Positions 1 to 64,000 of a stretch of 64,000 bases of DNA are shown here, piece by piece. The position numbers and the translations under genes were made by a program. The first letter of the stretch is position 1, and each line of letters begins with the position of its first letter. The stretch comes from Armatimonadota bacterium (GTDB lineage Bacteria > Armatimonadota > HRBIN16), in the NCBI GenBank assembly GCA_026003175.1, contig BPGT01000001.1, positions 782,839 through 846,838 of the forward strand, in the 5' to 3' direction. The notes below the pieces were generated by a model. The model saw only the letters and a program-made list of their open reading frames with translations. It did not search any database and was not told the DNA's origin.

Positions 1-2
1 AG

Positions 3-5022
<5,020 letters not shown>

Positions 5023-5026
5023 AACG

Positions 5027-6686
5027 ATGTCCACATGGCAATGGCTTTTCCGTCAGCCCGAAGGGCAGTTTCTGGAGCGCAAGAGCTGCTATGACCGAAG
5101 CTCGGCTACCCCGACAACCGCGCTCCATCAAAGAGGTGGCTAGGGATGTCGCCGAAACCCTGGCGGCGATGGCGAATGCCGAGGGAGGTACGCTTGCGCT
5201 CGGCATCGAAGACGACGGCACGGTCTCGGGCGTTCCTGAACGATACAACCTGGAGCAGGTCGGGTCGCAAATCAAGAGCCTCATCCGCCCGCCCCTGAGC
5301 TTTCAGGTTCGCGAAATCACCCTGGGAGGGAATCGCGTGTGGGTTTTCGAGACCGATTGGAGCCCGCAGGTGCATCAGCTCACCGATGGGCGCTACCTCT
5401 ATCGCCACAATGACCAGAACCTGCCATTCCCAGCCACTAACATCGAAGCGATCAAGAACGCACGCCTTAGACTGATCTGGGAAGACCAGATCATCCCCGA
5501 AGCCACTCTGGGGGATATAGACACCGATCTGGTCAAAGAGGTCGTCAAGCGCACAGAGTTGAACTTATCGGTGGAGGAAGCGCTTCTGCATTACCATCTT
5601 GCCGAGAAGCGCAACGGGCAACTCTTCCTGCGCCGCTCAGCGCTGTTGCTCTTCGCCAGGCACCCTCTCCGCTGGCACCCACGCTGTGGCATTGACTTCG
5701 CCATCTGGGGAGGGACAGAACGGCGTACGGGAACAGCGTTCAACATCCGCAAACGCATTCGGATAGAGGGTCGCCCCCTGGTGCGGCTGGTAGAAGAGGC
5801 GTACCGCACCATCCAGCAGTATCTGCCCGAGCGGCAGACCCTGGTGGACCTCTTCTTTGAAGAACGCTTGCTCTATCCCACCTTTGCCTGGCAGGAAGCC
5901 ATCATCAACGCCATCGCGCACCGCGATTATGCCCTGGTAGGAACAGCGACCGAGGTTGACCTCTTTGATGACCGCCTGGAAGTGCGCAGCCCCGGCGATT
6001 TGGTGCCACCGGTGACCCTGGAACGGTTGCGCAACCGCGAAAAAGTCCATGCCTCGCGCAACCCGCGCCTCGTGCGGGTATTGACGGACCTGGGCTATAT
6101 GCGGGAGCGCGGCGAAGGCATTCCGCGCATGTTCGAGGTCATGGAGCGGGAGGGGCTCCATCTGCCCGAGCTGGCGATCGAAGGCGGCTGCTTCGTCGTC
6201 ACTCTCCGCAGCACGCCGATCTATCGGCCACAGACGATGCACTGGCTGCGGCGATACGAAGGGCAAGGTCTCAGTCGGAACCAGTTGCGCCTGCTTGCCT
6301 ATGCCTACGAGCATGGCAGCCGCTTCACCAGTCGGGCGTATCAGAAACTCGTGGGTGTAGATATCTACACAGCCAGCCGTGACATCAGGGACCTCATGCA
6401 CAAAGGCTTGGTGCGCCTGACCAAGCCCAAGGGGCGCATTTACGAGCTCATTGCCGAGCCATCCAGAGAGCCTGGGGAAAAGCCGCCGGAGCTTATCGCC
6501 CTGGAGACGATTCTGCGGGACAAGGGTTTTATCAAAAACGAGGACATTCGGCGGGAGCTTGGTGTCTCTATCTCCCAGGCAAACTGGATTGCCCGGAAAT
6601 TGGTGCATTCAGGCTGGCTCGAACCACAGGGGTCTAAGCGTGGCAGACGCTATGTCATTGCCAGGCGCGTTATTGAGAGGTCTTGA
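5027..6686 (+). pseudogene. AlbA_2/Schlafen-type ATP-binding protein (COG2865-like), single frameshift
   Basis: The family's N-terminus starts at ATG 5027 (MSTWQWLFRQPEGQFLERK, SCYDRS), the usual AlbA_2 opening with the E-x-K pair. That frame ends at a stop near 5145, while the rest of the domain (SIKEVARDVAETLAAMANAEG, LALGIEDDGTVSGVPE) is read one base further on. The span is 553 codons plus one base, so one surplus base near 5098-5115 explains everything. Downstream come the HATPase_c_4 region (QEAIINAIAHRDYA, DDRLEVRSPGDL, RGEGIPRMFE, about residues 285-375) and two winged-helix-like segments to the end. Such proteins are predicted ATP-dependent regulators or defence accessory factors. 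An unbroken reading exists from TTG 5019, but it replaces the AlbA_2 start with unrelated sequence. Sequencing error cannot be excluded. Confidence 0.75.
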
Positions 6687-6691
6687 CGGGT

Positions 6692-6738
6692 TATTGAGAT
6701 GACTCAACAAATTCGATGTAATATAAGGCATCTCAATA
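6692..6738. promoter_or_regulatory. AT-rich inverted repeat with promoter-like hexamers between the two ATPase genes
   Basis: TATTGAGATG (6692-6701) and CATCTCAATA (6729-6738) are perfect 10-base arms around a 27-base spacer. The arms contain TTGAGA (6695-6700) and, after 18 bases, TAATAT (6719-6724), which could be a sigma70-type promoter for the second ATPase. The segment is visibly AT-richer than its neighbours. It sits between the first ATPase stop and the second copy of the 56-bp repeat, where a recombination footprint is expected. Confidence 0.4.
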
Positions 6739-6751
6739 TTTCAAAGACACA

Positions 6752-6807
6752 GCCCAGCCCGTCGTGGGCGTCGTCAAAGTGGTCATTGAAAACTGGCAGG
6801 AGGGAAG
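6752..6807 (+). repeat. 56-bp direct repeat, copy 2 (orphan helicase 3' end)
   Basis: A copy of 4963-5018 with one substitution. It no longer belongs to a helicase gene but still supplies the GGAGG ribosome site, here 8 bases before the ATG of the truncated ATPase gene. Confidence 0.95.
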
Positions 6808-6813
6808 CCAACC

Positions 6814-7671
6814 ATGACTCCGGAACGCCTGCGCCAGCTTATCGAGCATGGCGAAAGCCTCGATGCGGTAGCCAACGCCTTGATCCATCGAGACTACACC
6901 CGCCTGGGCGCGGTGCACATTCAATGGTATGACGACCACATGGTGATCTCCAACCCCGGCGGCTTCCCCGAAGGAGTGCGCCTGGACAACATTCTGGTCA
7001 CGCCGCCCAAGCCGCGCAATCCGTTGCTGGCGGATGCCTTCAAGCGGGCTGGCATCGTTGAGCGCACCGGACGGGGAGTGGACATCATCTTCACCGAGCA
7101 GCTCCGCACGGGTCGCCCGGCGCCCTCCTACGAGCGGAGCATGCCCACGGACGTGGTGCTCGTACTCTACGGCGGGAAAGCAAACATGGAATTCGTCCGG
7201 CTGGTGGTCGAGGAGAATCAAGCGGGGCGCCTGCTGGGGCTGGACGAACTCCTCACCCTGAACATCCTCTGGCGGGAGCGGAGCCTGACGACCCCTCAGG
7301 CCGCCGCCCTGCTCCAGAAACCTGAGCCCGATGCCCGCGCCACGCTGGAGCGCCTCGTGGAAAGCGGTCTCTTGGCAGCGCGGGGCGAGCGGAAAGGACG
7401 CACCTATCACCTCTCCGCCGCTACATACAGGCGCCTCGGTGTCCCTTCTGCCTATGTGCGCCGCCGCGGCTTCGAACCGATTCAACAGGAACAGATGATC
7501 CTGCAGTATATCGATCGTTTCGGCTCTATTAGCCGGAAGGAGGTAGCCGAATTATGCCAGCTGAATTCTATGCAGGCTTATCGTCTGCTCAAGCGATTGG
7601 AAACGGAGGGCAAAATACAGAAGCTGGGTGGTTCTACCAAAGGGGTCCGGTATGCTCGATCGCGCAAATAA
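6814..7671 (+). CDS. AlbA_2-family ATPase lacking most of its AlbA_2 domain
   Basis: 285 residues. The first 18 (MTPERLRQLIEHGESLDA) look like the opening of an AlbA_2 protein, where GES is normally followed by xxxEFKxS. The sequence then jumps directly to the HATPase_c_4 region: VANALIHRDYTRLGAVHIQW, DDHMVISNPGGFPEGV, PRNPLLADAFKRAGIVE and RTGRGVDI. About 270 residues found in the neighbouring homologue between these points are missing, in frame. A winged helix (SRKEVAELCQLNSMQAYRLL, about residues 235-275) closes the protein. It may survive as a DNA-binding remnant or regulator of the downstream genes. The start is supported by GGAGG at the end of the duplicated repeat. It is not a simple duplicate of the preceding gene, because the N-termini differ. 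Confidence 0.7.
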   Translation: MTPERLRQLIEHGESLDAVANALIHRDYTRLGAVHIQWYDDHMVISNPGGFPEGVRLDNILVTPPKPRNPLLADAFKRAGIVERTGRGVDIIFTEQLRTGRPAPSYERSMPTDVVLVLYGGKANMEFVRLVVEENQAGRLLGLDELLTLNILWRERSLTTPQAAALLQKPEPDARATLERLVESGLLAARGERKGRTYHLSAATYRRLGVPSAYVRRRGFEPIQQEQMILQYIDRFGSISRKEVAELCQLNSMQAYRLLKRLETEGKIQKLGGSTKGVRYARSRK

Positions 7672-7686
7672 TCGCTCGCGAGCGAT
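7671..7686. promoter_or_regulatory. Perfect 16-bp palindrome ATCGCTCGCGAGCGAT
   Basis: It begins at the last base of the ATPase stop codon and lies 56 bases before the methyltransferase start. GCTCGC-like motifs recur on both sides (near 7654 and 7696). It is a good candidate operator for a protein with a winged helix, such as the one encoded just upstream, but no promoter hexamers are convincing here. Confidence 0.45.
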
Positions 7687-7742
7687 CAAGAATTGCTCGC
7701 GTGCAAACAATTGCGCTAGTACAAAACGGGGGTGCATGAACC

Positions 7743-10505
7743 GTGACTTCTAACCGCTTCCTGATCGAATCCACCCCGCCCTTGCGGGAGCTCTCCGCCG
7801 AAGCCCGGCGCGAAAAAGCCATCCGACACGGGCACATCTCCACGCTCCACGTGTGGTGGGCGCGCCGCCGCTCGTGACCGCCCGCGCCGCCGTGCTGGGC
7901 GCGCTGCTGACCGATGACGAGGACGTCTCGCCGGAGTTCATCAAAAACCTCTGCCGGTGGGAGGTGCACGACGGCGACCCCGGCGGGCGTTACCTGCTGG
8001 AGCAAGCCCGCGCCCTCATCCGCCGACGCTACGGCACGACGCCCCCGAAGGTGCTGGACTCCTTCGCTGGCGGCGGCTCCATCCCGCTGGAAGCGCCTGC
8101 GCCTGGGCGCCGAGGCACACGCCGTGGAATACAACCCCGTGGCGTATCTCATCCTCAAGGCGACCGTGGAATATCCCCAGCGCTACGGGCACCAGCTCGT
8201 GAGCGAGGTGAAACGCTGGGGCGAGTGGGTGCTGGAGCAAGCCCGCAGCGAACTGTCCGCCTTCTACCCCCCTCTCCCTGTGGGAGAGGGACCGGGGGTG
8301 AGGTCTAGCGGCGAAACGCCCATCGCCTACATCTGGAGCCGCACCATTCGCTGCCCGAATCCCGCCTGCGGCGCCGAAATCCCCCTCTTCCGCCAGTTCT
8401 GGCTCGCCCGCAAGGACAACAAGAAGGTCGCGCTCCAGCCCATCCCGAGCCGGTCGGAAAAACGGGTGGATTTCGCCATCGTGGAGGGCAAGCGGATTGA
8501 TTTCGACCCCTCAAAGGGGACGGTGAGCCGCGGCAACGCCGTCTGCCTGGTCTGCAATACGAGCGTGAAGGACGACTACGTGAAAGCCGAGGCGCAAGCC
8601 GGGCGCATGGGGCATCGCCTGGTGGCGGTGGTCACCACCCGCGGGCGCGGGCAGGGGCGCAACTACCGCCTGGCCACGGAAGCAGACCTGGCCGCCTTCC
8701 GCAAAGCCGAAGAAGCGCTGCAGGGCGCTGCGTGCAAACGCCCTCCCCCTGGCCCTTCAACCTCCCCTGGGTGCCGGAGGAGCCTTTTCCGGGCCATGAT
8801 AGGGGGTCAGGGATCTTCCCAATATCGGCAGAGGTCGCGGCAAAATACGGCTGCCGAGGTCTGGGGCCAGCTCTTCAACCCCCGCCAGTTGCTGGCGCTG
8901 GTGCACCTTTGGCAAGTGGGTGCGGGCGGCGCACCGCGAGATCCTCCGCCAGACCCACGACCCCGACTTCGCCCAAGCCGTGGCGACGTATCTGGGGTTG
9001 GCGGTGGATTTTGTGGCGAATTATAACTGTCATACTTGCGAGCAACCACGCCAGTAAAGAAGTGCTTGCGTGCTGCGATGGCAGGCCATCACCTACATAT
9101 GGTTTGGGACTACGCAGAGACGAATCCGCTTCAGGACGAGGCGGGGAGCGGTTGGGGCGCGGCGATGGAATGGCTCATCCGTTACCTCACCCGCGAATCC
9201 CGCATCCCGCAGGTCGGCTCTGCCCATCTCGGCTCGGCGGCGGCGCTCCCCTTCCCGGACAAGCATTTCGACGCCGTGGTGATTGACCCGCCCTATGCGG
9301 ATAATGTGCCCTATGCGGACCTTTCGGACTTCTTCTATGTGTGGCTGCGGCGCACCGTGGGAGACCTCTACCCCGAAGCCTTCAGCACGCCGCTGGTGCC
9401 CAAGGACGAGGAAGCCGTCGTCAACCCGGCGCGCTTCGGCGGCAGAAAAGAGGGCGAGCGAATCGCCCAGGCACACTACCAGCGCCTGATGCAGAAGTCC
9501 TTTGAGGAGATTTACCGCGTGCTCAAGCCCGAAGGCATGGCGGTGGTGATGTTCACCCACCGCTCCACCGCAGCGTGGGAAAGCCTCATCCGGAGCCTTT
9601 TAGATGCCGGGCTGTACCCCACCGCCTCCTGGCCCGTGCACACGGAGATGGAAGCCTCCACCCACCAGCGGGGCAAGGGCGCCATCCAGAGCACCATCCT
9701 GATGGCTTGCCGGCGGCGTCCGGAGAACGCCGGCGTCGGCTGGTACGCCCAGGTGCGGGCGGAGCTGGAGCGGGTCATCCCCGAACGCTTGCGGGAGTTC
9801 TGGAGTGCGGGCATTCGCGGGGCGGACTTCTTCATCTCCTCCATCGGCCCGGCGGTGGGCGTCTTCGGCAGGTATCGCAAGGTGATGCGCCCGGATGGGG
9901 TGGAGGTCACCGTGGGCGACCTTCTGGACGAGGCGCGCACCATCGTCACCGCCTTCGCCCTGGAGCAGTTGGGGCTTTCGCGCCTGGACGAGCCGACGCG
10001 CTTTTACGTGCTCTACCGCTGGGCATACGGTGGGGAGGAACTCTCCTTTGACGAGGGCAACAAGTTAGCCAAGAGCGTCGGTGTGGAGTTGGACTCTCTT
10101 TCGGCACAGCATCGCCTGGTGGAGCGCCGTGGCGACAAAGTGCAGGTGCCCATCTTCGTCAGGCGCATGGAGGACGAGGCGTATCGCAGGTGGCTGCAGC
10201 GGGCGCTGGACGAGGGGATGCTGGGGCGGCTGCCTGCGGTGGACCAGTTGCACCTGTTGCTCTACCTGTGGCGCAGAGGCGAGGTGGAGGCGCTGTCCGC
10301 CGCTCTGGGGCGCGCCGGTGTGCTGGCTGAGGACCACCCCCTGTGGGGGACGGCGCAGGCGCTTCTGGAGGTGGAACAGGGTGCAAACGGCGGGGAGGTA
10401 AAGGAAGAGGCGACGGTGTTGGCGCAGCTTCTGGGCAGCAAGCGCAGCCTCTTGCGTGGGGTGGAGGCGGCTCAGGCCGCCGCCCAGCAGTTGCGTTTGT
10501 TCTAG
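7743..10505 (+). pseudogene. DUF1156 DNA methyltransferase (COG1743, PglXI-like), multiple frameshifts
   Basis: This would be a roughly 920-residue amino-methyltransferase. Read by similarity, it starts at GTG 7743 (RFLIESTPPLRELSAEARRE, typical DUF1156), changes frame near 7866 after VWWARR, and carries motif I DSFAGGGSIPLEA near 8055-8093. It returns to the first frame near 8094 (LRLGAEAHAVEYNP, then a zinc-ribbon-like CPNPACG...CLVC). Further shifts fall near 8730, 8855, 8907 and 9085. The catalytic DPPY motif (VIDPPYADNVPYADLSDFFY, near 9280-9340) and the whole C-terminal half are open to the end. At least six shifts with a net sum of zero mean no full-length protein is made. Its product would have marked self DNA. 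The gene lies 128 bases upstream of the DUF499 gene. Confidence 0.85.
8266..8304. repeat. REP/MITE-like palindrome inside the methyltransferase reading frame
   Basis: CCTCTCCC (8271-8278) and GGGAGAGG (8282-8289) form an 8-bp stem with a 3-base loop, flanked by ACCCCC on one side and GGGGGTGAGGT on the other. It is related in sequence to the core of the 185-bp elements at 13453-14195 and 27483-27668. It is translated in frame as an insert (PPLPVGEGPGV) between family-like segments. Confidence 0.75.
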
Positions 10506-10633
10506 TCGCTGCGAGTTCAATGTCCAGGTTCTGAAGGAAGGCATTCGCCGGGTTGTGAATGACTTTCCAGATTCTTCGCGTTCTCTGCGGGCTCTGCGGT
10601 GAACAGATACCACATAACGAAGGGAGGTCAAGC

Positions 10634-13255
10634 ATGGCAACACAAAGCACGAAACGCGTTTGGGAGGTGTGCGTACCGCACCCCGATGTTTTCTCTCGAG
10701 ACCCGGACCCCTCGCTGTTCGCCATTAGCCTGCACCATGTGGTGCGGGGATCGGCGGATAGGGACTACACCGATGCGGAGCGGTTCTTCAGTCGCACCTT
10801 CATGACGCGGGCGCTGTCGGATCTCTTGGAGCGGGTGGTCGGCCGGCTGGCGGGTCAGGGGCGCGGCGCGCCGGTTTTGCGGCTGGAGACGCCCTTCGGC
10901 GGCGGCAAGACCCACACCATGACCGCGCTCTTCCATATCGCCCGCTCACCGGAATCGCTGAGCGAGCACGAGGCGGTCCGTCCCATCCTGGAGCGGCTTA
11001 ACCTGCGGGCGCTGCCCGGCGACATCCGTGTGGCGGTGCTGGACGGGCGCGGGCTGGACGTACGCGAGCGGCGGACGGAGGACGGGTTGACCATCCGCAC
11101 CCTGTGGGGCGAACTGGCTTACCAGTTGGGAGGGCGCCAGGGCTATGAGATGGTGGCAGGCGCCGATGAGACGCGCACCTCGCCGGGCGGGGCGCTGCTC
11201 ACCGAACTCTTGCAACGCTACCCGGTGCTCATCCTCATGGATGAGGTGCTGGAGTACCTCATCAAGGCGCGGGCGGTGAAGGTGGGCGACAGCAGCCTGA
11301 TGGAGCAGACAGGCACCTTTTTGGGCGACCTGACCTCCGCCGTGAGCGCGGTGCCCCGGGGTGTGCTGGTGCTGGCGCTGCCAGCCTCGTCCTTGGAGGT
11401 CTCGGCGGAGGACCAGGAGGCGGCGGAACGGCTCTTCCAGTACGCCAAGAAGGTGCTGGGGCGGATGGAGCTGGTGGAGACGCCGGTGGCTCAAGACGAG
11501 GTCTTCGGCGTTCTACGCCGCCGACTGTTCGGAAGCGTGGGCAACGAGCGGGACCACCGCCGGGCTGTGGAGGCTATGCGAGCCTACTACGATGAGTATG
11601 CGCGCTTCTTTCCAGACCGCCTGCGTTCTCCCGACTACAAGGAACGCATGCTCCAGGCGTACCCCTTTCATCCCGAACTGGTTGACCTCCTGTACGAGCG
11701 CTGGGGTCCGCACCCCCAGTTCCAGCGCACGCGAGGCGCGCTGCGGCTTCTCGCACTGGTGCTGCGACGGCTATGGAACCAGCGACCGGGTTCGGCTCTG
11801 TTCATCCAGCCCTATCACATTGACCTGGCTGACCGCCACATCCGCGGGGAGGTGGTGCGGCTGCTGGACAGCAGCTGGGACGCCATCGTGACGGGCGATG
11901 TGCTGCAACGGGCGAGCGAGATAGAGCGGCAGTTGGGCGGCGAATACGTCCGGGAGCAACTGGGCAAGGGGGCAGCCGCCTGCGCTTTCCTGTACAGCGT
12001 CTCCGCCGCCCGCGATGCCGGCGCCACCGAAGAGGAGATCCGCACCGCCCTGTTGCGCCCCGACATCAACCCAGCCATGGTTTCGGAGATTCTGGGGCGG
12101 CTACGGGAAGGGCTGTGGTATCTGCGCTACCGCGACCGCCGCTACCTGTTCAGCGCCAAACCCAACCTCAACAAGGTCATCTTGGACTTTGAGGGGGAGG
12201 TGTCGGATGATAAGGTGGATGAGGCGCTGAAGGAGTGGCTGGAAAAACTGGCTGGGCGTGGCGGCGGGGTCTTTCAGGTGGTCGTAGCACCTCAGGAGCC
12301 AGAGCTCGTGCCCGACCGTGCCCAGCCCACCCTGGTGCTCCTCCCGCTGGAGGTGGCGGATCCCACAGCTTGGATGACACGGGCGCTGCAGTCGGCGGGG
12401 GAGGGCATCCGCACCAACAAGAACATGCTGGTCTTCCTGGTGCCGGACACAAGGCGGCTTCCTGCTCTGCGGTCGGCGCTGCGGCGTTGGCTGGCACTCC
12501 AGGAGGTCGTTCAGTCGCCTTCGTTCAAGGAGATGGACAAGGAGGATCAAGAGCAAGTCAGGGATCAGTTGAGGGACAAGGAGGTGGAGGTGGAGGCACT
12601 GTTGCGCCAGGCATACCAGGACATCTATCGCCCGGGCGACAGTGGAATCACCCCCCTCTCAGGCATAAGCCCGGAGGCGATCAAGGCGAAGACGCTGGAC
12701 GAGTTCGTCAAGGAGGCGCTGGGTAAGGCTGGGGTTCTGATAGAGCGGGTGGCGCCGCAGTATTTGAAAGAGATGCTGCAGTTGGATGATGTCCGCGAGG
12801 TACCCTTCTCCCAGGTGAGTAACCTCCTTACCGGCGTGGCAGGGCAACCGGTGCTACCGAACCCGCAGGAGGCGGCGCATCAAGCGGTGCGGGAGGGGGT
12901 GCAACAGGGCCTGTTTGGCGTGCGCGTGGGCGAGCAGGTTTTCGTGAACGAGGAGGTGCCGGAGGAGGTGCTCAAACGCGCCGACGTGGTGCTGGTGCCT
13001 GCTGAGCAGACGGCGCCGCCACCGTCGCCCGTAGAGCGGAAACCCCTCACGCTGCGGGTGCGCACCAGTGCGAACCTGCTCTATCCATTGCTTCAGGCTG
13101 CCAAGTTTCTGACAGAGTTTAGGCAGGCTTCAGTTCTAGTGGAGGTCTGGGACTCCACGGGCGAGATGGCTGAGAAACGCGATGAGGTCGAGAAAATCTT
13201 CCGGGATTATGGATGTTCGGTGGAATGGCAGGAAGAAACAGGGGACGGGGAATAA
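10634..13255 (+). CDS. DUF499 family AAA+-type ATPase (COG1483; BrxC/PglY-like)
   Basis: An 873-residue, unbroken P-loop protein. Walker A lies in LETPFGGGKTHTM with the Lys at residue 92; a Walker B-like acidic segment, PVLILMDEVLEYLIKA, lies near 200. The C-terminal third is charged and includes a final region resembling the DUF499 tail (LTLRVRTSANLLYPLLQAAK). Large ATPases of this group act with DUF1156 methyltransferases and helicases in phage-exclusion loci, probably as a DNA-loaded motor or switch. The start is the ATG 7 bases after GGGAGGTC. The 5' region contains a short dispersed-repeat-like stretch (near 10575-10605). Being intact while the methyltransferase is dead is notable. Confidence 0.87.
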   Translation: MATQSTKRVWEVCVPHPDVFSRDPDPSLFAISLHHVVRGSADRDYTDAERFFSRTFMTRALSDLLERVVGRLAGQGRGAPVLRLETPFGGGKTHTMTALFHIARSPESLSEHEAVRPILERLNLRALPGDIRVAVLDGRGLDVRERRTEDGLTIRTLWGELAYQLGGRQGYEMVAGADETRTSPGGALLTELLQRYPVLILMDEVLEYLIKARAVKVGDSSLMEQTGTFLGDLTSAVSAVPRGVLVLALPASSLEVSAEDQEAAERLFQYAKKVLGRMELVETPVAQDEVFGVLRRRLFGSVGNERDHRRAVEAMRAYYDEYARFFPDRLRSPDYKERMLQAYPFHPELVDLLYERWGPHPQFQRTRGALRLLALVLRRLWNQRPGSALFIQPYHIDLADRHIRGEVVRLLDSSWDAIVTGDVLQRASEIERQLGGEYVREQLGKGAAACAFLYSVSAARDAGATEEEIRTALLRPDINPAMVSEILGRLREGLWYLRYRDRRYLFSAKPNLNKVILDFEGEVSDDKVDEALKEWLEKLAGRGGGVFQVVVAPQEPELVPDRAQPTLVLLPLEVADPTAWMTRALQSAGEGIRTNKNMLVFLVPDTRRLPALRSALRRWLALQEVVQSPSFKEMDKEDQEQVRDQLRDKEVEVEALLRQAYQDIYRPGDSGITPLSGISPEAIKAKTLDEFVKEALGKAGVLIERVAPQYLKEMLQLDDVREVPFSQVSNLLTGVAGQPVLPNPQEAAHQAVREGVQQGLFGVRVGEQVFVNEEVPEEVLKRADVVLVPAEQTAPPPSPVERKPLTLRVRTSANLLYPLLQAAKFLTEFRQASVLVEVWDSTGEMAEKRDEVEKIFRDYGCSVEWQEETGDGE

Positions 13256-13434
13256 CAGCCAAAGGGTCGGGGCGGTATAGGGTCGCCGCGTGTGAGGTTT
13301 GATGCGAAGGCGTCTTTGGTGACCATCTGCACCTGCCCAAACCGGACGCGCACTGAGGCGTGCTCCCACAAACAGATAGGCGAGGTGTGTCATCCTGTTG
13401 GAGGGCGAGGCGCTTGCCGAGCCTTCCATTTGGG
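13256..13434. other. Non-coding stretch between the island and the tandem repeats
   Basis: No plausible gene. The only recognisable item is a 25-base dispersed repeat at 13399-13423 (core GGAGGGCGAGGCGCTTGCCG) that recurs with two differences at 34782-34806, where it also lies next to a fragment of the 185-bp element. Confidence 0.6.
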
Positions 13435-13452
13435 AACACCCTCGTTCCATCT

Positions 13453-14195
13453 GAGGGTGTTCGAGAATTGTTGAGAAGTTGGTTGTAGCGCAAGGAGAGA
13501 GGCGTTCTTGCTATCCCTGCCTTACCTCACCCCCGTCCCCTCTCCTGCGAGGAGAGGGGCGTTCCCCCTTCCCTTGCAGGGAAGGGGGCAAGGGGGGTTA
13601 GGTTTATCTATCCATTCAACCAGCAATTTCGAACCATCTGAGGGTGTTCGAGAATTGTTGAGAAGTTGGTTGTAGCGCAAGGAGAGAGGCGTTCTTGCTA
13701 TCCCTGCCTTACCTCACCCCCGTCCCCTCTCCTGCGAGGAGAGGGGCGTTCCCCCTTCCCTTGCAGGGAAGGGGGCAAGGGGGTTAGGTTATCTATCCAT
13801 TCAACCAGCAATTTCGAACCATCTGAGGGTGTTCGAGAATTGTTGAGAAGTTGGTTGTAGCGCAAGGAGAGAGGCGTTCTTGCTATCCCTGCCTTACCTC
13901 ACCCCCGTCCCCTCTCCTGCGAGGAGAGGGGCGTTCCCCCTTCCCTTGCAGGGAAGGGGGCAAGGGGGTTAGGTTATCTATCCATTCAACCAGCAATTTC
14001 GAACCATCTGAGGGTGTTCGAGAATTGTTGAGAAGTTGGTTGTAGCGCAAGGAGAGAGGCGTTCTTGCTATCCCTGCCTTACCTCACCCCCGTCCCCTCT
14101 CCTGCGAGGAGAGGGGCGTTCCCCCTTCCCTTGCAGGGAAGGGGGCAAGGGGGTTAGGTTATCTATCCATTCAACCAGCAATTTCGAACACCCTC
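13453..14195. repeat. Four tandem copies of a 185-187 bp MITE-like element
   Basis: Copies begin at GAGGGTGTTCGA (13453, 13640, 13825, 14010). The first period is 187 because of one extra G and one extra T; the others are 185. Each copy contains two hairpin blocks (CCTCTCCT/AGGAGAGG and CCCTTCCC/GGGAAGGG type). The outer ends are inverted, GAGGGTGTTCGA on the left and TCGAACACCCTC at 14184-14195 on the right, while internal junctions have lost CACCCTCGTT. The 18-base flank AACACCCTCGTTCCATCT is present on both sides (13435-13452 and 14187-14204). The identical 64-codon reading frames inside the copies are by-products of the repeat. Confidence 0.92.
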
Positions 14196-14203
14196 GTTCC
14201 ATC

Positions 14204-14233
14204 TTGACACCCTCTGCTATGTTTCGGTATACT
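14204..14233 (+). promoter_or_regulatory. Sigma70-type promoter of the ACT-lysC-atp operon
   Basis: TTGACA (14204-14209), an 18-base spacer and TATACT (14228-14233) give a near-consensus promoter, with transcription expected near 14240 and the first start codon at 14270. The -35 box begins on the last base of the flank repeat of the tandem array, so array gain or loss would change its upstream context. Confidence 0.75.
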
Positions 14234-14269
14234 AATGGGCGATTGAGAAATCCTTCGCGAACTGGCACG

Positions 14270-14794
14270 ATGAAGAAGAGCCGGCGAATGTATGAACATC
14301 TTCCGCAGCCGCGTGGCAGGCGGTTTTTTATTGAGCAGGAGCGCGGGGTCACCGACGTGCGCGTGGAAGTCGGGCTGGCGCACGTGCGGGTGCGTGCAGG
14401 CTCCGGCGAGAAAGGGTTGCAAAACCACTTGAGGATACTGGATGCCATCGCCAAGCAAGGGGTCAGCGTCTCGCTGGTGAAGATTCACCACGACTGGATT
14501 ACCTTTGCGGTGAGCCAGTCGGATGTACCGAAGGTAGCACAGTGTCTGGAGACGCTGGATATGGAGTCCAAGATAGTGCCCGACCTGGCGCTGGTGATTA
14601 CTGTCGCCTCTAACATGCGCGAGTCGGCGGGCGTGATGGCGCAGATTGCCGAAGCGCTGTGGGAAGCCAACGCTACCATTATCGAAACAGGCGACTCTCA
14701 CAACACGGTGCAGTGCCTCGTGCCCGAAGGTCGAGCCTTCGCTGCTGCTCAGGCGTTACGTCGCCGGTTCCGCCTGATGGAGGTGGCGTCGTGA
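14270..14794 (+). CDS. ACT-domain protein (aspartokinase regulatory-type)
   Basis: 174 residues. Two ACT-like beta-alpha-beta modules can be traced: GVTDVRVEVGLAHVRV...GVSVSLVKIHHDWITFAV (about residues 30-85) and LALVITVASNMRESAGVMAQ...NTVQCLVPEGRA (about 105-165), similar to the regulatory tail of aspartate kinases. No catalytic domain is present. It overlaps lysC by four bases (GTGA), so the two are translationally coupled, and it probably acts as a separate small-molecule sensor or partner of the kinase. ATG 14288 is an alternative start; 14270 was chosen for its position 30 bases after the predicted transcription start. Confidence 0.75.
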   Translation: MKKSRRMYEHLPQPRGRRFFIEQERGVTDVRVEVGLAHVRVRAGSGEKGLQNHLRILDAIAKQGVSVSLVKIHHDWITFAVSQSDVPKVAQCLETLDMESKIVPDLALVITVASNMRESAGVMAQIAEALWEANATIIETGDSHNTVQCLVPEGRAFAAAQALRRRFRLMEVAS

Positions 14795-16161
14795 AAATCC
14801 TGGTGATGAAGTTCGGAGGCACCTCCGTCGATTCGCCAGAACATCGCGAAATCGCCGCCCGCAAGGTGATACGCGCTAAGGAAGATGGCTTCGCGCCGGT
14901 GGTGGTAGTTTCTGCCATCGGCAGGCGCGGTGCTCCCTACGCCACCGATACCCTCATCGAGTTCCTGCGTGGTATTGACCCATCTGTGCCCCCCAATCCG
15001 CGAGAGATGGACCTGATGATGGCGTGTGGCGAAATTATCTCCACCGTGGTGATGGCACACACGCTCAAGACGATGGGCTACGATGCGGTCGCTCTCACCG
15101 GTGGTCAGGCGGGCATCATCACCGATAGCGCATACGGCAACGCGCGCGTGTTACAGATACATCCACAGGCGATCCGCCATTATCTGGAGGCGGGTAAAAT
15201 CGTGGTGGTGGCGGGCTTCCAGGGCGTAGCGGAGGACAAGCTTGGCTTCCATCCCGACATTACCACTCTCGGACGCGGGGGAAGCGACACCACCGCCTCC
15301 GCACTGGGGGCTGCGCTGAACGCTGTGGCGGTGGAAATCTACACCGATGTAGACGGCGTCAAAACCGCCGACCCCGATATCATTCCCGATGCGAAGACCC
15401 TGCCCGTCATCAGCTACGAAGAGGTAGCGGAAATCGCCCATCAGGGTGCGAAAGTGCTTCATCCTCGTGCTGCCGAAATCGCCATGCTCCACAATATCCC
15501 TCTCTGGGTGAAATGCACTTTTACCGACGAACCGGGCACGCTGGTCACCTCTGCCGAGGGCGCGGAGGGGGTAGACCTGCCGGAAGTGACCGGCGTTACC
15601 CACATCACCGGTAAAATCGTCTACCTGATTTTCCACATCGGGGAAGTGCCAGAGAAGTCGGAGATTGAGCTGCAAATCTACCGGATGCTGGCGCAGGCAG
15701 ACGTGAACCTGTACCTCAACAGCTACAGTCATGACACGCTGAGCTTCGCGGTGCCCCGCGACCGCTGGAGCCTGGTACAGAAGCTGCTGGACGGACTGGT
15801 GATGCCGGTGGGAACCCCTCCGCAACGTCTGGTCATCTTCCGTGTCGGCGAGAAGCCCACACAAGAATACCAGCTACAAAAGCAGATGCTGGACGCCCTG
15901 GGCAGCACCATCCCGGTGCAGGAAATTGTGGTGGACGTGCTCGAGAACTGCACCATGGTTTCCCTGATTGCTGCCAAACTCAGCCGCCGTCCGGGTGTGA
16001 TGGCGCTGTTCCTGCGCACACTGTATGAGGCAGGTATTCAGGTGCTGCAGACGGCGGACTCGGAGATGTCGCTATCCTGTCTGGTCAACGAGAGCGACGT
16101 AGAAAAGGCGGTGCGCGTGTTACATGAGCGGTTCGTTACCGACCGGGCATACGCCCGATAG
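14791..16161 (+). CDS. lysC: Aspartate kinase
   Basis: Phosphorylates aspartate in the first step toward lysine, threonine, methionine and diaminopimelate. 456 residues: an amino-acid-kinase domain (KFGGTSV at 6-12; GRGGSDTTASALGAAL near 162; TDVDGVKTADP near 186; HQGAKVLHPRAAEIA near 218) followed by two ACT domains with feedback-type motifs (DVNLYLNSYSHDTLSFAV; CTMVSLIAAKLSRRPGVM). It starts at GTG overlapping the upstream stop. It is unusual that this gene leads directly into an ATP synthase operon; the next gene begins 38 bases before the lysC stop. Confidence 0.93.
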   Translation: MKILVMKFGGTSVDSPEHREIAARKVIRAKEDGFAPVVVVSAIGRRGAPYATDTLIEFLRGIDPSVPPNPREMDLMMACGEIISTVVMAHTLKTMGYDAVALTGGQAGIITDSAYGNARVLQIHPQAIRHYLEAGKIVVVAGFQGVAEDKLGFHPDITTLGRGGSDTTASALGAALNAVAVEIYTDVDGVKTADPDIIPDAKTLPVISYEEVAEIAHQGAKVLHPRAAEIAMLHNIPLWVKCTFTDEPGTLVTSAEGAEGVDLPEVTGVTHITGKIVYLIFHIGEVPEKSEIELQIYRMLAQADVNLYLNSYSHDTLSFAVPRDRWSLVQKLLDGLVMPVGTPPQRLVIFRVGEKPTQEYQLQKQMLDALGSTIPVQEIVVDVLENCTMVSLIAAKLSRRPGVMALFLRTLYEAGIQVLQTADSEMSLSCLVNESDVEKAVRVLHERFVTDRAYAR

Positions 16162-16507
16162 CGAGCGGGAAGAACAGGGCGCGGAGGAGCCGCAGCTGCC
16201 CCAAACGCCCAAACTCCCCGAGCCGCCAGAAGTATCGAAGCCCGACCTGCGCTTGCCGGGCGAGCCTGCCAAACCTGCGGCTCCGATTAATAAAGGCATG
16301 CGGGCAATGGCGCTGGCAAGCACCATCGGGTTGTCGCTGGTGATACCGCCCGTGCTGGGCTATTTCGCCGGTCGCTGGCTGGACGGGCGGTTTGGAACAG
16401 AACCCATCCTGTCGATGGTGGGGCTCATTGTAGGTATTGTGCTGGGATTCGTGGAGATGGTGCGTATTCTCCAGCAGATTGAACGCGAGGAGCGCAAAGA
16501 GCGATAG
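16124..16507 (+). CDS. AtpZ/AtpI-type small membrane protein
   Basis: 127 residues. The first 55 are proline- and glutamate-rich and probably disordered (EEPQLPQTPKLPEPPEVSKP). Two membrane helices follow (MALASTIGLSLVIPPVLGYF and ILSMVGLIVGIVLGFVEMV) joined by a GRWLDGRFGTEP loop, the usual AtpZ hairpin. AtpZ/AtpI proteins help assemble or gate the F1Fo complex. It overlaps the end of lysC by 38 bases, so it belongs to the same transcript. Confidence 0.75.
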   Translation: MSGSLPTGHTPDSEREEQGAEEPQLPQTPKLPEPPEVSKPDLRLPGEPAKPAAPINKGMRAMALASTIGLSLVIPPVLGYFAGRWLDGRFGTEPILSMVGLIVGIVLGFVEMVRILQQIEREERKER

Positions 16508-16508
16508 A

Positions 16509-16925
16509 GTGGTGCAGGAGCTGCGTATTGCCTATAGAAGCATAGCGTGGACGGTTGCTATCGGCGGGTATCTGCTGCTGCATTACCGGCAATGGATGCC
16601 TGCGGCTGGGTACCTGGTGGGAGCCGGCTTCGCCGCGCTCGCATTGTGGAGTCTGCAGCAACTGGCAAACGCGCTGGGCACAACCGTTACCCAACCCTGG
16701 CGCTGGTGGTGGAAGGGCGCACTGTGGCGATACCCGCTGATGCTGCTGGTGCTTTGGGTGGTGTCTAGGCAGCCCATCCCTTTCATTGCGGGCTTCGTTG
16801 CGGGGGTAACCTTACTCCCGCTGGCGATGGGCGTGCTGGCACTGTGCAGGTTGTGGCAACGCCCGGCGTGGCTGAGCGTGCGTTACTGGACGCCTAAAAC
16901 GGTTCGCAGGTCACGGGAGCTGTAA
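16509..16925 (+). CDS. ATP synthase subunit I-like membrane protein
   Basis: 138 residues with four predicted membrane helices and a basic C-terminus (TPKTVRRSREL), the layout of ATP_synt_I proteins, which promote c-ring assembly. It begins one base after the preceding stop with two adjacent GTG codons (16509, 16512); the first is given. No strong ribosome site is seen, so translation is probably coupled. Sequence conservation in this family is low, and the call leans on topology and position before atpB. Confidence 0.65.
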   Translation: MVQELRIAYRSIAWTVAIGGYLLLHYRQWMPAAGYLVGAGFAALALWSLQQLANALGTTVTQPWRWWWKGALWRYPLMLLVLWVVSRQPIPFIAGFVAGVTLLPLAMGVLALCRLWQRPAWLSVRYWTPKTVRRSREL

Positions 16926-16946
16926 AGGAGGTTATCAAGGCAAAAG

Positions 16947-17639
16947 TTGGAAGAGCATCACGCTAGCCCATGGCTGTTTGTGGCAAACGCGGGGTTTGTG
17001 GCGGTACTGATCCTGCTGGCAGCGATAGCGGGAACACGCCGCATGGAGAAGATACCCCGCAGATTCTGGCAAAACGTGGCGGAGCAGACCGTAGAGTCGT
17101 TCCGCTTCTTCGCTGCCAGTGTCATTGGTCATGGCGGCGAGAAACATGCACCCTTCCTGGGTACATTGTTCATCTTTATTCTGGTGTCCAACCTGATTGG
17201 TCTGGTGCCAATTCTGAGCAAGGCAGCGCCGACCGCCAACCTGAACACGACCATCGCGCTGGCGCTGATTACCTTTTTGTATGTGCAGTGGCAGGGCATT
17301 CGCGCTAACGGCGTTGTGGGCTATCTGAAGCACTTCACGATGGGCACGCACTGGGCACTATGGCCCTTGATGGTGCCTCTGGAGATTATCGGCGAGCTGG
17401 CGAAGCCGTTATCGCTGGCAGTGCGTTTGTACGGCAATATGTATGGTAAGGAGCAGGTGATTATCGTGCTGGTGGGATTGGCGGCGTCGCTGCTGCCGAT
17501 ATGGTTACCTGTTCCTTTCCAGTTCCCGATACTGGTGTTCGGCGTGTTCGTGGGCTTCGTGCAGGCGCTGGTGTTCACGTTGCTGGCGGGCATCTATATC
17601 GCCCTGATGACGCAACACGAGGAGGAGCACGCGCACTAA
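16947..17639 (+). CDS. atpB: ATP synthase Fo subunit a
   Basis: 230-residue integral membrane protein forming the ion half-channels. The essential Arg is in LAVRLYGNMYGKE (near residue 160), and the C-terminal helices (FVGFVQALVFTLLAGIYIAL) are typical. The start is TTG. The obvious Shine-Dalgarno AAAGGAGG (16924-16931) is 15 bases away, rather far, with a weaker CAAGG nearer. The tail is His/Glu-rich (HEEEHAH). Confidence 0.92.
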   Translation: MEEHHASPWLFVANAGFVAVLILLAAIAGTRRMEKIPRRFWQNVAEQTVESFRFFAASVIGHGGEKHAPFLGTLFIFILVSNLIGLVPILSKAAPTANLNTTIALALITFLYVQWQGIRANGVVGYLKHFTMGTHWALWPLMVPLEIIGELAKPLSLAVRLYGNMYGKEQVIIVLVGLAASLLPIWLPVPFQFPILVFGVFVGFVQALVFTLLAGIYIALMTQHEEEHAH

Positions 17640-17702
17640 GATTGGCAACAACGGCGGCATGTTGTGCCGTTCTCATAAAACTCGAGCATAAGGAGGAAAA
17701 GC

Positions 17703-17969
17703 ATGGGTCTGTACCTTTTCGGACTGGCACTGGCGGTCGGTTTCGGCTTGCCGGTGGCGGTATTGTCCGCGGCGATTGGGCAGGGGCGTGCAGCTGCTGC
17801 GGCACTGGAAGGCATGGCGCGCCAGCCGGAGGCGGCAGGGAGCATCCGCACCTCGATGATTATTGCTCTGGCGTTCATCGAGTCGCTGGTCATTTACGCT
17901 CTGCTGATATTCTTCCTGCTGCAGGGCAAGCTGCCCAGTATCGAAGCGCTGGCACAGCTACCCAAGTAG
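17703..17969 (+). CDS. atpE: ATP synthase Fo subunit c
   Basis: 88-residue helical hairpin that builds the rotor ring; the RQPE loop is at 40-43. The ion-carrying Glu is residue 60 in AFIESLVIY. Aligned to the sodium-type ring of Ilyobacter, Gln27 matches Gln32, Glu60 matches Glu65, Ser61 matches Ser66 and Tyr65 matches Tyr70, while Thr67 is replaced by Leu62. This is a partial sodium signature; proton use is also possible. AGGAGG lies 7 bases before the ATG. Confidence 0.95.
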   Translation: MGLYLFGLALAVGFGLPVAVLSAAIGQGRAAAAALEGMARQPEAAGSIRTSMIIALAFIESLVIYALLIFFLLQGKLPSIEALAQLPK

Positions 17970-17971
17970 GT

Positions 17972-18000
17972 GAAGGCGGGGTGCGAACAGCACCCCTTCC
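17972..18000 (+). promoter_or_regulatory. Intercistronic hairpin between atpE and atpF
   Basis: GGGGTGC (17978-17984) pairs with GCACCCC (17990-17996) around GAACA, extended by GAAGG against TTCC. There is no T-run, so it is more likely a processing or stability element that favours atpE message (the c subunit is needed in many copies) than a full terminator. Confidence 0.55.
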
Positions 18001-18040
18001 ATATGCACATCATCAGTATAGCGAGGCAATGGGGTAACAG

Positions 18041-18547
18041 ATGGGCGAAGTGATGCATCAACTGGGTATCGAGCCCGCTGCCATCGTAGTGGAGATGGTT
18101 GGGTTCGTTCTGTTGCTGTTGCTGCTCAAGCGGTTTCTGTGGGAACCCGTCACCGGTTATCTGGAGCAGCGTCAGCGGGACATCGCGCAGACATATGATA
18201 AGGTGGAGCATACCCGCCAGGAGATGGAGCGCCTGCGCGGCGAGTATGAGCAACGCCTTGCCAACATCGAGGCGGAGGCGCGCGCTCAGATTCAGCAGGC
18301 GGTGAAAGAGGCACAGCAATTGCGAGAGCAGATACTGGCGGAAGCCCGCCAGCAGGCGGAGAAGATGGTACGCGATGCGGAAGAGAGCATCCGCTACGAA
18401 CGCGAGAAAGCGTTGGCAGAGATGCGCGCGCAGGTCGTAGAGCTGACTCTGCTGGCAACCAGCCGCATCCTGCAGGAGAGCGTGGACGACGCGCGGCACC
18501 GTAAGATGGTGCAGGACTTCATTGACCAGGTGGCAACCAGCGTATGA
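18041..18547 (+). CDS. atpF: ATP synthase Fo subunit b
   Basis: 168 residues: one N-terminal membrane helix (AAIVVEMVGFVLLLLLLKRF, about 13-32) followed by a long Glu/Arg/Gln-rich helix that forms the peripheral stalk. The C-terminus ELTLLATSRILQES is the delta-binding end of b subunits. Its last codon overlaps atpH by four bases (ATGA). Confidence 0.93.
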   Translation: MGEVMHQLGIEPAAIVVEMVGFVLLLLLLKRFLWEPVTGYLEQRQRDIAQTYDKVEHTRQEMERLRGEYEQRLANIEAEARAQIQQAVKEAQQLREQILAEARQQAEKMVRDAEESIRYEREKALAEMRAQVVELTLLATSRILQESVDDARHRKMVQDFIDQVATSV

Positions 18548-19083
18548 GAGAGGGTAAAGTAGCACGTCGCTATGCTCGCGCCCTGTTCAACGCGGCAGTG
18601 CGCACACAGGCGGTGGAAGCAGTTCAGGAGGCGTTGCAGCAGCTGTTAGATACCTTGCAGGCGCAACCGCCTCTGCAGCGATTGCTGTTGAACCCGCTGA
18701 TTCCGCGCGAGCGCAAGCAGCAGATGGTGCAGCAATCCATCGGTCGCCATACCCACCCTCTGCTGGCTTCGTTGCTCAATGTGCTGGTAGATAAGAGGCG
18801 CGAACGCTTGCTGCCTGAGGTGGCACGTGAATTCGGCGACCTGCGCGATGAGCACCTGGGTATCGTGCGGGTGCAGGTGTATACCGCCTATTCGCTGGAT
18901 AGCCAGCAAGAGCAGACATTGATTCATAGCCTGGAACGGCGTACCGGCAAGACGGTGGTCCTGCAAACCCATGTGGACCCGACGCTGATCGGCGGTATTG
19001 TGGTGCGCATTGGAGATACTATTATCGACGGTAGTGTACGTGGACAGCTGTTACGACTAAAACAACACTTGTTGAATGCTTAG
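18544..19083 (+). CDS. atpH: ATP synthase F1 subunit delta
   Basis: 179 residues, OSCP family, joining F1 to the b stalk. An N-terminal helical domain ([14 protein letters not shown]) and the C-terminal beta motif [22 protein letters not shown] are diagnostic. Confidence 0.93.
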
Positions 19084-19102
19084 GGATGAGGAGGCTGGAG
19101 CC

Positions 19103-20626
<1,524 letters not shown>

Positions 20627-20629
20627 ACG

Positions 20630-21502
20630 ATGGCAACACTCAGGCAGATACGACAGCGTATCCGTATCGCGCGCAATATCCAGCAAATCACCCGCGCGAT
20701 GAAGCTGATAGCTGCCGCGCGACTGAAGCGGGCGCAGGACCGCGTGCTGGCAGCGCGCCCTTATTCGGAGAAGATGCAAACGCTCATTGGCACGCTGGCG
20801 CTGGCAAGCGGTGAGATAGAGCATCCGCTTTTGCAAAGCCGTGAGCAGGTACGTCGTGTGGGCGTTTTGCTCATCACTGCCGACAGAGGGCTATGCGGCA
20901 GCTACAACACCAACATCATACGTCGTTGTCTGGAATTCGTGCAGCAATACGGACCGGAGCAGGTGCGCCTGTTGACGGTGGGCAAGAAGGGGATGCAGTT
21001 CATGCAGCGGCGCGGCTATTCGCCCGTGCAGCACTACACCGTCCCGCTATCCGGTCCCACTGTTGCGCACGCTCAGGAGATTGCCCGTACAGCGCAGGAA
21101 ATGTTCTTGTCGGAGGAGGTAGATGAGTTCTACCTGGCGTTCAGCCGCTTCCGCAGCGCGCTGGTGCAAATCCCTATCGTGCAACGTATCCTGCCTGTAG
21201 AGCAAGTGGAGTTGGAAGGTGGTCACGCTGCCCATTTGGAGTTCATCTTCGAGCCGTCCGCCGACGAGCTGCTTAAACGGCTGCTGCCACGCTATGTGTT
21301 CAATTTGGTCTTTCAGGCACTGCTGGAAGCTACGGCGAGTGAGCATGGCGCACGCATGACCGCTATGTCCTCCGCAACCGATAATGCGGGTAAAATGATA
21401 TCGACACTCACTCTCAACCTGAACCGCGCCCGACAGGCGGCGATTACCAAAGAGATACTGGAGGTGGTTTCGGGAGCGGAGGCACTGAAGGAGAGCGAGT
21501 AG
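20630..21502 (+). CDS. atpG: ATP synthase F1 subunit gamma
   Basis: 290 residues; central rotor shaft. The N-terminal coiled helix (TLRQIRQRIRIARNIQQITR, AMKLIAAARLKRAQ) and C-terminal helix (NAGKMISTLTLNLNRARQAA) with the middle Rossmann-like domain (ITADRGLCGSYN) are complete. atpD does not follow directly: four unrelated genes and 3.2 kb separate them. Confidence 0.95.
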   Translation: MATLRQIRQRIRIARNIQQITRAMKLIAAARLKRAQDRVLAARPYSEKMQTLIGTLALASGEIEHPLLQSREQVRRVGVLLITADRGLCGSYNTNIIRRCLEFVQQYGPEQVRLLTVGKKGMQFMQRRGYSPVQHYTVPLSGPTVAHAQEIARTAQEMFLSEEVDEFYLAFSRFRSALVQIPIVQRILPVEQVELEGGHAAHLEFIFEPSADELLKRLLPRYVFNLVFQALLEATASEHGARMTAMSSATDNAGKMISTLTLNLNRARQAAITKEILEVVSGAEALKESE

Positions 21503-21526
21503 CCTGTGCGCCCGGAGGTGATGGTA

Positions 21527-22879
21527 ATGTTGCGCCGTGTGTGGTTGCCCCTGCTGGCAGCATCGTGTGTGGTGTTGACGATAGGATGGGGGCTGGCACA
21601 GTCCCCGGACGTGGTGCGCCTGCCGGTGGTCTTTACCGAGAGCGAGGCGGTGATGGTTGCTCCGCCCGAGTTCGTAGCTCCACCGGAGGTAGTGGACGGC
21701 AAATGGTCATCCGATGGGCGTTATGCTATTGTCGTGCGGCGGTATGCGCGCCTTGTCGACCCGCAGAACCCACCGGAGCAGTTTCAGTGGTCTATTCTGG
21801 TGTGGGATAACCGCCAGAAGCGAGCTGTAGAGGTTTGGAAAGGCACCGGAGGGCAAAAGCTGGTGTCTGAGATACAGTGGATGGCAGGTGCACCTGTTGC
21901 GTTGCTGAAGATGCACGGCGGTGTGCGCGAGGTCGCAGAGGACGTTTGGGAGGAAACTATCGTCTTTGCGCGTGTACACGCCGCAAGCGGCACCTTGAAA
22001 ATCTTAGGAGAACCCGACCGCTGGAAGGAAATGAACGTCTCGCCAGTGAAGCCGTTCGCTCTCCTATTGGGAGAGCAAAGCTACCAGGTGCTTCGGGCGG
22101 ACGGCACGCTCAGCGCGCCCATCCCGTATGAGCAGGTGTTCGTACCGGGTGAATCGCGCCGCCCTTCGTGGACGTGGATGTTCGGAGCAACATGGACGGC
22201 AGACGGCACGAAACTGGTGACCGTGCTGCTCGACAAGACGCCTGAAGGGAAGCCCGAGAGGAAGTTTATGCTGATAGACCCTCTCTCGGGAACGAGCCAG
22301 TCTGTTTCGCAGGAGCCTCCGCTGTATGAGCCTGCTCCGCGCCGCCTCCCCCTGCGGGTGGAGGTAGTAGAGGGCGAGCTGAAGGCAGGGGATAGCGTGG
22401 CAGAGGTGCGCTCGGCATGGCTGGTGGGTAGCAAAGGGCGTACCTTGATATGCGCGGACGTGCAAGCGGCAGATTTGACTCCCACAGGGGAGGCAGTGTG
22501 GTATATCTCGCAGGGAGCGGCATGGGTAACGCCTCTGCGAAAGCTCACGCAGAAGCAGTACGATGCGCTACATCGCGAGGCGTTGCGCGAAACGGTCATG
22601 TCCAACGCTAAGCAGATTGGACTGGCGCTGCTGATGTACGTGCAGGACTACGACGAGACCTTCCCGCCCAACACAGGCAATGTACAGGATATTCTGATGC
22701 CCTACGTCAAGAATCAGCAGATATTCAACTTGCCCGGCACCAGCTTCTTCTACCTGATGAACACCAATACTCTGTCAAGCATCGACCGACCCGCAGAGAC
22801 GATGGCAGGCTACATCCAGACCCCGTACGGACGCGCGGTCATCTGGGTAGACGGGCACGTAACATGGCAAAGCGATTAA
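21527..22879 (+). CDS. Secreted protein of unknown function with Armatimonadota-type C-terminal motif
   Basis: 450 residues. A signal peptide (RRVWLPLLAASCVVLTIGWG, then LAQ) is followed by a beta-rich region with repeated phrases such as SDGRYAIVVRRYA, WSILVWDN and WTADGTKLVTVLL that look like propeller blades. The last 95 residues (SNAKQIGLALLMYVQDYDE near 358-376, then DILMPYVKN and GRAVIWVDGHVTW) match the C-terminal part of pseudopilin-like DUF1559-type proteins abundant in Armatimonadota and Planctomycetota. ATG 21527 is 8 bases after GGAGG; GTG 21506 is an alternative. Its place inside the atp operon, 24 bases after atpG, implies co-transcription. I cannot name a function. Confidence 0.65.
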   Translation: MLRRVWLPLLAASCVVLTIGWGLAQSPDVVRLPVVFTESEAVMVAPPEFVAPPEVVDGKWSSDGRYAIVVRRYARLVDPQNPPEQFQWSILVWDNRQKRAVEVWKGTGGQKLVSEIQWMAGAPVALLKMHGGVREVAEDVWEETIVFARVHAASGTLKILGEPDRWKEMNVSPVKPFALLLGEQSYQVLRADGTLSAPIPYEQVFVPGESRRPSWTWMFGATWTADGTKLVTVLLDKTPEGKPERKFMLIDPLSGTSQSVSQEPPLYEPAPRRLPLRVEVVEGELKAGDSVAEVRSAWLVGSKGRTLICADVQAADLTPTGEAVWYISQGAAWVTPLRKLTQKQYDALHREALRETVMSNAKQIGLALLMYVQDYDETFPPNTGNVQDILMPYVKNQQIFNLPGTSFFYLMNTNTLSSIDRPAETMAGYIQTPYGRAVIWVDGHVTWQSD

Positions 22880-22893
22880 GGCAGGGATGAATA

Positions 22894-23457
22894 ATGGCTG
22901 TTGCCGCAGAGAAAAAGACATACACGATAGACGACTTGTGGGAGTTGTCTCACAGGTTGAGAGACAAGCGTTTGGAGCTGGTCAGGGGGGAACTAAAAGA
23001 GTTGGCACCGGCAAATGACGAACATGGTTACCTTGCAAGCCAGATATTGCTAATCGTGGCGCAGTTTGTCAAACGACATCAGTTAGGCTACACTTTTGCT
23101 GCGGAGACGGGCTTTGTGTTATCGGAGGAGCCTGCGACAGTTCGTGCGCCCGATTTTGCGTTCCTTTCTCGCGAGCGAGCGCCGCAGGAGTGGACACGCC
23201 ATTTTGCCCGCTATGTGCCCGACCTGGTGGCGGAGGTGGTCTCTCCCGGCGACACCTTCAGCGAGGTGACAGAGAAGGTGGACGACTGGTTGCAGGCAGG
23301 GGTACGCATGGTGTGGGTGGTGGATCCGTCCAAGCGGGTAGTGTATGTGTATCGTGCGAACCAGCCTGTGCGTGTGTTGCATGCGGAGGATGTGCTAACA
23401 GGCGAGGATGTGTTACCCGGTTTCGAGTGCAAGGTGTCGGAGATTTTCGCACGATAG
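22894..23457 (+). CDS. Uma2 (DUF820) family putative endonuclease, copy 1
   Basis: 187 residues of the Uma2/DUF820 family, a PD-(D/E)XK-fold group whose biological role is unknown; families of dozens of paralogues are common in cyanobacteria and related phyla. Core motifs: APDFAFLSRE (Asp near 91), PDLVAEVVSPGD (Glu near 112), VTEKVDDWLQAG (Lys near 126) and VWVVDPSKRVVYVYR. Residues 47-61 are unique to this copy (LASQILLIVAQFVKR). It lies 15 bases after the preceding stop, within the ATP synthase operon. Confidence 0.85.
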   Translation: MAVAAEKKTYTIDDLWELSHRLRDKRLELVRGELKELAPANDEHGYLASQILLIVAQFVKRHQLGYTFAAETGFVLSEEPATVRAPDFAFLSRERAPQEWTRHFARYVPDLVAEVVSPGDTFSEVTEKVDDWLQAGVRMVWVVDPSKRVVYVYRANQPVRVLHAEDVLTGEDVLPGFECKVSEIFAR

Positions 23458-23472
23458 AGGCAGGGATGAGTA

Positions 23473-24036
23473 ATGGCTGTAGCCACGGCAAAGAAGACAT
23501 ACACGATAGACGACTTGTGGGAGTTGTCTCACAGGTTGAGAGACAAGCGTTTGGAGCTGGTCAGGGGGGAACTGAAAGAATTGGCACCGGCAAGCGAAGA
23601 ACACGGGTATCTCACGATGCGCCTCGGGACGCTGGTGACGGTATTCGTCATGCAACATCAGTTAGGCTACACTTTTGCTGCGGAGACGGGCTTTGTGTTA
23701 TCGGAGGAACCTGCGACAGTTCGTGCGCCCGATTTTGCGTTCCTTTCTCGTGAGCGAGCGCCGCAGGAGTGGACACGCCATTTTGCCCGCTATGTGCCCG
23801 ACCTGGTGGCGGAGGTGGTCTCTCCCGGCGACACCTTCAGCGAGGTGACAGAGAAGGTGGACGACTGGTTGCAGGCAGGGGTACGCATGGTGTGGGTGGT
23901 GGATCCGTCCAAGCGGGTAGTGTATGTGTATCGTGCGAACCAGCCTGTGCGTGTGTTGCATGCGGAGGATGTGCTAACAGGCGAGGATGTGTTACCCGGT
24001 TTCGAGTGCAAGGTGTCGGAGATTTTCGCACGATAG
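23473..24036 (+). CDS. Uma2 family putative endonuclease, copy 2
   Basis: Same length and frame as copy 1, 579 bases downstream. It is nearly identical from residue 62 to the end, but residues 47-61 read LTMRLGTLVTVFVMQ. The leader (GAGGCAGGGATGAGTA before ATG) is duplicated too, so whole gene units were copied. The catalytic-type residues are all kept, so it is not an obvious pseudogene. Confidence 0.85.
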   Translation: MAVATAKKTYTIDDLWELSHRLRDKRLELVRGELKELAPASEEHGYLTMRLGTLVTVFVMQHQLGYTFAAETGFVLSEEPATVRAPDFAFLSRERAPQEWTRHFARYVPDLVAEVVSPGDTFSEVTEKVDDWLQAGVRMVWVVDPSKRVVYVYRANQPVRVLHAEDVLTGEDVLPGFECKVSEIFAR

Positions 24037-24051
24037 AGGCAGGGATGAGTA

Positions 24052-24615
24052 ATGGCTGTAGCCACGGCAAAGAGGACATACACGATAGACGACCTGTGGG
24101 AGCTGTCGCACAGGGTGAGGGACAAGCGTTTGGAGCTGGTCAGGGGGGAACTGAGAGAGTTGGCGCCGGCAAACGAAGAACACGGGTATGTCGCAGGAAG
24201 GATGTTTTATGTGGTGACGCATTATGTGGCAACGCATCGTCTGGGCTACACTTTTGCTGCGGAGACGGGCTTTGTGTTATCGGAGGAACCTGCGACAGTT
24301 CGTGCGCCCGATTTTGCGTTCCTTTCTCGTGAGCGAGCGCCGCAGGAGTGGACACGCCATTTTGCCCGCTATGTGCCCGACCTGGTGGCGGAGGTGGTCT
24401 CTCCCGGCGACACCTTCAGCGAGGTGACAGAGAAGGTGGACGACTGGTTGCAGGCAGGGGTACGCATGGTGTGGGTGGTGGATCCGTCCAAGCGGGTAGT
24501 GTATGTGTATCGTGCGAACCAGCCTGTGCGTGTGTTGCATGCGGAGGATGTGCTAACAGGCGAGGATGTGTTACCCGGTTTCGAGTGCAAGGTGTCGGAG
24601 ATTTTCGCGCGGTAG
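24052..24615 (+). CDS. Uma2 family putative endonuclease, copy 3
   Basis: Third member of the tandem, again 579 bases on. The variable window reads VAGRMFYVVTHYVAT. Scattered synonymous differences in the first 130 bases separate it from copy 2, whereas the last 370 bases are practically identical in copies 2 and 3. This pattern suggests repeated gene conversion of the catalytic half. Confidence 0.85.
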   Translation: MAVATAKRTYTIDDLWELSHRVRDKRLELVRGELRELAPANEEHGYVAGRMFYVVTHYVATHRLGYTFAAETGFVLSEEPATVRAPDFAFLSRERAPQEWTRHFARYVPDLVAEVVSPGDTFSEVTEKVDDWLQAGVRMVWVVDPSKRVVYVYRANQPVRVLHAEDVLTGEDVLPGFECKVSEIFAR

Positions 24616-26144
<1,529 letters not shown>

Positions 26145-26156
26145 CGAGGGCAAACG

Positions 26157-26582
26157 ATGGCGAAGAGCTTCCATCTGGAGATTGTCACCCCGGACCGCGC
26201 GCTGTTGTCGGAAGAAGTGGTCAGCATCATCGCGCCGGGGGTAGAAGGGTATCTCGGTGTACTGGCAAACCATGCGCCACTGGTTACGGAGCTGGGCGTG
26301 GGCATTCTGCGTATCCGCTACCCGGACGACGCGGAGGAAAACGTGGCGGTCTCTGGGGGCTTTATGGAGGTCGCCAACAACCGGGTGCTGGTGCTGGCTG
26401 ATGCCGCCGAGCGTCCCCAGGATATCGACATCCAGCGGGCAAAAGAGGCGCTCCTCCGCGCCCGCCAGAGGCTGCATGATCCCACTATGGACCACGAGCG
26501 TGCCCGAGCTGCACTGGAGCGTGCGCTCAATCGCCTGAAGGTAGCCGGGGTGGAGTTAACCAGAGAATTAGAGGAAGATTAA
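26157..26582 (+). CDS. atpC: ATP synthase F1 subunit epsilon
   Basis: 141 residues: N-terminal beta-sandwich (FHLEIVTPDRALLSEEVVSI, GYLGVLANHAPLVTEL, VSGGFMEVANNRVLVLADAA) and a C-terminal helical hairpin (AKEALLRARQRL...ARAALERALNRLKVAG) that can inhibit hydrolysis. It starts 12 bases after atpD and ends the operon. Confidence 0.94.
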   Translation: MAKSFHLEIVTPDRALLSEEVVSIIAPGVEGYLGVLANHAPLVTELGVGILRIRYPDDAEENVAVSGGFMEVANNRVLVLADAAERPQDIDIQRAKEALLRARQRLHDPTMDHERARAALERALNRLKVAGVELTRELEED

Positions 26583-26588
26583 GTGAAT

Positions 26589-26612
26589 CGCCCCCGCCAG
26601 ATGGCGGGGGCG
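26589..26612. terminator. Strong GC hairpin after atpC
   Basis: CGCCCCCGCC (26589-26598) pairs perfectly with GGCGGGGGCG (26603-26612) around AGAT. There is no T-tract on the plus strand, so it may act as a Rho-assisted or bidirectional stop between atpC and the convergent isomerase gene. Confidence 0.7.
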
Positions 26613-26641
26613 ATGTGGTAACCGCTTCTGCCAAACTATGG

Positions 26642-27397
26642 TCACTTGCCCATGCGCTTCAAGTTCTGCAAGCACAGTTCAATGGTTTTGAGCGGTGGGT
26701 GAGCGTAGGTTTCCTGCTCCACGATGTACCACTCGGTCTTGCCGATGGTCTCACACAGCTCAAAAATCTCTTTCCAGTTGATGTCCCCCTCTCCGAGCAC
26801 GGCATTGGGGTTGCTCTGGGAGTACTCTTTCAGGTGCACCGTTGCGGCGCGACCCGGGTACTTGCGCAGGAAATCCGCCGCCTTCGCTCCGGCGTGCATG
26901 GCGTTGCCGGTATCAAACTGCATCACCACGTCCTTCACGGTATTACCGAAAAAGGTATCCCAAGGCAGTTCGCCATCCAGCGGCTTGAACTCGATGGTGT
27001 GGTTGTGATAGCCCACGCGCATCTTGTAAGGCTTTACCTTCGCCGCGATCTCATTGAACAGCCTTGCGGTATCCAGCCATGCCTTGCGTGAACTGGTATA
27101 CTCGCTGGGCAGCCCGGGCACAATCAGGAACTTATTGCCCAGAATCTGGTTGAACTCGATGGTGCGTTGCAGTTCGTCACCCAGCAGGGTGTTGATGCCG
27201 ATGTGCGTCCCGCAGCACTTCAGCCCATTGTCATCCAGCATCTTGCGCAGGTCTTTGGCGCTGTAGCCATAGTACCCGGCGAACTCTACGCCCTCATAGC
27301 CCATCCTGGCGATGGCGGCAAGAGTGCCTGGTAGGTCACGCGCGCAATCCTCGCGTACGGAGTACAGTTGAACCGCGATCGGAATCCGTTTTGCCAT
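26642..27397 (-). CDS. Sugar phosphate isomerase/epimerase (xylose-isomerase-like TIM barrel)
   Basis: 251 residues, AP_endonuc_2 superfamily. Metal- and substrate-site motifs are in order: QLYSVRED, THIGIN, GYHNHTIEF, QFDTGNAMHAG, TVHLKEYSQ and YIVEQETY. Members interconvert keto-sugars or inositol derivatives; the exact substrate cannot be told from sequence. It stands alone, convergent with atpC. There is no signal peptide, so the product is cytosolic. Confidence 0.8.
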   Translation of the reverse strand: MAKRIPIAVQLYSVREDCARDLPGTLAAIARMGYEGVEFAGYYGYSAKDLRKMLDDNGLKCCGTHIGINTLLGDELQRTIEFNQILGNKFLIVPGLPSEYTSSRKAWLDTARLFNEIAAKVKPYKMRVGYHNHTIEFKPLDGELPWDTFFGNTVKDVVMQFDTGNAMHAGAKAADFLRKYPGRAATVHLKEYSQSNPNAVLGEGDINWKEIFELCETIGKTEWYIVEQETYAHPPLKTIELCLQNLKRMGK

Positions 27398-27482
27398 CGT
27401 ATCCCCTCACAGTTGCGAAGAGTTGTACCTTCACTTTCCCTCTGCGCTCTAAAAACTCCTGCCCAATGGGCAAAGAGGCTAT

Positions 27483-27668
27483 GAGGGTGTTCGAAATTGC
27501 TGGTTGAATGGATAGATAACCTAACCCCCTTGCCCCCTTCCCTGCAAGGGAAGGGGGAACGCCCCTCTCCTCGTAGGAGAGGGGACGGGGGTGAGGTAAG
27601 GCAGGGATAGCAAGAACGCCTCTCTCCTTGCGCTACAACCAACTTCTCAACAATTCTCGAACACCCTC
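27483..27668. repeat. Single 186-bp MITE-like element, inverted relative to the tandem array
   Basis: Bounded by GAGGGTGTTCGA (27483-27494) and TCGAACACCCTC (27657-27668), perfect 12-bp terminal inverted repeats. The interior is the reverse complement of one unit of the array at 13453-14195 with only a few differences. It carries no gene. No clear target duplication is visible. It fills most of the gap between the isomerase gene and the NTF2-like gene (27398-27736). Confidence 0.9.
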
Positions 27669-27736
27669 AGGTGCCTTCGCCAGCAGGAACTTCTTGCCCC
27701 ACTGTGCAAAGAGTACAGCGAAAGGAGGTTCGTTAG

Positions 27737-28234
27737 ATGAAACGCCTGGCACAATGGGCAATGGTTTGGCTTGCGCTGCTGTTGGTAGCGGGCATAGTCT
27801 CTGCCGACAAGCGCGCTGAGAGGCAAATCCGCGCCGAATACGACAGGACGATACGATACACCAAGCAGAAAAACGTGGATGGGCTGCTTCGCCAGCTGGC
27901 TCCCGATTTTCTTTACAAAACGAAGAGTGGGCAGGTCGCCAACAAACAGATGGTAGAACTGGCGATGCGGGAGCAATACGCACGCATCAAGAAAGTGGAC
28001 AAGCGCACCACCACCATCAAGAGGATGGAAATCAAAGGTAACACAGCGGTGGTGACTACGGTAGAAGAAGCGGTTTTTACCACGGTGGACGTGCAGGGAC
28101 GCTCCCACAAGGTGCGCAATGTAGCCACCACCCGCGACACGTGGGTGAAAACGCCTCAAGGGTGGAAGGTCAAGATGACGGAGGTTCTGGACGAAGAGAC
28201 TTTCCGCGATGGCGAGCGCCTGCCGGCGCGTTGA
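27737..28234 (+). CDS. Exported NTF2-like (SnoaL/DUF4440-type) protein
   Basis: 165 residues with a signal peptide (LAQWAMVWLALLLVAGIVSA). The mature part has the NTF2-like pattern: a helix (IRAEYDRTIRYTKQKNVDGL), then LAPDFLYKTKSG and a four-strand end ending in TRDTWVKTPQGWKVKMTEVL. These cone-shaped proteins bind small ligands or act as enzymes; nothing more specific can be claimed. AAAGGAGG lies 9 bases before the ATG, just downstream of the MITE-like element. Confidence 0.65.
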   Translation: MKRLAQWAMVWLALLLVAGIVSADKRAERQIRAEYDRTIRYTKQKNVDGLLRQLAPDFLYKTKSGQVANKQMVELAMREQYARIKKVDKRTTTIKRMEIKGNTAVVTTVEEAVFTTVDVQGRSHKVRNVATTRDTWVKTPQGWKVKMTEVLDEETFRDGERLPAR

Positions 28235-28293
28235 CTTCGTGCCCTAAACAGGCTATATTAAAGCGTGGTGAAATGGCGTAAACGAGGGGAGAT

Positions 28294-28788
28294 ATGGAGC
28301 ACGAAAAGCAGGAGGCAATACTGGAGATTCTGGAGCAAGATGCCCGTACCACGCCAGAGCAAATTGCTGCTATGCTGAGCGTGGATGTCAAGCAGGTGCA
28401 GCAGGCTATCCAGCAGATGGAATCGACAGGTGTCATCCGACGCTACAAAACGGTGATCGACTGGGACCGCTTTGGCGAGGAGCGAGTGTTTGCTTTCATC
28501 GACGTGAAGGTCAGCCCCGCGCGAGAGGTGGGCTTCGATGATGTGGCGGAGCGCATCTACCGCTTCCCGCAAGTGCATGCCGTATACCTCGTCTCGGGCG
28601 ACCACGACTTGCGCGTTATCGTCAGCGGGCGCACGATGAAGGAGGTAGCGGCGTTTGTGGCAGAGCGCCTCGCGCCGCTAGACAGGGTGCAGGCGACCTA
28701 CACGCAGTTTGTGCTGAAGCGCTACAAAGAGGACGGTGAGGTATACGCCGAAACCGAGCCCGACCGCAGGCTGGTGATGACGCCATGA
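28294..28788 (+). CDS. Lrp/AsnC family transcriptional regulator
   Basis: 164 residues: an N-terminal winged helix (ILEILEQDARTTPEQIAAML, TGVIRRYKTVIDW) and a C-terminal RAM/ACT domain (VHAVYLVSGDHDLRVIVSGR). Such proteins sense amino acids. It overlaps the aminotransferase gene by four bases, so it most likely controls that gene in response to an amino acid substrate. Confidence 0.88.
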   Translation: MEHEKQEAILEILEQDARTTPEQIAAMLSVDVKQVQQAIQQMESTGVIRRYKTVIDWDRFGEERVFAFIDVKVSPAREVGFDDVAERIYRFPQVHAVYLVSGDHDLRVIVSGRTMKEVAAFVAERLAPLDRVQATYTQFVLKRYKEDGEVYAETEPDRRLVMTP

Positions 28789-29945
28789 AACCTCTGTCGC
28801 AGGCAGTGGCTTCGGTTCCACCCTCGGGCATCCGTCGGTTTTTCGATGTGGCGGCACAGCTGGAGGATTGCATCTCGTTGGGCGTTGGCGAGCCCGATTT
28901 CGTCACCCCATGGCACATCCGCGAGGCAGCTATCTGGGCGATTGAGAAAGGCTTCACCACCTATACGTCGAACTACGGGCTTTTCACCCTGCGCCAGCGC
29001 ATCGCGGCGTATCTCAAAGCACGCTACGGGGCAGATTATTCTCCAGAGAACGAGATACTGGTGACCGTCGGGGTCAGTGAGGGGTTGGACATCGCTATGC
29101 GCGCCCTGCTTAACCCGGGCGACGAGGTGATTTTCTTCGAACCGAGCTATGTCTCGTACGCCCCCTGTGTGCTGTTCGCAGGCGGCAAACCGGTTGCTGT
29201 GCCTACCGACTATCGGCTGGGCTTCCAACCTGACATAGACCGCCTGCGTGAGGCGATAACCCCGCGCACGAAGGCAATCCTGCTCTGCTACCCCAACAAC
29301 CCGACGGGCGCGGTGGCTCCGCGCGCTACGCTGGAAGAGATAGTGCGCATAGCCGTTGAAAACGATCTGTACCTTATCAGCGATGAGATATACGACCGGT
29401 TGATATACGACGCCGAGCACACCTGCGTCGCCTCCCTGCCCGGCGCGGCGGAGCGCACTATCCTGCTGGGCGGCTTCTCCAAGTCCTACGCGATGACGGG
29501 CTGGCGTATCGGCTATGCTTGCGCCCCCGCACCGATTATCGAGATGATGATGAAGGTGCATCAGTATACGATGCTGTGCGCACCCATCGCCGCCCAGAAA
29601 GCGGCGGAGGAAGCTCTGGAGCACGGTGAGCCCGAGGTCGAGCGGATGCGCCGGGAGTACGATCGCCGTCGCAGGCTGATTGTGAAGCGACTGAACGAAA
29701 TTGGGCTCGAATGCGTACCGCCGCAGGGGGCGTTCTATGTGTTTCCATCCATTCGCTGCACTGGCTTGCACTCGGAAGCGTTCACCGAGCAGCTGCTGTG
29801 GGAAGAGCGGGTGGCGGTGGTACCTGGCAACGTCTTTGGAAACAGCGGCGAGGGGCACGTGCGCCTTTCCTATGCCACTTCTCTGCCCAAGATAGAAGAG
29901 GCGCTGCATCGTATCGAGCGGTTCGTCAATAAAAAAGCGAAGTAA
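28785..29945 (+). CDS. Class I/II aminotransferase (PLP-dependent)
   Basis: 386 residues, fold type I. The PLP lysine is in GGFSKSYAMTGWRIGY (near residue 233). Other family motifs are SLGVGEPDFVTP, YPNNPTGAV, ISDEIYDRLIYD and VRLSYATS. The closest pattern is the aromatic/aspartate aminotransferase (PatA/AspC-like) group. Cytosolic; probable role in amino acid biosynthesis or degradation under the adjacent Lrp-type regulator. Confidence 0.88.
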   Translation: MKPLSQAVASVPPSGIRRFFDVAAQLEDCISLGVGEPDFVTPWHIREAAIWAIEKGFTTYTSNYGLFTLRQRIAAYLKARYGADYSPENEILVTVGVSEGLDIAMRALLNPGDEVIFFEPSYVSYAPCVLFAGGKPVAVPTDYRLGFQPDIDRLREAITPRTKAILLCYPNNPTGAVAPRATLEEIVRIAVENDLYLISDEIYDRLIYDAEHTCVASLPGAAERTILLGGFSKSYAMTGWRIGYACAPAPIIEMMMKVHQYTMLCAPIAAQKAAEEALEHGEPEVERMRREYDRRRRLIVKRLNEIGLECVPPQGAFYVFPSIRCTGLHSEAFTEQLLWEERVAVVPGNVFGNSGEGHVRLSYATSLPKIEEALHRIERFVNKKAK

Positions 29946-29949
29946 AACC

Positions 29950-30040
29950 TTTCACGGCTGAAACCAGCCTTCGCTGGCTGCAACCCTGCGCAGGCAGGAT
30001 TTCGTCTGGAGGGGTGCGGCTTTAGCCGCAAAACACCCAT
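29950..30040. repeat. Multi-hairpin dispersed repeat
   Basis: Three stems lie in a row: CCAGC/GCTGG with a CTTC loop (29964-29977), the palindrome CCTGCGCAGG (29985-29994) and GCGGCT/AGCCGC (30016-30029) inside GGGGTG...AACACCC. A degraded relative in the opposite orientation (GCGACTAAAGCCGCCCCCAT) lies near 43963-43982. It may double as a terminator of the aminotransferase transcript. Confidence 0.55.
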
Positions 30041-30079
30041 CATCTGCACACGTAGAAGGTAACGGTCAGGAGGCAGAAT

Positions 30080-30703
30080 ATGTTCGGCAACTTGCGAAGG
30101 AGGACGGTGATACTCTGGGCACTGATAGCACTGTCAACAGGAGCGCACGCCGACAGAGTAATACTCACCCCTTCTGCCTATAACCTACCGCCCGGCAGTG
30201 TCAAGCTGGAAATCGCCCGACGTGAAAGCAAGGGGGGGCTCACCCATTACTGGGCAAATCTCGGACTGGTCGGTGGCATAGAGATCGAAGGCTTGCGTGT
30301 GGAAACCCGGTCGCGGCAGCTGGATAGCCTCAGTCTGCAATATAATATCCTGCCCGACATCGGCTTCACCCCGGCGGTGTCGGTAGGTGTGCGCGATGTC
30401 GCCAATAGAACGGAGGACGGCATCGCCTTCTATCTGGCGTTGGGGTATCGGTTGCCGTACATGCCGCCAAACCCTTTTATTGACGAGATGTACCTGTTCG
30501 GGGGCGTCGGCGCAGGGGGGATCAAGGGACCTTTCATCGGCGCGGAGGTGCGTACACCCTACCACATCCTGCTGAGCGCGGAGTACGACAGTCGGATATG
30601 GAACGCCGCCGTATCGTGGGAACCCGTGCCCTTGCTGAGACTGCGCCTCTATAGCATTGACGGTGAGACCTACTACGGCGCATCGCTGGCGGTGAGCTTT
30701 TAA
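30080..30703 (+). CDS. Putative outer-membrane beta-barrel protein
   Basis: 207 residues with a signal peptide (RRRTVILWALIALSTGAHA). The mature protein is built of alternating amphipathic strands (SVKLEIARRESKGGLTHYWA, GIEIEGLRVETRSR, AAVSWEPVPLLRLRLYSI) and ends in a terminal Phe (GASLAVSF), the C-terminal signal recognised by the barrel-assembly machinery. A YjbH- or OmpW-like small barrel is plausible. The family is not recognised. Confidence 0.55.
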   Translation: MFGNLRRRTVILWALIALSTGAHADRVILTPSAYNLPPGSVKLEIARRESKGGLTHYWANLGLVGGIEIEGLRVETRSRQLDSLSLQYNILPDIGFTPAVSVGVRDVANRTEDGIAFYLALGYRLPYMPPNPFIDEMYLFGGVGAGGIKGPFIGAEVRTPYHILLSAEYDSRIWNAAVSWEPVPLLRLRLYSIDGETYYGASLAVSF

Positions 30704-30730
30704 AGGGGACTTCGGCAAGCTGGCTTAGTC

Positions 30731-32143
30731 TCATTCCCACTCGGTATGGAACGTTCCTGCTTTGTCCACACGCTCGTAGGTGTGCGCGCCAAAGAAGTCG
30801 CGCTGTGCCTGGATGAGGTTGGCGGGCAGGTTGGCGCGGCTCATGCTCAACAGGTAATCTACCGCGCTGCTCAGCACCGGCACAGGGATACCGCAGGTAT
30901 GCGCCGCGTCTATCACCTTCAGCGCGAACGGCACGTTTTCCAGCACAAACGCCTGCGCCTTCGGGCTGAGCAACAGATGCGGGTTGTCACCGCCTTCCTG
31001 AACGATTTCTCGCAGGAAGTTCAGCATTCGCGCGCGGATGATGCATCCGCCTTTCCAGATGCGCAACACCTCCGACAGGTTCAAGCCGTAGTCGTACGCA
31101 CGCGAAGCCTCGTGCAGCAGCCATAGCCCCTGCGAGAAAGCAAGGAACATGCTCAAGCGCAGCGAGCGTTCTACCGCCTCTATCAAGGGTCGTGCATCCA
31201 GCGGGCATGACTGGCACAATGTGGCGGAAACGGCTTCAGCAATCTTCACCCGGGCTTCCTTGAAGTGCGACAGGGTGCGCGCGAACACCGCCGTCGCCAG
31301 CGAGGGAGCAGGTACGCCAAGGTCTAACGCCGCCTGAGCCGTCCATTTGCCCGTACCTTTCTGCTCTGCTTTATCCAGGATCACCTCCACCAGCGGCTTG
31401 CCCGTCTCCTCATCGCTCTTGCGCAACGCTTTATAGGAGATTTCCATCAGGAACGAGTTCAGCTCGCCCCGGTTCCACTGCTCGAAGAGGTCGGCAATCT
31501 GAGAAATGGAAAGCCTCGCCGCGGAGCGCAATACGTCGTAAGCCTCCGCTATCGCCTGCATGATGGCGTACTCGATGCCGTTATGCACCATCTTGACGAA
31601 GTGCCCCGCGCCCCCGCGCCCTAAATAGGTGCAACACGCGCCGTCCTCTGTCTGTGCCGCAATGCGTAAAAGCACCTCTTCCACCAGCGCATACGCCTCA
31701 GCGGTTCCTCCCGGCATGATGGAAGGTCCCTCTAACGCCCCTCGCTCGCCTCCGCTGATGCCCGTGCCAAGAAACAGCAGACCTCTGGCAGCGAGGCTTT
31801 CCATACGCCGTTCGGTGTCGGCGTAGTGCGAATTGCCCATATCGATAATAAGGTCGCCGCTCTCCAGCAGGGGCACGAGGGTTTCTATCATGGCATCTAC
31901 CGCCGCGCCCGCCTGCACCATCAGGATAATCTTGCGCGGTCGCGCCAGGCTCTGTACAAAGGTTTGCAGGTCATAAGCGGGTGTGATGGGTTCTGCGTGC
32001 ACACGTTCCTTTATGAAAGCTTCGGTGCGCGCGGCGGTGCGGTTGTATACACTGATCGAATAACCCTTGCGCGCAATATTCAGCGCGAGGTTTTGTCCCA
32101 TCACGCCCAGACCGATGAGACCGATGAAGTTGCCTTCTGCCAT
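30731..32143 (-). CDS. gnd: 6-phosphogluconate dehydrogenase (decarboxylating)
   Basis: Oxidises 6-phosphogluconate to ribulose 5-phosphate with NADP in the pentose phosphate pathway. 470 residues, the long dimeric type. NADP-binding GLGVMGQNLALNIARKG lies at the N-terminus, with GTGISGGERGALEGPSIMPG (130s) and the catalytic GHFVKMVHNGIEY near 183. The start MAEGNF is preceded by GGAGG with 9-base spacing; the upstream MHRWRFEK extension lacks support. Confidence 0.95.
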   Translation of the reverse strand: MAEGNFIGLIGLGVMGQNLALNIARKGYSISVYNRTAARTEAFIKERVHAEPITPAYDLQTFVQSLARPRKIILMVQAGAAVDAMIETLVPLLESGDLIIDMGNSHYADTERRMESLAARGLLFLGTGISGGERGALEGPSIMPGGTAEAYALVEEVLLRIAAQTEDGACCTYLGRGGAGHFVKMVHNGIEYAIMQAIAEAYDVLRSAARLSISQIADLFEQWNRGELNSFLMEISYKALRKSDEETGKPLVEVILDKAEQKGTGKWTAQAALDLGVPAPSLATAVFARTLSHFKEARVKIAEAVSATLCQSCPLDARPLIEAVERSLRLSMFLAFSQGLWLLHEASRAYDYGLNLSEVLRIWKGGCIIRARMLNFLREIVQEGGDNPHLLLSPKAQAFVLENVPFALKVIDAAHTCGIPVPVLSSAVDYLLSMSRANLPANLIQAQRDFFGAHTYERVDKAGTFHTEWE

Positions 32144-32213
32144 CTTCTCAAACCTCCACCTGTGCATTAGCCGACGGAAGCCCGAATCCCTGCAGGAGCG
32201 TTTACTGCCTCTG

Positions 32214-33725
32214 TCACCTTTGCTCCTTGCGCACTGTCGCTCGCCGTATCAGCATCTCTTGTGCCGAAGCCAGTCTGAAATCCGCGCCGTTGGTGCGATT
32301 CGCAAAGCGAGCATCATTCAGGCTGACGCGAAAGGTGCGCCATCTCCTAGAGTTGCTCAGCGTAAAACTCTGCGCGGGTTTGAACGCGCCGCCATGCACG
32401 CTACCTGCAGGGTCGGTAGAGTCGTACTCAATACCAAAGGTTCCCTCGCCGTCCCAGACTTCTACCTCAACCTGAAGGGGCACGTTGTCGTCAAAGTAGA
32501 AGCTGTCATCGACGTTGAAGTAAGCGTAGCGCATCGCTCCATGCCGATTGGGCAGCGTTCTCCACGCTGAGACGCCTCCTGCCTCAGCAGGCTCCATCAA
32601 GCCGTCACCGTTTGGGTCAATATGCAGGCGGATACCTCGCTCCACTGGTTGCCTCTCCAGTACGATGGAAACCTCTTGCGCTCTGCTATATGCCCCTTGC
32701 GGGCGCAGCTGTACCCCTCGTCGGAACATGTCGGCATAGCGGGCGTTGAGCTTCACATACTGGTCGCCGTACTCGCGAGAGGGACAGATGTCCGTGCCCT
32801 CATGCAGCTCATTCCATGTCTCAATCATCACGATCGAGGGACGGCGTTTGGGATTCATGCGCAGAATCTGCTCCCAGCTGCGCTCAAAGAACTTGCCTCC
32901 TTCGCGGTCGCGCACCAGAGGAGCTCTACCCGGCACAGCGGAGTGGTCATATCCCGGTCCAATCGCCGCTACCTCCAGAATGGCAGGAGCCAGCGCACCG
33001 CCCCACGCGTACACGCTGTCTGTTCGCACTTTGCTCCACGAGGCTTCGCGCACCATGTAGGGACGGCAGCCAAAGTCCTTCTCGAACTGCATATATACGA
33101 AGTCAATGGCTTGCTGATTGTAGTCCTTCGCGAAAGCGGCGGCGTAGAGGAAGATTATCGGTCGATAATCGATCATTGCCCACAGCTTGGGTGGCACCAT
33201 TGAGAAGAAATCGCGGATGGAAACATAAAACCACTCCTGCCCCTCGCGTGTCGTGAGGTCAGCATGGTATTTGTCCGCGTTCCACTGCAGGGTAGAGGTG
33301 TCGTAAAACAGCCCGATTTTTGGCGGACGGCGTTTAGCTGCAAGCATCTGCTCCTGCGCCTTAACCAGCGCTTCTAGCCCCTCAAAGCTCCAGTGTAGCC
33401 CTTTGCCCGGCTGACGGTCGGCGGGGTTGCCCCAGTAGACGGGCAGGATAAAATCAATGCCCGCTCGCAAGATGTCCTCCATCTCACGGCGGTGCCATTC
33501 GGGCGAGCGATAGCTGTAGCCTCTGGAGTTCGCAGGGTGGTCGGTGAGAGCGTCGGTGCCGTCGGGGTCAATGAAGTGTTCCCCGGTGTTCGCGTCGTAC
33601 CAGTAGAAGTAGTACGTGCCCACAATGGGCTGTCCGGATCGGTAGGTAGACTGCGCGCGGATGGTGGACGGCTTGTGTCCGATGTGCTTGCCCATTGGGG
33701 GGAGTTGGAGAAAACGGTCAGGCAT
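32214..33725 (-). CDS. Glycoside-hydrolase-like protein (DUF5010-type) with beta-sandwich tail
   Basis: 503 residues. The first about 350 look like a TIM-barrel with the opening VGTYYFYWYDANTGEHF and acidic candidates in ILRAGIDFILPVYWGN, GLFYDTSTLQWN and SIVMIETWNELHEGTD; the last includes a W-N-E pattern typical of retaining glycosidases. Residues about 355-500 (VERGIRLHIDPNGDGLMEPAE, YFNVDDSFYFDDNVPLQVEV) form a beta-sandwich like a carbohydrate-binding module. No signal peptide is evident. AGAGGAGG lies upstream of the ATG. It sits beside gnd in a carbohydrate region; the substrate is unknown. Confidence 0.55.
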   Translation of the reverse strand: MPDRFLQLPPMGKHIGHKPSTIRAQSTYRSGQPIVGTYYFYWYDANTGEHFIDPDGTDALTDHPANSRGYSYRSPEWHRREMEDILRAGIDFILPVYWGNPADRQPGKGLHWSFEGLEALVKAQEQMLAAKRRPPKIGLFYDTSTLQWNADKYHADLTTREGQEWFYVSIRDFFSMVPPKLWAMIDYRPIIFLYAAAFAKDYNQQAIDFVYMQFEKDFGCRPYMVREASWSKVRTDSVYAWGGALAPAILEVAAIGPGYDHSAVPGRAPLVRDREGGKFFERSWEQILRMNPKRRPSIVMIETWNELHEGTDICPSREYGDQYVKLNARYADMFRRGVQLRPQGAYSRAQEVSIVLERQPVERGIRLHIDPNGDGLMEPAEAGGVSAWRTLPNRHGAMRYAYFNVDDSFYFDDNVPLQVEVEVWDGEGTFGIEYDSTDPAGSVHGGAFKPAQSFTLSNSRRWRTFRVSLNDARFANRTNGADFRLASAQEMLIRRATVRKEQR

Positions 33726-33923
33726 CCTCGAAATCCTCCTCTTTGTCGTTTCCTGTCTTCCAGACTTTGCTGTGATCTGGATGTTGTTCCCTTGCTCTGT
33801 TGTGCGGATGGAGTGGGAGATTCTTCGTCCCGCACAATGGCACGGTAAATGCCGCTTGTGTCATGGCGAGGCACGAAGTGTTGAAGCCCCCTCTCCGGTG
33901 AGATGTTTGCAACCCATCACTCC
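33726..33923. other. Spacer without a recognised gene
   Basis: About 200 bases between two minus-strand genes. GGGAGATTCTTCGTCCCGCA (33818-33837) looks like another decayed copy of the GATTCTTCG-type dispersed repeat. Nothing else is supported. Confidence 0.4.
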
Positions 33924-34475
33924 CTAATCCATACTGCACGAGCTGAGGTAACCGCAGGCGGGACAGACCAGTTTACACCCGTGCAACGGCTTCATGGTGT
34001 AACCACACACAGGGCAGGTGAGGTACGTTCGGGCAGGAGCAACCGCCGATGGCGAAGGGAGAGGCTCGTATGGGCGTGGTTGTAACTCCGGCGTCGCCTT
34101 TTCCGGGGGAAGGACGACCAGCGGGTAGACGCGCGCCCGATGTCCCTCTACGATGACGAGGCTGGTCATCAACTTCGCTTCGGGCAGCTTTTCCATCAGC
34201 ATCTGAAGCGTTTGTATCTGCACGCGCGGGCGCGGGTCTCCTGCCAGCAACAGAATCGTTCCCGGGCGCCAGCCTCCCTCGCGCGAAATCAGACGGGCGA
34301 ACGCCGGTGACGCACTTACCAGTACACGCCCCTCGCGCCAGGCAGCCTGAACCAGTGTCACATCGTCCGCCCCGCGCAGGGTAGGGTCGTCACGCACTTC
34401 ACGCACGTCATGCCCCGATTTGCGCAGCCACGCTGCCACTTGCGCGCTAATCTGGCTATCCAGCAGCAGCTTCAT
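33924..34475 (-). CDS. DUF5615 PIN-like toxin-type protein with C-terminal zinc ribbon
   Basis: 183 residues. The N-terminal 115 are DUF5615: KLLLDSQISAQVAAWLRKSG, then HDVREVRDD, DVTLVQAAWREGRVLVSA and GTILL, a PIN-related fold with the conserved Asp near residue 6. Unusually, the last 35 residues add LTCPVCGYTMKPLHGCKLVC, then PACG, a four-Cys zinc ribbon not part of the standard family. It overlaps the upstream DUF433 gene by 20 bases, the standard antitoxin-toxin order. It would act as an RNase if active. Confidence 0.7.
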   Translation of the reverse strand: MKLLLDSQISAQVAAWLRKSGHDVREVRDDPTLRGADDVTLVQAAWREGRVLVSASPAFARLISREGGWRPGTILLLAGDPRPRVQIQTLQMLMEKLPEAKLMTSLVIVEGHRARVYPLVVLPPEKATPELQPRPYEPLPSPSAVAPARTYLTCPVCGYTMKPLHGCKLVCPACGYLSSCSMD

Positions 34476-34689
34476 CGTCGCGCTCCAGCCTTTCCGCCGC
34501 GGCGAGTAGCGCTAGCCGAATATCCTCCTCACTCAGCTGAGGATAGGTGCGCAGAATCTCGCGGTGGCTCATGCCCGATGCCAAGCAACGCAGGATAAAC
34601 GACACGGGCATCCGCTCCTCAGGGATGCTGAGCGCGCCCCCGCAGATGCCGGGCTCTTGGCGCACACGCTTTTGGGCGTACAGGCTCAT
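34456..34689 (-). CDS. DUF433 antitoxin-like protein
   Basis: 77 residues: GICGGALSIPEERMPVSFIL, then RCLASGMSHREILRTYPQLS and EEDIRLALLAAAE, the DUF433 helix-turn-helix pattern. Paired with DUF5615 in many genomes as a VapBC-like unit. ATG 34689 was chosen because AGAGAGG lies 8 bases upstream; GTG 34710 is a longer alternative. Confidence 0.72.
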   Translation of the reverse strand: MSLYAQKRVRQEPGICGGALSIPEERMPVSFILRCLASGMSHREILRTYPQLSEEDIRLALLAAAERLERDDEAAAG

Positions 34690-34781
34690 TGTGGAACCCT
34701 CTCTGATCACCTCTCTACACTACTATTCTACCTCTTTTGACCGACTAGTAGTCTACCAAGTTTGGATCTCGCCATCCCCTG

Positions 34782-34860
34782 TGGAGGGCGAGGCTCCTGC
34801 CGAGCCGTTGGTGTTGCAACCTAACCCCCTTGCCCCCTTCCCTGCGAGGGAAGGGGGAAC
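34782..34860. repeat. Dispersed repeat plus fragment of the 185-bp element
   Basis: 34782-34806 is the second copy of the 25-base GGAGGGCGAGGC repeat (first at 13399-13423). 34818-34860 matches 43 bases of the MITE-like element (AACCTAACCCCCTTGCCCCC through AAGGGGGAAC) with one mismatch to the 27483 copy; the terminal inverted repeats are missing. The whole 34690-35003 gap has no gene. Confidence 0.75.
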
Positions 34861-34936
34861 CGCGATTACCCCGCTCCTCATAGGATGTACAGACCGGAGA
34901 CATGGGACGCGCGAGAAACGTCCGTTCCACGACAAC

Positions 34937-34966
34937 TTGCTCTGCTATATGTAAAGCGTGTATAAT
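34937..34966 (+). promoter_or_regulatory. Sigma70-type promoter of the kinase-SDR pair
   Basis: TTGCTC (34937-34942), 18 bases, then a perfect TATAAT (34961-34966). Transcription is expected near 34973, about 30 bases ahead of the kinase ATG. Confidence 0.65.
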
Positions 34967-35003
34967 GGCGTCAGCATTCCGGTTGCTTGAACGGGAAGCA
35001 TGG

Positions 35004-36500
35004 ATGGGTGAACCGTTGATACTCTCGGTGGATGTTGGCACCACAAACATTAAAGCGGGTGTCGTAGACGCAAACGGTCGGGTGCTACAGGTCGTTCAGC
35101 AGGAGCTGCCCCTGGCGCGCGACGAGAACGGCAAAGCCGAACACGACCCGCACCTGTTGTGGAATACCTTCTGTGCAGTAGCGAGGCAAGTTTCCAGTGG
35201 CTACAGCCAGAAGATAGGCGCGCTGGTGCTCTCTGCCTACCAGTTGAGCCTGCTGGCGGTCGATGAGCAGGGCGAGCCGCTGACTGGGATCATCACTTTG
35301 CTGGACACGCGCCCGCAGCACACTTACCCCCGTCTGATGGAGCAGATGGACGCCCTCCAGCTATATCAGCTATATCAGCGCACCGGTTGCCCACCGCTGT
35401 TTCACTACCCGCTGTCCAAAATCTTCTGGTTGAAGACAACCTATCCCGACCTGTTTGCCCGCGCACGGTGGTTTGTCGGAGCAAAAGATTATCTTATCTA
35501 CCGCCTGACGGGGCAGTGGGTGACGGAAGCCAGCCTGGGTACGGCGACGCAGCTGATGAACCTGCATACTCTGCAATGGGACGAGGTTGCGCTGAGCCTG
35601 CTGGGGCTGGAGGAGCGTCGCCTGCCAGAGCCGGTGGAAGCAGACAGAGTGCTGGCGACCCTGCCCGAGTCAGTTTGCGCCGAGCTGGGCGTGGCAGACG
35701 GCTGTCGGCTGGTGCCGGGCGTCTACGACGGGGGAGCGGTAGCCATCGGCATCGGCGCGCTACTGGAAGGGACAGGAGCGGTGAACTTGGGCACAACGGC
35801 GATGTTACGGGTAGCCCTCCCCCAACCGGTGCTGGACAACAACCCCGCCATGCGGTTGCAAACCTGTTACCTCGCCTGCGGCAGATGGTTCCCGGGCGGA
35901 GCAATAAACAACGCGGGCATTACCCTGCGCTGGTTGCGCGACAGTGTGTTGCACATCGACTACGAGGCGATGAACCGCGAGGCGGAAGGCGTTCCCGATA
36001 CGGCGGGGCTGTTTTTCCTGCCGTTCCTCAGCGGCGAGCGCAACCCGCAAATCGGCAACGCGGCATCGGGCGTGTTTTTCGGACTGCGAGGCTACCACAC
36101 GCGCGCACATATCGTACGGGCGGCGATGGAGGGGGTGTGCTTTGCGCTGCGTATTGTATATGATGCCCTGCGGGAGAACGGCGTGAGCCCGCAGGAGATA
36201 CGCATCGGCGGAGGCGGCTCGCGTTCCCCGTTGTGGATGCAGGCGATGGCAAACGTGCTAGGTGTGCCTTTACAGGTCAGCCACGTTGACGAGCCGGGGC
36301 TGGTCGGCTCAGCGATACTGGGCTACACTGCACTGGGCGTTTATACGGATGTGGAGCAAGCCACGCAGGCGATGGTGCAAACCGGCAGACAGTACCTGCC
36401 GCAGCAAGAGGCAGTAGCGGCTTACGAAAACAAATACCACTTCTTCCGCCGTCTGATGCGGGATTTGGCAGGGGCTTTTGCGGAGCACGCAACCTGGTAG
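35004..36500 (+). CDS. FGGY-family carbohydrate kinase (gluconate/xylulose kinase-like)
   Basis: 498 residues, ATP-dependent sugar kinase. The N-terminal phosphate loop is ILSVDVGTTNIKAGVVDANG; the sugar-site signature is near KDYLIYRLTGQWVTEASLGT. A second ATP-binding lobe carries GTGAVNLGTTAML, and GGGGSRSPLWMQAMANVLGV precedes EPGLVGSAILGYTALGVY. The start was placed at MGEPLI, 30 bases after the predicted transcription start, rather than at an upstream ATG. Together with the SDR it likely feeds hexonates into the pathway completed by the nearby gnd. Confidence 0.85.
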   Translation: MGEPLILSVDVGTTNIKAGVVDANGRVLQVVQQELPLARDENGKAEHDPHLLWNTFCAVARQVSSGYSQKIGALVLSAYQLSLLAVDEQGEPLTGIITLLDTRPQHTYPRLMEQMDALQLYQLYQRTGCPPLFHYPLSKIFWLKTTYPDLFARARWFVGAKDYLIYRLTGQWVTEASLGTATQLMNLHTLQWDEVALSLLGLEERRLPEPVEADRVLATLPESVCAELGVADGCRLVPGVYDGGAVAIGIGALLEGTGAVNLGTTAMLRVALPQPVLDNNPAMRLQTCYLACGRWFPGGAINNAGITLRWLRDSVLHIDYEAMNREAEGVPDTAGLFFLPFLSGERNPQIGNAASGVFFGLRGYHTRAHIVRAAMEGVCFALRIVYDALRENGVSPQEIRIGGGGSRSPLWMQAMANVLGVPLQVSHVDEPGLVGSAILGYTALGVYTDVEQATQAMVQTGRQYLPQQEAVAAYENKYHFFRRLMRDLAGAFAEHATW

Positions 36501-36518
36501 TCACGAAGGAGGAAACAG

Positions 36519-37343
36519 ATGAGTTACCTGGAGGAGTTGTTCTCGGTCAGGGGCAGGGTAGCGCTCTTTACGGGGGGCGCGGGCGTGCTGGCAGGCGCAA
36601 TCGCCAGAGGTCTGGGCAGAGCGGGGGCACGCATCGTGCTCACCGACATCGCTCCGCTGGACGAGCGCGTGCAGGAACTGCGCCAGCAAGGTATCGAGGC
36701 ATATGGCTACCGGATGGACGTCATGGACAAGGCGGACATCAAGCGGGTGGCAGAACAGGTAAAGCGCGACGTGGGTGCAGTAGACATCCTGCTGAACGCG
36801 GCAGGGGGCAACATGCCTGAAGCCTCTACCTCGCCGGAGCGAAGCTTCTTTGACCTGCCCATAGAGGCGTTGCAAAAGGTGGTGAACCTGAATCTGTTCG
36901 GCGGGGCGATACTGCCCAGTCAGGTGTTCGCCAGGCAGATGTTGGAGAATGAAGCGGGAGGCGTCATCATCAACTTCTCCTCCATGTCGGCATTCAAGCC
37001 GTTGACGCGCGTGCTGGGCTACTCGGCGGCAAAGGCAGCGGTGAGCAACTTCACGCAGTGGCTAGCGGTGCACATCGCGCAGGAATACTCGCCCAAAGTG
37101 CGCGTAAACGCCATCGCGCCCGGCTTCTTCCTGACCAAACAGAACCGCTACCTGCTGCTGGACGAATTGGGCAACCTGACCCCGCGCGGGCAGGCGATTA
37201 TCGCGCATACACCGATGGGACGCTTTGGTGAACCGGATGACCTGATAGGCACTATCCTCTGGCTAGCGTCGCCAGCCAGCGCGTTTGTGACGGGCGCAGT
37301 GATCCCCATAGACGGCGGATTCAGCGCATTTGCGGGGGTGTAG
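36519..37343 (+). CDS. SDR oxidoreductase, D-mannonate/fructuronate reductase-like
   Basis: 274 residues, Rossmann fold. The cofactor loop TGGAGVLAGAIARGLGRAGA, the NAAGG motif, catalytic Ser in INFSSMSAF and YSAAK (near 172-176), and a C-terminal GAVIPIDGGFSAF are present. The long insert DLPIEALQKVVNLNLFG and overall layout match the SDR-type mannonate/fructuronate oxidoreductases of Thermotogae. It lies 18 bases after the kinase gene with GAAGGAGG upstream, so the two form an operon for hexuronate or gluconate use. Confidence 0.8.
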   Translation: MSYLEELFSVRGRVALFTGGAGVLAGAIARGLGRAGARIVLTDIAPLDERVQELRQQGIEAYGYRMDVMDKADIKRVAEQVKRDVGAVDILLNAAGGNMPEASTSPERSFFDLPIEALQKVVNLNLFGGAILPSQVFARQMLENEAGGVIINFSSMSAFKPLTRVLGYSAAKAAVSNFTQWLAVHIAQEYSPKVRVNAIAPGFFLTKQNRYLLLDELGNLTPRGQAIIAHTPMGRFGEPDDLIGTILWLASPASAFVTGAVIPIDGGFSAFAGV

Positions 37344-37358
37344 AACAGGCGCCGTCCG

Positions 37359-38084
37359 CTAAAACTGGAACAGGCTGTCGGGCAAGCCTTCGTTCACATG
37401 CAGGTCTACATAGGTGGTCACGCCGCCCAGTTTGCCCTCGGCGTTGTACACCTCTACCCGGGTGGGAACCCAGATGCCCGGCGCCACTTCTACCGGGTTC
37501 TTGTAGTAAAAAACCGCCATCAGCTTGCCCTGCTGGTTGTACCACTGGCGTTTGACCACCGTACGCGTCTTGCCATCCATCCACACGATATGTTTGGAGG
37601 TGTCGTCCGAGTTCGCCCAGGTGAGCTCGAACACCGGGTAGCGTACTCCGTCCTCATGGTCATAGCGCAAAAACTTTGCGTTCACCAGCTTCATGAAGCC
37701 GGGTGTCAGGATACCGAAATCCATCAGCGACTGCCGCTTACCCGGCGCGTTGCTGATGTCGTCGGTGCTTTTGATGGGACCGGCGGAGACGTGCTTCTGG
37801 TTGCCGTTGATAATGTACACCACGTTCACCACGCCCACTTTGCTCTCCAAACGCATTTTGGAGGGCTCTTTGTAGCGGGCGGTCATCTGCTTGATGCGAT
37901 ACGAGTTGGCGAAATCTTTGTTTATCTTCTCCAGCTCGCGCTGGTTGGCGGTCTGCTGTCTGACGGTAGCGCGCAGGTCGCGCAGACGGGTCTGCACGTA
38001 ATCGTGAATATCCTGCGATTGCGCCGTGGCAAAGCTGGCGCACAACCAGAACATCCCTGCCCACAGAATGCTTGTTCTTGCCAT
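37359..38084 (-). CDS. LolA-like outer-membrane-lipoprotein-sorting family protein
   Basis: 241 residues with a signal peptide (TSILWAGMFWLCASFATA). The mature protein has the LolA/LolB-type half-barrel pattern: KQMTARYKEPSKMRLESKVG, VYIINGNQKHVSAG, KFLRYDHEDGVRYPVFELTW, HIVWMDGKTRTVVKRQWYNQ and LMAVFYYKNPVEVAPGIWVP. Such periplasmic proteins carry lipids or lipoproteins. The start MARTS follows GGAGAG. It is convergent with the SDR gene. Confidence 0.65.
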   Translation of the reverse strand: MARTSILWAGMFWLCASFATAQSQDIHDYVQTRLRDLRATVRQQTANQRELEKINKDFANSYRIKQMTARYKEPSKMRLESKVGVVNVVYIINGNQKHVSAGPIKSTDDISNAPGKRQSLMDFGILTPGFMKLVNAKFLRYDHEDGVRYPVFELTWANSDDTSKHIVWMDGKTRTVVKRQWYNQQGKLMAVFYYKNPVEVAPGIWVPTRVEVYNAEGKLGGVTTYVDLHVNEGLPDSLFQF

Positions 38085-38150
38085 ACCACTCTCCTGCTCT
38101 CGTCGTTTCCTCATGAATAGACGGAGCGCGCTGAGCGACGGTTACGCTAG

Positions 38151-40820
38151 CTACTCCAGCCTTTTCAGCCGCTCTAGCAGCTTCGCCTGACGCTCCAGCA
38201 GCTCCGCCCGTATCATCCTTTCCTTCTCCACAACCTCTTGCGGGGCGCGCTGCAGGAACTGCTCGTTACTGAGTTTGCCGTTCACGCGCTGCAGCTCCTT
38301 CTCCAGCGAAGTCAACTCCTTCTGGATACGCTGACGTTCTCGCTCGATATCTAACGCCTCCAGCTGCAGGTACACATCCGCCAGGTCGCAATGTGTTGCC
38401 ACCGTCTTCACGCCCTGTGGTGGGCTCTCTACAATGGTCATCGGCTCCACGCGCTGCAGGGTGCGAATCACCGCCTCGTACTCTCGCAACAGGTCGCCGG
38501 CTTCTGGTGAGACAGGCACCACAAACACATTCGCCTTCAGCGAGATATCGAAGCCTATTTCTGTTCGCAGGGCGCGAACCGCTCTCACCGCTCCTATCAG
38601 TTTGTGCATACGCTCCTCAGCGGAAGGCGCGTTCCATTCGGGATTTTCCTTCGGGAAAGGTGCCACCATAATGCTATCGCCTTCGTGCGGTAGGCTTTGC
38701 CAGATTTCCTCGGTGATATAGGGCATGAACGGGTGCAACAGGCGCAGGGTGTGTTCCAGCACCACGCTGAGCACACGCTGGGCAACCTCACGCTCCGCTC
38801 CTCCTGCGTTTAGGCGCGGCTTGCACATCTCGATATACCAGTCACAGTACTCATCCCAGAGGAACGAGTAGATGGCTTTCGCTGCGTCGTCCATGTCATA
38901 GCTTTCCAGCGCGTTGTTCACGGTGCAGATGGTGTGGTTCAGGCGGCTCAGGATCCAGCGGTCGATGTCGTTCATCTGTTTGTCCGCAGGCAGGGAGCCG
39001 TCGAACCGCTGGCGGAACTCCTCGTCGAGGTTCATCAGCACGAAGCGCGAGGCGTTCCAGATTTTGTTGCAGAAGTTGCGTGCCTCTTCCACCTGGCTAT
39101 GTCTACCATGCTGGATGCTGGCAAAGCGGATGTCCTGTCCCTTGGCGGTACGCACCAGCAATGCAAAGCGCAGAGCATCCGCGCCGTACATCTCTATCAG
39201 GTCCAGCGGGTCCACGCCCGTGCCCAGCGACTTGCTCATGCGGCGCCCCTGCTCGTCTAACACGGTGGCGTAGATGTACACATCACGGAAGGGCACTTCG
39301 TTCATGAAGTACAGCCCGGTCATAATCATCCGCGCCACCCACAGGTAGATGATGTCGCGCGCGGTAATCAGCACCGAGGTGGGATAATAGGTTCTCAAGT
39401 CTTCGGTCTGCTCGGGCCAGCCCAGCACGGCGTGCGGCCAGAGGGCAGAGGAGAACCAGGTATCCAGCACGTCTTCATCCTGCGTAATGGCTTTGTCTCC
39501 CGCCTTCTGACGCGCTTCCTCCTCCGAACGAGCCACAATATACTCGCCATCTTCAGTTGTCCACACGGGGATGCGATGCCCCCACCATAGCTGGCGCGAG
39601 ATGCACCAGTCCTTGATATTCTCCATCCAGTCTAAATAGGTGCGGGCGTAGCGGTCGGGAATGAAACGGATGCGCCCCTCTTTCACCGCGTCGATGGCGG
39701 GCTGTGCAATCTGTTTCATGCGCACAAACCACTGCTCGGAGAGCAGCGGCTCAATCACCGTATCGCAGCGGGCGCAGGTAGCGACAGGAACCACGTAATC
39801 CTCCACCCTCTCCAGCAAGCCCTGCGCTTGCAGGTCTTCCAGCACCTTTTCCCGTGCCTCGTAGCGGTCCAGACCTGCGTACCGCTCACCCGCTTCGTTG
39901 GTCATGCGCCCATGCTCGTCGATCACCACCACCTGAGGGAGATTGTGACGCAGTCCGCACTCGAAGTCGTTGGCGTCGTGTGCAGGGGTGACCTTCACCG
40001 CCCCCGTACCGAACTCGGGCTTGGCGTAGTCGTCGGCGATGAAGGGTATCTCCCTGCCCACCAGCGGCAGGATAACGGTCTTGCCGAACAGATGCTGATA
40101 CCGCTCATCGGCGGGGTTGGCGGCGACGGCGGTATCGCCCAGCATTGTCTCAGGACGAGTAGTCGCTACTACCACGTAACCGGAGCCATCCTTGAACGGA
40201 TAGCGGATATAGTAAAGCTTCGAAGGCTGCTCCTCGTGCTCCACTTCGATATCAGAGAGGGCAGTCAGGCAACGTGGACACCAGTTGATAACGCGCTTGC
40301 CCCGATAGATATGTCCGTCCTCCCACCAGCGCACGAAGCACTCCATGATAGCGTCCACATAGCCTTCATCCATCGTAAAGCGGGTGCGGCTCCAATCGAA
40401 GGAACAACCCAGCCGCTGGAACTGAGTGAGGATCACACCGCCGTACTCCCGCACCCAGTCCCACACGCGCTCTAAAAACTTCTCTCTGCCCAGATCGTGG
40501 CGGGTCAACCCCTCACGACGCAGTTGCTTCTCCACCACGTTCTGGGTAGCGATGCCCGCATGGTCGGTGCCCGGCACGCACAGGGTGTTGTACCCCTGCA
40601 TCCTGCGCCAGCGGATAAGCGTGTCGTGGATGGTATAGCACAGCGCGTGTCCGATGTGCAGTGAACCTGTAACATTGGGAGGGGGAATGGTGATACAATA
40701 GACAGGTTTGTCCTGGTCCGGGCTGGGTGCAAAGTAGCCTTTTTGGCTCCAGTACTGATACCATTTTTCCTCCACGTTCGTGGGGTCGTACACTTTCGGG
40801 ATATTGTGTGCTTCCGCCAT
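38151..40820 (-). CDS. valS: Valyl-tRNA synthetase
   Basis: 889 residues, class I synthetase charging tRNA-Val. HIGH signature PPPNVTGSLHIGHA (near 43), editing-domain segments (TTRPETMLGDTAV, TPAHDANDFECGLRH), RQLWWGHRIPVW, DVLDTWFSSALWPHAVLGWP, and the KMSKS equivalent RRMSKSLGTG. The C-terminal arm is a coiled coil (QRIQKELTSLEKELQRVNGK, LLERQAKLLERLKRLE) as usual for ValRS. The start MAEAHNIPKVYDP was chosen because the upstream frame runs through the promoter repeat. Confidence 0.96.
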   Translation of the reverse strand: MAEAHNIPKVYDPTNVEEKWYQYWSQKGYFAPSPDQDKPVYCITIPPPNVTGSLHIGHALCYTIHDTLIRWRRMQGYNTLCVPGTDHAGIATQNVVEKQLRREGLTRHDLGREKFLERVWDWVREYGGVILTQFQRLGCSFDWSRTRFTMDEGYVDAIMECFVRWWEDGHIYRGKRVINWCPRCLTALSDIEVEHEEQPSKLYYIRYPFKDGSGYVVVATTRPETMLGDTAVAANPADERYQHLFGKTVILPLVGREIPFIADDYAKPEFGTGAVKVTPAHDANDFECGLRHNLPQVVVIDEHGRMTNEAGERYAGLDRYEAREKVLEDLQAQGLLERVEDYVVPVATCARCDTVIEPLLSEQWFVRMKQIAQPAIDAVKEGRIRFIPDRYARTYLDWMENIKDWCISRQLWWGHRIPVWTTEDGEYIVARSEEEARQKAGDKAITQDEDVLDTWFSSALWPHAVLGWPEQTEDLRTYYPTSVLITARDIIYLWVARMIMTGLYFMNEVPFRDVYIYATVLDEQGRRMSKSLGTGVDPLDLIEMYGADALRFALLVRTAKGQDIRFASIQHGRHSQVEEARNFCNKIWNASRFVLMNLDEEFRQRFDGSLPADKQMNDIDRWILSRLNHTICTVNNALESYDMDDAAKAIYSFLWDEYCDWYIEMCKPRLNAGGAEREVAQRVLSVVLEHTLRLLHPFMPYITEEIWQSLPHEGDSIMVAPFPKENPEWNAPSAEERMHKLIGAVRAVRALRTEIGFDISLKANVFVVPVSPEAGDLLREYEAVIRTLQRVEPMTIVESPPQGVKTVATHCDLADVYLQLEALDIERERQRIQKELTSLEKELQRVNGKLSNEQFLQRAPQEVVEKERMIRAELLERQAKLLERLKRLE

Positions 40821-40862
40821 CCGTCCATACGCTCCTGTGATGCTCCAGAGATTGCATACCAT

Positions 40863-40893
40863 ATTATACTGCACGTTGCAGGCGAGGGGCAAG
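40863..40893 (-). promoter_or_regulatory. valS promoter within a 31-bp direct repeat (copy 1)
   Basis: On the minus strand TTGCCC (40892-40887), 18 bases and TATAAT (40868-40863). The same 31 bases occur at 41615-41645. Transcription is expected near 40856, about 36 bases before valS. Confidence 0.65.
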
Positions 40894-40924
40894 CGACCCG
40901 GTTGGAGGAGAGCGTCTTCTCTGC

Positions 40925-41266
40925 TCATTGCTCGGGTGGCACAATCGCTTGCAGGGATTCAATAAGGACAGGCAAGTCCTGCTTTACCGTGGCATACACA
41001 ATTCGCCAGTCTATCGAATCATAGCCATGCACGATGCGGTTGCGCATGGAGATAGCAGCCGACCAGGGGATTTGTGGATACTGCGAGCGTGTCTCGGCGT
41101 CGATGCGATGAGCCGCCTCGCCGATAATCACTATCTGGCTAAACATGAACCACTGGGCGTCTTCATCGGCGAGAAACTCTTCCTCTGTAACCATAGCCAG
41201 ACGCTTGACAGCGCGTCTGGCGGCGAGGAGCATGTCCAGCATCGCTGCCGTGGCATCATGCGGCAT
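40925..41266 (-). CDS. HEPN-domain toxin (HepT/DUF86-like)
   Basis: 113 residues, all-helical. The RNase signature R-x4-H is in SMRNRIVHGYDSI (near residues 77-82); FSQIVIIGEAAHRID is the usual second conserved helix. HEPN proteins of this type are RNases or AMPylation targets neutralised by a MNT partner. It overlaps the end of the MNT gene by 11 bases, the classical MntA-HepT arrangement. The start MPHDAT was chosen to match the family length. Confidence 0.82.
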   Translation of the reverse strand: MPHDATAAMLDMLLAARRAVKRLAMVTEEEFLADEDAQWFMFSQIVIIGEAAHRIDAETRSQYPQIPWSAAISMRNRIVHGYDSIDWRIVYATVKQDLPVLIESLQAIVPPEQ

Positions 41267-41570
41267 AGATAACCTTCGCACTCTCCAGTATCGCCCGACG
41301 GCGAATGTAATTGTCGCTGTGTTCAACCCCGCTACGAGAAACCAGATCGACCTGTCTTCCGAATAGCGCGCTAAACTCTTGTTCTGCCTCGTGCAGTTGC
41401 ATTAGCGACCAGCGCACGCCGGGGGCAAAAGTGACCAGCAAATCCACATCGCTTTCACTGTGAAAGTCTTCGCGCAGCACCGAACCGAAGACTTCCAGCT
41501 TCACAATGTGCCATCTGCGGCACAGACACTGCAGCTTGCGCTTATCCACTTTCAGTGCGCCTATTCGCAT
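41256..41570 (-). CDS. Minimal nucleotidyltransferase antitoxin (MntA-like)
   Basis: 104 residues. GSVLREDFHSESDVDLLVTF carries the GS...DxD polymerase-beta signature; DLVSR and the C-terminal HSDNYIRRRAILESA helix complete the fold. MntA enzymes AMPylate the HEPN toxin. ATG 41570 follows GAGGTGAG at 7 bases; ATG 41591 is an alternative. Confidence 0.82.
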   Translation of the reverse strand: MRIGALKVDKRKLQCLCRRWHIVKLEVFGSVLREDFHSESDVDLLVTFAPGVRWSLMQLHEAEQEFSALFGRQVDLVSRSGVEHSDNYIRRRAILESAKVIYAA

Positions 41571-41614
41571 GACAATCTCACCTCTCATCACCCATGCGAA
41601 CCCAGTGCCACTCC

Positions 41615-41645
41615 ATTATACTGCACGTTGCAGGCGAGGGGCAAG
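41615..41645 (-). promoter_or_regulatory. MNT/HEPN promoter within the 31-bp direct repeat (copy 2)
   Basis: Identical to 40863-40893 and with the same TTGCCC-N18-TATAAT geometry on the minus strand; it ends about 45 bases before the MNT start. Similarity to copy 1 stops abruptly at both ends. Confidence 0.65.
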
Positions 41646-41711
41646 GTGCGAGAACCGCCGTAAAGCGTACATCCGTTCCTGCCGAAAATAACTACCAGGG
41701 AAAATGAGGGT

Positions 41712-41769
41712 GCGTGCATGCAGTCCTCTACATCGCATAGCGTGGGGTATATCGACGATTCATGCACGC
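41712..41769 (+). promoter_or_regulatory. Long-range hairpin in the leader of the TonB-receptor operon
   Basis: GCGTGCATG (41712-41720) and CATGCACGC (41761-41769) are perfect 9-base arms around 40 bases and end 29 bases before the receptor ATG. It could be a 5'-UTR fold or an operator. I see no known riboswitch signature such as a B12 box. Confidence 0.35.
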
Positions 41770-41797
41770 TCACCTGTACGGGGGGAGAGAGCAAAAC

Positions 41798-43813
41798 ATG
41801 CGTTTCATCGCCATTCTCTGTACTATTCTGATCACCCTGTGGGGGAGCGCAGCAGTAGTCCGCAGTGATCCCTCGCCGAATGCTCCCGACCTCACCCAGC
41901 TCAGCATTGAAGACCTGATGCAGATAGAGGTCATCACTGCGTCCAAAAAGGTGCAGCCCATACGTGATGTGCCTGCCTCTGTGTACGTTATTACCGCAGA
42001 GGATATCCGCCGCATGGGCGCAACCACTATCCCTGAGGCATTGCGTCTTGTGCCCGGTGTGCATGTTGCTACTATCGACGCCAACAAATGGGCGGTAGCG
42101 GTGCGAGGCTTTAATGGACGTTACTCAAACAAGCTGCTGGTGCTCATCGACGGACGTACCGTGTATACGCCGTTCTTTTCGGGGGTGTACTGGGATGCCC
42201 AACCGCTCCTGTTCATGGAAGACATCGAACGTATCGAGGTCATCCGAGGACCAGGCGGGACCCTGTGGGGAGCGAACGCGGTCAACGGCGTCATCAACAT
42301 CATCACCAAATCGGCGAAGGACACGCAGGGCACCTTGTGGGTGTCGGGCGGCGGAGGTGAGGAGAAAGCCTTCGGCGGGATACGCTTCGGCGGCAGGTTG
42401 GGTGACAGTGGCTACTATCGGGCGTATACACTCTACCGAGAGCGCGACGCCCTCCAGCAGGATAAAGCGTACATCCGCAACAACGACGGCTGGCTGGTAA
42501 AGCGCAGCGGCTTTCGCGCGGACTGGAATCGCTCGCAGAACGAAACCTTCACCCTGCTTGGCGAAGCGTATGGAGGGCGTATCGGACAACGCTTAAACAT
42601 CCCCGATTTTGCTCTGCCGGGCAGCCGCGTTGTGGATGAACGCTATACTACGTCTGGCTACTACCTGATGGGTACGTGGAACCGCCAGCGAGGCGATATC
42701 ACTGATACTCTGCATGTGTACTACGACCATTATGCCCGCTCGCCTCTGGAGCTGACAGAGATTCGCGATACCATCGACCTCAGCTGGCAACAGCGGATAC
42801 AAACCAGTAGAAAACATGATGTGCTATGGGGCGTAGAGTACAGACGCACCTCAGATAAAACTCGCGGTAACCTGATGAACCTTTCTCCCCCAAGCAAGGT
42901 AGACCATATCTTCGGCGTCTTTGTGCAGGATGATATTACCCTTAACGACCGTGCTCGTTTAACCATCGGCTCCAAAGTCGAGAACAACAGCTACACAGCG
43001 TGGGAGGTGCAGCCTAACCTGCGTCTGTTGTGGCAGCCGAACGAGAAAAGGGTATGGTGGGGAGCGGTGTCGCATGCGGTGCGGATGCCTACGCGTGCCG
43101 AACGTCACATCGCCATCAACGCCTATTACGAGGGGATGGTGAGCGGCTTGCCCATGTTCTCGCGTGTCTACGGAAGCCCCGACTTCCGCTCGGAAGAGGT
43201 CACCGCTTACGAACTGGGCTACCGCTGCCAACCACACCAGCGAATCTCGATGGACATCTCGACGTTTTACAACGTGTACAAGAACCTGCGCAGCTTCGAA
43301 CCCGCAGACCCATTTGTGGAAAACACACCGACACCGCATCTGGTGCTGCCCGTGTACATGAGCAACAAACTGCGCGGGCGAACATACGGCTTCGAGGTCT
43401 CCGCCAACTGGAACGTGACCGACTCGTGGACGTTGAAGCTGGGTTACGCGAATCTAACCTACCGTCTGCAGCACGACCCAGATAGTAAGGACCCCTTCAA
43501 TTTGCATAGCGATAGCACCAGCAACACCCCGCGCCACCAGTGGAACATCAGCTCACACCTGAATCTGCCCGGTAAGTGGCGTATGGATACCTATCTCTTC
43601 TTCGTAGACAGGCTGTTCGGGATGGATTTCCTGCCCAGCTACTACCGGCTGGACATTTCCATCGGCTGGCACCCCACGAAGGACGTGGAGTTGAGCCTTA
43701 TGCTACAAAACCTGCTTAAGCGCGATATCCGCGAGTTCGAACATCCGCTGTGGGAACGTGACAGTATCCCGGAAAGGTCAGTATATGCACGAATATTGTG
43801 GTGGTTCAGGTAG
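41798..43813 (+). CDS. TonB-dependent outer-membrane receptor
   Basis: 671 residues with signal peptide (RFIAILCTILITLWGSAA). Plug domain near residues 35-165: LSIEDLMQIEVITASKKVQP, RDVPASVYVITAEDIRRMG, NGRYSNKLLVLIDGRTVY, then RIEVIRGPGGTLWGANAVNG and VINIITKSA. The remainder is a 22-strand-type barrel with YELGYR and GFEVSANW strands. The short N-terminal SIEDLMxIEV motif is typical of receptors that sit next to signalling proteins rather than siderophore genes. It heads a four-gene set with a YfiR-like protein, a hybrid kinase and a diguanylate cyclase. The ligand is unknown. Confidence 0.88.
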   Translation: MRFIAILCTILITLWGSAAVVRSDPSPNAPDLTQLSIEDLMQIEVITASKKVQPIRDVPASVYVITAEDIRRMGATTIPEALRLVPGVHVATIDANKWAVAVRGFNGRYSNKLLVLIDGRTVYTPFFSGVYWDAQPLLFMEDIERIEVIRGPGGTLWGANAVNGVINIITKSAKDTQGTLWVSGGGGEEKAFGGIRFGGRLGDSGYYRAYTLYRERDALQQDKAYIRNNDGWLVKRSGFRADWNRSQNETFTLLGEAYGGRIGQRLNIPDFALPGSRVVDERYTTSGYYLMGTWNRQRGDITDTLHVYYDHYARSPLELTEIRDTIDLSWQQRIQTSRKHDVLWGVEYRRTSDKTRGNLMNLSPPSKVDHIFGVFVQDDITLNDRARLTIGSKVENNSYTAWEVQPNLRLLWQPNEKRVWWGAVSHAVRMPTRAERHIAINAYYEGMVSGLPMFSRVYGSPDFRSEEVTAYELGYRCQPHQRISMDISTFYNVYKNLRSFEPADPFVENTPTPHLVLPVYMSNKLRGRTYGFEVSANWNVTDSWTLKLGYANLTYRLQHDPDSKDPFNLHSDSTSNTPRHQWNISSHLNLPGKWRMDTYLFFVDRLFGMDFLPSYYRLDISIGWHPTKDVELSLMLQNLLKRDIREFEHPLWERDSIPERSVYARILWWFR

Positions 43814-43839
43814 CCCTTTGAGCGATATACCTGTAGCAC

Positions 43840-44015
43840 GGCAGGCTTCCCGCTGTCATGCTGAACGGGGTAGTGCGCTTACAAGGTTCGCAGCTCCGCT
43901 CAGAATGGCAGGAGTGGTTCTTTTCAGGACGGTATGCTCGGTTCTGTTTGCAGCTGCGACTAAAGCCGCCCCCATTCCAACCAGGCGAGCCCGCGCTGGC
44001 TTAACCCTGTATGTG
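43840..44015. repeat. Spacer built of decayed dispersed repeats
   Basis: TTCCCGCTGTCATGCTGAAC to CGCTCAGAATGGCAGG (43847-43912) resembles the TCATTCTGAGCG...-type palindromic family, and 43963-43982 resembles the GCGGCTAAAGCCGC element at 30016-30029. No gene is supported, although the frame of the YfiR-like gene happens to stay open through it. Confidence 0.45.
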
Positions 44016-44529
44016 ATGGTTCTATTGATGGTCGTCACTGCACTCGTCGCGACGTTAGCGCAGAGCGTAAAAGAAACAGAGATCAAAGCTGCTTTCATAT
44101 ACCACTTCACGAGCTATGTAGAGTGGCCCCCCCGACGCGTTCAGTAGCAGTTCCTCCCTCTTCGTTATCGGAGTGATCGGTAAAAGCGAAATCATTCCGG
44201 CATTACGAGGCGCGGTTCGAGGAAAAAACTGGAACGAGAGGGATTTTACTATCAAGCGTGTCGAGGCGGCTAAGGAGATGCGCGAGTGCCAAGTTCTATT
44301 CGTCCCTAAGTCGGAAGCCAAAAGGCTGCCGCAGATTCTGGATATACTGGGCGATGCGCCGGTGCTAACTGTGGGCGAGAGCGAAGACTTTGCCCGTAAG
44401 GGCGGCATCATCAACTTCTATACAGAGCAGAACAGGGTGCGCTTCGAGATTAATCCCGAAGCCGCCAAAAGAGCTCGCCTGACCATCAGCTCCAAGTTAC
44501 TTCATCTGGCGAGGATCGTTCGGCAATAG
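44016..44529 (+). pseudogene. YfiR-like (DUF4154) periplasmic protein, frameshifted at a run of seven C
   Basis: The first part, a signal peptide (VLLMVVTALVATLAQS) and KETEIKAAFIYHFTSYVEWP, is the DUF4154 N-terminus. The second part, in another frame, continues it exactly: FVIGVIGKSEI, CQVLFVPKSEAKRLPQILDI, APVLTVGESEDFARKGGIIN, NRVRFEINPEAAKRARLTIS. Removing one C from CCCCCCC at 44127-44133 joins them as VEWPPDAFSSSSSLFVIGVI, the family consensus. YfiR proteins are periplasmic regulators of membrane diguanylate cyclases or kinases. The cause could be sequencing error, decay, or phase variation. The start within the signal region is uncertain (GTG 44013, ATG 44016 or 44028). Confidence 0.8.
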
Positions 44530-44547
44530 GAGGAAAATTCCCACGCC

Positions 44548-47229
44548 ATGTTGCAACGGTGTCGTCTTTCTATCACGTGGAAGCTGGCTCTGGCGACGAC
44601 AGCCAGTGCTTTACTGGCTCTGTTGATTGCCTCGGCTGCGTTGATTCTGTACGATATGACGATGTATCGCCAGGCTGAGATGCGCGAGGCGTCCACGCTA
44701 GCGCGGATGCTGGCATCCAACGTGATACCAGCAGTGACCTTTAGAGACAACAAGGCATGCACCGAGGTTCTCTCTGCACTGCGCTCCCATGAAGAGGTCA
44801 TCGCAGCAGCGGTGTATAACCCGGACGGGACGATTTTCGCTTCCTATCTGCGTCAGGGGGAATCTCCGTCCGTACTCACGACCACCTCTCCATCAAACAG
44901 GCAGATGCAGAGCGTGCACTACATCGAGGTCTTCTTGCCACTCGGCGACCGCTCGGAACCATTGGGCGTACTGTACGTTCGCTATGATTTGCGTGGCTGG
45001 TGGGCGCGCCTGCGTGGTTATCTCAACTCGCTGGGCATCCTTCTTCTCTCTTCCGCCTTGCTCGCGTTTCTGCTGTCGCGCCGGTTCCAGCGATGGATAG
45101 CCGACCCTCTCCTGCAGCTGGCCAGCGCGATGCATCACGTTTCGAAGACGAAGGACTATTCGGTGCACATTGAAGTTCCTTCCGCTGACGAGATCGGCAC
45201 GCTGGCACGCGGGTTCAACCTGATGCTTGCGGAGATAAAGGCTCACGAGATGGTGCTTCAGAATCTGAACACCGAGCTGGAGATGCGCGTGCAAGCCCGT
45301 ACCCAGCAGCTGCAACAGGAAATCGCCGAACGGAAGAAGACCGAGCAGGAGCTAATACAGGCGCGTGAAGCTGCTCTAGAAGCATCCCGGCTTAAATCGC
45401 AATTCCTTGCCAATATGAGCCACGAAATCCGTACCCCCATGAACGGCATCATCGGCATGACCGAACTGCTGCTGCAAACCGACCTGCGTGGCGAACAGCG
45501 CGAATATGTGGAGACCATCAAGCACAGCGCAGACGCCCTGCTCTCTATTATCAACGACATTCTGGACTTCTCCAAAATCGAAGCGGGCAAGATGAACATC
45601 GAGCAGATGGACTTTGACCTGCGCAGTGTAGTGGAAGAAGTGGGAGCAACCTTTGCCCGTCATGCCCACGAGAAAGGTATCGAGCTGCTTACAGTGGTGC
45701 CGCCAGATGTCCCGACCGCCTTGCGCGGCGACCCGGTTCGCATTAAACAGATTCTGAACAACCTTGCGTCCAACGCGTTGAAATTTACCGAACAAGGAGA
45801 GGTGGTCATCAGTGCGGAGGTGCTGTACGAGACCGACACGATGGCGATGATACGCCTCTCGGTGAGGGATACCGGCATCGGCATTGCGCCCGAACAACAG
45901 GCGACCATCTTTGAAAGCTTCACGCAGGCAGACGGTTCGGTCACCCGCAAGTACGGTGGTACCGGGCTGGGCTTGACCATCAGCCGACAGCTAACAGAGC
46001 TGATGGGCGGCAGAATCGAGGTGCAGAGCGAGCTGGGCAAGGGTAGCACCTTCCGGGTAGAACTACCACTGCAGAAGGCGCAATATGCGCCGCGCGAGAG
46101 GATACCTCACGAGATAGAGGGGCTGCGCGTGCTGGTGGTGGACGATAACGCTACCAACCGACGCATCCTGCGGGAACATTTGCAATCGTGGGGATGCTCC
46201 GTGCAGGAAGCCGGCAACGGGCAGCACGCTCTGGATTTGCTGGCAGCCTCGCCTTCGTGCCCGTTCGACGTGGTAGTGCTGGACTATCAGATGCCGGACA
46301 TGCATGGAATGGATGTGGCCAGGCGCGTCCGCGCCGCGCAGAGCGGTAGTCAATGCAAAATCATCCTGCTGTCCTCTGTAGGCTCAACGACACGGCAGGA
46401 GGCGGAGGCAGCGGGCATCGATGTCTGGTTGACCAAGCCGGTGCGCCGTTCCCAGCTGTACAACGCGCTGTGCGAGGCAATCGGTTTCGGCTCGGATACC
46501 AGCACACCCGTCAGCGCGCCCTCTGCGGAACGACGTACCTCGGGAGTACGTGTGCTGCTCGTGGAGGATAACGAGGTCAACCGTAAACTGGCTTTGCGTA
46601 TGCTACAGCGGCTGGGATGTTCGGTGGAAATTGCCACTAACGGGCGAGAAGCGGTAGAGATGATTGCCGACCGTGCATACGACATCGTGTTCATGGATAT
46701 CCAGATGCCCGAGATGGACGGCATCGAGGCAACGCACCTTATCCGGGAGCGGGAGAGGCGCACAGGAAACCACCTGCCCATTATCGCTATGACCGCACAC
46801 GCAATGGAGGGTGACCGCGAACGGTGTCTCTCCGCCGGTATGGATGATTACCTCAGCAAACCGGTGAAGATAGACCTGCTGGCGCAGATGGTGGAGAAGT
46901 GGAGCCCGATGCGACGCCGTGCGCACGCGCCGTTAGGCGATGAGAATGTGCCGGAACGCTTCGAACGGGAGGCGCGCTGGATGGTGCAGGAGATGAGGCA
47001 GTCGGTAGCATCGGGTGATTGCAACTATGCGCTGGAGATGCTTCGGTCGCTCAAACGGCTGAGCGTCGTAGCAGGTGCGAAGGAGATAGAGCAGATGTGT
47101 GCTCAGATGGAACAGAACTTCCCACACCAGACGCCGCAGGAGATACTGTTCGATATGGAAAAGTTGCAGGAGCGAATGGGCGCATGGGGGCGACAAACCG
47201 GGTGTGTTGCAAAGGAGCGAGCGGCATGA
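44548..47229 (+). CDS. Hybrid sensor histidine kinase with two receiver domains
   Basis: 893 residues. Order: membrane helix (about 10-33), periplasmic CHASE8-like sensor (about 35-150), second helix ([20 protein letters not shown]), HAMP (about 178-232), coiled coil, HisKA with His292 in [16 protein letters not shown], HATPase ([34 protein letters not shown]), receiver 1 with Asp579 ([10 protein letters not shown]) and receiver 2 with Asp717 ([13 protein letters not shown]). The tail ([20 protein letters not shown], near 830-850) looks like an Hpt domain whose His is replaced. It probably receives the TonB-receptor/YfiR signal and passes phosphate to the adjacent cyclase. AGGAGG precedes the ATG at somewhat long spacing. 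Confidence 0.92.
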
Positions 47230-48602
47230 GAGTGCTTATCGCTGAGGACGACGGCGTTTCGCGACTGGTGTTGCGCAAAACACTGGAAGAGATGGGTTAC
47301 TCGGTGCAAGCTGCCAGAGACGGCACAGAGGCATGGCAGCTCTTCCAGAAGCATCCTTTCCCGCTGGTCATCTCCGATTGGATGATGCCGGGCGCAGACG
47401 GCATCGAACTCTGTCGCAGGGTGCGCTCCTTGCGAGAGAAGAGCTATACGTACTTCATCCTGCTGACTGCGCGGGACGGCAAGGAGGACCGCCTGCACGC
47501 CATCGAATCGGGCGCGGACGATTTCCTGTCCAAACCGCTAGATCGCGCCGAGCTGGCTTCCCGCCTGAGCGTCGCCCGACGCATTCTGGATATGGAGCAT
47601 CGCCTGCGCAAGGCAAATGACGACCTTGTCCGTCAGAAAGAGGAACTGGAGCTCAAAACGCAGGCTCTGGAGATGTCGCAGGAGATGGTTCAGCAGGCGA
47701 ACCTGCGTTTCCGCGAACTGTTCGATAACGTGCCCGTTGCCTGCTACACCTTTGACGCCAGCGGGGTCATCTATGAATGGAACCGTGCCGCCACACTGCT
47801 GTACGGCTGGCACGAGTATGAAGTACTTACACACTCCATCTTCGACACCATTATCCGGGAAGAGGACAGGGGGCTAATGCAGGAGCTGATACAGCAGGTG
47901 ATGCACGGCGAGGGTAGCGTCGTGGAGAGTATAGACCGTTGCCGGGACGGAAGCACGCGGTATGTGTTGCGCAGCCTGTTCCCTTTGCACGGCGCAGCGG
48001 GAGAAGTGGTCGGCGGTATCTGCGCCAGCGTGGACATCACTCAGCGTATAGAGTACGAGCGCGAGCTGCGCGCGCTCAATGAACGGCTCGAAAGCCTGGC
48101 GTTTACGGACGCACTGACCGGATTACTCAACCACCGTGCTCTGCAGGATAAACTGACCGAGATGTTTGCCATAGCGCGCAACGGTGGACAGACATTCTCG
48201 TTCATTCTGCTGGATATCGACCACTTCAAGCGTTTTAATGATGCCTGCGGACACCAAGCAGGGGATGAGGTGTTGCGATTGGTCGCACAGGTACTGCGGG
48301 AAAACTCTCCCGCGAACAGCTTTGTGGCGAGATATGGCGGGGAAGAGCTCAGCGTACTACTGCCCGGACACCGGTTGGAAGATGCAATCATCGTGGCCGA
48401 AGCATTGCGGCAGGCGATTGCTGCCACCCCGAACCCCTATCGCCAGATTACCGCCAGCTTCGGCGTGGCGAAGTACATGCCTTATATGCATTCTCCTTCT
48501 GATGTGGTAGAGGTAGCAGACGCAGCCCTCTACGAAGCCAAACGCGCAGGACGCAACTGCGTGCGCCCATTGTTGGCAGACGCTCATCGGCAAGCGGCGT
48601 GA
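47226..48602 (+). CDS. Response regulator diguanylate cyclase (REC-PAS-GGDEF)
   Basis: 458 residues, cytosolic. Receiver with phospho-acceptor Asp51 ([13 protein letters not shown]) and Lys in [11 protein letters not shown]; a helical linker; PAS ([35 protein letters not shown], about 155-280); GGDEF domain from about 300 with [22 protein letters not shown] and catalytic GGEEL at 371-375. The RxxD product-inhibition site normally before RYGGEE is absent (PANS instead). It makes cyclic di-GMP when phosphorylated. It overlaps the kinase gene by four bases (ATGA), so it is the obvious cognate output. Confidence 0.93.
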
Positions 48603-48605
48603 CAA

Positions 48606-48905
48606 TCAGTGGCGTGCCTGCTGTTCCTGCTGTATCTGCTCTACCCTGTTCTCCAGTGCAGAGAGCCTGTACTCCAGATGCTTCAGATGGTCGTCCATGT
48701 TCAACACGTGGTCGGTGTGCATCTGGCGGATTTGCTCCATCTGCTGAGCCAGCTCCTCTATCTTGCGAAGCGTATGCTGATAGTGCCTATCCTTCACCTG
48801 CGCCTTGATGCTTGCTATCTTTTGCAAGTGCTCCAGAAAAATGGCCAGCGCGCCCACAGAGAACGCCATCCCAAAGACAATCAAAGTGGCTTCCCAAAAC
48901 CCCAC
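48606..48905 (-). CDS. Small membrane-anchored coiled-coil protein
   Basis: 99 residues. One N-terminal helix (FWEATLIVFGMAFSVGALAI) is followed by a continuous charged coiled coil (HTLRKIEELAQQMEQIRQMH, HLKHLEYRLSALENRVEQIQ). The start is GTG with AGGAGG 9 bases upstream. Layout resembles phage-shock PspB-type or unassigned membrane adaptors. Function unknown. It is convergent with the cyclase gene, only 3 bases apart. Confidence 0.6.
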   Translation of the reverse strand: MGFWEATLIVFGMAFSVGALAIFLEHLQKIASIKAQVKDRHYQHTLRKIEELAQQMEQIRQMHTDHVLNMDDHLKHLEYRLSALENRVEQIQQEQQARH

Positions 48906-49012
48906 CTGGCATCACCTCCTGCGCCTATTCTATCATACTTTGTGGGCAGGGAGAACCGTGTGCTGGGGCGAATATGGCACACAAGGGCACGACATCGGGG
49001 AGGTTCGCAAGC

Positions 49013-50155
49013 ATGGACAAAGTACGTATAGGCATTATCGGCGTCGGGGGAATGGGTTCCGCCCACGCCAAAATGATGCAGGAAGTGGAAGAGGTGCAGC
49101 TGACGGCGGTCGCCGACATCGACCCGAACGTGGCGAAGAGCGTAGGCGAACAGTACGGCGTACCCTCCTTCACCGATTACAAGCAGTGCATCGATAGCGG
49201 GCTAGCGGACGCGGTGATTGTTGCCACACCGCATCCGGTTCATCCCGAAGTAGCAGAGTACGCCTTTAGTAAAGGCTTGCACGTGCTGACCGAGAAGCCG
49301 ATGGCGATTAACCCAGTAGAAGCTGACCGTATGATTGAGGCGGCGAAGCGATCGGGCAAGGTGTTTGCGGTGATGTTCCAGATGCGCACCGAGCGCCCCT
49401 ATCGCATCGCCCGTAAGGCGATGGAGCAGGGCGTTGTGGGGGAGATCATGCGCACGGAGCTGGTATCCGCGTGGTATCGCAATCAGGCGTACTATGATTC
49501 GGCGGAGTGGCGAGCCACGTGGGTGGGCGAAGGCGGTGGAGTGCTGGTGAACCAGGCGCCGCACGCACTGGATATGTTCTGCTGGCTTGCCGGATTGCCT
49601 GCAAAGGTCACAGCCTCTACACGCACTCGCTTGCACGATATCGAGGTGGAAGACGAGGCGTTTGCCCTGCTGGAGTACGCCAACGGCGCACACGGCTATC
49701 TATACACCACCACCAACGAAGCGCCCGGCACACAGCGTATCGAAATCGCGGGTGATAGGGGCAAGATAGTGATTCAAGACGGGCAAGTAACCATTCGGCG
49801 TGTGGAACCACCCCTGCGCGAGTTTACCTTCAGCGCAGCCGATATGTGGTCGGGACCGAGAACGGAGCCAGTAGATGTAGAGGTGGAGGAGATGCCCGCC
49901 GGACACGCACAGGTCACCCGCAACTTCGCGCGGGCGATACTTTATGGCGAGCCGTTATTGTCCCCGGGCGAGGAAGGTATCTGGTGTGTGGAGCTCGCTA
50001 GCAGCATCATTCTCTCCAGCAAGCGAGGCAAAACGGTATCTCTGCCCGTAGACCGCGCCGAGTATAATGCTCTGCTTCAGGAGCTCAAAGCCAACTCTCA
50101 GCCCAAGCGCAGGGTGCTCGGTCAGCGGGTGTCCGACCCGAACATCGTCAGGTAG
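49013..50155 (+). CDS. Gfo/Idh/MocA family oxidoreductase, paralogue 1
   Basis: 380 residues. N-terminal Rossmann domain with GVGGMGSAH, the VATPHPVHPEVA motif and the EKP signature (HVLTEKPMAINPVEADRM, Lys near residue 96); C-terminal alpha/beta substrate domain with GGVLVNQAPHALDMFCWLAG and its catalytic-type Asp/His pair. NAD(P)-dependent dehydrogenases of this family act on inositols and sugars. The start MDKVRI follows GGGGAGG. It is the first gene of a five-gene operon with a paralogue and an ABC transporter. Confidence 0.88.
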   Translation: MDKVRIGIIGVGGMGSAHAKMMQEVEEVQLTAVADIDPNVAKSVGEQYGVPSFTDYKQCIDSGLADAVIVATPHPVHPEVAEYAFSKGLHVLTEKPMAINPVEADRMIEAAKRSGKVFAVMFQMRTERPYRIARKAMEQGVVGEIMRTELVSAWYRNQAYYDSAEWRATWVGEGGGVLVNQAPHALDMFCWLAGLPAKVTASTRTRLHDIEVEDEAFALLEYANGAHGYLYTTTNEAPGTQRIEIAGDRGKIVIQDGQVTIRRVEPPLREFTFSAADMWSGPRTEPVDVEVEEMPAGHAQVTRNFARAILYGEPLLSPGEEGIWCVELASSIILSSKRGKTVSLPVDRAEYNALLQELKANSQPKRRVLGQRVSDPNIVR

Positions 50156-50163
50156 TGGTATCC

Positions 50164-51339
50164 ATGCAACGGGTGCGTTTTGGGGTGATCGGGGTGGGTG
50201 GCATGGGCGTGGCTCATGCCACCCTTATCCAGCGCATCGAGCAAACCGAGCTGACGGCGGTCTGCTCGGCGTCGGAGGAACGTACCCGGCAGGCTGCCCA
50301 GCGGTTCGGTGTACCCGGCTTTACCGACCACCAACAGCTGTTGCAGAGCGGACTGGTAGAGGCGGTGCTTATCGCCACACCGCACCCTTCGCACGCCGAA
50401 ATTGCCCTTTGCGCGTTCGAGCACGGGGTGCATGTGCTCTGTGAAAAACCGCTGGCGGTGAGCATCTCCGAGGGGCGTCGTATGGTTGATTCCGCACAAC
50501 GGCACGGGCTTTTACTCGGCGCGATGCTGCAGATGCGCACCGCAAAACAATACCGAATCGCCAGGCGAGCGGTGGAAGAGGGAATGGTCGGTAACCTGTT
50601 ACGCGCGCATATGATAGCCACATGGTGCCGTAATGAGGCATATTATCGTTCGGCAGCGTGGCGAGGTACATGGGCGGGTGAAGGTGGCGGAGTGCTGATA
50701 AACCAGGCGCCCCACCACCTAGACGTTTTCTGCTGGCTGGCGGGGATGCCATGCAGGGTGACCGCGCAAGTACGCACGCGCTACCACCAGATAGAGGTAG
50801 AAGATGAGGCGTTTGCCCTGCTGGAGTATCCCAACTGCGCGCATGGCTACCTCTACGTGAACGTCAACGAGATGCCTGCCACACGCCGTTTTGAGGTGGT
50901 CGGCGAAGGGGGCAAGGTGGTGCTCGACGGCGAGCAGGTAACCGTTACCCGCGTCGTTCCCCCCCTCCCACAGTATATGCAGCAAACGCAGGATATGTGG
51001 GAACTTCCTGCGACAGAGCCGGTCGTCCTGGACGTGCCGGAAGAGGAAGAGGGGCATGAGGCGGTCATCCGCAACTTCGCGCGGGTGTTGCTGGGGCTGG
51101 AAGAGCGGTTGATTGCGCCCGGCGAGGAGGCATTGTGGAGCCTCGAGCTGGCGAACGCCATTATCCTCTCGGCGAAAAGGCAAAAAACGGTTGCCCTGCC
51201 ACTGGATGCAGAAGAGTATGATGCACTTCTTGCCGAGCTGCGCTCCGCTTCGCAGGTAAAGCCTGCTGCGCAGGAAGTGCGTCGCACCGACCCTAATATT
51301 GCCAGAGCCATCCGCATGGAGCAAGATACGCAAGGATGA
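50164..51339 (+). CDS. Gfo/Idh/MocA family oxidoreductase, paralogue 2
   Basis: 391 residues, collinear with the preceding protein and clearly a tandem duplicate that has since diverged. Shared blocks are GVIGVGGMG, VHVLCEKPLAVSISEGRRM, QMRTAKQYRIARRA, GEGGGVLINQAPHHLDVFCW and VEDEAFALLEYPNCAHGYLY. Differences cluster in the last third. GTG 50155, overlapping the previous stop, is an alternative start. The two enzymes probably act on successive or epimeric substrates imported by the transporter encoded next. Confidence 0.88.
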   Translation: MQRVRFGVIGVGGMGVAHATLIQRIEQTELTAVCSASEERTRQAAQRFGVPGFTDHQQLLQSGLVEAVLIATPHPSHAEIALCAFEHGVHVLCEKPLAVSISEGRRMVDSAQRHGLLLGAMLQMRTAKQYRIARRAVEEGMVGNLLRAHMIATWCRNEAYYRSAAWRGTWAGEGGGVLINQAPHHLDVFCWLAGMPCRVTAQVRTRYHQIEVEDEAFALLEYPNCAHGYLYVNVNEMPATRRFEVVGEGGKVVLDGEQVTVTRVVPPLPQYMQQTQDMWELPATEPVVLDVPEEEEGHEAVIRNFARVLLGLEERLIAPGEEALWSLELANAIILSAKRQKTVALPLDAEEYDALLAELRSASQVKPAAQEVRRTDPNIARAIRMEQDTQG

Positions 51340-52898
51340 ACAATCACAGCCCCATTGTGGTTCGCATGGAAGACATCTGCAAGCGCTTCGGCGCGGTGCA
51401 GGCGAATAACCACATCACCCTCTCCGTCCGGCAAGGCACTATCCATGCCATCGTGGGCGAAAACGGCGCAGGCAAGACTACCCTGATGAACATTCTATAC
51501 GGTGTGTTTCCTCCCGATAGCGGTACAGTGTCTCTTTACGGACGGACGGTGCGCTTTCGTTCGCCGGCGGAGGCACTGCAGGCGGGCATCGGCATGGTAA
51601 GCCAGCATTACGCGCTTATCCCCCGCCTGAGCGTGCTGGAGAACCTGACGCTGAGCGGTGAGGGAGCCTCGTTGGCGCCCATCCCTCGTGCGCGGATACT
51701 GGCACGGGCGCAGGAGCTGGCGAAGGTTATCGGATTGCAAGCGGACTGGGACGCACCTGCGGGCATGCTGTCAGTATCACAACAGCAGAAGGTGGAGATT
51801 CTGAAGTTGCTGTTGCGCGGCGCGCGTGTGCTGATTTTCGACGAGCCGACCGCCGTGCTACCGCCTGCCGATGCGGAAGCCTTTTTCGCGTTGTTGCACC
51901 GCTTTACCGAGGAAGGACGCACGGTACTGCTGGTGACGCACAAGTTGCACGAGGTGTTAGCGCACGCGGACGAGGTAACGGTGTTGCGGGCTGGTGAGGT
52001 GGTCGCCACGATGCCGGTGCGCGATTCGCCCGGGGCGCAACCGCGCATAGATGCCCGTACGCTGGCGAGGCTTATCGTCGGTGAAGGAGAGGTTTTACTG
52101 GAAGAGGAGCTGTTGCTGGGCAAACGGCTAGACAACAAACCTCGCCTGCGCGTGGAGGGGTTAGTTGTGCCGCCGATACGCAGTCGCGCCGGATTGAAAG
52201 GGGTCTCTTTTGAGGTTTATCCGGGCGAGGTCTTTGGTGTCGCCGGTGTGGACGGCAGTGGACAGGCGGAGTTGATTGACGCCCTGTTAGGGCTGGCTCC
52301 TCCGACACAGGGACATATCTGGTTGAACGGTGAGGACATTACCTGCGCACCTCCTGCGGTGCGTCTACGCAAAGGCGTGCGCTATATCGCTGAAGACCGC
52401 CACCTGCGCGGGGCGATACTAGATTGGTCAGTGGCGGAGAACGCCGCGCTGGGGCTACACCGGCAGGGAGGTTTCGGTTCAGTGATGTCGCTCTCATTTG
52501 CCCGGATGAAAGAGTTCGCTCAGAAGATTATCACGCGGTTCGCGGTACGCGCGCCTTCCGCCGATGCGCCCTTCTCGGCACTGTCGGGAGGCAACCAGCA
52601 AAAGGTGGTGGTGGGACGTGCGTTGATGGAAACCCCGGTTTTGCTCATCGCCGGACAGCCCACGCGGGGACTGGACGCCGCCAGCACACGAGCCGTTCAC
52701 CACGCCATTCGCGAAGCCTGTCGGCAAGGGGCAGCCGCGCTGGTGGTGTCGTTTGATCTGGACGAGCTGCTCACGCTATGCGACCGCATCGGCGTGCTGT
52801 TCGATGGGCGCATGGCGGACATTGTGGAAGGCGAACGTAGACAGCGCGAGGAGATTGGTGCGCTGATGGTAGGCGCGGTGAAGGGGAGAGGCGTATGA
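51336..52898 (+). CDS. ABC transporter ATP-binding protein, nucleoside/sugar type (two ABC domains)
   Basis: 520 residues. First ABC domain: Walker A GENGAGKTTLMNILYG, signature LSVSQQQKVEILK, Walker B VLIFDEPTAVL. Second domain: VDGSGQAELIDALLGL (no Walker A Lys, usual in this family), signature LSGGNQQKVVVGR, and LLIAGQPTRGLD. This matches the COG3845 type that energises purine nucleoside or simple sugar uptake (BmpA/NupN-associated). It overlaps both neighbours by four bases. Confidence 0.9.
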   Translation: MNNHSPIVVRMEDICKRFGAVQANNHITLSVRQGTIHAIVGENGAGKTTLMNILYGVFPPDSGTVSLYGRTVRFRSPAEALQAGIGMVSQHYALIPRLSVLENLTLSGEGASLAPIPRARILARAQELAKVIGLQADWDAPAGMLSVSQQQKVEILKLLLRGARVLIFDEPTAVLPPADAEAFFALLHRFTEEGRTVLLVTHKLHEVLAHADEVTVLRAGEVVATMPVRDSPGAQPRIDARTLARLIVGEGEVLLEEELLLGKRLDNKPRLRVEGLVVPPIRSRAGLKGVSFEVYPGEVFGVAGVDGSGQAELIDALLGLAPPTQGHIWLNGEDITCAPPAVRLRKGVRYIAEDRHLRGAILDWSVAENAALGLHRQGGFGSVMSLSFARMKEFAQKIITRFAVRAPSADAPFSALSGGNQQKVVVGRALMETPVLLIAGQPTRGLDAASTRAVHHAIREACRQGAAALVVSFDLDELLTLCDRIGVLFDGRMADIVEGERRQREEIGALMVGAVKGRGV

Positions 52899-53914
52899 AA
52901 ACCCCGTGGCGACTGGTCCTGCTTCCCGTCGCCGTGTTTGTGGCAGCGATCGCGGTGGCTGCAGTGGTCATTGCGTTGTCGGGCAGTCCACCATTACCCG
53001 CGCTGGTGGCTTGGTGGGAAGGAGCGGTCTCCGCGCCCGGCGCGCTGCCCGAAAGCCTGCTCAATGCCACTCCCCTGTTATTTACCGGTCTGGCGGTAGC
53101 GGTAGGGTTGTTGGCGGGGCAGTTTAACATCGGCGTAGAGGGGCAGCTGCTGATGGGCGCGCTGGCGTCGGCATGGGTAGGGTTCGCGGTGTCGGGTTTG
53201 CCTGCGCCGTTGCATGTGCTGCTGGCGTTGCTGGCGGGTGCGCTGGTCGGCGCAGTATGGGGATGGATACCGGGCATCCTGAAGGCATGGCGCGGCGCGC
53301 ACGAGGTCATTACCACTATCATGATGAACTACATCGCCATTTACCTCACGCAGTACCTTGTGACCAGAGTGTGGAAGGATCCGAACTCCATGTCGCCCCA
53401 GACTCCGGAGGCTCTTCCCTCAGCCTGGTTGCCTATACTGGTGGAAGGCACAAGACTCAGCATCGGACTGCTGATTGCGCTGGCAGCCGCGCTGATACTG
53501 TGGTATCTGCTGAAACGCACAGTATGGGGCTACGAGCTGCGAGCGGTGGGGGCAAACGCCGAGGCGGCGCAGGCAGCGGGCGTGCAGGTCTCGCGCGTGA
53601 TATGGGGTAGTATGGCTCTGAGCGGAGCGATAGGCGGACTGGCAGGGGCGGTGGAGGTGCTGGGCGTGCACCACCGTTACTATGACCAGTTCTCGCCCGG
53701 CTACGGCTTCGACGGCATTGCGGTCGCCCTGCTAGGTAATAACCACCCGCTGGGCGCGGTGCTGGCAGCTTTCGTTTTCGGGGCGATGAAAAACGGCGCA
53801 GTATACATGCAGTCGGTGACCGTTCCTGCTGTACCTCGTGAGATTACCACCGTAGTGCAGGCGGTGGTCATCTTCTTTCTGGCGGCGATGCGTTTTCGGC
53901 GGAGAGGTGGTTGA
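52895..53914 (+). CDS. ABC transporter permease, COG4603 type
   Basis: 339 residues with about nine membrane helices. Family blocks: LLNATPLLFTGLAVAVGLLA, GQFNIGVEGQLLMGAL, EVITTIMMNYIAIYLTQYLV, ELRAVGANAEAAQAAGV and GYGFDGIAVALLGNNHPLGA. It forms half of the membrane channel with the next gene, and is translationally coupled on both sides. Confidence 0.9.
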   Translation: MKTPWRLVLLPVAVFVAAIAVAAVVIALSGSPPLPALVAWWEGAVSAPGALPESLLNATPLLFTGLAVAVGLLAGQFNIGVEGQLLMGALASAWVGFAVSGLPAPLHVLLALLAGALVGAVWGWIPGILKAWRGAHEVITTIMMNYIAIYLTQYLVTRVWKDPNSMSPQTPEALPSAWLPILVEGTRLSIGLLIALAAALILWYLLKRTVWGYELRAVGANAEAAQAAGVQVSRVIWGSMALSGAIGGLAGAVEVLGVHHRYYDQFSPGYGFDGIAVALLGNNHPLGAVLAAFVFGAMKNGAVYMQSVTVPAVPREITTVVQAVVIFFLAAMRFRRRGG

Positions 53915-54837
53915 TGGGTGAAGTGTTCGATATCGAGCTGTTTCGCAGTGCGCTGCGTCTGGCGACTCCCCTTGCGCTGGCAGCAATGGGTGGCATCTTG
54001 TCCGAGCGCAGCGGCGTGGTAAACATCGGGCTGGAGGGGCAGATGCTGATGGGCGCGTTTGTGGGCTGGGCAGCGGCGGTTGCGCTGGGCAACGGCTGGC
54101 TAGGGGTATTATGCGGTGTTGGTGCGGGGGCGCTGCTAGGCTTTCTACACGCCCTGCTCACTCAGCGGTTTCGCGCCGACCATGTGGTTAGCGGTATGGC
54201 AGTGAATCTGCTCTCCGCCGGGTTGACGGTGTTTCTACTACGCCGCTTCCTCGAAAAACCTCCGGGAGCAAGCGGTGTGCCAGAATGGAGCCTGTCATGG
54301 CTGCAGCCGATACCCATCCTTGGCGGTTTGCTTGCTAACCAGAGCCCGTTTGTGTTCCTGATGCTGCTTTTGCCTTTCGCGCTGCATGGTCTGCTGTATC
54401 ATACTGTATGGGGTCTGCGGGTGCGAGCGGTAGGCGAAAGCGCACGCAAGAGCCGACTGGCAGGTATCAACGTCGTTGCGATTCGATATCGTTGCGTGAT
54501 GTACAGCGGTGCGCTGGCGGCGCTGGCTGGCACATACCTCTCGTTAAGCCAGCTGAACGTTTTCACCGAAGGCATGAGTGCGGGCAAGGGGTTCATCGCC
54601 CTGGCGGCAGTCATCTTCGGCAGGTGGACGCCACTGGGAGCGACCGCCGCTGCGCTGGGTTTCGGCTTTCTGGACGCATTGCAGCAGAGGCTACAGGGTG
54701 AGACGCTATTCGGCGTGCGCGTCCCTTCGGAACTATTGCTCTCCTTGCCCTACCTGCTCACCATCATCGCTCTGGCAGGGCTGGTCGGTCGCTCCATTCC
54801 CCCCGCAGACCTAGGTAGGCAGGAGGTAGGAGAGTAA
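53911..54837 (+). CDS. ABC transporter permease, COG1079 type
   Basis: 308 residues. Typical sequence: LRLATPLALAAMGGILSERS, GVVNIGLEGQMLMGAF, ADHVVSGMAVNLLSAGLTVF, LRVRAVGESARKSRLAGINV, and GFIALAAVIFGRWTPLGATA. The second channel subunit. No substrate-binding lipoprotein follows or precedes in the window, so it must be encoded elsewhere. Confidence 0.9.
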   Translation: MMGEVFDIELFRSALRLATPLALAAMGGILSERSGVVNIGLEGQMLMGAFVGWAAAVALGNGWLGVLCGVGAGALLGFLHALLTQRFRADHVVSGMAVNLLSAGLTVFLLRRFLEKPPGASGVPEWSLSWLQPIPILGGLLANQSPFVFLMLLLPFALHGLLYHTVWGLRVRAVGESARKSRLAGINVVAIRYRCVMYSGALAALAGTYLSLSQLNVFTEGMSAGKGFIALAAVIFGRWTPLGATAAALGFGFLDALQQRLQGETLFGVRVPSELLLSLPYLLTIIALAGLVGRSIPPADLGRQEVGE

Positions 54838-54905
54838 TCCCCTTTGCCTGCAAGTCCCGCTTACGCTATAATCTTGCTGGTGAAGACAAAGTAAGCAAAC
54901 GCTTC

Positions 54906-55234
54906 ATGCGAACGGACCAGTATATTGAGGAGCAGTGTTGGGAAGACTTCCACCACGATATGATTGTCTCCATCAGGACACTGCTCATACCCCAAATCGC
55001 ACCGAAACATTTCGCACAGATTGCGGATTAAGATGCGTTTGTCGCCCGTCGGAACCGTCTTCTGGTGGAGGTGTACTCGTGGAGACTGCACCATCCTCTG
55101 CCCACGGTACCCATCCCATTGCTTCCCGAAGACCCCGACACGAAGCTGAACCTGCAGGGGCGTTCAACACCACTTTCGCACGCGCCCGGACTATTCGCAG
55201 CCACAGCAGTAGCTACATCACCTGCACGTCGTGA
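54906..55234 (+). pseudogene. Remnant of a DUF4058 gene
   Basis: MRTDQYIEEQCWEDFHHDMI, then VSIRTLLIPQIAPKHFAQIAD, resembles the DUF4058 start (MDPYLE..WxDFHxxLIxxLxxxLxPxLxPxYxAxIEE) and ends at TAA 55029-55031. The same frame resumes with VEVYSWRLHHPLPTVPIPLL, then PEDPDTKLNLQ, the DUF4058 C-terminus, and finishes in another frame as AFNTTFARARTIRSHSSSYI. About half of the family length is missing, with one stop and one frameshift. It fills the gap 54838-55212 and runs into the 3' end of purM. Confidence 0.65.
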
Positions 55235-56250
55235 CCGCCCCGTTGCACCTCACCGATGAGCATAGCGCCTTCGCCCTGCATCTGCAGAAACTCCACCAGC
55301 GCCAGGCTCTGCTCGCGCGGCACAATCACCACCATGCCGACGCCCATATTGAAGGTGCGGAACATCTCCGGGTCAGGTACGTTGCCCTTCTCCTGTATCA
55401 ACCGAAAGATAGGAGGTACTTCCCACGAGCGGCGATCGATAATCACCCGGCAGTCGCTGGGCAGAACACGCGGGATATTCTCGTAGAAACCACCACCGGT
55501 GATGTGCGCCATCGCATGGATATCAAACTGCTGCATCGCCGCCGTCAAAGGGTGCAGATAGCATCGATGTGGACGTAGCAGTTCCTCACCTAGAGAAGTG
55601 CCCAGCTCCGGTACGTAGCTGTCTACGCGCATTCCTGCTAGTTCGAACAGCACATAGCGCGCCAGCGAATAGCCGTTCGTGTGCAAACCGTTCGAAGCCA
55701 GTCCAATCACTGCGTCGCCGGGCTCCACACGACTGCCGTCGATGATCGCATCTCGTTCCACCACACCCACAATCGTTCCGGCGAGGTCATACTCACCCTC
55801 TGCGTACATGCCGGGCATCTCGGCGGTCTCACCGCCTAGCAGCGCACAACCCGCCTCCTGACATGCCTCCGATAGTCCCCGCACAACCTCTACCACCACC
55901 TCCGGCTGCAGCTTGCCGGTAGCGAAATAGTCCAGAAAGAAAAGCGGGCGCGCACCTTGCACCAGGATGTCGTTGACGCAGTGGTTCACTAGGTCGTGAC
56001 CAACAGTGTCATGGCGCCCCACCATGAACGCTACCTTCAGCTTGGTGCCCACACCGTCGATACTGGAGACCAGCACCGGCTGCCGATAGCGGCTGAGGTC
56101 CAGCTGAAACATCCCGCCGAATGCGCCCACATCTGCCAGTACATCCGGTGTTTGTGTGGCGCGAATCAACTCCTTCATGCGCAGTAATGCAGCATGTGCC
56201 GCGTCGATGTCCACTCCCGCTTGTCGGTAGGTTACCGGTTCCTCTGGCAT
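55213..56250 (-). CDS. purM: Phosphoribosylformylglycinamidine cyclo-ligase (AIR synthetase)
   Basis: Fifth step of purine biosynthesis, ATP-dependent ring closure to AIR. 345 residues, complete: SSIDGVGTKLKVAF, NHCVNDILVQGARPLFFLDY, GCALLGGETAEMPGMY, YDLAGTIVGVVER, LASNGLHTNGYSLAR, AHITGGGFYENIPRVLP and FNMGVGMVVIV. The start MPEEPVTYRQAG follows GGGAGG at 8 bases. It stands alone, behind its own promoter. Confidence 0.95.
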   Translation of the reverse strand: MPEEPVTYRQAGVDIDAAHAALLRMKELIRATQTPDVLADVGAFGGMFQLDLSRYRQPVLVSSIDGVGTKLKVAFMVGRHDTVGHDLVNHCVNDILVQGARPLFFLDYFATGKLQPEVVVEVVRGLSEACQEAGCALLGGETAEMPGMYAEGEYDLAGTIVGVVERDAIIDGSRVEPGDAVIGLASNGLHTNGYSLARYVLFELAGMRVDSYVPELGTSLGEELLRPHRCYLHPLTAAMQQFDIHAMAHITGGGFYENIPRVLPSDCRVIIDRRSWEVPPIFRLIQEKGNVPDPEMFRTFNMGVGMVVIVPREQSLALVEFLQMQGEGAMLIGEVQRGGHDVQVM

Positions 56251-56283
56251 CTTGCTCGCCTCCCTGCAAGGTGCTACGGGCAC

Positions 56284-56312
56284 ATTATAACCTGTGATGC
56301 GCGAAGCGTCAA
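56284..56312 (-). promoter_or_regulatory. purM promoter
   Basis: On the minus strand TTGACG (56312-56307), 17 bases and TATAAT (56289-56284), with transcription expected near 56277 and the purM ATG at 56250. Confidence 0.7.
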
Positions 56313-56386
56313 ACCGGAGGGCGGTGTAGGACATTCCGAGCGTATCAATGAATAGAACCGTTAAGCGAGTAAGAGGAGGTTTGAGC

Positions 56387-57124
56387 ATGGCGCTGTGTCA
56401 ACTGCGGTTTTTCAGCCAGTCGCTGGGAAAGGCATCGGAGATGTTCGTGGTACTGCCCGATAGCGGTGAGGGACCGTTTCCGGTGCTTTACCTGCTGCAC
56501 GGGTTGTCCGACGACGCATCGATATGGCTTCGGCGCAGTCGGATCGAGTGGTATGTGCGCGATTTGCCATTGATTGTGGTAATGCCCGACGGGGGCAGAG
56601 GCTGGTACACCAACGGGGTAAACGGCGAGGCGTATGAAGACCATGTCATGAAGGACGTGATAGGGCAAACGGAGCGGCTCTTTCCCGCCGCTCGACAGCG
56701 GCAACATCGTGCCATCGCGGGGCTGTCGATGGGGGGATACGGCGCGATGAGCCTTGCCTTGCACCACCCTGCCAGTTTCGTTGCCGCCGCCAGCCTGTCG
56801 GGGGCAGTAGGTGTCGGGCACAAGCCTATAACGGAGGAGATGCCCCCCGATTTCAAGCGCATCTTCGGCGAGAACCCGACAGGTTCCGACAAGGACCTGT
56901 TCGCGCTGATACAGAAGGTAGATAGGGCGCAATTGCCCAGACTGTGGCTGGACTGCGGCGTGGACGACTTTCTGATTGAGGATAACCGCGCCTTTCATTT
57001 ACATCTGCAATCGCTGAGTATCCCGCATGTCTATCACGAGTTCCCGGGCGCGCACACGTGGGACTACTGGGATGAGCATATCCAGCAGGTGCTACAGTTC
57101 GTGATGGAAGCGATGGGGCATTGA
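56387..57124 (+). CDS. Esterase, tributyrin esterase / esterase D-like alpha/beta hydrolase
   Basis: 245 residues. Oxyanion region YLLHGLSDDASIWLRRS, nucleophile elbow GLSMGGYGAMSLAL (Ser near residue 119), acid in LDCGVDDFLIEDNR, and catalytic His in EFPGAHTWDYWDEH. The layout matches bacterial EstA (tributyrin esterase) and S-formylglutathione hydrolase-type enzymes. No signal peptide. GAGGAGG precedes the ATG at 8 bases. It overlaps the methyltransferase gene by four bases. Confidence 0.85.
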   Translation: MALCQLRFFSQSLGKASEMFVVLPDSGEGPFPVLYLLHGLSDDASIWLRRSRIEWYVRDLPLIVVMPDGGRGWYTNGVNGEAYEDHVMKDVIGQTERLFPAARQRQHRAIAGLSMGGYGAMSLALHHPASFVAAASLSGAVGVGHKPITEEMPPDFKRIFGENPTGSDKDLFALIQKVDRAQLPRLWLDCGVDDFLIEDNRAFHLHLQSLSIPHVYHEFPGAHTWDYWDEHIQQVLQFVMEAMGH

Positions 57125-57855
57125 ACCTTGCACCGATACCGCCAGATATCCGACAGGAGCTGCTTGCGCTCACCTCGAGCGTAGAGGGGTGGCTCACCGT
57201 CGAAGAGGGGGAACTGCTCTACCGGCTGGCGCAGGCGTGCGCAGGCAAGGGTGTCATTGTGGAAATCGGCTCCTTCAAGGGCAAATCCACGATATGGCTA
57301 GCGAAGGGTTCGCTAGCGGGTGCGGGGGCAAAGGTTGTAGCGATAGACCCCCACACCGGTTCTGTGGAACACCGACGGGGCGACCAACCAGTGTGGACAT
57401 ACACAGAGTTCCTTGCCAACCTGCGCCGGGCGGGAGTGGAAGAAGTAGTGACGCCCATCGTGGCAACCTCCGCCGAAGCCGCAGAACGCTTCGACCAGCC
57501 GGTGGAGCTGCTCTTCATCGACGGTGACCACCGCTACGAGATGGTACGTCAGGATTTTGACCTCTGGTTTCCTAAACTGCTGGAAGGGGGCTATCTGCTG
57601 ATGCACGACACAATCCGTTGGGCAGGTCCCCGTCGAGTGGCACGAGAGTCTATCTACCGCTCACCTCATTTTCGTCATGTGGGCTTTGTGCACTCCATCA
57701 CCTTCGGGCAGAAGGTGGGGCAGAACACCGCTGCCGACCGCTGGCGCAACCGCTATCTGTTGCTGTTGCACATCGTGTATGACCGCCTCAGCGTTGTGCG
57801 CGTGCCTCCTCTCTTTAAGCGCGTCGCCAAAGCCATCTTTGCGCGGTTACAGTAG
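57121..57855 (+). CDS. Class I SAM-dependent methyltransferase (Methyltransf_24-like)
   Basis: 244 residues. SAM-binding motif I VIVEIGSFKGKSTIWLAKGS, acidic loop VVAIDPHTGSVEHR, and LLFIDGDHRYEMVRQDFDLW with a metal-type Asp, followed by GGYLLMHDTIRW. This is the pattern of small-molecule or cephalosporin-hydroxylase-like O-methyltransferases often found with glycan genes. It starts at TTG overlapping the esterase stop, so the two are coupled. Substrate unknown. Confidence 0.75.
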   Translation: MNLAPIPPDIRQELLALTSSVEGWLTVEEGELLYRLAQACAGKGVIVEIGSFKGKSTIWLAKGSLAGAGAKVVAIDPHTGSVEHRRGDQPVWTYTEFLANLRRAGVEEVVTPIVATSAEAAERFDQPVELLFIDGDHRYEMVRQDFDLWFPKLLEGGYLLMHDTIRWAGPRRVARESIYRSPHFRHVGFVHSITFGQKVGQNTAADRWRNRYLLLLHIVYDRLSVVRVPPLFKRVAKAIFARLQ

Positions 57856-57942
57856 GCTACCTGCTTCACATCTATCAGCAAGTATCCACCTGTCCCAGCC
57901 CGATACTTTCGCCCCAAGTGCTCAGCTGCCGTAGGAGGTGAG

Positions 57943-58014
57943 GTGAGCCCGATGATAGCGTGGGCTGATGCATCCGGGCGATTTGACAGCCCACCCAGCC
58001 TTGCGTTACCATAG
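57943..58014 (+). CDS. Leader ORF upstream of the UvrD/AddA-like gene
   Basis: From GTG 57943 (4 bases after AGGAGG at 57933-57938) or ATG 57952 (4 bases after AGGTGAG), encoding MIAWADASGRFDSPPSLALP from the ATG, and ending at TAG 58012-58014, eight bases before the helicase start. The ribosome site here is far better than that of the helicase, which has none. The stop lies inside the hairpin that covers the helicase ATG, so translating the leader would open it. Not recognised by family; supported by signals only. Confidence 0.45.
   Translation: MSPMIAWADASGRFDSPPSLALP
57960..57994 (+). promoter_or_regulatory. Inverted repeat GTGGGCTG/CAGCCCAC
   Basis: Perfect 8-base arms (57960-57967 and 57987-57994) with a 19-base loop within the leader ORF. 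It could alternate with the start-codon hairpin just downstream in an attenuation-like arrangement. Confidence 0.4.
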
Positions 58015-58027
58015 TAGCACTATGGTA
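58007..58027 (+). promoter_or_regulatory. Perfect hairpin enclosing the helicase start codon
   Basis: TACCATAGT (58007-58015), AGC, ACTATGGTA (58019-58027). The ATG at 58022-58024 is in the right arm, and the leader stop is in the left arm. As RNA it would sequester the start; as DNA it could be an operator. Confidence 0.6.
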
Positions 58028-60745
58028 CACCCTCCTCACAGCCCCATCGAGGAAGAAGCGCAGCGCATCGCCGTCGAGACCGACGACCGCTCGGTAGTGG
58101 TTTCCGCGGGGGCGGGTTCGGGCAAAACACAGGTGCTGGCGGAACGATTTGTCTATCTGGTCAAGACCGGCAAAGCAGGCATCGATGAGATACTGACCAT
58201 TACCTACACGCGCAAAGCGGCGCGCGAGATGAAAGAGCGAATCGTTGCGCTGCTGGAACGCGAGGGAATGAGCGAGGCGCGCTGGCTGGTGGAGAGCGCT
58301 TACATCAGTACTATCGATTCTCTGTGCGCCCGCCTGATTCGCGAAAACCCCTTTGAAAGCATCGTAGATCCCTTCTTCCAGCAACTTGCCGAGCACGACG
58401 CGGAAAGAGTGTTCTATCGCGCTTTCGACCGTGTGGTAGACCGACACAGCGCTCGGTCCGATAGTGCTATCGGTAATCTGCTACGCGAAGCCTTCGGCAG
58501 GATACGCTTTAACAGCGACCCGCGCGATGCCCTCCACACCCTGCGCCAAGACCTGTACCGGGCGATGGAAACGGTTCGCCTGTTTGGATGGAGGCGCGAG
58601 CAGCTGATAGCGTGGGCGGACGAGATTGCCCAACGCCCTGAAACCGTCGGCTGGCAGATGGTTCAGCTGCTGCAGAACGCATTATTGCCCTGCATCAGAG
58701 CAGCGCTGCATGTGCTTCCCGGGGGGAGCCTGTTGGCAGCAGAGGTGCGTCGTTTGCAGTCCGTGCTGGAGCACCTCTCCACAGGGGGAGGTGGGTTGAC
58801 GGAAACGGTCAACACCCTGCGCGGCGCGCTTTTGCTACGACAAGGCGATGACCATATCAACCATCCGGTAGTAGCGGAGTGCCTGAACCGTATTCGGGAC
58901 TGGCAGAGGCTGTGCATCACCCAACAGATCGAAAAGGAGGTGCAGGAGGCATGGCGCACCGTCGCGGCACTGCATCTGCTGGTAGAGGCATGGGACGAGT
59001 ATCAGCGAGTGAAAGAAGAAGCGAACCTGTGTGATTTCGCCGATGTGATGACCGAAGCCATACGCCTCCTGCGCGAGCACGAAACCGTTCGCCGGCACTA
59101 CCGCCAGCGTTTTCGCTTCGTAATGGTAGATGAGTTTCAGGACGCCAACGAACTGCAGCTGCAGCTGGTACGCTTGTTGAGCAACGGCAGAAACCTGTTT
59201 GTGGTGGGCGATGCCCAGCAATCCATCTATGCTTTCCGTCATGCGGACGTCACCCTGTTCCGCCGGATGGAGCAAAAGGCGCGAGAATCGCCGGAACATG
59301 CCTTGCTGGTAAGGCTACAGCGCAACTTTCGCTCGCGCCCCGAGATTCTGCGCTTTATCGGGAGCATCTATCGCCCCGTGTGGTCGGCTTCACCCGGAGG
59401 CGACGTATACCGCCCTCTACACAGCGCCAGGCACTTTGCTCCGAAGGAGCAGCCCAGCGTGGAGTTTGTGGTGGTGCCCTCAGCACAGGGGAACACCCTG
59501 TGGGTATCGCTTGCCCACGCTACCGCCGACCATATCCGGCGCATAGTGGATGAAGGACAGGTTCTCATCACGGCGCAGGGCGCGGAACAGGGACAGCCTC
59601 TGCGTTACCGCCATATCGCCATCCTGCTGCGCCAGACCAATCAGGTGCCTCTTTTTGAAGAGGCTCTGTCGCGGGCAGGCGTGCCGTTCCACAATACCGC
59701 ACGACGCCAGTACTTTGTGCAGCCCGAAGTGCGCGACCTTATCTTCGCACTGACGGTAGTGGACGCTCCTACAAACGACGTGGCAGTGGCGGCGACGTTG
59801 CGCTCCCCGATGGTAGGAATCGGTATGGACACGCTATACGCCTGCGCGCTCGAGGCGCAAAAAGCGGGCAAAGGCACGCCGCTGTGGGTAGGGGTGAAAC
59901 ACTGGCTGGAGGGTGATGCCAGAGGGGAGGAAGCGGATGCGGTGCGCGAGTTCGTCCATCTGGTAGAGACGCTGCAGCAAGAGCGGACTGCGATGGATGT
60001 GGCTCAGACGCTGGCAAGCCTGATTCACCGAACGCAATACGAAACGCGTTTATTGTGTCGTCCTGAAGGCAAGCAGCGCGTGGCGAATGTACGCAAACTG
60101 CTGCAGATGGCAACGGAAAACCGCGAAATGTCCATTGCAGAGTTCGTGGAGATGGCAAACGAACTGGAACGGATTGCGCTTCGCGAGGGAGAAGCCCCTG
60201 TGCTGGAGGAGATGGCGGATGTGGTGCGCATTTACACCGTTCACGGCGCGAAAGGGTTGCAGTTTCCGGTGGTCTATCTGCCCGACGTCGCCCGTCCAAT
60301 ACATCGCCGCCCCCAACCAAAGCTGCTTTCGTGCCTGCCCGCCCAGAAATTCATTGCGCAGGGGTTCGCGCGGGAGACCAACGAATCCCCCCTGACCCAG
60401 GCCGCGGCAACGTGGTTGCGCCAGCGTGAGTGGGAGGAGGAACTGCGCGTGTGGTACGTAGCAATGACCCGGGCAATAGAGCATCTCGTCTTTGTTGCGC
60501 CCGATGGGGCAAACGGATTCTGGTGGAACCTGTTTCTGGACGCTCTGCAGTTGCCCCATTCCTTCTCGCAGGACGGCGTTGTGCGAATAGGCGACGGGTG
60601 CGAGGTGTTGGTGCGGGTGATGCAAGAAACCAGCTACGAACCCGCCGCCGAAATGGAAGCGAAACGGTTCGAGCAGCTGGCGCAGTGGCTGCAAGCAAAT
60701 GCGCAATGCACTGTGGAGGATTTGATGCGGTGGTTGAGCACGTGA
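58022..60745 (+). CDS. UvrD-family helicase, AddA/RecB-like, without visible nuclease domain
   Basis: 907 residues, SF1A. Motif I SAGAGSGKTQVLAERF (Lys35), Ia TITYTRKAAREMKER, II MVDEFQDANELQLQL (near 369), III VGDAQQSIYAFRHAD, IV LQRNFRSRPEILRFI, V YTVHGAKGLQFPVVYLPDV (near 738), VI VWYVAMTRAIEHLVF (near 810). It resembles the helicase part of AddA but stops about 90 residues after motif VI, without a PD-(D/E)XK nuclease domain, and no AddB is next to it. Probable role in double-strand-break repair or replication restart. ATG 57968 is an in-frame alternative with no ribosome site. Confidence 0.85.
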   Translation: MVHPPHSPIEEEAQRIAVETDDRSVVVSAGAGSGKTQVLAERFVYLVKTGKAGIDEILTITYTRKAAREMKERIVALLEREGMSEARWLVESAYISTIDSLCARLIRENPFESIVDPFFQQLAEHDAERVFYRAFDRVVDRHSARSDSAIGNLLREAFGRIRFNSDPRDALHTLRQDLYRAMETVRLFGWRREQLIAWADEIAQRPETVGWQMVQLLQNALLPCIRAALHVLPGGSLLAAEVRRLQSVLEHLSTGGGGLTETVNTLRGALLLRQGDDHINHPVVAECLNRIRDWQRLCITQQIEKEVQEAWRTVAALHLLVEAWDEYQRVKEEANLCDFADVMTEAIRLLREHETVRRHYRQRFRFVMVDEFQDANELQLQLVRLLSNGRNLFVVGDAQQSIYAFRHADVTLFRRMEQKARESPEHALLVRLQRNFRSRPEILRFIGSIYRPVWSASPGGDVYRPLHSARHFAPKEQPSVEFVVVPSAQGNTLWVSLAHATADHIRRIVDEGQVLITAQGAEQGQPLRYRHIAILLRQTNQVPLFEEALSRAGVPFHNTARRQYFVQPEVRDLIFALTVVDAPTNDVAVAATLRSPMVGIGMDTLYACALEAQKAGKGTPLWVGVKHWLEGDARGEEADAVREFVHLVETLQQERTAMDVAQTLASLIHRTQYETRLLCRPEGKQRVANVRKLLQMATENREMSIAEFVEMANELERIALREGEAPVLEEMADVVRIYTVHGAKGLQFPVVYLPDVARPIHRRPQPKLLSCLPAQKFIAQGFARETNESPLTQAAATWLRQREWEEELRVWYVAMTRAIEHLVFVAPDGANGFWWNLFLDALQLPHSFSQDGVVRIGDGCEVLVRVMQETSYEPAAEMEAKRFEQLAQWLQANAQCTVEDLMRWLST

Positions 60746-60955
60746 GGTTTCGTTTGTTAGTTGTCGCCGATTCTCCTCATAAACCGTGAATTTTTCAGAC
60801 GCAGTGCTTTCTGAGCATCCCTATTGCGAACACGAGCCGGTAAGCATAGCCACACAGGTTATCATCCCTCACCCTCTACTGATACACTCAGCACAGCAGG
60901 AACGCAGGAACACCACAGCGAACATATCAGCAAACCTCGAGGGAGAGCGTCGCCC
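60746..60955. other. Spacer upstream of the PBP4 gene
   Basis: About 210 bases; I see no gene, strong promoter hexamers or repeat in it. GAGGGAGAG near its end is the ribosome site of the next gene. Confidence 0.4.
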
Positions 60956-62374
60956 ATGCGCAAAAGGTTGACCGTATACCTGTTGTGGCTCTGGCTGATA
61001 GCCCTGCCCGTCTTCGCCGACCTCAAAGCCGATATCGACAGAATAATTCAGAACCCCGCGCTGGCACACAGCATCACAGGCATCCTGGTGGTTTCGTCAA
61101 AGGACGGCAGGACACTGTATGAGCAGAACGCCGATCTGATGCTGATCCCTGCTTCCAACCAGAAACTGCTGACCTCTGCGGCTGCATTGCACAGGTTGGG
61201 CGCGGATTTCCGTTTCACCACACGCCTGTGGGCAGAAGGGGAGGTCGATTCGCTGGGCGTGCTGCATGGCGACCTTATCCTGCAGGGGAGCGGCGATCCG
61301 ACCCTGTTGCTGAAGGACATCGAAACGATGGCGGAGGCGGTAGAGAGAGCGGGCATCCGTCGGGTGGAAGGCTGTCTGTTATATGACGAAAGCACGTTTG
61401 ACGGCATCCGACGCGGCTGGGACTGGGCGTGGGATGACGAGCCATATTACTATTCTCCTTGTCTGAGTGCAATCTGTGTGGAGCGCAACGCGGTGACCGT
61501 CTTCGTCTCCCCAGGCGAAAAGGTGGGAGACCCACCCCGCGTGCGTCTGTTTCCCCCTACCGACTATCTGCTGGTGCGCAATGAGGCGACCACCTCTCCC
61601 GCTGGTACGCCGTCCACAATCATTATCACGCGCGAGCACGCACGCAATATCGCCATCGTGCGCGGGCAGATACCGCTGGACGCGCGCCCCGATTCGGCAA
61701 GGCAGGCGCTATCGGTGGAAGAACCGCCTCGCTATGCGATGTGGCTCTTGCGCGAATCACTGCAGAAGCGAGGGATTACCACTCGTTACCGCACTGCCCT
61801 GCCCGACCGTGTGCCGGAAGGGGCGCGTTTGCTCTATACCCATACCTCGCCTCCTTTGAGCGAGATATTACCCCTGCTGAACAAGCCGAGCGACAACCTT
61901 ATCGCCGAGTGCCTGATGCGTACGCTGGGAGCAACGGTCTATCGCGAGGGAAGCGCAGCTGCGGGCGAGCGGGTGATGCTAGATTTCCTGAAGGAGGCGG
62001 GGTTAGACCTCTCCGCACTGAACATCGTGGACGGTTCGGGGCTATCGCGGCGCAATCAGGTATCGGCAAGGAATCTGGTTATCCTGCTGCGCTACATGGC
62101 GTCGCATCCGCAGGCGAAGATGTTTCTGGATTCTCTGCCGATAGCTGGCGTAGACGGCACTCTGCGCAGTCGCATGGTGAACACCCCTGCACAGGGTAAA
62201 GTGCGCGCGAAGACGGGCAGTCTGGGCAGGGTGAGCACGCTGTCGGGCTACCTGACCACGCAGACGGGTGAGGAACTGGTGTTCGCGATTCTGATGAACA
62301 ACTACAACGGCTCGGCAGCGGTTGCGCGCTCCGTGCAGGATGCGATACTGCTCAGACTGGTGCAAGGGGAATAA
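60956..62374 (+). CDS. dacB: D-alanyl-D-alanine carboxypeptidase/endopeptidase (PBP4, peptidase S13)
   Basis: 472 residues, exported (RLTVYLLWLWLIALPVFA). Cleaves or trims peptidoglycan peptides in the periplasm. The penicillin-binding motifs are all present: SxxK in LIPASNQKLLTSAAALHRLG, SxN in KPSDNLIAECLMRTLGA, and KTG in GKVRAKTGSLGRVSTLSGYL. The S13-specific insertion domain lies between the first two. ATG 60956 is chosen because the signal peptide begins there. Confidence 0.9.
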   Translation: MRKRLTVYLLWLWLIALPVFADLKADIDRIIQNPALAHSITGILVVSSKDGRTLYEQNADLMLIPASNQKLLTSAAALHRLGADFRFTTRLWAEGEVDSLGVLHGDLILQGSGDPTLLLKDIETMAEAVERAGIRRVEGCLLYDESTFDGIRRGWDWAWDDEPYYYSPCLSAICVERNAVTVFVSPGEKVGDPPRVRLFPPTDYLLVRNEATTSPAGTPSTIIITREHARNIAIVRGQIPLDARPDSARQALSVEEPPRYAMWLLRESLQKRGITTRYRTALPDRVPEGARLLYTHTSPPLSEILPLLNKPSDNLIAECLMRTLGATVYREGSAAAGERVMLDFLKEAGLDLSALNIVDGSGLSRRNQVSARNLVILLRYMASHPQAKMFLDSLPIAGVDGTLRSRMVNTPAQGKVRAKTGSLGRVSTLSGYLTTQTGEELVFAILMNNYNGSAAVARSVQDAILLRLVQGE

Positions 62375-62406
62375 GGGGCGAGGTATACTACTGCCGAGGG
62401 AGAATC

Positions 62407-62733
62407 ATGAACGAAGAAATCCTGCAGCGCGCGAAGCGGTTCATCACGGAAGAGGTCGAAAAAGCGGGCTACCGGGTGGTACAGGTCGTCCTTTTCGGTA
62501 GTCGGGCACGGGGGGATTCTCGCGCCGATAGTGACTGGGATTTTCCGGTAGTAGTAGACAGGGATTTGGAGTTTTCGCAAAAGGAGGACCTAGCTTCGGA
62601 CATCTGTTGGCGTCTGGCAACGCAGGGCATTTACGCAGACGTGTTCGTTCTTTCTTCTGCAGTTGTCCAGGAGCAGCGCGATAACACGGGGTATCTGGTC
62701 TACTACGCGCTTAAAGAAGGGGCTGAGGTATGA
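62407..62733 (+). CDS. Minimal nucleotidyltransferase (MNT) protein
   Basis: 108 residues. VVLFGSRARGDSRADSDWDF carries the GS-R-G-D-DxD core of polymerase-beta-like MNT antitoxins. The third acidic strand is probably IYADVFVLSS. Translation of the next frame begins in its last codon (ATGA), as in MNT/HEPN operons, but that partner is destroyed. It differs clearly from the MNT protein at 41256-41570. Confidence 0.8.
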   Translation: MNEEILQRAKRFITEEVEKAGYRVVQVVLFGSRARGDSRADSDWDFPVVVDRDLEFSQKEDLASDICWRLATQGIYADVFVLSSAVVQEQRDNTGYLVYYALKEGAEV

Positions 62734-62875
62734 ACGAAGAAGCAGCCAGGTTTGCGATATGGGGAGAGCGCATACATGCCTTCCCTGGGAAGAGACAAGG
62801 AGGGCAATGCAGTTGGCCGAGAAAGTGAAGCATTTCGTGCTGCAGGAGCTGCGTCAGCAAGGTTTCGAACCATAA
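62730..62875 (+). pseudogene. Remnant of a HEPN-domain gene
   Basis: The opening MNEEAARF is typical of HEPN partners (M-EEA-x-WL...), but it departs at once from the family and stops at 62828. From 62807 another frame reads AEKVKHFVLQELRQQGFEP and stops at 62875, which could be the lost C-terminus. The central RxxxxH region is missing, so no toxin can be made. Confidence 0.5.
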
Positions 62876-62889
62876 CAGAGAGGTCCATC

Positions 62890-63720
62890 ATGTCTGAGAT
62901 GCAAGTCAAACTTCTCTTCCCAACGAGGGAGATAGCGGAGCAATACTACCGCCAGCTGGTGTATCTCGCCTGTCGTACCTGTTACAGCGAGATGAAACCT
63001 GAGCAGATTTGGGAACGGATTCAGAACGGCAAGGTACGCGACGAGAAGATGGAAGAGCTTATCCAGAAGGTAGTGGCTTCTGGACATCACTCTACCATTG
63101 AACACATCTGGTTCGCCTTCTCGATTTCGGGCGTTTCCAGAACGCTCTCGCACCAGCTGGTACGCCATCGCATCGGTATCGCCTTTGACCAGCAGTCTCA
63201 GCGCTACGTGCAGTTCAAAAACACAGCGGACATCTTTGTAGAACCCGATACCATTGCCGAGAACCCCGAGGCGCACGCTGTGTTCGAGGAGCTGCGAGCC
63301 AGAAGCGCGGAGGCATACCAGAAACTGATAGAACTCGGCATTCCTGCCGAAGATGCCAGGTTTATCTTCCCGCAGGCCGTGACTACCAACCTGATTATGA
63401 CCGTGAACCTGCGCGAGTTGATACACATCTGCGGTTTAAGGCTCTGCACGCTGGCGCAATGGGAGATACGCAGGCTCTTCAAGAAGGTACGCAAGGAGGT
63501 GATGGCGGTTAGTCCCTTCTTCGGCAGAATGCTGGTTCCACATTGTGTGCACGAGGGCTTCTGCAACGAATTGAACAATCAGGACGGACACTGCCGAATC
63601 CGACCGCCGCTGACCAAGGCGATAGAGATATATGAGAAGTGGAGAAAGGGAGAGCTGGTGGAAAGAGGAGAAGCAACTGCCGCGACGAGACAAGGGGAGG
63701 AAGTTGGCAGCAATGAGTAG
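62890..63720 (+). CDS. thyX: Flavin-dependent thymidylate synthase
   Basis: Makes dTMP from dUMP using methylene-tetrahydrofolate and FAD. 276 residues. HHSTIEHIWFAFSISGVSR, the ThyX signature starting RHR with QSQRY (near 98-112), FPQAVTTNLIMTVNLRELIH and LAQWEIRRLFKKV are present. Counting RHRIGIAFDQQS gives eight residues between RHR and Ser, one more than the classical RHRX7S. The start MSEMQV follows AGAGAGG. The C-terminus is extended and Glu-rich. Confidence 0.92.
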   Translation: MSEMQVKLLFPTREIAEQYYRQLVYLACRTCYSEMKPEQIWERIQNGKVRDEKMEELIQKVVASGHHSTIEHIWFAFSISGVSRTLSHQLVRHRIGIAFDQQSQRYVQFKNTADIFVEPDTIAENPEAHAVFEELRARSAEAYQKLIELGIPAEDARFIFPQAVTTNLIMTVNLRELIHICGLRLCTLAQWEIRRLFKKVRKEVMAVSPFFGRMLVPHCVHEGFCNELNNQDGHCRIRPPLTKAIEIYEKWRKGELVERGEATAATRQGEEVGSNE

Positions 63721-63746
63721 TGCAAATGATCAGGTGATACTTCATT

Positions 63747-63759
63747 CACCAATGTGGTG
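63747..63759. promoter_or_regulatory. Palindrome CACCA-ATG-TGGTG
   Basis: Five-base arms around three bases, 15 bases before the antitoxin ATG and touching its GGGAGG ribosome site. The position fits an autoregulatory operator of a toxin-antitoxin operon; the evidence is the symmetry only. Confidence 0.3.
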
Positions 63760-63773
63760 GGAGGTTATCTACC

Positions 63774-63998
63774 ATGCCAGCTCAGACTGCTGAAGAGATA
63801 TATAGACGATTTGTTCAGGGTCTCCCTATGTCGGAGCGTCTCAGACTCGCGACAATGATCCTGCAGGACATTCCTGAACAGGCTGTGGTAGATTACAGCG
63901 AGGAGTGGACTGAAGAAGACCTGCGCGATTTTAGTGCATCTTCGCGAAGATACATTCTGTCCCAGATCCAAGAGAACGACGATGCTGCGACCAGGTGA
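63774..63998 (+). CDS. Small antitoxin-like protein
   Basis: 74 residues, acidic C-terminus: TAEEIYRRFVQGLPMSERLR, then LATMILQDIP and DYSEEWTEEDLRDFSASSRR. The pattern (short helix, LPxxERLRLAxxIL, acidic EEWTEEDLR) is that of plasmid-type antitoxins paired with MazF/PemK or RelE toxins. GGGAGG precedes the ATG. The next reading frame begins inside its 3' end. Confidence 0.6.
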   Translation: MPAQTAEEIYRRFVQGLPMSERLRLATMILQDIPEQAVVDYSEEWTEEDLRDFSASSRRYILSQIQENDDAATR

Positions 63999-64000
63999 TG
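63982..64000 (+). CDS. Start of a probable MazF/PemK-type toxin (partial)
   Basis: ATG 63982 reads MLRPGD, the usual opening of PemK/MazF endoribonucleases (MLRxGDVVLVDFP), overlapping the antitoxin gene by 17 bases. Only six codons are inside the window, so this is a prediction. Confidence 0.4.

What the first reader, a model, noticed from the sequence alone, without database searches (positions are those of the whole stretch)
22894..24615. Three tandem Uma2 paralogues identical except in one 15-residue window
Residues 47-61 differ almost completely (LASQILLIVAQFVKR, LTMRLGTLVTVFVMQ, VAGRMFYVVTHYVAT) while about 120 downstream residues are practically the same. This is the signature of gene conversion keeping a catalytic part uniform while a specificity helix diversifies, as in polymorphic toxins or recognition cassettes.
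Basis: partly seen in the sequence, partly recalled or inferred. Interest (0 to 1): 0.68.

Follow-up and report, generated by a model that had tools for sequence, protein, structure and literature searches.

The report
Cloned nuclease genes keeping one distinct helix
Three neighbouring genes for a poorly understood DNA-cutting-type enzyme (Uma2) have been copied over one another until almost identical, except for one short helix that stays different between neighbours yet is the same in the matching gene of related species, which suggests the helix is each enzyme's identity tag.

Summary
Three 187-aa Uma2 genes (22894-24615, 579-bp period) have identical residues 64-187, but share only 3-4 of 15 residues at 47-61. 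They lie inside the ATP synthase operon, and all nine available congeners have Uma2 genes there.

The helix is not diversifying now. The sister species G004 carries the same helices (two of them exact) in its own separately homogenised copies. Within a genome the helix is saturated at silent sites, while the rest is nearly free of silent changes. Helix and C-terminal trees conflict (AU p 1e-5 to 4e-65). This is concerted evolution by gene conversion that spares one old helix, H42-62 of a pLDDT-94 model, beside the putative active-site His44.

The pattern is general: 15 of 18 tandem Uma2 loci in the phylum, plus two pair sets on one cyanobacterial plasmid. One helix face (49/52/53/56) is identical in 13% of neighbour cells but 87% of orthologue cells; outside the helix it is 92% versus 80%. 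Genome-wide, 16 of 17 orthologues found without helix columns keep their helix; one syntenic pair has it swapped.

Best reading: the helix is a selected identity element, more likely a homotypic dimer or partner interface than a DNA reader. Biochemistry is untested.

The parts
22894..23457 (+). Uma2 copy 1 (helix type A, LASQILLIVAQFVKR)
   Evidence: ORF; PF05685 119 bits; putative active-site set H44, D87, E114, K128 by alignment with all3650 (H43/D83/E111/K127) and near-invariance in A1
23017..23079 (+). alpha-1 helix of copy 1 (residues 42-62), the divergent island
   Evidence: AF2 helix H42-62, mean pLDDT 94; codon counts
23458..23472 (+). 15-bp spacer between copies 1 and 2, identical to the spacer between copies 2 and 3
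23473..24036 (+). Uma2 copy 2 (helix type B, LTMRLGTLVTVFVMQ)
   Evidence: helix identical to G004 copy 3 (L061:5484-6044), close to G006 copy 3 and the G009 first copy
23596..23658 (+). alpha-1 helix of copy 2
24037..24051 (+). 15-bp spacer between copies 2 and 3
24052..24615 (+). Uma2 copy 3 (helix type C, VAGRMFYVVTHYVAT)
   Evidence: helix DNA identical over 75 of 75 nt to G004 copy 4 and, beyond a 21-nt edge match, found nowhere else in the genus
24175..24237 (+). alpha-1 helix of copy 3
20630..21502 (+). ATP synthase gamma gene, upstream context of the array
   Evidence: translation; syntenic in the congeners where the contig reaches it
21506..22879 (+). DUF1559-like ORF just upstream of the array; unusually low silent divergence to G004 (pS 0.125)
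   Evidence: Pfam SBP_bac_10/DUF1559 below cutoff
24741..26144 (+). ATP synthase beta gene immediately downstream of the array
   Evidence: translation; next to Uma2 in all nine congeners; no listed Uma2 hit beside atpD in ten genomes of other genera

Best explanation
SHOWN by sequence: tandem Uma2 genes evolve in concert. Gene conversion or unequal exchange repeatedly homogenises the catalytic framework between neighbours, while the first core helix (alpha-1, residues 42-62, beside the putative active-site His44) stays old and copy-specific. Each helix type is conserved between orthologues. One helix face (49/52/53/56, probably 60) carries the difference, while the core-facing positions stay alike. 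INFERRED: selection removes conversions that overwrite this face, because it gives each co-expressed paralogue its identity. MOST LIKELY ROLE (inferred, about 40%): the face is a homotypic interface (alpha-1 against alpha-1' of a homodimer) or a partner-protein interface, so that near-identical nucleases made from one operon do not mix. Because the rest of copies 1-3 is almost identical, nothing else in the protein co-varies, so the face's partner must be itself in a symmetric dimer, an outside molecule, or solvent.
For: Neighbours: rest 84-99% identical but helix 18-55% at most loci, with helix pS 0.6-0.9 against mostly 0.04-0.35 in the rest. Orthologues: helix about as conserved as the rest. 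15 of 18 tandem loci are enriched, and the least-identical 16-residue window falls on the helix in nearly all neighbour pairs and few orthologue pairs. Face identity is 13% in neighbours versus 87% in orthologues, and 92% versus 80% outside the helix; 35 of 40 in an orthologue subset chosen by position or by the region outside the helix. Helix and C-terminal trees conflict. Islands were retained after separate homogenisation in G000 and G004. G003 locus C126 shows that conversion or duplication can cover the helix (L086), so there is no absolute mechanical block. A second Uma2 subfamily in the same genomes has a conserved helix among dispersed paralogues, so the helix is not intrinsically fast. 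The face has a helical-moment direction opposite the core (p = 0.02) and is 48% hydrophobic, 33% G/S/T and only 10% K/R, which is more protein-like than DNA-like.
Against: No coordinates could be inspected, so contacts of the helix face are unknown. Two of 18 loci have identical helices (L086, L090) and one more is not significant. A syntenic orthologue pair (L012/L110) has different helices, so the helix is exchangeable and identity is not strictly fixed. Orthologue choice for some ATP-operon copies used helix type (mitigated). Sequence pairs are not fully independent. No biochemical activity is known for any Uma2 protein in the papers read.
Confidence: 0.65

Rival explanations
1. Substrate recognition: alpha-1 contacts nucleic acid next to the active site, and each paralogue cuts a different sequence or structure, as the specificity element of a restriction-like nuclease set.
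For: The helix holds putative active-site H44 near its start. The fold is PD-(D/E)XK, matching 1wdj, 9y1l, 6okh and 3ot2. Specificity-type conservation fits.
Against: The face is poor in K/R (10%) and rich in hydrophobic and small residues. No adjacent methyltransferase protects the genome.
Confidence: 0.2
2. Heterology barrier without selection: once alpha-1 had diverged, conversion tracts simply stop at its edges, leaving an island by mechanics alone.
For: Islands are sharp. Short divergent blocks can end conversion tracts (general knowledge).
Against: The same helix is spared at many unrelated loci and on a cyanobacterial plasmid. One face rather than the whole helix separates neighbours from orthologues. 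Conversion or duplication can cover the helix (L086).
Confidence: 0.15
3. Recognition arms race: alpha-1 is the target or sensor of an outside factor (phage inhibitor, antitoxin or similar), and alternative helix alleles are kept and exchanged between species under balancing selection.
For: Helix swap at a syntenic single gene, with two helix types distributed across species. Near-zero silent divergence of B/C helices between species against pS 0.39-0.50 in ATP synthase genes suggests interspecies recombination. PADLOC lists related proteins as candidate defence PDC-S03.
Against: Most orthologous helices are conserved with low dN. Hidden paralogy with differential loss can explain the swap. 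No antitoxin or phage gene is adjacent.
Confidence: 0.15
4. The helix is simply the fastest, least constrained part of Uma2.
For: It is variable in paralogue alignments.
Against: It is as conserved as the rest between orthologues, more conserved than the rest among dispersed paralogues of the second subfamily, and its silent divergence is raised as well.
Confidence: 0.03
5. Assembly or binning artefact.
For: Near-identical tandem repeats are hard to assemble (general knowledge).
Against: The same helices in the same operon are found in separately assembled genomes.
Confidence: 0.01

Closest known systems
Uma2 / COG4636 / DUF820 family (PF05685), PD-(D/E)XK fold; Feder and Bujnicki 2005 (PMC551604), Makarova 2009 (PMC2701414)
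   Same: Family, fold, putative H-PD-EXX-K active site, expansion within genomes, and occurrence as cassettes of paralogous genes.
   Different: Concerted evolution with a spared alpha-1 helix, the conserved-between-orthologues face and the ATP-operon array are not described in the parts of those two papers that were read.
Clustered protocadherins (fugu study PMC1852091, citing Noonan 2004)
   Same: Tandem paralogues homogenised regionally by conversion while the recognition part stays divergent and orthologous.
   Different: Vertebrate adhesion proteins with whole domains spared; here one helix of a bacterial nuclease-fold protein, with function untested.
Polymorphic toxins or recognition cassettes
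   Same: Conserved body with an alternative module.
   Different: No delivery domain or immunity gene; the module is an internal core helix.
PADLOC candidate defence PDC-S03
   Same: Profile matches to the window proteins (2.7e-21).
   Different: A candidate label only; no defence activity tested.

Membership tests
Uma2 (PF05685) | Profile match above the gathering score | tested here: met
   118-119 bits against cutoff 27
Uma2 (PF05685) | PD-(D/E)XK fold of solved members | tested here: met
   AF2 pLDDT 94; Foldseek 1wdj E 1e-14, TM 0.83, plus 9y1l, 6okh and 3ot2
Uma2 (PF05685) | H-PD-EXX-K putative active site | tested here: met
   H44, D87, E114 and K128 in all copies; D87 invariant, E114 and K128 at least 90% conserved; residues named
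Uma2 (PF05685) | Nuclease activity | not testable with these tools
   No assay reported in the papers read
Concerted evolution with a protected specificity region (protocadherin-like) | Body groups by genome, variable part groups by orthologue | tested here: met
   Segment trees and AU tests
Concerted evolution with a protected specificity region (protocadherin-like) | Variable part sets homotypic binding | not testable with these tools
   No coordinates or binding data
Restriction-modification | Cognate methyltransferase next to the nuclease | tested here: not met
   Neighbours are ATP synthase and DUF1559-like genes; the nearest methyltransferase ORF found lies about 12 kb away in an Hma-like cluster
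Type II toxin-antitoxin | Adjacent small antitoxin gene | tested here: not met
   15-bp spacers and no other gene between copies
Polymorphic toxin system | N-terminal delivery region and downstream immunity gene | tested here: not met
   187-aa single-domain proteins; downstream gene is ATP synthase beta

The most novel reading that the evidence does not exclude
A widespread modular identity system: compact Uma2 proteins share an interchangeable, conversion-homogenised body, and each carries one of a repertoire of old alpha-1 helices that sets homotypic assembly. Helix alleles are also exchanged between species, giving a bacterial counterpart of protocadherin-like concerted evolution at the scale of one helix.
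Probability: 0.3. Interest if true: 0.82.

Novelty: new variant of a known kind. Interest (0 to 1): 0.66.

Why it matters
Uma2 is a large, much-expanded family whose function has stayed unknown in the papers found. The pattern points to the residues (49/52/53/56 of alpha-1) that make paralogues different and gives a direct experiment: helix swaps in otherwise nearly identical proteins. It would also help explain why a genome can keep dozens of Uma2 genes, and it offers a clean bacterial case of gene conversion held off by selection over some 60 bases.

Tried and rejected
NCBIfam: no family for the Uma2 copies or the DUF1559-like ORF. Donor search for helices elsewhere in the genome: helix C only in G000 and G004 at this locus; helix B only at the ATP locus apart from weak short matches, so no dispersed donor library was found. 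Fast-evolving-helix and mis-assembly readings rejected (12, 13). A paper search on tandem-paralogue conversion in bacteria returned nothing. Two align calls failed on strand errors, and one genome search on wrong coordinates.

Full report
Observation. The three ORFs exist as described, are direct repeats of 579 bp and are Uma2 domains over nearly their whole length. Between copies, residues 64-187 show no amino-acid change and 2-5 synonymous changes; residues 40-63 show 13-14 changed residues. Mismatches per 30 nt between copies 2 and 3 are 1,3,2,3,9,18,7,0,0,0...: an island of roughly 75-90 nt.

Context. The array sits between the ATP synthase gamma gene plus a DUF1559-like ORF and the beta gene. 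All nine congeners available have Uma2 at the same place, with up to four copies visible in contigs that span the array. Named members of the set (HRbin16, SKYG83, RSWS16, Ch118) place it in Armatimonadota. In ten genomes of other genera none of the listed Uma2 hits lies beside atpD, so the insertion looks genus-specific among those checked. The window's genome holds 33 Uma2 matches.

Old helices, young bodies. G004 copies 3 and 4 have exactly the helices of window copies 2 and 3, and G004 copy 1 nearly that of copy 1. G006 copy 3 and the first G009 copy carry the B helix. Within the window genome, helix dS is 1.0-2.2 and C-terminal dS 0.02-0.07; between species the A and B helices have dN about 0.1 with saturated dS, which is purifying selection. 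The C-terminal tree groups the three window copies together (89/91, not decisive by itself), and grouping B orthologues is rejected (AU 4e-65); the helix tree groups B orthologues (99/96), and grouping the window copies is rejected (AU 1.4e-5). Homogenisation therefore happened separately in each species and left the same island each time.

Interspecies exchange. ATP synthase genes of G000 and G004 differ at pS 0.39-0.50, but the DUF1559-like ORF at 0.125 and the B/C helices at 0.00-0.14. Recent recombination between species at this locus is the simplest reading (inference).

Generality. Other arrays were fetched from the same genus and from distant families of the phylum. In 15 of 18 loci, amino-acid differences concentrate in the helix (Fisher p < 0.05), and the least-identical 16-residue window falls there in nearly all neighbour pairs but few orthologue pairs. 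A cyanobacterial plasmid (Pseudanabaena sp. PCC 7367, NC_019690.1) shows it too: array members b1/b3 p = 2e-6 and neighbours c1/c2 p = 9e-5, whereas b1/c1, at different loci, share a helix type. Exceptions: L086 and L090 have identical helices, and L096 is not significant.

Non-circular control. Reciprocal best matches between G000 and G004 on non-helix columns give 17 pairs; 16 keep the helix, though one of these has only 3 alignable helix columns. The exception, L012/L110, is syntenic, differs by 0-3 nt per 30 outside the island and is different over about 120 nt at the helix. The G000 helix type there recurs in G002, the G004 type in G003, G006 and G009. That is helix replacement, or hidden paralogy with differential loss. 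The same comparison gives a negative control: a second Uma2 subfamily (several of L018-L027) keeps a nearly constant helix among dispersed paralogues.

One face of the helix. The model (pLDDT 94, pTM 0.89) places helix H42-62 on the island. Positions 49, 52, 53 and 56 are identical in 11 of 84 neighbour cells and 80 of 92 orthologue cells; outside the helix the order reverses, 92% against 80%. By helical-wheel angle these positions lie at 80-180 degrees from His44, away from the conserved positions 44, 51, 55 and 58, while 57 and 61 vary in both comparisons like neutral surface. The face is 48% hydrophobic, 33% G/S/T and 10% K/R. Inference: a functional contact, more likely protein than nucleic acid. 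Since the rest of copies 1-3 is almost identical, a symmetric self-contact is the most economical partner.

Known background. Feder and Bujnicki (PMC551604) assigned COG4636 to PD-(D/E)XK with an H-PD-EXX-K site and suggested selfish proliferation; Makarova et al. (PMC2701414) called it a possible solo toxin forming cassettes of paralogous genes. The passages read do not mention conversion or helix variation, and the paper searches turned up no experiment on the family among titles and abstracts shown. The closest evolutionary analogue is the protocadherin clusters (PMC1852091).

Limits. Pairs within arrays are related, so p-values are guides. Orthologue labels for the ATP-operon B and C copies partly used helix type; the subset and genome-wide checks do not. 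Contacts, dimerisation and activity are untested.

Noticed in passing
window 1669-13255: Hma-like defence cluster: HmaA helicase (625 bits), an HmaB-type methyltransferase that appears split over two ORFs (7914-9026 and 9036-10505; only the second was scanned) and HmaC ATPase (460 bits), with two further ORFs between.
   Followed up: partly
window 21506-22879: DUF1559-like ORF inside the ATP synthase operon with unusually low silent divergence to sister G004 (pS 0.125 against 0.39-0.50 in ATP synthase genes), suggesting recent interspecies recombination.
   Followed up: partly
L012:1501-2004 and L110:241-744: Syntenic single Uma2 genes of two species, nearly identical in DNA except a roughly 120-nt block replacing the helix; the two helix types alternate among congeners.
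   Followed up: yes
L018-L027: A second, longer Uma2 subfamily, dispersed in the genome, in several members of which the equivalent helix is nearly constant among paralogues.
   Followed up: partly
L090 (G059:C431:1800-4100): Two Uma2 copies in G059 identical in the compared protein region with a few silent differences: recent duplication or assembly issue.
   Followed up: no
L104 (NC_019690.1 252000-260500): Cyanobacterial plasmid Uma2 array containing an IS630 transposase gene beside truncated Uma2 genes.
   Followed up: no
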